DNA of 30,346 nucleotides, from the IMG/VR virus record IMGVR_UViG_3300001847_000873, positions 1-30,346 of that record. One strand, written 5' to 3'. The translations under genes and the position numbers were made by a program. The DNA comes from a virus. The notes beneath the pieces were generated by a model, which searched no databases, was not told the origin of the DNA, and worked only from the letters and a program-made list of their open reading frames with translations. Numbering within the stretch: position 1 is the stretch's first letter; every line of letters begins with the position of its first letter. Of the stretch, positions 1 to 30,346 are shown piece after piece.

Positions 1-35
1 TTATATTCGTCAAGGTTTCCTTGGGAATAATATAA
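1..35 (+). other. 5' leader hairpin upstream of the tail tube gene
   Basis: A short perfect stem CAAGG/CCTTG (11-15 with 19-23, loop TTT) lies inside an outer AT-rich complementarity (1-7 with 29-35). It sits just before the GGAG ribosome binding site at 40-43. No T-run follows, so it does not look like a terminator. It may stabilise the 5' end of a highly expressed tube mRNA, but the window edge hides whatever lies upstream, and a chance hairpin is possible. Confidence 0.3.
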
Positions 36-49
36 TTTCGGAGATTTAA

Positions 50-658
50 ATGACCAGTTATCCAAAAACAGGCTCACCCTTAGTTGGTAAAGATGGAAAA
101 AATATTACCAGCGCCGCACTTTCAACCAACATTTTGATAAAGGTTGGGACGTTAGCGGTAGGCGCAATCCAGAGCATTAACGTTACCGAGCAAAGATCGG
201 TATCTCCAATAGCCGAGCTTGGAACTGACGGTATAATTGATTCTGCGCCACAATCCTCAACTAAAATTACCGGTGGTTGCAAGCGCATAAGGTTTGATAA
301 GAAAAGAATCGCTCAAGCTTTCGGTAGAGATTTTGTTCACGTTCAATCACAAAGAAAACCATTCGATATCGACATTATCGATACGTGGCTTGGCGAAGAA
401 GGGGACCGGTCCGTAATAACCACCATCAAGAACGTGTGGATTACCCAGATTAGCTACAACTACGCTTCCGATAACTGGATAATCAGTGACGATATGCAGT
501 GGCAGGCCGAAACCATATATACACATTATAGCGGAAATGCTGAAAGCCTATCCAGAAATACCGGCGACGCCATGGAATACTTGGCGGATAATGGCAAATA
601 CCGCGGCTCTATGACCACGATGGAAGGGGATGCTCTTATCGACATTCTCGGCCAATAA
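50..658 (+). CDS. Tail tube protein (T4 gp19-like)
   Basis: This 202-aa protein is the probable inner tail tube subunit, the beta-barrel protein that stacks in hexameric rings inside the contractile sheath. Residues about 27-70 (beginning NILIKVGTLAVGAIQSINVT and running to an IDSAP segment) have the look of the N-terminal part of myovirus tube proteins, where a bent strand pair is followed by a long inter-ring loop. Length fits the family (T4 gp19 is 163 aa). The start is supported by GGAG at 40-43, six bases before ATG. The gene stands alone between the window edge and a pair of terminator-like hairpins, which fits a structural protein needed in many copies. The sheath gene is presumably upstream, outside the window. 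The main alternative is a tube-like terminator or initiator protein, but position directly before chaperones and tape measure argues for the main tube. Confidence 0.9.
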   Translation: MTSYPKTGSPLVGKDGKNITSAALSTNILIKVGTLAVGAIQSINVTEQRSVSPIAELGTDGIIDSAPQSSTKITGGCKRIRFDKKRIAQAFGRDFVHVQSQRKPFDIDIIDTWLGEEGDRSVITTIKNVWITQISYNYASDNWIISDDMQWQAETIYTHYSGNAESLSRNTGDAMEYLADNGKYRGSMTTMEGDALIDILGQ

Positions 659-684
659 AGCCACTTAAAAATAATTAAAATATG

Positions 685-727
685 TGAACCGCCCGTGACT
701 AAACTCATTGGCGGTTCATTTCTTTGA
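685..727 (+). terminator. Terminator-like hairpin after the tail tube gene
   Basis: A perfect 9-bp stem TGAACCGCC/GGCGGTTCA (685-693 with 710-718) is closed by a 16-nt loop and starts 27 nt after the tube stop codon. It is followed by ATTTCTTTG, a moderately T-rich tail, so it fits an intrinsic terminator of moderate strength. It would cut down readthrough from the highly expressed tube gene into the chaperone operon. Confidence 0.7.
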
Positions 728-751
728 TATATTTAAATAAGTAGCTATACT
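724..751 (+). promoter_or_regulatory. Candidate sigma70-like promoter for the chaperone/tape-measure operon
   Basis: TTGATA (724-729) and TATACT (746-751) are separated by 16 nt, one mismatch each from the TTGACA/TATAAT consensus. Transcription would begin near 757-759, inside the 5' arm of the next hairpin (752-760). The position, in the only sizeable gap before a long co-oriented gene run, supports the call. Late phage genes often use phage-specific promoters, so a chance match in AT-rich DNA remains possible. Confidence 0.45.
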
Positions 752-793
752 TTTGCGATTGCCGGACAAATACCCTAAATCGCAAATTTTTTT
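752..793 (+). terminator. Second intrinsic terminator before the chaperone genes
   Basis: A perfect 9-bp stem TTTGCGATT/AATCGCAAA (752-760 with 778-786) has a 17-nt loop and is followed at once by seven T residues (787-793), the classic form of a Rho-independent terminator. With the hairpin at 685-718 it makes a tandem pair. If the promoter at 724-751 is real, transcripts from it would lack most of the 5' arm and escape termination, so this site would act only on readthrough from upstream. Confidence 0.7.
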
Positions 794-839
794 CATCAAA
801 TTCAAATCAAAGCATTTAGTTTTGCGCGAGGACCATTAA

Positions 840-1580
840 ATGGTAAGCATTAAAAGTGACATAGCAAATAGGAATTTTAATCAAACTGGATTTAGAGAAT
901 ATGAGGTTCCAGATGAGACCGGTCACTCTCACGCCGTAACAACCGATATTCCAATAGAAGAAATAAACAAAAGCCTTATTTCTCGCGGACTTCCGCCAAT
1001 TGATGAAAAGTCATTCTCAGAGCATCAGGTAAAAAGCGCAAATCGAACCCAGCCAACCGTAAATAGGCAGTCCTCCCAGTCTTATTTTTCCTCCGAACCG
1101 GAAGAGGATATTGAAGAGGTTGAAAGAAAAATAGCGGCAGCAAAAAAGAGCAGATCTAACGGTAGCGGTAGACTTTCGGATGGCGCGAAAAAGAGAATCG
1201 AAATGCTTTGCGGCATTTCGAGAAATTTGAAGGAAGTTGAAATAGATGGAAATGTATTTGTGCTTCGTACCCTAAAAAGCAAAGAGCTTTTAGATGCCCT
1301 ATTGTCATCCGCTAAACTTGACGGTACAATTTCACTTCCATTCCAAACAAGAAAAGAATTGCTGGCAAGATCTTTGGTAAAGATTGCTGGAACGGATGTT
1401 TCTTTGTTTTTGGGAGATGACTCAATTCCTGCAAGAATTGAGTTTTTAGATGAGCTAGAAGAGCCCTTGCTTGAAAAGCTTTATAGAGAGTATACTTTAC
1501 TTGTAAATGACGTGAACGTTCGATATGGCCTAAGCGACTCCCAGGTAGCCAAGGAGGTTCCGGAAGACATAAAAAAATAG
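840..1580 (+). CDS. Tail assembly chaperone, short form (lambda G-like role)
   Basis: This 246-aa protein is the probable short tail assembly chaperone, which keeps the tape measure soluble during tail assembly and is not part of the finished tail. Residues 1-115 are polar and low-complexity (acidic EPEEDIEEVE, then basic KKSRSNGSGRL). Residues about 125-235 look like the folded chaperone domain: a short beta part (VEIDGNVFVLRTLKSKE) followed by helices (LPFQTRKELLARSLVKIAG, IEFLDELEEPLLEKLYREY). The start is supported by GAGGA at 828-832. It lies directly upstream of the tape measure, the diagnostic position for this family. It ends with A_AAA_AAA_TAG, from which a -1 shift joins it to the next reading frame to give a longer isoform of about 361 aa. 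Family assignment rests on position and architecture rather than on a strong motif. Confidence 0.78.
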   Translation: MVSIKSDIANRNFNQTGFREYEVPDETGHSHAVTTDIPIEEINKSLISRGLPPIDEKSFSEHQVKSANRTQPTVNRQSSQSYFSSEPEEDIEEVERKIAAAKKSRSNGSGRLSDGAKKRIEMLCGISRNLKEVEIDGNVFVLRTLKSKELLDALLSSAKLDGTISLPFQTRKELLARSLVKIAGTDVSLFLGDDSIPARIEFLDELEEPLLEKLYREYTLLVNDVNVRYGLSDSQVAKEVPEDIKK

Positions 1581-1630
1581 GAGAGGAGCCCGAGCATAGA
1601 TTCCTGTGGCACATGTGCAATATGCTTGGG
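1551..1630 (+). promoter_or_regulatory. Programmed -1 frameshift cassette (SD, slippery site, stem)
   Basis: Three elements occur in order. (1) AAGGAGG at 1551-1557, a full Shine-Dalgarno sequence inside the coding region with no start codon within initiation distance. (2) The heptamer A_AAA_AAA at 1571-1577, in the right phase (zero-frame codons AAA at 1572 and 1575) and followed directly by the TAG stop, 13 nt after the SD. (3) A 10-bp stem CCCGAGCATA/TATGCTTGGG (1589-1598 with 1621-1630, one G-U pair, 22-nt loop) starting 11 nt after the heptamer. The downstream frame is open from the slip point to 1924. This is the same layout as the E. coli dnaX and IS3-family frameshift signals. The stem spacing is longer than usual. 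Confidence 0.82.
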
Positions 1631-1924
1631 TGCTTGCCAGATGACGAAAAAATCGAATCCATGGATCCATTTGTAAAGGCCTGGTGTTTTAATAACTGGG
1701 TGCAAGATCAAAATGACAAGGTGGATTTGGCTAAAAATCACGCATATATAATAGGATCTTTCATTAATCCAGAAGCCGTTAAGAAGATTATCGGTGACGG
1801 AAACACGTATTCAACTACCGATGAAGAATTTGAGAAATCAACTAAAATGGTAATGGAAAGCAGTAAAGCAGAGGATTCTACAAAATCACAAAGAAGAAAG
1901 CGAAAGAGAAAATTAAAGAGCTAA
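1577..1924 (+). CDS. Tail assembly chaperone C-terminal extension (GT-like, by -1 frameshift)
   Basis: This frame is read as a fusion: 246 residues from the 840 gene, then from base 1577 onward IGEEPEHRFLWHM and so on to 1924, adding about 115 residues for a product near 361 aa. In lambda-like tails the extended GT isoform is the one that contacts the tape measure. The extension is mostly helical (FVKAWCFNNWVQDQ) and ends in a very basic tail (SQRRKRKRKLKS). An independent start at ATG 1613 (103 aa) is possible but poorly supported: the nearest purine-rich site (1582-1588) is 24 nt away and 1613 falls in the loop of the predicted stem. The full open frame up to the slippery site is itself evidence, since frame 2 has no stop between 1577 and 1613. 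The tape measure ATG follows 27 nt after the stop. Confidence 0.75.
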   Translation: MGEEPEHRFLWHMCNMLGCLPDDEKIESMDPFVKAWCFNNWVQDQNDKVDLAKNHAYIIGSFINPEAVKKIIGDGNTYSTTDEEFEKSTKMVMESSKAEDSTKSQRRKRKRKLKS

Positions 1925-1951
1925 TCTAGAATTAGACATTAGGGCAAAGAA

Positions 1952-4276
1952 ATGACTCAACAGCCACCGACTGGCATACCAGATCCAAAGGCAGCGGCAG
2001 ATGCGGTAGCAACAGCCACGGCAACTCCGCTAGAAATTCCGGATATATCCAGCTCGGCTTCAAAGTTCGTTTCAAACCTTGAAAACGCAGGATCTGCCGT
2101 ATCCGCATTTAAAGATGCGGCCATGTCTTTTGGAGAGGGTGCATTTAATTTTCTAAAGAACCTAGCTTCTTCTGGAAAAGACACGGCATCTGCTATTGAT
2201 ACTGCCACAAAAGCGGCGAGCGGACTGTCAACAACTCTATCAGTAATAGGTAGTGTTGTAGAAACGAACATTATTGGCGATCTTAGCGCCTCACTAAGCG
2301 AGGCCAACAAAAATACAATCCACCTATCTCAAAGCACAAACGATCTTTTTGATGTATTCAAGAAAGCGCCGCTCATAGGAGATTTTCTTACAAAAAACGA
2401 AATTGGTAAAAAATTTGTATCAGACACGCAGGCTGTTATGAAAAGCGCAGAAGATATACCAAAAATGAGGCAGTATCTTTTGCAATCAGCGGCTGCTGGC
2501 GGACAGCTAAACGAAATGCTCGGCGACATGTCAAACATAGACATCAGTAAGCTTAATGAGCAGGTAAAAAATAGCGCTCAAAACATGGTTATTTACGCCG
2601 GTACAATTGGTACGACTACAGAACAATATAGGAAACTATACACCGAGTTGCAGCAAGAAACGCCAAACTTTTTGACAAATCAAAAAGTAAAAGTTGGTGA
2701 TCAAGATTTGACAGAAACTCAGGCCGCGATGGTTTTGGCTGAAGGTACCGGAAGAAAAACGGATGATTTAAAAACTAAAATATCAGAGCTAGGCAAGACG
2801 TTCAACATGTCCGGTCAATCAACGCTTGAGTATATCGCTAAGCTTTCGCAGGCAAATGACGAATTTAAAGTTGGAGTTACAACAATAGATGCTTTTGCAA
2901 AGAAAAATATAGAGTCATTGACTTACTTATCCGACAAAGGAGACAATTCCATTCTAACGCTAAATAGGATGATGAAGGGGTTTCAAGACACTGGCCTCAG
3001 CGCAAAGCAGGCTGCTGAGCTTATTGGTGATATGACATCTGGAATTGCCAAAATGGATATGGCGGAAAAGGGATTCTTGTCATCTCAAACGGGCGGAGCT
3101 GGCGGATTGCGAGGAGCGTTCGAGATAGAAGGTCTTCTTCGGGAAGGAAAAACCGATGAGGTCATGAAAAAGATAGAAGAAAATATAAAGAAAAATTTTG
3201 GTGGAAAAATATTTTCTCTAAAAGACGCTCAAGAAAGCGACTATGGCGCATCTCAATTTATGATGCAGCGCGAGTTACTAAAAAGCGGATCGTTTGGAAT
3301 TAAGCCCCAAAATGACGCGCAGGCGACGAGAATTCTTGAGGCAATGTCAAATGGATTTAAGCCGGAAGCATCCGACATGGGCGAAGCATTTGATAAGTAC
3401 GCTGGCGCCGGGAAGACATTGATGGAATCAAACGTAACTTCATTTTCCACCGCAAATATGGTTCTTGAATTAGAAAAGTTTGAAAACGGCCTAAGAAATA
3501 CCAATTTGTATTTCGGTAAAATTGGGGCACTTTCTTCTGAAAATAGAAAGCTTGTAAATGAATTAAATACAGAAACCCAAGATAAATCTGGTAAAAAAAA
3601 TAGAACAGATAATAGAACCAAAGAAGTAATTGGTAAGTTGGGAAATGGCAACGATGCTCTGGGTGGGGTCATGAGCACCACAGACTCAGTAATTAAAGGC
3701 GTTGGTACTGCCGTAGATCTTCTTAAAAAGATTGGAAGTGCGTTTGGAGTTACGCTGGAAGATAACACTCAACAACAAGCTCAACCAAATCAACAAAATG
3801 CGCCACAAAATGCAGCAAAACCAGAACCGGCAAGGGGACCTAATCTTTCCGAGCGTGAAATTGATGATATTAACGCAAGAAGGTACGGAAATACCAGGAA
3901 TAATCGACCTCAAGATCAACCACGAGCATTGCCAATAACGCAAAATCAGCCCGCCACAGCACCAAGGCAAAATCAACCGGCTACCGCACAAATACAAACA
4001 ACAAACCTTCCAAAAACGCCAGCGCAAGCATCAAGAGAAACCGCGCTGGCCATGATTGACAATTATCCAAAAACACTGGAAGTAAATGTAAACCAAGGAT
4101 CGAGTAATAACCAAACGGCGACGCTCGACGGTAAGGTCGTTGTTCCAACCGTCGAGATGCATGTAGACATGACCTGCAAGACTTGCAACGGCAAGACAAC
4201 AGAAGTTGTGGTATTGAAATCTAAGCAAAATGAAATAGGCGGAGTTACCACCGTTCCCGTTTCAAGGCCAGCCTAG
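1952..4276 (+). CDS. Tail tape measure protein
   Basis: This 774-aa protein is the likely tape measure, the extended helical protein that sets tail length and is ejected ahead of DNA. It directly follows the chaperone pair. The body is rich in Ala, Ser, Gly, Lys and helix-forming stretches. At roughly 1.5 angstrom per residue it would give a tail near 115 nm. Residues about 605-700 form a Q/N/P/A-rich linker with a 9-residue repeat (QNQPATA twice). The last 75 residues look like a small folded unit with beta-type sequence and a CxxC pair (C742, C745 in MTCKTCNGKT), suggestive of metal binding. No clear membrane-spanning segment is seen, unlike many tape measures. AGGG at 1941-1944 supports the start. 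Identity rests on position, length and composition, and homology searches often fail for this family. Confidence 0.85.
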   Translation: MTQQPPTGIPDPKAAADAVATATATPLEIPDISSSASKFVSNLENAGSAVSAFKDAAMSFGEGAFNFLKNLASSGKDTASAIDTATKAASGLSTTLSVIGSVVETNIIGDLSASLSEANKNTIHLSQSTNDLFDVFKKAPLIGDFLTKNEIGKKFVSDTQAVMKSAEDIPKMRQYLLQSAAAGGQLNEMLGDMSNIDISKLNEQVKNSAQNMVIYAGTIGTTTEQYRKLYTELQQETPNFLTNQKVKVGDQDLTETQAAMVLAEGTGRKTDDLKTKISELGKTFNMSGQSTLEYIAKLSQANDEFKVGVTTIDAFAKKNIESLTYLSDKGDNSILTLNRMMKGFQDTGLSAKQAAELIGDMTSGIAKMDMAEKGFLSSQTGGAGGLRGAFEIEGLLREGKTDEVMKKIEENIKKNFGGKIFSLKDAQESDYGASQFMMQRELLKSGSFGIKPQNDAQATRILEAMSNGFKPEASDMGEAFDKYAGAGKTLMESNVTSFSTANMVLELEKFENGLRNTNLYFGKIGALSSENRKLVNELNTETQDKSGKKNRTDNRTKEVIGKLGNGNDALGGVMSTTDSVIKGVGTAVDLLKKIGSAFGVTLEDNTQQQAQPNQQNAPQNAAKPEPARGPNLSEREIDDINARRYGNTRNNRPQDQPRALPITQNQPATAPRQNQPATAQIQTTNLPKTPAQASRETALAMIDNYPKTLEVNVNQGSSNNQTATLDGKVVVPTVEMHVDMTCKTCNGKTTEVVVLKSKQNEIGGVTTVPVSRPA

Positions 4277-4333
4277 GATATTCTCGCATTAAATTAGATT
4301 TTTCAGTCAAACCATACCAACCGAGCAAATGCC

Positions 4334-5155
4334 ATGGCGGATAATTTAGAAAAATTTTCAGATGGACTAACGTCGTTTATCAATAGCGGATTTCCATCTA
4401 ATTCGAGCCAGCAGGCAAAAGACTACCAAAAAGATGGATTTATAGTCGCCTCTACTCCAAGTGCAGACGGAAATGGGTTACCATCATTTAACCTAAGTAA
4501 AAAGCAACATAGAAAAGGCGAGAAAAAAAGAAATTTAATACATTGGTTTGTGCCTGAGTTTGGCGTCGTTAAAATGTATGTAAACCCCAACTCACTATCG
4601 TATGATTACAGAAAGTCAATTACCCCAGAAAGAACAAAAAACGGATTTAATTTTCAGTATTGGGGGGAAGAGCTTCCAACAATAACTCTTGGCGGAACAA
4701 CCGGCAGCTCTGGGGTTGAGGGTATAAATGTTTTATACGAGGTTTATAGAGCAGAGCAATATGCCTTTGATGGTATAGGTCTAACTCTAGCGTCAGAAAA
4801 TTACATAAAAAACCAATCTGGAAATCTAACATCAATGATTGAAAATGAAATTGCATCCACTATTATAGATGGTGCTTTGGGCGTCAACAATTCATTCAAT
4901 ACCTTGTCGTCTAGAAAAATACCCACAATGGCAGAATTCGCTTTTGGCGTTGAGATGTTTTATCAGGGCTGGGTTCATCGCGGGTATTTTACCTCAATGA
5001 GGATTACCGAAAAAGAGGTAGGTATGTTTGACTACAGCCTATCATTTGTGTCAATTGAAAGGCGCGGATATAGACTTAATAACATGGCTTGGCAAAGAGA
5101 CCCAACATCTGGATATAGTGACAGCAGCTTAAATAATAGATCCTATGGTGAATAG
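4334..5155 (+). CDS. Tail tube/baseplate adaptor candidate (structural)
   Basis: This 273-aa protein lies between tape measure and hub, where many myoviruses encode the protein linking tube to baseplate hub (T4 gp48/gp54, or LysM-type gp53/XkdP/Pvc7-like proteins). Residues about 70-145 carry a pattern familiar from such proteins: KMYVNPNSLSYDYRKSITPE, then a FQYWGEELPTITLGGTTGSSG segment split by short turns. This resembles the beta domain that docks on the tube. The C-terminal part (FAFGVEMFYQGWVHRGYFTSM, then DYSLSFVSIERRGYR) is also beta-type. I see no obvious LysM repeat. The ATG at 4334 has only a weak purine site (GAG, 4323-4325). The exact role is inferred from position and pattern, so it could equally be a tube initiator. 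Confidence 0.6.
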   Translation: MADNLEKFSDGLTSFINSGFPSNSSQQAKDYQKDGFIVASTPSADGNGLPSFNLSKKQHRKGEKKRNLIHWFVPEFGVVKMYVNPNSLSYDYRKSITPERTKNGFNFQYWGEELPTITLGGTTGSSGVEGINVLYEVYRAEQYAFDGIGLTLASENYIKNQSGNLTSMIENEIASTIIDGALGVNNSFNTLSSRKIPTMAEFAFGVEMFYQGWVHRGYFTSMRITEKEVGMFDYSLSFVSIERRGYRLNNMAWQRDPTSGYSDSSLNNRSYGE

Positions 5156-5164
5156 CTGGATTAA

Positions 5165-5194
5165 AGCCAAATGTTGGCTGCCCTGCTATTTTTT
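5165..5194 (+). other. Hairpin plus T-run in the gap after 4334-5155
   Basis: AGCCAA/TTGGCT (5165-5170 with 5174-5179) forms a perfect 6-bp stem with loop ATG, and a run of six T residues follows after 8-9 nt. It is a weak terminator-like element at best, because the T-run is not adjacent. It also places the upstream ATG at 5171 in the loop, which argues against that ATG as a real start for the next gene. Confidence 0.3.
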
Positions 5195-5209
5195 CAGTAT
5201 AAATTAGCA

Positions 5210-5710
5210 ATGAAATTAAGTGTAAATAAAATTCTAATTGCCGCAAATAGATTTGAAAAAAAATCTAACTTATTTTTATCAAACAATAACTTCACAAAAA
5301 AAGCTAACGGCCCAGAGAATAAAAAAAATAAAGACGGTTGGATGGAGGAATTTCAGAGAGCGAATTTAATCCTTGGCTCTTGGGACAAAAGACTTACAGA
5401 TCTTAAATCAAGATACGATAAAAATGATGGTCAGGTGCTGAAAAACAAAAGGCACGCCACCTTACTTTTCAGCGACCCCCCTACGCGCCCGAAATGCAGC
5501 TATAAGCGCTATAATGCTATTATGCGTAAAAAGATGGCCTTGGTAGATGCTGTTATCAGCATATTAAATAACTATACTGAAGGTGAAGTTATACCTGATG
5601 AGGAGCAGATACGGCTACAAAGTATTTTTGATAAGGTATATGCTTTCGCTGAAAAGTTTAAAGATAAAGCTATTAGTTTCTTAGATAGAGAAGAGATTAA
5701 GCAGGGCTAA
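5210..5710 (+). CDS. Hypothetical protein in the baseplate cluster
   Basis: I do not recognise this protein (166 aa from ATG 5210). It begins MKLSVNKILIAANRFEKK, an amphipathic helix, then has a polar Lys/Asn-rich stretch (to about residue 45), a helical region (FQRANLILGSWDKRLTDLKS), a basic Pro/Cys segment (SDPPTRPKCSYKRYNAIMRK) and two C-terminal helices (LVDAVISILNN and QSIFDKVYAFAEKFKDKA). It looks all-helical and basic. The frame stays open upstream to ATG 5171 (179 aa), but that ATG lies in a hairpin loop and would add a hydrophobic leader (MLAALLFFQY) unlike its neighbours, so 5210 is preferred. Neither start has a clear ribosome binding site. The second half uses more CGC/CGT and GCT codons than its neighbours, a weak hint of a separate origin. 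A minor baseplate or assembly role is only inferred from position. Confidence 0.65.
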   Translation: MKLSVNKILIAANRFEKKSNLFLSNNNFTKKANGPENKKNKDGWMEEFQRANLILGSWDKRLTDLKSRYDKNDGQVLKNKRHATLLFSDPPTRPKCSYKRYNAIMRKKMALVDAVISILNNYTEGEVIPDEEQIRLQSIFDKVYAFAEKFKDKAISFLDREEIKQG

Positions 5711-5725
5711 AATTAAAATTTTAGC
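5706..5725 (+). repeat. Perfect AT-rich palindrome over the stop codon at 5708
   Basis: GCTAAAATT and AATTTTAGC (9 bp each, 2-nt centre) form a perfect inverted repeat that includes the TAA stop of the preceding gene (5708-5710). No T-run follows. As RNA it would fold into a stem of 8 bp with a 4-nt loop. It could be an mRNA stability or processing element, or a protein-binding site. No function can be read from sequence alone. Confidence 0.45.
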
Positions 5726-5741
5726 ACCAAATTGATATATC

Positions 5742-5765
5742 TCCTGAGCATAGACTTCAGGAAGG
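5742..5765 (+). promoter_or_regulatory. Hairpin that would mask a Shine-Dalgarno before the hub gene
   Basis: TCCTGA (5742-5747) pairs with TCAGGA (5757-5762) across a 9-nt loop, covering the AGGA of the SD-like AGGAAGG at 5759-5765. CTCCT at 5741-5745 resembles an anti-SD. Starts in range are GTG 5778 (12 nt away) and ATG 5781 (15 nt); the more protein-like ATG 5796 is out of range. The element could lower or time hub translation, but the 6-bp stem is modest. Confidence 0.35.
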
Positions 5766-5795
5766 CCATTTCTTTTAGTGATGGTCCATTTGCAG

Positions 5796-8700
5796 ATGAG
5801 CAATGATTTTTTAGATTCACTAGCCTCGATATTGGAGGACCAGTTTTCGATTGGAGAAAACAAGGTTCATACGCTGGATTCTTCGACCGCATCCGGGAAT
5901 GGTGCCGTTAGATACGGCGCATTGGGCGAATTTTCATCAAAATTCGACAAATCACAGGAAAGAAGATATTTTGAGCAAGGATATCTAAGAACAGATTCCT
6001 TTAATGCAGTGCCCCGCCAAGCCGAAGTTTACTTCCAAGAACCATCGGCCACTGTTTTGGTGAAAAAGCGGGCCTTTTCTAGCCTTGCAGAAAATTTCCA
6101 AGAAGAAAATCTTGATAAAGAAGAAAGAATATTCATCAAGGCAACGAAGGTTTTGTTTCAAAACAAAACAATACAAATATCGGCCTATGAGAATTTGTGT
6201 AAGGCAAAAAATGTCTTAGAAAAAAATCCCAATTATGCGCAGCAGCTAATGCCGCTAATTATGGCGATGGTCGAAAGGATGTCAAATTCCGGCATAGATT
6301 CTGAGTCGCCAGGTATCTCCTTAAATTTAAAGCAAAAAAGCGACGCGACCAATTCATTCAAAAGAATAAAATCAGTCACCGACAAAATAAAAACGCTATA
6401 CGCATTTAGTTCCCAAAGCACGTATACAACATGGATTACGGATTCTACAAATCCATGGAAATCAACATTCGGTCAAGGAACCGGTGTTATTGAGCTTACG
6501 AACGTAAAAAGTTTTAATGCAAAGACTTCCGTTTCGCTAGGTGAGGGGCAGTGCGGCTTACATTTCTCAGACCCCTACAACCTAATGACAATTACCTCCT
6601 ATGACATAGAGAGGGCCATTAGCGATGCCACGAACGTAGCTTATAACTCAAGTACGTTTCAATTCGGCAAAGACAATTTAAAAATAGCAATAAATGATTT
6701 AAAAACGCAGCTTGATAATAGAAGGCTTGCCCGAGGAGCGAGTAAAATACAGTTTATTGTGAACGCAAATACTGTACTTGGAAAGAGGGTAAGAGCAGTC
6801 ATAGATGGCGCGGGCATAGAAATACCATTTACTTATACATTTTCGGATGATTATAAGTTTGACAACAGCGTAGATGTTCCTCAAGACTACATGATAAATG
6901 GAGATATTACGGGCTCCCAGGGATTAGATAACCGTAAAAAAGCCATTAGGACGATTACTTCTGGTTATGGCGGTGTAGCGCTCGATCCATACTCTAAAAA
7001 AACATTAAATTCTGAGCCTGGAGTATCTTATAAGTCATGGTTTGAGTCTTCAGAATTTACGCTTTTTAGAGATATAATCACAAAAACATTTGATTTGCTT
7101 ACCCTAGAAGAAAACGCAAAACAAAACATCAAAAAAAGCAATCAAGACACAAATTATGTAAGAAAAAAAATGCGGCTGCATTATCTTGGAAAGAGCATAA
7201 TCCAGCCAATGGATCAAGTACACATATACATCTCGTCAAAGTCAAAAGAAGATAGGAAGATAGTTGGCGGAATGAGATCTTCCATGGCAGGGCTCTCATT
7301 TAAACAAGGTCTTAACAGCACCTTTGCCAACTTCAATACAATAAAGGCATCTTTAAAACCTTCATCTGACGTTTATGCGCAGATAGAAAAGTCAGCTTTT
7401 GTTGGAGATGACTTTCCAACGTGGCTTTGGCCATTTTTCAGAGACGCTTTTACAAATGACAATGATGGGGTCCACGTATTTGGAGGGGTGATAAATTCGG
7501 CAACATCATCCTATAGCTCTGGAGTTTACGAGCTAAATTGCAGCGCAAGCAGCATGGCCGAGTATTTTAATCAGGGCAGGTTCAACTGGAAACCATCCGT
7601 TAACGTTTTTAACGGAGAACTGCTAGATCCATTAACTATATACAAAACTAGGTCTGATTCTGTAAGCTATGATTCCGTAGATCAAACAAGAGAGCTTTTA
7701 GAAGAAAATCAAAAAATAGTAAATTCCGGCCTTATTAGGTACTCAAGTGGCGATAACCTTGGTAGCGTTGTGACCAAAGGTAATTTGGTTGCCGATCAAG
7801 AAATTGGAGCCCTCGGTCAGCGCAAGTCGATTGTTTACGAGCCAGACGGATTGGTGCATAGATGGAAGGAAGGTATCGGAACGCTAACGCAGCACTCAAT
7901 GTATAGCGGCAACAGCCGGACCGGATATCAACCTTCCTTTTATGAAGAGCCTTTCGCCGGTCAGGATATTATGAATATAATATCCATACTTGTTACCGGG
8001 GTTCCTTATAATTTTGTGACTTACTTTAAGTCAGCGCTTAAGGTTGGAACAGAAAGGGTAGATCCCCAAAAGTTAAAGGTGTCCATTCAATCTCAGATGT
8101 CATCTTTGAGAAGCGGCATATCAAAAAACAACATGATCTGGGGCAATTTCGTTCCATTCAAGAATCTTGTTGTAAATGATGCGGAAATAATTAGAACAAT
8201 TAACGCACAATCCTCCCTATCAAAAAAAAGCTCTGAGATATCTGCCGCTCTAGATAAAATAGCTAAGGCGCAAAACATCATCAACAAGATGACTTTTGAA
8301 AAAGATAAATTATCACCAGCTACGGCTAATGGCACCGGCGCCGCTTCCGATATCTATGATAAAGAAATAAAAGCTCAGAGAGCATTAATAGAAGCACAGA
8401 ATAAAAATTTAAATAATCTGCATGACGAATTTTACAGAACATTTCCACAGGAAATGAAAAATATAGTCGTTATTGGCGACGATGTGTCGTATGACACATA
8501 TGGAATATATAGTTCTGGCTATGAGCGTCAACTTTCTCAGTCAAAAAGTCAGGCCGCATTAAATTCTGACAACACAAGAAAGAAAGTAAGGAAAAAAATA
8601 AATTTTCTTACACGAAGGTTTGCTAGAGATGTAAGGGCAAATCAAGATAAAAATTTATTTATTGTTGATGACAATTATGACAAAGACTATGATATTTGGG

Positions 8701-10901
8701 TATTCAACGCAAAGAATAGAAAACTAGAGCTGTTTAATAGCGAATACTCGTCTGTAAAAGACAAGATAGAAAAGCTTTCTTCTTTTTTGGATCTAGAGAT
8801 ATTCTGTGACACGCAGGGTCATATTCGTGCCAGATCTCCACAGTACAATAAGATGCCAAGCAGCGTGTTTTTCAAGCTTATTAAAATGAAAAACGAGTAC
8901 GGAACGCGTCTTTATCCGGCTTTCCTAGAAAACCTAATATCCGATCAGCTTCATTTGGCTTTGCAGGACATAGCCCTTATTGAGGATAAGATTCGCCTTC
9001 ATTGCGCCGCACTCGGAAAAAACAGTGATGCAGACGTCAATAAATTTATTTCTTCATCAGGCGACCTCAGCTCAAATTCATCAAAATATTTTTACCTAAT
9101 TTCCAATGAATCCGGCGAAATAGACGATTTGAGAGGGATAAAAAACGATTCAATTGAGGTTACTGAATCTGAAAGAAATTTTAAAAATACACTTGATGGG
9201 CAGTTAAAAATAAGAAACATTTTCGTTTTAACTTTCGATTTATATAGCTCCGCCCAAAATACAAGGTCCACTCAAAACAGAGACCTCGCCTCATTGTATA
9301 GCGAGCCCGGCGGAAGAGTAGAAAAAATTGTAAACCGAATACTTAGGAAATACGGTGAAAAAATCACCTCGAAGGATTTTGTCTCGGCTAATGGAACATC
9401 TACTCCAACTAAAGACGGAAACCTCACGTCCGTAGATATGTATAAGGTTTACAAGAATATTTCGGGAAAATTGCTTGAGCGGCAAAATCTGATAAAAAAG
9501 GCAGCCTCTCTCCTAAAAAATGCAATTGAAATAAAAGACGTCGAGTCAAATAAAGGTGTGCAAAACGCACTATTGATGCCTGAGTATTTTGATTACCAGA
9601 ATATTCCTGACATATTTGAGAACCTAATAGAAGATGAGAGTTTTGATGAATTTGGCCCAGGCTCCGGCTCAAGATTTGTCATAAAAGACTCACAGATAAA
9701 ATCATTAACAATACGAGAAACGCCACCTAACTTTACTTCCGTTGCCGTTATTGGAAGCCAAGACATCTTGCTTCAAGATGGTCCGCAAGGATTAAATGCG
9801 AGTTTTAACGGTCAAAACTTAAATTTTCAAAACTCAGCGGTTGCAGTAGATTATGATATGTGGAGAATGTATGGCTTCAAGTCAACGCAAGCCTTTAATG
9901 CTCCATTTTTGAAAGATCCGGACTCTCAATGCGCTCCGATGGCAGTGTCCATATTAAATAAGGCCAGAAGCGAAATATTTACTGGCGAAGTTTCGATTAT
10001 TGGAAACGAGTATATGCAGCCGGGAGACGTTGTTTATTTGGAAGGAAGAGATCTGCTTTTCTATGTTCAATCGGTAGACCATTCGTTTGGATACAATTCA
10101 AAATCATTTAACACAAACCTACGCCTAACTTATGGTAGACCGCCGGGAGAGTACATTCCAACAAAAATGGATATGATAGGAAAGATTCTTTTCAGAAATA
10201 GAGAGTCCGGATCCGTCGTATTGCACAGGCATTCAAATTCTTACGGCGAAAAACCGTTAGGCGCGATTTTCATAGATCGCTACGCCATGAGCAAATTGAA
10301 AGACATCAATAAACAGATTAAAGAGATAAATAGTAAAGGTAATAGATCGGGCACTTCAGTAAAAGACGATCAGGGCTCATTAGAAGATCAGAAAAAAAAC
10401 CACATATACGAGGCTCTTTTTGAGGGCGGGTACGGCAACACAAATGAAAAAGTTATAAATCAAATTATAAACGAAATAAGCGTATCTACCCTTCAAAATC
10501 AAGACGAAAATACAATTGTAAAATTCAGTATTGTGGCAAGAATATACCGGCTAAATGAAAGTCAGGATCAAAATGAACTCATAACATCAGCTGCCCTAGT
10601 CAACGATATTATAAAGGGAGGAAATGTTCCGAGTAAATATGCAAATAAGGTGCCAAGCGTATCTTATGGATCGGCTGAAACAGACGGAAAACTAGAAACA
10701 AATAGGCAGCAAATTAACTTAAAAAATCCAAACGAAACCAGATCCCCATCGAAATATTGTATGGATTTGGTTCAAAAGCTCATGCAAGAAGGCATGTCTC
10801 CAACAACCGACGAAGCCAATATCCAGGCGGATACGGAAGCCGTATTAATATCTAATTATATTTTAGACTTTTTCTTAGTTAAAAGTTATGAAAAAAAATA
10901 G
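5796..10901 (+). CDS. Very large baseplate central hub protein (gp27/gpD-like)
   Basis: The hub connects tube and spike at the centre of the baseplate. T4 gp27 has 391 aa; this protein has about 1,701. Hub-type signatures lie far apart: residues about 455-605 (VHIYISSKSKED, GVHVFGGVINSATS, YELNCSASSMAEYFNQGRF) and about 1,390-1,460 (GEVSIIGNEYMQPGDVVYLE, FYVQSVDHSFGYNSKSFNTN, LRLTYGRPPGEYIP), the classic late-control-D end. A further conserved-looking block is at 995-1,025 (FCDTQGHIRARSPQYNKMPS). Residues about 808-882 are predicted coiled coil. The first 450 and last 240 residues are unassigned. No lysozyme or peptidase motif is seen. The start is uncertain: GTG 5778 and ATG 5781 are in frame and closer to the SD at 5759-5765, while ATG 5796 gives a natural N-terminus (MSNDFLDSLASILED). 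The gene ends GAA AAA AAA TAG, a second A_AAA_AAA site. Confidence 0.85.
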   Translation: MSNDFLDSLASILEDQFSIGENKVHTLDSSTASGNGAVRYGALGEFSSKFDKSQERRYFEQGYLRTDSFNAVPRQAEVYFQEPSATVLVKKRAFSSLAENFQEENLDKEERIFIKATKVLFQNKTIQISAYENLCKAKNVLEKNPNYAQQLMPLIMAMVERMSNSGIDSESPGISLNLKQKSDATNSFKRIKSVTDKIKTLYAFSSQSTYTTWITDSTNPWKSTFGQGTGVIELTNVKSFNAKTSVSLGEGQCGLHFSDPYNLMTITSYDIERAISDATNVAYNSSTFQFGKDNLKIAINDLKTQLDNRRLARGASKIQFIVNANTVLGKRVRAVIDGAGIEIPFTYTFSDDYKFDNSVDVPQDYMINGDITGSQGLDNRKKAIRTITSGYGGVALDPYSKKTLNSEPGVSYKSWFESSEFTLFRDIITKTFDLLTLEENAKQNIKKSNQDTNYVRKKMRLHYLGKSIIQPMDQVHIYISSKSKEDRKIVGGMRSSMAGLSFKQGLNSTFANFNTIKASLKPSSDVYAQIEKSAFVGDDFPTWLWPFFRDAFTNDNDGVHVFGGVINSATSSYSSGVYELNCSASSMAEYFNQGRFNWKPSVNVFNGELLDPLTIYKTRSDSVSYDSVDQTRELLEENQKIVNSGLIRYSSGDNLGSVVTKGNLVADQEIGALGQRKSIVYEPDGLVHRWKEGIGTLTQHSMYSGNSRTGYQPSFYEEPFAGQDIMNIISILVTGVPYNFVTYFKSALKVGTERVDPQKLKVSIQSQMSSLRSGISKNNMIWGNFVPFKNLVVNDAEIIRTINAQSSLSKKSSEISAALDKIAKAQNIINKMTFEKDKLSPATANGTGAASDIYDKEIKAQRALIEAQNKNLNNLHDEFYRTFPQEMKNIVVIGDDVSYDTYGIYSSGYERQLSQSKSQAALNSDNTRKKVRKKINFLTRRFARDVRANQDKNLFIVDDNYDKDYDIWVFNAKNRKLELFNSEYSSVKDKIEKLSSFLDLEIFCDTQGHIRARSPQYNKMPSSVFFKLIKMKNEYGTRLYPAFLENLISDQLHLALQDIALIEDKIRLHCAALGKNSDADVNKFISSSGDLSSNSSKYFYLISNESGEIDDLRGIKNDSIEVTESERNFKNTLDGQLKIRNIFVLTFDLYSSAQNTRSTQNRDLASLYSEPGGRVEKIVNRILRKYGEKITSKDFVSANGTSTPTKDGNLTSVDMYKVYKNISGKLLERQNLIKKAASLLKNAIEIKDVESNKGVQNALLMPEYFDYQNIPDIFENLIEDESFDEFGPGSGSRFVIKDSQIKSLTIRETPPNFTSVAVIGSQDILLQDGPQGLNASFNGQNLNFQNSAVAVDYDMWRMYGFKSTQAFNAPFLKDPDSQCAPMAVSILNKARSEIFTGEVSIIGNEYMQPGDVVYLEGRDLLFYVQSVDHSFGYNSKSFNTNLRLTYGRPPGEYIPTKMDMIGKILFRNRESGSVVLHRHSNSYGEKPLGAIFIDRYAMSKLKDINKQIKEINSKGNRSGTSVKDDQGSLEDQKKNHIYEALFEGGYGNTNEKVINQIINEISVSTLQNQDENTIVKFSIVARIYRLNESQDQNELITSAALVNDIIKGGNVPSKYANKVPSVSYGSAETDGKLETNRQQINLKNPNETRSPSKYCMDLVQKLMQEGMSPTTDEANIQADTEAVLISNYILDFFLVKSYEKK

Positions 10902-10984
10902 CAGAAAACCCCTCCTTTAGGCGTAAGATGAATGCGGAAAGAAAAAACATAAAAAAATACAATAACATTAACAATGTACGATAA
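10892..10984 (+). promoter_or_regulatory. Possible second -1 slippery site leading into the spike start
   Basis: A_AAA_AAA (10892-10898, zero-frame AAA codons) precedes the hub stop TAG exactly as in the chaperone gene. A -1 shift would add 28 residues and stop at TAA 10982-10984, six bases past the spike ATG (10974-10976), which has no visible SD. No internal SD or strong stem is seen nearby. Frameshifting or termination-reinitiation is possible, but the site may just be an AAA-rich C-terminus. Confidence 0.25.
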
Positions 10985-12983
10985 CTATCAAATAACCTAC
11001 CATACAGATATTGAGACGCCTTCCGGCGCTCTTAGACAGGGCGTTGTTGTTGGGGTTGATTACAACGAAAACACCATATCTGTAAGGCTTAGAAACACGC
11101 CAAACATGATATCGAACGATATTGTTGTTACGGTAAAGATGCCTTATGCGTTTTTGTCATCAAGCGGTATGTTTGTCGGTAGCGTGCCAAGCAAAGATAC
11201 AAATGTTTTCCTGACAAGATCCGAAGGGGGGGAATGGTGCTTCGTTTCTTTTTACTCAGATCAAAATACCAATCTTCCAACAATAAGCGAAAACGAGTTA
11301 TTAATACAGTCATCGGAAGATTGCAAAATAACTCTTGATAACAGAAATAATATAAAAATTGGCTCAGATTACGCCAACTTACAAATAAACGGAAAATCCT
11401 CAACAATAAATACCGTCTTTGATAGGCAGGTAAAACAAACCCTCGCATCGAGGTCCGTTGATGGTGTCGTACAGCGAGATACTAATATAGCTTCGTTATA
11501 CGACAATTCCGTAGAATTTGCCGATGATTCTTGTAAATATGAAATTAGCCTAGATCCATTAACCGCAGTATCATACGCCACAGGCAGCAGCATAAAAAAC
11601 CCAGCTTTTGTGGAAAACAGAAGTGTGGTTTTTGAATTTGCACAAAACTACACGATAAGGGACGACTTAAATGAATCTAAGGTCTATAAAAAGGATTCAG
11701 ATAGACTAAAAGATCAGTTACCTGTTATTTTTGGAAGGTCAAATTCAAGCTCTGACATTTTAAACTTAAACCCATCAGAGCCTAATTTTTTAATTGAATC
11801 CGTAAGCGGAACCGTAATTGATATTTTCGGAAACATTTTAGATTTAAATAGAAGTGTAATTCCAATAGGAAAAGAAAAAAGCTCTTCACTTAAAAAATCA
11901 GAAGATCCTTCGCGGGCATTTCTAAAAATAAGAGAGGCCGAAAGAAAAAGCATAGCTTTTCATTTTGAGATAAATTCAAGAAAACCAAAGCTTCCGGACT
12001 TGTATTCAAAAGATGATTTTGCAAGATCAAGAAGTAGATTCTTTGTAGATATCGATAAAGAGGGCCAGTTCAAGATAAATGTTCCAGCCTCAAGTGAAAC
12101 TGGAAATGTGCCGGTTCTAACAAGATACGAGAACTTTTCGAGATTAAAGGCGCCAGAAGGCAAAAAACTCCCAGAAAACACCGACGTCTTGCATGATTCA
12201 TTTTCCATATTGAACCAGGTAAAGTTGATGGAAGAAGATCGCCAAGCCTCTCCAATAGATAGGATAGAGCTTGCGAAAAACAGCGCAGATGACGTAAGTA
12301 AAAATTACATTACGCTCGGAACGCCATACCATAACGTTTTAAAAAGCTGCTTTGCTTTCCAAGAAAAAAGCGCCCGAGAACTTATCAGGCAGTCACAAAC
12401 AAACACCGGACCAAACAATAGCGAAATTCATCCTACAATCCAGCACTTAATGGATATTGAGCCGATAAAAAATATCGTTCAGCCAACCATTCAGGTGTCT
12501 GGTAAAAACGCAAATGCGGGCGGTAGAAGTGGGGCCATTAATTTAGATGGTTTTTTTAGTCTTAGTGTAGGGGCGAATACGTCCGATAAGCAGTCCGCAT
12601 GGATTGATATGCAGGGCGGAATTATTGCTAATTTTGGAAGAGACAAAAACAATATAAGCGCAGCTGTTTCTATGGATGGCGATTTAATTGTTCAAATTGG
12701 TCAAAATCCAGAAGATCCTGAAGACAATGAATCCGTTGTAACCGTCGATAGTCGTTTCGGAAAACAATCATTTCGAGGCGGATCTTTAGATATACGCGTT
12801 CTAAATGAGGGTAACTCCGCTACGTTTGTTAGAATTGACAAGCACGGCGTAACCGTTTTAACGCCAGGAATTATGACTTTGAAGGGTAGCGAGATAAATT
12901 TGGTCGCGGATGGCAATGTAACGATTTCCGGAGAAACTGCGTTTATTAACGACACGCCATTTTACCGCTATAAAATTGATTAA
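10974..12983 (+). CDS. Baseplate central spike protein (gp5/gpV-like OB fold plus beta-helix)
   Basis: This 669-aa protein directly follows the hub, as spike genes usually do. Residues about 18-95 look like the OB-fold of gp5/VgrG-type spikes (GVVVGVDYNENTISVRLRN, then VTVKMPYAF, VGSVPSKDTNVFL and a WCFVSFY strand). The C-terminal region (about 520-669) is the short-repeat beta sequence expected of a spike beta-helix or prism (FFSLSVGANTSDKQSAWIDM, GGIIANFGRDKN, SMDGDLIVQIG, GSEINLVADGNVTISG). The middle (about 130-510) is charged and unassigned. There is no visible lysozyme domain, unlike T4 gp5, and no HxH motif near the C-terminus that would mark an iron-binding tip, so a separate tip or lysin gene may lie elsewhere. 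No SD precedes the ATG; the leader is A-rich. Spike is the best reading, with function inferred from fold-like pattern and position. Confidence 0.8.
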   Translation: MYDNYQITYHTDIETPSGALRQGVVVGVDYNENTISVRLRNTPNMISNDIVVTVKMPYAFLSSSGMFVGSVPSKDTNVFLTRSEGGEWCFVSFYSDQNTNLPTISENELLIQSSEDCKITLDNRNNIKIGSDYANLQINGKSSTINTVFDRQVKQTLASRSVDGVVQRDTNIASLYDNSVEFADDSCKYEISLDPLTAVSYATGSSIKNPAFVENRSVVFEFAQNYTIRDDLNESKVYKKDSDRLKDQLPVIFGRSNSSSDILNLNPSEPNFLIESVSGTVIDIFGNILDLNRSVIPIGKEKSSSLKKSEDPSRAFLKIREAERKSIAFHFEINSRKPKLPDLYSKDDFARSRSRFFVDIDKEGQFKINVPASSETGNVPVLTRYENFSRLKAPEGKKLPENTDVLHDSFSILNQVKLMEEDRQASPIDRIELAKNSADDVSKNYITLGTPYHNVLKSCFAFQEKSARELIRQSQTNTGPNNSEIHPTIQHLMDIEPIKNIVQPTIQVSGKNANAGGRSGAINLDGFFSLSVGANTSDKQSAWIDMQGGIIANFGRDKNNISAAVSMDGDLIVQIGQNPEDPEDNESVVTVDSRFGKQSFRGGSLDIRVLNEGNSATFVRIDKHGVTVLTPGIMTLKGSEINLVADGNVTISGETAFINDTPFYRYKID

Positions 12984-13001
12984 AGCTGTTATATACGGAA
13001 T

Positions 13002-15170
13002 GTGTCTAAATGTTCACCAAGCGATCTAAAACTAAGTGACCCCGGAAGTCCAGGGCTACCAAACATAATTCCTGGCTTTGGCGTTTCTATTTCGCCAAAT
13101 GTAAAAATAAATCCAAATATTAATTTAGATGGGTACTCACCGCCAAATTTAGACGATCTTACAAAGTTAGTAGATCTTATTTTGCCGGGAGGCTCTTTAA
13201 AGCAGCCGTATAATCTTAAAATAGACGAAAGCGTATTTGATGCCATCGTAAAATATCTCGATAAGGCCTATCCGTATTTGATGTATTATAAATTAATACT
13301 CCCAATACTGGAGATGATTCTTTGTGTTATTGAGGTTGTTTGCGCGCTACCAAACCCTTTCAAAACGATTCGAGCGGTTAGAAAGCTTTTTAGGCAATGC
13401 ATACCAAATTTTTTGTCACTTTTCCCTATATTCGCATTGCCCCTATTTTTGATATCGCTTCTTCTTCTTTTGCTCGCTCTAATTGAATATATACTTGTTC
13501 AGCTTGAAAAGATAATTAGTCTTTTAATAAAAAATATATTATCAGCCAGAAACGCCATAGAAAAGAAGGATGCAGTTAGCTACAAAGCTATAATGCAAAA
13601 AATAGCTTGGTCACTGTGCTCATTTCAAAATCTGTTCGTTGTTTTATCTATATTTAAATCAATAATTGATGTTGTTAAAGAAATTCTAAGTAGAGCCTTT
13701 AACATACCTGCGTGCGACGACGGAGACAATGATTCATGCTGCTCTCCGGATGTTTGTCCGGCATTTTTCAAAAATCAAGACATTTCGTCCTCAAGCGGAG
13801 CTATTCAGTACCTCTCTGAAATTAAGCGAAACACAGATACGTCATCCGCACCGCCATTTTTTGCCAACCTACCATCCAACTTCTTTACGTCTTCCATAAG
13901 AAAGTCAAGCATTCAGTTTTTTGATGTTCTTTTACCAACAGAAAAGCAGTTTATAAATATTGTAAGACCATACGATCTTTCATATGAGAAAACCTTCTTT
14001 CCAAAAGACGTAACGTACACAAAAGACACCCCACCAGAACAGGCCGTTTATACTGTAGATCTTAGGCTTTTTTATAAGCCTGCCGAGTATGGTAGACACG
14101 ACCTAGCCGGAAATAGGTTTGTTAGAATTAACAAATGTATAGTTACAAAAGAACCAACAGATCAATTAGATACGTACAACAATCAACAGCTTCAAGTGAG
14201 CGGTGGCGTTCTTCGACTTGTTGGCGGTAAGGTTTTTGAAGATGATGGTAAAACTCCTATTACTTTAGACGGTGCTCAAGCTACAATTGATAATTTTATA
14301 TCTAAGCCAGCCGTAGAATATTTTGGATATCAATTACCAGATATCAGCGACGCAATCAACTACAGCGACGTATCTTACACGCTAAACATTAACCATGACC
14401 TACTTTCAATGAAATATGGTTTAATTACGGCCGGATGTTCTCCGGAACTTGCTGCCGATAAGGCTAGCGTTTCCGCAGCGACAGGAAATATTCCTGTTAA
14501 AACCCAAGATTTAGCAAATGCGCCGCTTCCAAATCCAGGCGAAACCGTAGACGAGATAAATACCGCGCTTTCCACATTTAGAGGAAATGTCAGTGTTGAG
14601 GGCGCAAACTTACTTCGTGATACTGTAAAGACATCTCTTGAGAAGCTAAAGTCCGATGCCCTTAATGCCTTGGAGCATATAATACTTTTATCTTGCGATA
14701 CTTACAAGAGCAATCTCAGCCTGGATACCGACATTCAGTTTACCACCCTTCCAATCAAGGTAAGGGCTGAAATACTTGAATCAAACGGACAAAGCGTCAC
14801 CTCTGGTTTACCCCCATCTGTGGCCGCGAGTGTCGCAAAGAAAATCGTCGCAAGCGCTACTTTTGGCAGTGTAGACGAATTCCAATATGATGGCTCAAGA
14901 TATTTTTACGCAAACCTATCGTCTTCAGATGCTGGAGAAGGATCTGTTACGATAACATTTGATGGAAATGTAATATCTAACCTGAGCATCCCGACAGACT
15001 TGACAAAACCGATATCCATTTCCCCAAAGTCATCTGAATACAAGTTCATATTTGCTTCGCCAATCGATTCCTCTTCTTCTGTTGATTCCGAAAACAGAAG
15101 AGATAGTTCCGATGCCGCTAACGATATCGTTAACGGATCAGATGTCGCAATAAACAGCGAAGGAGTATAG
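13002..15170 (+). CDS. Baseplate-cluster virion protein with hydrophobic helices and Ig-like domain
   Basis: I do not recognise the family. From GTG 13002 (MSKCSPSDLKL; the ATG two bases upstream opens a short dead-end frame) the 722-aa product has a Pro/Gly/Asn-rich N-terminus (about 1-65), a helical, strongly hydrophobic region with candidate membrane segments near 95-117 (LILPILEMILCVIEVVCALP) and 136-168 (FALPLFLISLLLLLLALIEY), then helices to about 235. A Cys cluster follows (C238, C246, C247, C252). The middle is mixed, and residues about 584-665 look like an Ig-like or Big-1-type beta-sandwich (KVRAEILESNGQSVTSGLPP, FQYDGSRYFYANL, GSVTITFDGN). The C-terminus is Ser/Asp/Asn-rich. Membrane helices are odd in a baseplate gene; a role in contacting or crossing the host membrane is my inference. 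Its 3' end carries the SD (AAGGAG 15160-15165) of the next gene, so the two are probably translationally linked. Confidence 0.7.
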   Translation: MSKCSPSDLKLSDPGSPGLPNIIPGFGVSISPNVKINPNINLDGYSPPNLDDLTKLVDLILPGGSLKQPYNLKIDESVFDAIVKYLDKAYPYLMYYKLILPILEMILCVIEVVCALPNPFKTIRAVRKLFRQCIPNFLSLFPIFALPLFLISLLLLLLALIEYILVQLEKIISLLIKNILSARNAIEKKDAVSYKAIMQKIAWSLCSFQNLFVVLSIFKSIIDVVKEILSRAFNIPACDDGDNDSCCSPDVCPAFFKNQDISSSSGAIQYLSEIKRNTDTSSAPPFFANLPSNFFTSSIRKSSIQFFDVLLPTEKQFINIVRPYDLSYEKTFFPKDVTYTKDTPPEQAVYTVDLRLFYKPAEYGRHDLAGNRFVRINKCIVTKEPTDQLDTYNNQQLQVSGGVLRLVGGKVFEDDGKTPITLDGAQATIDNFISKPAVEYFGYQLPDISDAINYSDVSYTLNINHDLLSMKYGLITAGCSPELAADKASVSAATGNIPVKTQDLANAPLPNPGETVDEINTALSTFRGNVSVEGANLLRDTVKTSLEKLKSDALNALEHIILLSCDTYKSNLSLDTDIQFTTLPIKVRAEILESNGQSVTSGLPPSVAASVAKKIVASATFGSVDEFQYDGSRYFYANLSSSDAGEGSVTITFDGNVISNLSIPTDLTKPISISPKSSEYKFIFASPIDSSSSVDSENRRDSSDAANDIVNGSDVAINSEGV

Positions 15171-15171
15171 T

Positions 15172-16932
15172 ATGGTTGATAATGCAGTTCCAGAAGTAGA
15201 TCAAGAGAGCAAGCAGGAGCAAGAAAAATACTATAACATAAACGTTTCTTCTATCTACAAAAACATTATCTCCCAGATTGATAGTATTAGAAGTAACGTC
15301 GATGCAACTCAGTTTAAAACAATAAAAACGACAGCCGAGTCTATAGTGGAACAAAACACACCCAAAGAAGATGTTCCACAAGAAAGTAGGTACAGCGCTT
15401 TTACGCGCATGATTGGGCTTCCAGTATTTGATGGCAAGAGCCTTTATTCTCCGGGATCTGATGCGGAATCCAAGGAAGATCCGAATGTCATTGCAAAAAG
15501 AAATCAAATTGCAAATAACATTTGTAAAGATCAAAAAATCATTAACATACTAAATCAGCGAGAAACGGCGCCAAGAACGCTGCTTAATCTAATATCCAAG
15601 CAAGACAGTAAGGCATCTGTATTGGCGCTTTCTACCGTAAGTATAAGGGATTTATCCTTGCCATTTAAAAATGTCATTAACAAGGCATTTGACACCAACG
15701 TAAGCGCCATAGATCCGCTTTTTATTTTCGATCCAAACGTATCATCCCAAACAAATGTATCGAAAATATACAAGGAAATCGCCAGCCTTGCAGGATATAA
15801 AGATCTTTTAAAAAACAACGAAATACCAGCATCATACATATCTAGACCCCATATCATTAGACCAATCATGACAGATCCGAGGGCGGATTTAAGCGTCATT
15901 CCATTTAAAAATAGGATTGCCGCTCCATTTGTAATTGGAAAAGAAAAGCTACAATTAAGGCAAGATGCCTATCTAAGTAGGCCATACATAGAAAAGGTAA
16001 TAAGAGATAGGTTCTCTTCGTTGGGTCAAATAAAGTCACTTGATCGTGGAAAGCATGTCATTCAAGCGGCCCTCGCAAAAGACAATGCGAGCAAAGATAT
16101 CTTTGAAGAAATAAAAAACAGCAATGATGTTTCCGCATCTGAAAAAATAGTTTTTGCCAATTTTATAAACATCATTAGAGCCACAATGAGACAGCTCTAT
16201 TTATGTTTGCAGGATATTTATCCGGTGGCAGCTTCAATTCCGAGCAATCACTCTGAGGCAAAATACAATTGGATTCCAATCCCAAGCACAAATGGCCTGG
16301 AATTTGGATGCGAAGCCATGTCACTATCAGACCAGTCATTTAGCCCATCAAATACGGCTGCAGATCAAGAAATTATAAATAGAGAAATTATCAAGGAGCT
16401 GGCCGATTTGGCAGCGCAAACCGCAGCGGAATCTGCTGAAAGCAAGCCAGATCTTTCAAATTTTGCCATTACAAACTCTTCATTTCTTATATACGATTTC
16501 TTTTCTCCTCAATCGTTTTCAAACGAAGCCCATGAAAAGCTAGATAAGTTAAATGCAAAAAGAAACAATTTAACAAAAAAAGCAAATACCGCAATTTCTT
16601 ACATTGAAATAATTATGGGAGAAATAAGTGGGCTTGGCCTATCAGACATACTCGCAATATCTGCTGCGCTTTGGTATACGGATAAAAGGCATCTTATCTA
16701 TCTTATAGACAAAGAAGCTGCGAAAAGAATGTCTAAAGACGCAACGTTAAACAACGAAATTGTTCAGGCCAGAATAAAAGACAGCGACTCTACGGCAAAC
16801 ATGGAGGCCGAAGCGGTTGCGGTATTTCACAGAAACGTAGCAAGAATGTATCATTATATGGCGGAGCTTTATGAGGAAATCTCCACCGAATCAAGAGCCC
16901 AGACACAGGTAAAAAATAATCAAAGCCGCTGA
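15172..16932 (+). CDS. Unrecognised baseplate-cluster protein, mostly helical
   Basis: This 586-aa protein starts one base after the stop of the previous gene, with AAGGAG (15160-15165) six bases before ATG. I cannot assign a family. The N-terminus (1-45) is acidic and helical, residues about 78-90 read SRYSAFTRMIGLPVFD, a compact motif I have the impression of seeing in large-phage structural proteins, and the rest alternates helix with polar loops. Near residues 480-520 there is a semi-hydrophobic helix pair (SYIEIIMGEISGLGLSDILA, ISAALWYTDKRHLIYLID), and the C-terminus is a long amphipathic helix (AVAVFHRNVARMYHYMAELY). No catalytic motif is visible. The tight coupling with the hydrophobic 722-aa protein suggests a shared structure or complex, between spike and wedge genes, but this is inference. 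Confidence 0.65.
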   Translation: MVDNAVPEVDQESKQEQEKYYNINVSSIYKNIISQIDSIRSNVDATQFKTIKTTAESIVEQNTPKEDVPQESRYSAFTRMIGLPVFDGKSLYSPGSDAESKEDPNVIAKRNQIANNICKDQKIINILNQRETAPRTLLNLISKQDSKASVLALSTVSIRDLSLPFKNVINKAFDTNVSAIDPLFIFDPNVSSQTNVSKIYKEIASLAGYKDLLKNNEIPASYISRPHIIRPIMTDPRADLSVIPFKNRIAAPFVIGKEKLQLRQDAYLSRPYIEKVIRDRFSSLGQIKSLDRGKHVIQAALAKDNASKDIFEEIKNSNDVSASEKIVFANFINIIRATMRQLYLCLQDIYPVAASIPSNHSEAKYNWIPIPSTNGLEFGCEAMSLSDQSFSPSNTAADQEIINREIIKELADLAAQTAAESAESKPDLSNFAITNSSFLIYDFFSPQSFSNEAHEKLDKLNAKRNNLTKKANTAISYIEIIMGEISGLGLSDILAISAALWYTDKRHLIYLIDKEAAKRMSKDATLNNEIVQARIKDSDSTANMEAEAVAVFHRNVARMYHYMAELYEEISTESRAQTQVKNNQSR

Positions 16933-16991
16933 AACGACCATTAATTCCGCATATTTTTGGCTTTCAAAATGCCAGCTGCCAAGGTTGATTG

Positions 16992-17423
16992 ATGTCATTT
17001 GATATAAAAATGAAGGCCGGTGATATTTCTATAAAGAACGGCCAAATAGAAAAGGTTGAGCTTACTGAAAAGCTTGTTCAGGATATACTGAAGATGGCTT
17101 TGACCGATGTTGGCTCGAACATGATGATTCCTTGGTACGGCTCTATGGTCTCAAAAACCCTCATAGGATCTACTCTAGATCATGAGATCGTCGTTCAAAT
17201 GGCCGAATCTCAGATTCAAAACTGCATTGAAAATATCAAGAAAATGCAGCAAATACAATTATCTAGCGGACAAAATATGTCTCCGGAAGAACAGATAAGC
17301 GCCATTTTGGGCGTTTCTGTTGAAAGGAACGCTCAGGACCCTAGAAGATATGACGTTTTCATATCCATTCTAACGAAAGCGTTAACGAAAATAACCACAA
17401 AATTTACGGTTTCCCCGTTCTAA
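16992..17423 (+). CDS. Baseplate wedge protein (T4 gp25/P2 W-like)
   Basis: This 143-aa protein belongs to the gp25-like family, small wedge subunits with a lysozyme-like fold that initiate sheath assembly. The N-terminal half carries the family pattern: ISIKNGQIEKVELTEKLVQD, then ILKMALTDVGSNMMIPWYGS, with the G-S...P-x-Y/W-G-S core before the first long helix (about 26-62). A second helix follows (MAESQIQNCIENIKKMQQ) and a final strand (RRYDVFISILTK). Length matches gp25 (132 aa in T4). ATG 16992 is preferred over TTG 16989 because AAGG at 16981-16984 lies seven bases upstream. The gene is followed by a 139-nt gap and then J, the order seen in T4-like and P2-like baseplates (gp25/W, gp6/J, gp7/I). 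Confidence 0.9.
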   Translation: MSFDIKMKAGDISIKNGQIEKVELTEKLVQDILKMALTDVGSNMMIPWYGSMVSKTLIGSTLDHEIVVQMAESQIQNCIENIKKMQQIQLSSGQNMSPEEQISAILGVSVERNAQDPRRYDVFISILTKALTKITTKFTVSPF

Positions 17424-17562
17424 CCATCCGCAGCCATATTCGTGCCGTATGCCCGCCAAAAGAAAGGCATATAATTGCATTGTTTTGGTATTTTCGCGCT
17501 TTAAGAAGCGGCCCTTAATCGCTTAATTTCAGCTGTATTTTTAAATTTTTCTAGGAAAAATA
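17424..17562 (+). other. 139-nt intergenic region between gp25-like and J-like genes
   Basis: TATGCC/GGCATA (17448-17453 with 17466-17471) is a 6-bp stem without an adjacent T-run. CGCTT (17497-17501), AAGCG (17506-17510) and CGCTT (17520-17524) give two mutually exclusive hairpins sharing the middle arm. AGGA (17553-17556) is the ribosome binding site of the next gene, six bases before ATG. I see no convincing promoter; TTTTTAAATTTTT (17538-17550) is only AT-rich. Confidence 0.35.
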
Positions 17563-20500
17563 ATGGTTGTTGTAAGAAGTCTAAATGAAATTATATTAAG
17601 TTTAATAGATTACTTTAAAGCCGCACAACCAGAGTTAGATACAAAACCTGGAACGGTCGCAAGAGATCTGTTTATAGATGCACCCGCATCTCAAATATCT
17701 TCGCTTTACGGCGAAATTAATAAGATTTCAGTTCAACAATCAATTCGCCTTGTATCTGGATCAGATTTAGATAAGTTGGCGAATAATTTTGGTTTATCAA
17801 GGAATTCTTCCGGATATGCAAGTGGCGTTGTCTTATTTACTTTTAGCTCTTTGCCAGCCAACTTGCAAATCTCTTCAAGAGAAACTGTAACGTCTTCGGG
17901 TGGCGCCTCATTTAAGGTAGTTAATGATATTTTGGTTTCCATTGATTCCGCAAACATCTATAGGGCCATTGCAACCAAGTATAGAAATGATTTGGATTTT
18001 CTTGGAATAAAAGACACCTACGCCATAGAAGTTACGGTTCAAGCATCGTCTCCGGGAACTTCAGGCAACATCTCAAAATACTCCATAAACAAAACCTCTG
18101 CCTATGGTGTTTCAAACGTAACAAACATACTTCCATTTTCTGGAGGCACAGACACAGAAGACGACTCGGCATTTCGAGCGAGGGTACTCGCTATTTTTGG
18201 AGGATCAAGTATAGGAACGTCACTTGGCTACAGGGGCGCCGCACTTGGCGTTTCCGGCGTAGCTGACGCTTATGTTGTAGAACCTGGCGATCCGCTCATG
18301 AAAAGAGATGGCACCATCACCTCAGAAGATAATAGCGGAAACTTAACGATTGTTAGTGAGGGAACGGGCAATAAAGTGGATGTCGTTGTCTTCGGTCAGA
18401 ATTTGGTAGATTCTACAGATACCTTTATTTATCAAGACAAAAGCAACACAAACGACCCTTCCGATGTTAAAAACAATTATGTTTTGGGGCAAATTCCTGG
18501 CGACGAACTAAAAACAATCAACAGACGAAGGATAGATAATCTTAAAAACAAGATCCTGCCAACACAGCCAATAAACAGTGTTGCTCAGGTTAGTGGAACG
18601 TTAAGCGGCTCCAATTTTCAAGAAAAATCAATTGACGAGTATGGAAGAGTATCTGGCAACTATGAGATAGTTAAGGACACTGGATTTTATGGCGGAAGCC
18701 CATTCGGATTTGACACATTTAAGTGGATATCAAACAAAATCTCCCTTTATGGCGAAGATAAAATAAAGGGTAAGTCATTTGGAAAAGATGCGCTTACGTT
18801 TACGGATGTAACGAGTATTCCAAAACTTCAACAAAACATATCAATTACCAATGAAAATAGCGACGTTGTTCTTTCTGATAGGAGCCTAATAAAGCTTCGT
18901 CACGTTCCCGCAATCAATGTATCTAGGGTATTTAATGCTACGACCGGAGAAAGATACACGGTAGTAGATCAAAATTACGATCCAATAGATTCTATAAATA
19001 AAGTAGGTACCGTAAAGATATCTGGAAACACGCTTCCGGCATACAATGACGTGTTACAGGTAGATTATACATGGATAGTTGATTATGATGGCTTTTTGGA
19101 TTATGACGGAAAGCGGTCATTAACACAATCAAACAATGAAGATAGCGTAGATTGGTCTTATGCGAACACTGTTCGGAGAGAAAAAGTAAGACTCGAAAAA
19201 AACACATACGGAACGCTTTTTACAGGAAAAACTATACTTCCTATTAGCTCCATAATAAGCGTTATTTATGTAGCTGAATTGGATGCAACCGTAAATAAAA
19301 TTACAGACGGTCCGTTTGCTGGCAGACTATCTATCTCAGTCGCAGATGCAATTATCGCGTCTACGGCCGTAGACGGAAGCGTCTCGCTGGACTCTATACA
19401 GCTAAAAAACACAAATACAGAGGTTTTCAACACCGCTCAAAAAGATGGATTTTTCACGGGATCATCCTTGCTTACTGGGTCTGGAACCACCTATAAAGCT
19501 ATAGACGATTTGACGGTGATATTGCCAAGCGACAGTCTTGCAAAAGAGGGCGATACCGTAACGGTCAAGTTAAATAAAGATGATGTATTTACCAAATCAG
19601 GAGTTACCGGAAGCGTTTCTTCAAATGAAATAACCATACCGGTCGCAAACTTTTCGTCAGTATTTGAATTTACTGATGTTTACATTTCATACATAGCAGA
19701 AAACCAAGACATCATGTCTGGTTCTGTAAATTCACTACCAGTCTCAAGGTCTGGAAACAGCTTAATTTCAAATGGCTCCACAGCCTATGAGGATAAGCTA
19801 AAAAACAATACCATTAAAAAAGAGCACCAAACAGTATACTATGATGTTGTTTCTGACAGTTTTTACGTTAACTTATCAATCAGCCCAAATGACTTTACTT
19901 TAAAGCAATCAAATGTCGTATCTGCGATTAGGCTATCTGATGAGGCGGAGCTTTGGAGCTATGACAACCAAGGAGAAGTTGTTGCCGGTACTGCCAGCTC
20001 ACTTCTTAAATTGAAATTAAACCCATCCACATCCCCTAAAGATGGAGATAGGGTTCTTGTTTTTTATTATGCAAACAGCTCTAAAAATATACAGCCGGTT
20101 GTTTACGAAAATTCTTTAATCCAAAGAAGCTTCGATACCGTTCAAACGGACGGTATGTTTTGTGTCAAATGCCACGCATTTGAATCTGACAACTCTGCTT
20201 CATTTCAAATATTCGATCCCAACTTAAAGTACATTTATTTGTCAGGATCTAACGCAAAATTAGTCGCGAATGCTGGCGCCGAAAATGTAGCTGACTTGAC
20301 ACTAGAAGCGTCCAGCATAATTCCATCGTATTTTGATTTTTCATCCGCCAACTTTAACGGAAAAAGAATAAGAATACTAAATTCAAGCAAAAACAATAAT
20401 AATTTTTATGATATTTTGGATTTTAATCCAACAACGAAAACATTTAAGATATCAAACGATATTTCCAATATCGGAACAAATCAGGTCAGCATAACAAGAA

Positions 20501-21705
20501 TTTCTGACGGGAAAGAGCTTTGGTCATCAGGTGGGATTATAGATACCACTTCAAATAGACTGATGTTTCCTGCCAACCATAACATCTCCACAGGAGATCA
20601 CGTTATGGTTGCAATTTACAACTTTAATTCAGCAAAAATAGCACCAACAAGACTTTCTATTGTAACCACCGATCAGGTATCCAATCCCGGAGTGCTTTCT
20701 ATTAATGGAACATCCCTCGTAAAGGTTTCAGATGCAATACTGGTCCCAAAACCAATAAACGCAAACGTTTTTAGGCAAGACCTTTCACCGCTCATCAAAG
20801 AAAGTATGGGCATCGCGTCAGATAAGCAGTTACCATTAAACGTTAAGCTGGTAAACATAGCAAAAATAGAAAGGGTATCTACAATAAGCTCATCTTCAAC
20901 TGAAGTGCTTTCGGTAAACGGCGCCTATGATATTCTTGGCACGAGAATAAAAGAAAATAGCATATACCCAAGCACATTCTCTCAAAAAGAAACCAAAGAT
21001 CTTTCTTATTGTGAATTTATATTACCACAAACTAGCCAAAACTTATCAAACTTAAATTCTGAAGATAAAATGCGCATTACATTTTATTATGTAATAGAAA
21101 ACGATGTTGAAAATATCCCGATCCAAGGCAACGGAACATTTTACAGCAATAAAAAATTCTGTTTTATAGATAGCATTTATCCGTCAAGCGGGTTTAGAGC
21201 TTCTGGCTCTACAAAAATAACGGTATCGCCGTTAAATCAACCAGCTCCAGGAGCAAGGTACAAAGTTTATTATGATTACATTGCGCCAAAACCAAACGAG
21301 CGAATCACCATAAAATATTACTACAATAAGCTAATTTCTGATGTTGCCTTGGCCGTAGATAAAAATAGGACGATCAATTCCGATATCTTGGTAAGAGAGG
21401 CAAAACAAATACCAATAGACCTAACTATGAGTGTAAAGGTATCTGCGGCCTACAGTAATTCATCTATATCTGTATTGCAAAACGTCAAAAGCGCAATGCT
21501 TTCGGTAATAAATTCAACCAGCCTAGGATCTACAATAGATTATTCTGCGATAGTTAATGCCGCTTTTTCTGTTGCCGGTGTAGCTAATGCGAGAGTAATT
21601 ATATTTAATAAATCCGGAAATGTCGGGCAAAAAATATCTATTAAAGCAAAATCCGACGAATATTTTGTGGCAAACAATATAGTTATAAATAGAGATTTCA
21701 GTTAA
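17563..21705 (+). CDS. Very large baseplate wedge protein (gp6/J family)
   Basis: J-type wedge proteins form the ring that holds the baseplate together. The N-terminal 250 residues are typical: GTVARDLFIDAPASQISSLY, SGSDLDKLANNFGLSRNSSG, FSGGTDTEDDSAFRARVLAI (about 191-211), GTSLGYRGAALGVSGVADAY and EPGDPLMKRDG. The C-terminus has a second J-like part (about 1,262-1,360: NRTINSDILVREAKQIPIDL, SVAGVANARVIIFNKSG). Between them are roughly 1,000 residues of beta-rich sequence, giving 1,380 aa against 660 in T4 gp6 and 302 in P2 J. The insert shows an internal repeat (AIRLSDEAELWS at about 792, ITRISDGKELWS at about 977) and a module at about 886-1,010 shared with the next gene. AGGA at 17553-17556 supports the start. 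Family assignment is firm; the insert's function (surface decoration or receptor contact) is inferred. Confidence 0.92.
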   Translation: MVVVRSLNEIILSLIDYFKAAQPELDTKPGTVARDLFIDAPASQISSLYGEINKISVQQSIRLVSGSDLDKLANNFGLSRNSSGYASGVVLFTFSSLPANLQISSRETVTSSGGASFKVVNDILVSIDSANIYRAIATKYRNDLDFLGIKDTYAIEVTVQASSPGTSGNISKYSINKTSAYGVSNVTNILPFSGGTDTEDDSAFRARVLAIFGGSSIGTSLGYRGAALGVSGVADAYVVEPGDPLMKRDGTITSEDNSGNLTIVSEGTGNKVDVVVFGQNLVDSTDTFIYQDKSNTNDPSDVKNNYVLGQIPGDELKTINRRRIDNLKNKILPTQPINSVAQVSGTLSGSNFQEKSIDEYGRVSGNYEIVKDTGFYGGSPFGFDTFKWISNKISLYGEDKIKGKSFGKDALTFTDVTSIPKLQQNISITNENSDVVLSDRSLIKLRHVPAINVSRVFNATTGERYTVVDQNYDPIDSINKVGTVKISGNTLPAYNDVLQVDYTWIVDYDGFLDYDGKRSLTQSNNEDSVDWSYANTVRREKVRLEKNTYGTLFTGKTILPISSIISVIYVAELDATVNKITDGPFAGRLSISVADAIIASTAVDGSVSLDSIQLKNTNTEVFNTAQKDGFFTGSSLLTGSGTTYKAIDDLTVILPSDSLAKEGDTVTVKLNKDDVFTKSGVTGSVSSNEITIPVANFSSVFEFTDVYISYIAENQDIMSGSVNSLPVSRSGNSLISNGSTAYEDKLKNNTIKKEHQTVYYDVVSDSFYVNLSISPNDFTLKQSNVVSAIRLSDEAELWSYDNQGEVVAGTASSLLKLKLNPSTSPKDGDRVLVFYYANSSKNIQPVVYENSLIQRSFDTVQTDGMFCVKCHAFESDNSASFQIFDPNLKYIYLSGSNAKLVANAGAENVADLTLEASSIIPSYFDFSSANFNGKRIRILNSSKNNNNFYDILDFNPTTKTFKISNDISNIGTNQVSITRISDGKELWSSGGIIDTTSNRLMFPANHNISTGDHVMVAIYNFNSAKIAPTRLSIVTTDQVSNPGVLSINGTSLVKVSDAILVPKPINANVFRQDLSPLIKESMGIASDKQLPLNVKLVNIAKIERVSTISSSSTEVLSVNGAYDILGTRIKENSIYPSTFSQKETKDLSYCEFILPQTSQNLSNLNSEDKMRITFYYVIENDVENIPIQGNGTFYSNKKFCFIDSIYPSSGFRASGSTKITVSPLNQPAPGARYKVYYDYIAPKPNERITIKYYYNKLISDVALAVDKNRTINSDILVREAKQIPIDLTMSVKVSAAYSNSSISVLQNVKSAMLSVINSTSLGSTIDYSAIVNAAFSVAGVANARVIIFNKSGNVGQKISIKAKSDEYFVANNIVINRDFS

Positions 21706-21716
21706 GCGGGATAAGC

Positions 21717-24700
21717 ATGTCTAATTTGAGGCTAGTTTCTGTACAAGTTGTAGATAGCGCCACTATTATTGCAAACTTTACGAATAATTTAAGTCCATAT
21801 ATAAACGCCACAAATATCGAAATTACTTCTGAATTGGATAGCGCTCCGGATTCAAAGGTGATTTCTGTAGATGTTCAAGGAAAATCGCTTACTATCACTA
21901 GCCAACCCCTAACGCCAGTATGTCCGTATTTTATATCTTTTAAGTCTTCTCCGACTTCCTCGTTTGAATCTGTAAATGGTGATTTTTTATTAGACGATAG
22001 CGACCCAAGCAATAAAAAACTTATTGTTGGACCGCCAGAGCCCGAAAACCCATCACAAAAATATCTCTTTAATTATTTACAAGATAATCTGTATAACGTT
22101 ACGGATACAACTACGACTGTAAACAAAGTAATTCAGGGAATGTCGCTCCTTCTTTCAAAGACCCTTTACGACATTAACCAGGTAAAGAACGAAAATTACA
22201 TCTCTCTTACTGTAAGAGATGAACAAAAAACAAGGGGCCTAGGTCCGTTTGATAGGTTGGATGAAGAGGGCGCTTACGAAATAATAAGAGTTAGTAAAGG
22301 CAGGACCGGAGAAAATTACACCACAACATCTAGTGCAAATTTCTTTTTAGATAATAAAATAACTCTTCAATCAAAAGATTTTTCTGAAAAATTAATCTTG
22401 AGCAATCAAAATAAAGAGGGGTTTTTTAACTATAAAGATTTTGTATTAAACCTTACAAAAAAGAATGTAATTAAGATAGACAAGATAAAATTCGTATACG
22501 GAGACGGAAGGCCAAACTTTGAGTATAGTGTAGCTGATTATGGATACCAATTATTGGACCCAAGCTATGATATTCAATATTGCTTCCCTTACTTGACCTT
22601 ATCTTCAAATCAGGTCAAAATCAACCAAGATGTATTTTCCAGCGGACTCGTTTCACTAATAAATCTTTCTAAAATAACCGTATCTGTAGATTATAAGTAT
22701 AAAGATCAAGGAAGGTTTGTTAATGCGAATAGCGTTAAATTAACTTCCGTATTCTCTTCGATTCGAGAAGAAATACCGCCGCTATCTTCAGTTTTTAGTC
22801 TTTCAAATGCGCCCATTTTAGATACGAGCGGAAACGTAGCTCAGCTCGGCGCGCTTACATTTTTTAATATGGACTCGCTAAAAGTAACGGATTCTCATCC
22901 GGCCTTTCTTAGCGAAAAGACATTTCGGCTTGATTCGCTACCATCTTCTCCAGGAGAGTACGCCGTAGATTATTCTACTGGAACAGTCTATGTTTTCGGA
23001 GAAAGCGCATCCAACCAAGGAACCGGCGCAAGACCTCCGCTCGTAAGTTACCAGTACCTGCACACGTACAAAGACTCTTTGGATTATGTTTACGATGAAG
23101 ATTCCTATGAACTATCTGCGCTACCAGACGGAAATCTCGTTAATTCCTCTGCAAAAATATCGTTTCAATTCGAAGATGTTTTTACAAACGGAATAGATTA
23201 TAAGGCAGCCGTTCATCAAGAAGTTATTAATGAAAGAATAGGAAATAAAATACTTTCAGACGCCTCCATAAGAGTTTCAAATGGCCCGGTAACAAATGTC
23301 TTCAGGGTTATGAATGAAACTTCCGGCGAAGTGTATTCGCCTTATCGTTGGAACAACGACCGAATTTATTACTCATACTCGACGCCCCCTCAATTTAATG
23401 CAATTTCAGGCGAAAGAGTATCTTTCTCTCAAGTATCCGGAGAAATTTTATCAAGGCAAAGCTCCATCACAAACTCTTCCGGAATAACCGTTGCCGTTTG
23501 CAACTTGGCAAACAGCAAGATAATTTCAAAATCAGAAGATTCGATTGGTTACGTAAAAAACTCTTCTGTGGAATTTTCAAACAAATCAACCTTTAAAAAA
23601 GAAAAATGGTTCGATAGAAGTGCTCCAAGCAATTTTGAATCCTTGCTAAGTATTGGTGACTACACGATTGATTACGACAACGGCGTAGTTTATGTTGCGG
23701 TAACACCTGATTATGACAATGGTGTAGTTTATGCTTCATCGCTATCTGTACCCACGTCACCGTCACCGTCGTTTAACGGCACTGATTTTGGAACTGTATC
23801 ATACAAAAAGCCATCGATAAAAACACAAAAACAGCATATCACAAATGTTAATGACATCTACTACAATATAGATGGCATATCTAAGATAACCAAAAAGTTT
23901 AATTATGTATCTTTCTCTGACAGTGAAATACTGCTAAAAGATATTGACACATCTGATAATGATTTCATTAACATAAACAATGCCGTATGCGATCTATCCG
24001 GCGGAAATCAAATCTCTTCAGATGAAACAAAGTCCATCCGTGGAATTTTTGAGGCAAACGATCTTTCTTTAAATAATTTTCCGATAAATTTCGCCGAAAG
24101 CTCAGACATATCGTCTGGCTCAATTAAGCTGGGCCCAATAACCAAATCAAAGCATGACTATGTTAAATACAGTTCGGCGGATGGCTATTACGTAAATTTG
24201 GACATAATTTCAACAAGCCTATCTCCAAACATAACATTTTCAGTTTTGGTTAAACGGAAATCGGATGGCGCCACATTATCATGCACGCTATCCGCAGATG
24301 CGAACGGAGAGCCCGTAAAAGCCATTCTCTCCGGCGCTTCAATATCTGTTAACGATTTTGTTTTTGTTACCACATCCATATCTATAAATTCTGGCTCAAG
24401 AATTGTTGTTGATAGAAATCGCGGGGAGCTTTACGCAGATTACGTTCATTTGGCCGATGAGATCGTTGTAAGCTATGAGTATGGCGAAAACTTACTTGAC
24501 TTTAGAGAATCGAGCTCGCTGTCAACAGGAGACAATTATTTTGTTTCCTATAAAATAGGCGCACTAAGAGATGCCTTGATTTCAAATTTTGGAAGCGTAG
24601 CAAATATAACTGAATTATCCGAGCCGGACTTGACATTAAATAGAGAGAGGTACCGAGACGCAATAAGCGCCGTATTTGGATCTATCAAAGATGGGCCAAC

Positions 24701-27700
24701 TGAAAGCAACATAAAAAATGTTGTTAAGAAAATAGCTCACGTTGAACCACGGATAATTGAGTCCATGTTTAATGGATGGTCTTTAGGTTCCAGCCTTCTG
24801 TCGCCAAGAAATATTATTTCAAAAGGAACATTCTCTTTCGCAAAGGGAAAGTATGATAGGGGAATTCTTTTTGAAAAAGAAAACAATACAATATGTGTCC
24901 CTACGTCATCTAACTTTAGACTTGAAAGCGGAACATTTCAGTGCTGGGTAATTCCAAACTGGAATGGCATTGACAACCAGGCAGATATTACCTTCTCAAT
25001 TTTTTCAGGGAACAGGCAATACAATACAAAAGACATATTTGTTGGCGCCCTAGAATTTCACCCTAAGTACGATAAGCTTGGCGGAAGCGCATTCACAATA
25101 AGCAAGGCAAAAGTTTTGCCCGGCAAGCCCAATCTTAATAAGAATGGTGTCTTCATTTACTACGACAAAGATGCGATGGGTCTTTTTGATAGGTGGTATG
25201 TTCAAGTCGTAGACAGCAACCCTGACGCAACGTTTGATTTAAACATTGATATCACGACAAACGGAAGTTTTTACGACGCAAAACCAACGGTATCTTCTGT
25301 TTCGAAAATAAATTCTTCAAATAAAACGATTTCGCTAAGAATACGCGGCAAATCTTCCATAAAAGAAGAAATCTGTTTTATCGCAGATAAAGATCATTAT
25401 ATTTTGGACTCCGCTGAATCAGAGGGCAAAAATAGATTTTCTTTATTTAAAGACCCAAGCGGGTTCATTAATTTCCGCGTTATCGACAAATATGGCGCAC
25501 AGTACTCTGTATCTTCTGATGTTTCTTCTTGGAAGACAGGGGAATTGCATCAAGTTGCAATTTCTTGGTCTTTGGCATCAAAAAATAAACAAGACGAAAT
25601 GCACCTTTTTATAGATGGCAAAGAAGTTCCAAATATTGTTAGGTATGGCGTAAAGAATACTCGGGTGGGACACTCAAAATTTAGAGTCATAAGTAAAGAG
25701 GAAATTGCCGGTATTATTGATAAAAAAATAATATCGTCAAACGATTTAAATGTTGCGGGCAATACAAATTTTGCCTACGCAAACTCAACTGTATTTTACG
25801 GAGTAAATTCCGGAGATACTCTTTTTATAAATGAGCCCGGGTTCGATCCATCTGGCTATACAATTACTTTAGCCACAGGATCTTCCATTATACTAAATTC
25901 AAAAATGCCGTTTAGCCTCGCTGGTGCTAGGTATACGGTAAATAAAAAGACAATCGCGCTGCCTGATGAATTTAATGACTACTCAAAATTTTTCATTTCA
26001 AAACTCAGCTCAATAACATACGGAAATGATCTTTCTGTTTCTAGCGGCACCACTTTAGCAACAAGCGCATCGTATAACTTTAGCGACAACAACATAAGTC
26101 CAGGCGATATCATTAGGATATACAACGCATCAAACGATATCTACAGAACTGTTTTAAGTGTTTCCGGCACATCCGTAACATTTGATGATGATATTGGATT
26201 TACCGATACCGCATGCTATTTTGATATTTATAAAAATAAAGAGATTGAGTTGCGTGGCCCAGCCGCTATCAGCCCCGATTATTCTGTTTCTGTAAACTCA
26301 TCTGGCTCTTGCGAATTAACGCTTCTAAATAATCTTGATGCAAAAGACATTTTAACTATAAAAACATTGGGATTAAAAGAAAGAAAAATATCTCAAAAAT
26401 ATTTTAGTTGGTCAAAAAATAACATCATAAGAACGACCCTTCCACAACCAACTTCGATGAATTCTGTTAAGATAAGCAGAATACTGTTTCCAAACACCGC
26501 CATCAACGCGGACAACTCAGAAGTAAAGCCAACATCTTTTACATATAAAGCGCCTTCAAGTTCATTTTCATTTGGATCTCTATCCTCTCCAGATCCCAGA
26601 TCTTTGCTAATCAATATTTCAACTGATAACATTGATTTTTCTGCGGGAACATTGGATGTGCAAATAGTTGGTTTACCAGCATCAGAAACCGTATCTTTTA
26701 GCGACACAAGACCGCTGCGCACAACAAATAAGTTTACAAGCATATCCGACATTATCGTTAAAGGATCTTTCAAGAACTCCGGCAAAACGTACCTTACGCT
26801 TGAAGTTAAAGAGGCGTTACCCATAACAGAGCCAGAAGATGTCTCAAGTACAAATTATCCGGTAATCCGATACAGCTATCAGGTTAAATCTGGAACAGAT
26901 TTGTCTTGTACCGACGGTAAATCACTGTATTCCAACTCTCAATGGCTGCCAAGTTTTGTGGGCTGCTACATAAAAATACCTTCGGTTCCATATGCGCTTA
27001 AAATACTAAGCTGTAACACCGACTCATCTGGCAATTCATATCTACTTGTAAATAACCTCACGCCACTACCAGCGCTGAGCAATGAGTCATATGAAATAGT
27101 TCAAGCATCAGATAAATCTAGCGGATTTCAAAACGGATCATTCATTTTTGAAAAGTCCAACAATCCCGGCGAACCGTATCAACTTCCGCCCGGGGAGTAT
27201 GAAATAAAAATGAGAGTTCCGCTATCCGTGAACATCGGCCCAATGCAATCCAATGCATTTTTTGGAACAGATTTTCGCGGAAGCAATGTACTTCAAGGCG
27301 TACTAGACGAGATAAAAGTTAACATAGATGTCTTGAAAGATACAAGAATCGGAGAACAGATTGACTCTAATCAAGAAACAATAACAAAGAATTTTCATTC
27401 TATAAAGCGCCTCCTTCCAAATAAGAATACGCTTCTTCTTTGTCACTTAAACGACTTTCCACTGACCAACGAAGCTCCATTTTATTTGCTGCTAAAAGAC
27501 AAGAAAATGCTTGAGCCAGGCGTAAGTGTAAATGATGAGTTTGACAGGAGCGTACTTATAAAAGAAAAGCCAATTGTCGTTGAAAACAATGGTATTTTAA
27601 ATCCCGGCAAAGAAGGAACCATAGAGTTTTGGGTCAGTCCAATTTTCGATTCCATAAACGATTATTCGGAAAGGTTTTACTTTGACGCAACAAGCGTCGT

Positions 27701-29198
27701 TAAAGAGGATACTGTCAGTATAAACGACTCAACACTACAGCTTTCCGGCAATGTTGGTAAAGTGCTCGGCGTGAATCTAAAAAATGGAGATAATAGCACA
27801 GATTATTTTTCCGCAGGTTCTGTTGAAATAAGCCCATCCGGAGCTGTCGTTGAGGTGCTTGATATCAGTAACGACATTTTCACTCCAGAAAGTTCCGTAA
27901 AGTTTATTGTATCTGAAGATAGAACGGGGTTTTTATACCTCTCTGGAACGAAAGCCTCCCTTGATATTTATGTAGACTCTTCGAACATCAAGCACAATAA
28001 CGTGGGACTTTTGAAAATTGATAAGAGCTACGTCGATCAATTGTCTTTTGACTTCAAAAATGCAGATTTTGTAGGTAAAAGAGTAAGAATAATAAATCCA
28101 AAAAACGAAAACAACAACAATAGCTATTATGTAATAGGCTACGATTCGTCTACAGACACCTTGACGATTGTCAACGATATGGATTCGTATTGTATTTTAC
28201 CGCAAAGCTCACCAAAGGCATTGCAAATCATTAGCGTAAAGCTATTCAACGATCCTTCGGGAAAGGATTATTTTGATGGTGGCGCAATCGGTAAAGACGG
28301 AAGGACAATTTATTTTGGAACAAACCTACCAGAATTAACCGTACCATTCTCACAAAATCAGTCCAATAAAAAAATAATAGTCACCTATAAACCGCTTGAA
28401 GGTCCTTGGTCGTTGCCAAATTCCAAAATAATTCGTTTAAATAAGCGATTACCATCGCAAAATACGCAAGTTACCGTAACCTACATACCGGCTGGCCTTA
28501 GCGGCGACAGAATGTCTATCTATAAAGATTCTTCTAGCTATTTAAACTTCTCAATTGTGGCAAGCGGAATTGAGAATAAAATAAGGTGCCCGATATTCTG
28601 GCAAAGAAATACGTGGCATAGGGTTAAGGCCACATACCGGGTAAACACTGGAAAAAACGCAGATGAAATGAGTTTGTTTGTTGATGGCCGGGAATACGGA
28701 AACACATATTTTGGATCTGGCGCAATATTTGGAAACCCAGGCGTATCGGGATCTTCTCAGCCATCCGTCTCCACACCAAACAAAACCATAAAAATAAAAG
28801 ATTTCTTTAATACACTATATTTTGGATCCGACTTCACAGAGAAAAATAACGCATACTGCCTAATTGATAATTTAAGGATAAGTAATATATCTAGACCCAA
28901 ATTCTTTGCATTTGGGCAATCAATAGACGTTAATTACAACGCAAATACATCAGTTTCTTTGCCGGTCAAAAAAGACCTTTACACAACGTTGTTGTGGGAC
29001 TTTGACTCTATCCTTGTAAAAAACGAGGATTTCGCTACTCTCGTAAATAAAAAGTCCGGCGGTTCGGACTTTTCTATAAATATCTTTGATTCTTTTGGCA
29101 TAATTAGTGGCAGCCCAAAGGTAAAAGAGATTACAGAAAAACTTATCAAGATTCTTAAACCGGCCAATTCAAGGGCTTTTTTGAAATATTTTGATTAA
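21717..29198 (+). CDS. Giant baseplate wedge-position protein with LamG-like domains
   Basis: At 2,493 aa this is the largest gene, in the position of T4 gp7 (1,032 aa) or P2 I, after J. The first 200 residues form a beta domain then a helical part (YLFNYLQDNLYNVTD). Residues 200-970 are beta-rich with a recurring DY-x-x-G-x-VY motif (about 433, 652, 665). A helical segment at about 977-1,015 (RYRDAISAVFGSIKDG) separates two LamG/concanavalin-like folds. LamG 1 starts near 1,045 (KYDRGILFEKENN), continues at 1,278-1,303 (HQVAISW, FIDGKE) and ends near 1,846-1,865 (NAFFGTDFRGSN, LDEIKV). LamG 2 runs from about 1,967 (GTIEFWVSP) to 2,298 (NTWHRVKATYRV), 2,323 (FVDGRE) and 2,365 (NTLYFGSDF). Both are split by insertions. 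A GCGGGA site lies five bases before ATG. The gp7 role is inferred from order; LamG points to glycan or protein binding. Confidence 0.75.
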   Translation: MSNLRLVSVQVVDSATIIANFTNNLSPYINATNIEITSELDSAPDSKVISVDVQGKSLTITSQPLTPVCPYFISFKSSPTSSFESVNGDFLLDDSDPSNKKLIVGPPEPENPSQKYLFNYLQDNLYNVTDTTTTVNKVIQGMSLLLSKTLYDINQVKNENYISLTVRDEQKTRGLGPFDRLDEEGAYEIIRVSKGRTGENYTTTSSANFFLDNKITLQSKDFSEKLILSNQNKEGFFNYKDFVLNLTKKNVIKIDKIKFVYGDGRPNFEYSVADYGYQLLDPSYDIQYCFPYLTLSSNQVKINQDVFSSGLVSLINLSKITVSVDYKYKDQGRFVNANSVKLTSVFSSIREEIPPLSSVFSLSNAPILDTSGNVAQLGALTFFNMDSLKVTDSHPAFLSEKTFRLDSLPSSPGEYAVDYSTGTVYVFGESASNQGTGARPPLVSYQYLHTYKDSLDYVYDEDSYELSALPDGNLVNSSAKISFQFEDVFTNGIDYKAAVHQEVINERIGNKILSDASIRVSNGPVTNVFRVMNETSGEVYSPYRWNNDRIYYSYSTPPQFNAISGERVSFSQVSGEILSRQSSITNSSGITVAVCNLANSKIISKSEDSIGYVKNSSVEFSNKSTFKKEKWFDRSAPSNFESLLSIGDYTIDYDNGVVYVAVTPDYDNGVVYASSLSVPTSPSPSFNGTDFGTVSYKKPSIKTQKQHITNVNDIYYNIDGISKITKKFNYVSFSDSEILLKDIDTSDNDFININNAVCDLSGGNQISSDETKSIRGIFEANDLSLNNFPINFAESSDISSGSIKLGPITKSKHDYVKYSSADGYYVNLDIISTSLSPNITFSVLVKRKSDGATLSCTLSADANGEPVKAILSGASISVNDFVFVTTSISINSGSRIVVDRNRGELYADYVHLADEIVVSYEYGENLLDFRESSSLSTGDNYFVSYKIGALRDALISNFGSVANITELSEPDLTLNRERYRDAISAVFGSIKDGPTESNIKNVVKKIAHVEPRIIESMFNGWSLGSSLLSPRNIISKGTFSFAKGKYDRGILFEKENNTICVPTSSNFRLESGTFQCWVIPNWNGIDNQADITFSIFSGNRQYNTKDIFVGALEFHPKYDKLGGSAFTISKAKVLPGKPNLNKNGVFIYYDKDAMGLFDRWYVQVVDSNPDATFDLNIDITTNGSFYDAKPTVSSVSKINSSNKTISLRIRGKSSIKEEICFIADKDHYILDSAESEGKNRFSLFKDPSGFINFRVIDKYGAQYSVSSDVSSWKTGELHQVAISWSLASKNKQDEMHLFIDGKEVPNIVRYGVKNTRVGHSKFRVISKEEIAGIIDKKIISSNDLNVAGNTNFAYANSTVFYGVNSGDTLFINEPGFDPSGYTITLATGSSIILNSKMPFSLAGARYTVNKKTIALPDEFNDYSKFFISKLSSITYGNDLSVSSGTTLATSASYNFSDNNISPGDIIRIYNASNDIYRTVLSVSGTSVTFDDDIGFTDTACYFDIYKNKEIELRGPAAISPDYSVSVNSSGSCELTLLNNLDAKDILTIKTLGLKERKISQKYFSWSKNNIIRTTLPQPTSMNSVKISRILFPNTAINADNSEVKPTSFTYKAPSSSFSFGSLSSPDPRSLLINISTDNIDFSAGTLDVQIVGLPASETVSFSDTRPLRTTNKFTSISDIIVKGSFKNSGKTYLTLEVKEALPITEPEDVSSTNYPVIRYSYQVKSGTDLSCTDGKSLYSNSQWLPSFVGCYIKIPSVPYALKILSCNTDSSGNSYLLVNNLTPLPALSNESYEIVQASDKSSGFQNGSFIFEKSNNPGEPYQLPPGEYEIKMRVPLSVNIGPMQSNAFFGTDFRGSNVLQGVLDEIKVNIDVLKDTRIGEQIDSNQETITKNFHSIKRLLPNKNTLLLCHLNDFPLTNEAPFYLLLKDKKMLEPGVSVNDEFDRSVLIKEKPIVVENNGILNPGKEGTIEFWVSPIFDSINDYSERFYFDATSVVKEDTVSINDSTLQLSGNVGKVLGVNLKNGDNSTDYFSAGSVEISPSGAVVEVLDISNDIFTPESSVKFIVSEDRTGFLYLSGTKASLDIYVDSSNIKHNNVGLLKIDKSYVDQLSFDFKNADFVGKRVRIINPKNENNNNSYYVIGYDSSTDTLTIVNDMDSYCILPQSSPKALQIISVKLFNDPSGKDYFDGGAIGKDGRTIYFGTNLPELTVPFSQNQSNKKIIVTYKPLEGPWSLPNSKIIRLNKRLPSQNTQVTVTYIPAGLSGDRMSIYKDSSSYLNFSIVASGIENKIRCPIFWQRNTWHRVKATYRVNTGKNADEMSLFVDGREYGNTYFGSGAIFGNPGVSGSSQPSVSTPNKTIKIKDFFNTLYFGSDFTEKNNAYCLIDNLRISNISRPKFFAFGQSIDVNYNANTSVSLPVKKDLYTTLLWDFDSILVKNEDFATLVNKKSGGSDFSINIFDSFGIISGSPKVKEITEKLIKILKPANSRAFLKYFD
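23670..23733 (+). repeat. 39-nt tandem in-frame duplication inside the giant wedge gene
   Basis: The 25-nt segment encoding DYDNGVVY occurs at 23670-23694 and again at 23709-23733, a 39-nt (13-codon) period giving DYDNGVVYVAVTP then DYDNGVVYASSL. The two copies differ only at synonymous third positions (three changes), so the protein sequence is kept while the DNA has drifted. This is consistent with an older tandem duplication of one beta-hairpin. Confidence 0.75.
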
Positions 29199-29220
29199 TA
29201 GTTTTTTTTAGAGAGAAAGC

Positions 29221-30346
29221 ATGTCGCAAAGAAGTCCGGTATCTTTTCCACAGAACATTTGGTTTGATTCTGAACAAGTAGATGATTCAGATCTAACATT
29301 AGAGCAGGATTTTAATACCAACTCGCACGCGAGCTTAGTAAATAACCATATTGGGGCTGGCGCAATTCCGGAAAGCCTGGACCAACTGGTTTTATTTGAT
29401 TCTAACGAGTATGTTCAAAGCCAGATTCGCGCAGGCAAACCGATCACAAACATCATTGTTGATGGAAAAAAAATAGATGTTACAGCTCAGCCAACAGATC
29501 AGAATTTTGGAAATCAGCTGGAAATTGAGTTATCTGGCTCTGCCGCTGCTGGCAAAAGAAAGGTAAAAGTTGCCATTATAGGCAAAGACTTTCAGGGAAA
29601 CTTACAATTCGACACATTCTATTTTTATAGAAACGAGCGCCAGTACACCAAAAAACACTATACAAATGTTCTTATGGTGCTGCTAAATGATTTTATTGGA
29701 CCGCCATCATTTTCTATGAATCTTGGCGGAGTACTAAGAATTAAAGAGGCACCGCCGCTAAAAATCTCAAGAGACCCAATTATGGTTGCTCAAAATGTAG
29801 AGCCAAATTTGTTTTTTAGAGATTTTTTTGCACTTTTGGATTCTGGCGAACAAACAAGCGTACAGTCTCTTTTAATAAACTCCCTTCCGCTTTTTAACAC
29901 AGACACTCTTGGTATCTTTACGGGATACAAAGATAACAAAGTTTTGGCAAAGGGCGACACGACAACACACGTTGGTCAAAAATTCCTAGCCACCACAAAT
30001 AATATACAGAAAATAAGGCTTCTTTTATCCGTATCTAATTCTGATTATTTTAATAGCTCAGACCTAAGGTGGGGTGGCGATCTTATCGTTAGCGTCTACC
30101 CCCTGCAATCTTCCGTTTCTTCTGTGTATGATATTGTTCCCGATTACGCAATTGACTTTCAACCATCAAGTAGACCAATTGCGCAGTTAACATACAGTTA
30201 CGGCTCTTTGGCAAAAGAAGTTGGTGTTGTTCTGGATGACACCCCTCAGCCGGTTGACTTTGTTTTTAGCAACACCGTTTTGGCAAATGGATCTGCCATT
30301 GTTCCAGGTCAATATTATGCCGTTACTGTAAAAAGAGCGGGGGCAG
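29221..30346 (+). CDS. Structural protein after the wedge genes, truncated by window end
   Basis: An open frame with no stop runs from ATG 29221 to the last base, at least 375 codons, and continues outside the window. GAGAG at 29211-29215 precedes it. The N-terminus (MSQRSPVSFPQNIWFDSEQV, then DDSDLTLEQDFNTN and SLVNNHIGAGAIPES) and the following beta-rich sequence (KKIDVTAQPTDQNFGNQLEI) suggest a baseplate-outer or fibre-attachment protein, in the place where T4 has gp8 to gp10, but I cannot assign a family. Helical stretches with aromatic turns (FFRDFFALLDSGEQTS) alternate with strands. It lies 22 nt after the giant wedge gene in the same operon. The missing C-terminus may hold the informative domains. 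Confidence 0.75.
   Translation, partial: MSQRSPVSFPQNIWFDSEQVDDSDLTLEQDFNTNSHASLVNNHIGAGAIPESLDQLVLFDSNEYVQSQIRAGKPITNIIVDGKKIDVTAQPTDQNFGNQLEIELSGSAAAGKRKVKVAIIGKDFQGNLQFDTFYFYRNERQYTKKHYTNVLMVLLNDFIGPPSFSMNLGGVLRIKEAPPLKISRDPIMVAQNVEPNLFFRDFFALLDSGEQTSVQSLLINSLPLFNTDTLGIFTGYKDNKVLAKGDTTTHVGQKFLATTNNIQKIRLLLSVSNSDYFNSSDLRWGGDLIVSVYPLQSSVSSVYDIVPDYAIDFQPSSRPIAQLTYSYGSLAKEVGVVLDDTPQPVDFVFSNTVLANGSAIVPGQYYAVTVKRAGA

Follow-up and report, generated by a model that had tools for sequence, protein, structure and literature searches.

The beginning of this viral contig, where two overlapping reading frames lie between genes for tail proteins, raises the question of whether the two frames are joined into one protein by programmed ribosomal frameshifting, and which elements in the nucleotide sequence would support such a shift. 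The original prediction described a dnaX-like cassette of three parts, a Shine-Dalgarno (SD)-like element, a slippery heptamer and a downstream stem, joining two tail assembly chaperone frames. The DNA analyzed here, referred to as the window, is the full 30,346-nt IMG/VR record IMGVR_UViG_3300001847_000873, with positions numbered from its first letter. The following features were considered, and the predicted coordinates of the SD-like element, the heptamer, the stem arms and the end of the second frame (1924) all agreed with the sequence.

50..658, plus strand: tail tube-like protein (PHROG 985, E 3e-5)
840..1580, plus strand: zero-frame tail assembly chaperone (G-like), 246 aa, ending in EDIKK and a stop (open reading frame and fold match)
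1551..1557, plus strand: putative internal SD-like stimulator AAGGAGG, 13 nt before the heptamer (synonymous-codon selection)
1571..1577, plus strand: slippery heptamer A_AAA_AAA in zero-frame phase (sequence and relatives)
1578..1580, plus strand: zero-frame stop TAG right after the heptamer (sequence)
1577..1924, plus strand: −1-frame extension (the T-like part of GT), 115 aa past the shift (conservation in relatives)
1584..1635, plus strand: predicted hairpin pairing 1584-1586 with 1633-1635 and 1588-1598 with 1621-1631 (11 bp, two G-U; folding)
1613..1615, plus strand: in-frame ATG, assessed as a separate start for the −1 frame and discarded (conserved KK..EPEHRFLW upstream)
1952..4276, plus strand: probable tape measure protein, 774 aa (from position and size)
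4334..5155, plus strand: tail tube initiator-like protein (PF23980, E 0.0015, which is below the curated cut-off; PHROG 1011)

All convincing genes of the contig lie on the plus strand, in the order tube-like protein, chaperone pair, probable tape measure, tube-initiator-like protein and baseplate genes, the last including a Baseplate_J domain and a sheath initiator-like protein. The named relatives were remote: Bacillus phage G gp180, with 26% identity over 63% of the tube-like protein, and gp188, with 30% identity. The tail module of the contig is distantly related to that of Bacillus phage G. A family search with the probable tape measure gave no match, and in phage G the tape measure gene also follows the chaperones, the same position as that of the 1952-4276 frame. 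A scan of the whole contig for tRNA genes and Rfam families found none.

The two frames between the tube protein and the position-inferred tape measure overlap in the layout of the lambda G/GT type. The −1 frame stays open until TAA at 1922-1924, and the fusion computed from the two parts (246 + 115 = 361 aa) has the length of about 361 aa that had been anticipated. An AlphaFold model of the zero-frame protein (mean pLDDT 84) matched Gp181/Gp182 of phage G in Foldseek (E 5e-7), with other annotated tail assembly chaperones as weaker fold matches, and the model of the extension gave a weak fold match to phage G Gp182 (E 0.01). A PHROG search with the contig's own two chaperone proteins matched no chaperone family, and a minority of the relatives described below matched PHROG tail assembly chaperone families, for each half of the pair. 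Among solved structures, no relatives were found by sequence and none by fold at E below 0.001. The pair is thus linked to known chaperones through the fold of phage G Gp181/182 and the PHROG matches of its relatives.

Direct searches with the chaperone and tape measure proteins in the phages and viral_contigs sets returned no relatives. Relatives were instead reached through the tube initiator (4334-5155) and fetched without regard to the shift site, which leaves these loci unbiased in that respect, and further relatives were reached through a profile of the −1-frame extension, whose HMM matched 124 loci. The extension-based search pattern starts with KK and could favour heptamer-like sites; the two sets agreed. 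A search of named phages with the extension of a relative found nothing, and the initiator profile had no match in genome_contigs. The non-redundant homologous junctions numbered 82, of which 76 were of the −1 type and six of the +1 type; 67 of the 76 formed the group resembling the junction of this contig and are referred to as window-type. The extension was conserved from the first codons past the heptamer, with identities of 56% to relative L003, 48% to L005 and 23% to L006. Local gene content varied at some of these loci. L003 and L004 carry an extra frame of about 350 aa (L003:1518-2567) between the tube gene and the chaperone pair, which by eye only is homing-endonuclease-like. In L002 (1939-3562), the tube and initiator proteins are the closest to those of the contig (81% and 79% identity) but are separated by only about 190 nt, with no chaperone pair and no tape measure between them and a terminase-like frame next on the opposite strand; this arrangement reflects either a rearrangement or a misassembly.

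The heptamer lies in the context ATA AAA AAA TAG, its first A being the third base of a codon. An in-phase heptamer was present in all 76 −1-type junctions, comprising A_AAA_AAA in 69, A_AAA_AAC in six and A_AAA_AAT in one, and the zero-frame stop of the relatives came directly after it or one codon further on. The most conserved block of the extension, KK..EPxHR..W, runs across the change of frame, starting at the heptamer and upstream of ATG 1613. In addition, 41 of the 67 window-type junctions have the extension frame closed just one to three codons ahead of the heptamer, which pins the slip site. Thus, the predicted −1 frameshift joining the two chaperone frames was strongly supported, with an in-phase −1 heptamer at 76 of 82 junctions, and the phase that the prediction expected to see conserved was kept in every one of the 76. 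We rejected readthrough of the TAG, since the zero frame meets its next stop, TAA, at 1674-1676 and TAA follows the heptamer in most relatives. Taken singly, neither AAGGAGG nor A7 is remarkable by chance: AAGGAGG occurs three times on both strands against 2.7 expected, the copy at 1551-1557 being the only one on the plus strand, and A7 is under-represented in the contig and occurs in phase at seven other places, none of which has an SD-like element in the 22 nt upstream. Their conservation across the relatives, in phase for the heptamer and in sequence for the SD, cannot be due to chance. As a separate observation, a gene of 1,707 aa in the contig likewise ends in an A8 run in slippery phase (10891-10901) with TAG immediately after it.

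Evidence on the SD-like element came from codon choice. K-E-V is encoded at the SD site in most relatives, and the resemblance to an SD could be a by-product of that conserved peptide. In the window-type junctions, the codon completing AGGAG specified Glu in 62 of 67, and this Glu was GAG in 52 of the 62 (84%), compared with 31% of Glu codons elsewhere in the same genes (p = 7e-18; relatives were treated as independent in the SD statistics, and the end branches are long, with a median of 0.55 changes per column). The ratio of GAG to other codons was 44:7 at the SD Glu-Val and 16:59 (21% GAG) at the other E-V dipeptides of the same genes (p = 2e-13), so that the GAG excess was not seen when sought at other Glu-Val sites, and the Lys preceding the SD Glu was AAG in 31 of 50 (62%) against a background of 31%. 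A mere by-product of the peptide is therefore extremely improbable. The anti-SD energy averaged over the 67 junctions showed a single sharp minimum of −8.1 kcal/mol at the SD, compared with −2.0 to +1.6 kcal/mol in non-overlapping windows over the 150 nt upstream. In 42 of the 67, the end of the SD core and the heptamer were 13 nt apart, and in 12 more the distance was 14 or 15 nt; the published distance for −1 stimulation is 9-14 nt, and the 13 nt of the contig falls inside it (PMC5009743). These results strongly supported the proposal that the SD-like element acts as a stimulator and is under selection at the nucleotide level in this role.

The same data bear on two other ways in which the second frame could be expressed. 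It could be translated separately from ATG 1613, which is in frame and has an SD-like element upstream that might serve as its ribosome binding site. However, this ATG comes 55 nt after the end of 1551-1557 and also after the conserved KK..EPEHRFLW. In all relatives, the extension frame is free of ATG, GTG and TTG at the heptamer and within 9 nt of it, and in 50 of 76 it is free of them within 45 nt. The conserved residues and the lack of a start codon near the heptamer exclude independent initiation as far as comparison allows, in line with the earlier remark that the frame has no good start of its own, and we give two separate proteins a next to negligible probability. A fusion could also arise if RNA polymerase, rather than the ribosome, slipped on the A7 run, since poly-A runs can slip during transcription (PMC3711429). 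Against this, the run has exactly seven residues in codon phase at 69 junctions and is replaced by A6C or A6T at seven others, phage G also having A6C, and a selected SD at a ribosome-specific distance would have no role in transcription; we regard polymerase slippage as very unlikely. Ribosomal −1 frameshifting is the reading retained below, with comparison among relatives supporting that the fused protein is under selection, that the heptamer phase is conserved and that the SD is conserved at the nucleotide level.

The support for the stem was more divided. The arms noted originally (1589-1598 and 1621-1630) do pair, with one G-U, and folding extends the helix to 11 bp, giving a hairpin of −19.6 kcal/mol over 1584-1635 that starts 6-10 nt past the heptamer. 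This hairpin was weakly distinguished from dinucleotide shuffles (z −1.15) and more clearly from synonymous-codon shuffles (z −2.4 to −3.2, p 0.002-0.024 in fold windows spanning the hairpin), in about 1% of which 11-bp helices arise; a p of about 0.01 for a single stem of a single contig, out of 67 sequences and with several fold windows tried, is weak alone. The fold of 1540-1700, which includes the flanks, was not unusually stable (z −0.14). Across the 67 junctions, the region just after the heptamer was more structured (mean z −1.0 to −1.4) than the remainder of the gene (−0.2 to −0.45) under synonymous recoding, but helices vary among the relatives, some of which have other stems or none, and RNAalifold on the 67 window-type sequences found no consensus structure and no sharing of the contig's helix. 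The eight SD-poor window-type members averaged stronger stems, with p between 0.004 and 0.11 according to the fold window, a hint that SD and stem are interchangeable among window-type members; on independent tree pairs, this trade-off was not significant, and the result varied with the fold window. It is conceivable, though in our judgment somewhat doubtful, that the heptamer and SD suffice and that the hairpin is incidental in this contig, as the absence of a conserved helix and the many relatives with a stem z near 0 alongside a strong SD would suggest. The synonymous-codon result, the family-wide excess of structure right after the heptamer and, with the reservation given above, the stems of the SD-poor members speak against an incidental hairpin. 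Thus, a present and non-random hairpin as a third element of this contig is moderately supported by its sequence, and of the three elements proposed for comparison among related phages, the heptamer phase and the SD were conserved, but the stem helix of the contig was not.

Taken together, we propose that the window very probably derives from a phage-G-like contractile-tailed phage that produces its chaperone pair via programmed −1 frameshifting favoured by the SD, with the hairpin probably adding resistance and the fusion as the minority product. The majority of ribosomes would stop at TAG 1578 and release the 246-aa chaperone. While AAA AAA is being decoded, the SD 13 nt upstream would pair with the 3′ end of 16S rRNA and favour backward slippage, as work on dnaX suggests, and the hairpin 6-10 nt downstream would probably add resistance, which is the weakest step. 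Both tRNA-Lys would then slip from A_AAA_AAA into the −1 frame, giving a minority of 361-aa fusion protein, whose extra domain presumably brings tube subunits and tape measure together, as lambda gpGT does. By analogy with these systems, we infer that the SD acts by pairing with 16S rRNA, that the shifted product is the minority and that the extension has this role. In Escherichia coli, A_AAA_AAG shifts far more readily than A_AAA_AAA (PMC5009743); published frameshifting rates are 10% for one A7 cassette and 6-7% for two HK97-like chaperone cassettes (PMC3711429). Thus, the role of the SD may be to make up for a modest heptamer, and not to drive a high rate.

Bacillus phage G is among the closest known systems. 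Its gp181/gp182 also lie between tube and tape measure, and A_AAA_AAC directly before TAG with a −1 extension starting KKLA gives the same junction layout; however, phage G has A6C with a weak AAAGGA upstream (−5.3 kcal/mol) and falls in an SD-poor branch, whereas the contig has A7 and a strong SD. It was the frameshift of the phage G pair that led to its annotation as chaperones, which previous proteomic work on this phage had not detected (PMC8570332). Phage lambda G/GT likewise places a pair of overlapping frames, linked by a −1 shift, ahead of the tape measure, a likeness of layout and product logic; lambda uses GGGAAAG, and its corresponding place lacks an SD-like element (−2.5 kcal/mol), whereas the contig has both A7 and SD. 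With dnaX of E. coli, the contig shares the order and spacing class of SD, A-rich heptamer, nearby stop and downstream stem. Frameshifting in dnaX yields a shorter protein. In the contig, by contrast, the shift lengthens a tail chaperone, as in lambda G/GT and IS3, and does not shorten a DNA polymerase subunit; the heptamer is A_AAA_AAA and not A_AAA_AAG, and the stem, a candidate counterpart of the stimulatory stem-loop of the dnaX-type cassette, is not a conserved helix. The description as dnaX-like therefore applies to the layout, and neither to the heptamer nor to the product. IS3-family elements (IS911-type) also combine SD, A-run heptamer and structure for a −1 shift to an extended fusion, but their genes encode OrfA/OrfAB transposase, whereas the pair here belongs to virion assembly in a neighbourhood of tail genes, and protein family searches of the contig gave no transposase match. 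SDs have been estimated in 56% of IS elements (PMC5009743). The chaperone gene of Eggerthella phage LE2-3 (L165:1969-2705) has A_AAA_AAA-TAA with a GAGG ending 13 nt upstream, a likeness of site layout; no frameshift is annotated in this gene, which likely carries one. On the sequences compared, the site of the contig is of the lambda G/GT type with an added conserved SD as putative stimulator.

Two branches of the family depart from the window-type junction. The members are given below.

L006, L131, L132, L133, L134, L135, L137, L138, L139: phage-G-like branch members, mostly without SD
L142, L143, L146, L147, L148, L149, L150, L151, L153, near 1990-2010: +1-branch junctions

The phage-G-like branch comprised 10 rows in the tree including phage G (support 99), with the SD mostly missing and A6C, A7 or A6T as heptamers. 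Its nine metagenomic members have in common a 6-bp GGAGCC/GGCUCC stem 7 nt past the heptamer, with a consensus energy of −11.3 kcal/mol and a mean z of −3.8.

In the other branch, the extension is encoded in +1 with respect to the chaperone frame. Nine such junctions were found, six in the first set and three from a dedicated scan, and the six first-set rows grouped together in the tree (SH-aLRT 85), nested among −1 users. AAA AGT is invariant in this branch and the preceding codon varies (TCC, AGA, CGG, ACC, AAT). A −2 shift was rejected, as tRNA-Lys re-pairs in every member only with +1 on AAA_A. The SD Glu codon stands seven codons ahead of the last AAA, a register identical to that of the −1 members; Glu is absent in two of nine and is GAG in all seven where present, against a GAG background of 44% (p = 0.003). 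In members with a strong SD, the core lies 17 nt from AAA and the next codon is AGT, whereas the prfB-type +1 shift has its SD 3 nt upstream and a stop in the A site, so that this branch does not belong to the prfB type and its spacing greatly exceeds the 3 nt reported for +1 shifts stimulated by an SD (PMC5009743). We consider it reasonably likely that the direction of frameshifting flipped within one homologous chaperone family, to +1 at AAA_AGU, with the SD register kept in most members. If true, a distant SD can support +1 shifting, or the SD is a direction-neutral pause resolved by the codons of the shift site, the latter being one explanation for the retained SD and not a settled one.

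Prior examples exist of frameshifting in chaperones, of −1 shifts stimulated by an SD and of +1 shifts in chaperones, the last in HSTV-2 (PMC5009743), and PRFect was trained on phage frameshifts of both directions (PMC10885494). The open-access papers searched reported neither a family-wide conserved SD in tail chaperones nor a switch of direction inside one chaperone family. Frameshifting in tail chaperones is widespread, and accounts of it usually centre on the slippery site; in the 67 diverged members of this family, selection keeps a stimulator predicted to pair with 16S rRNA at a fixed distance. Related sites are testable in two named phages whose hosts are on record, Bacillus phage G and Eggerthella phage LE2-3. 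Together, the family with the SD, the sister branch with a conserved stem instead and the branch of opposite direction would provide a natural mutagenesis series for the rate and direction of frameshifting.
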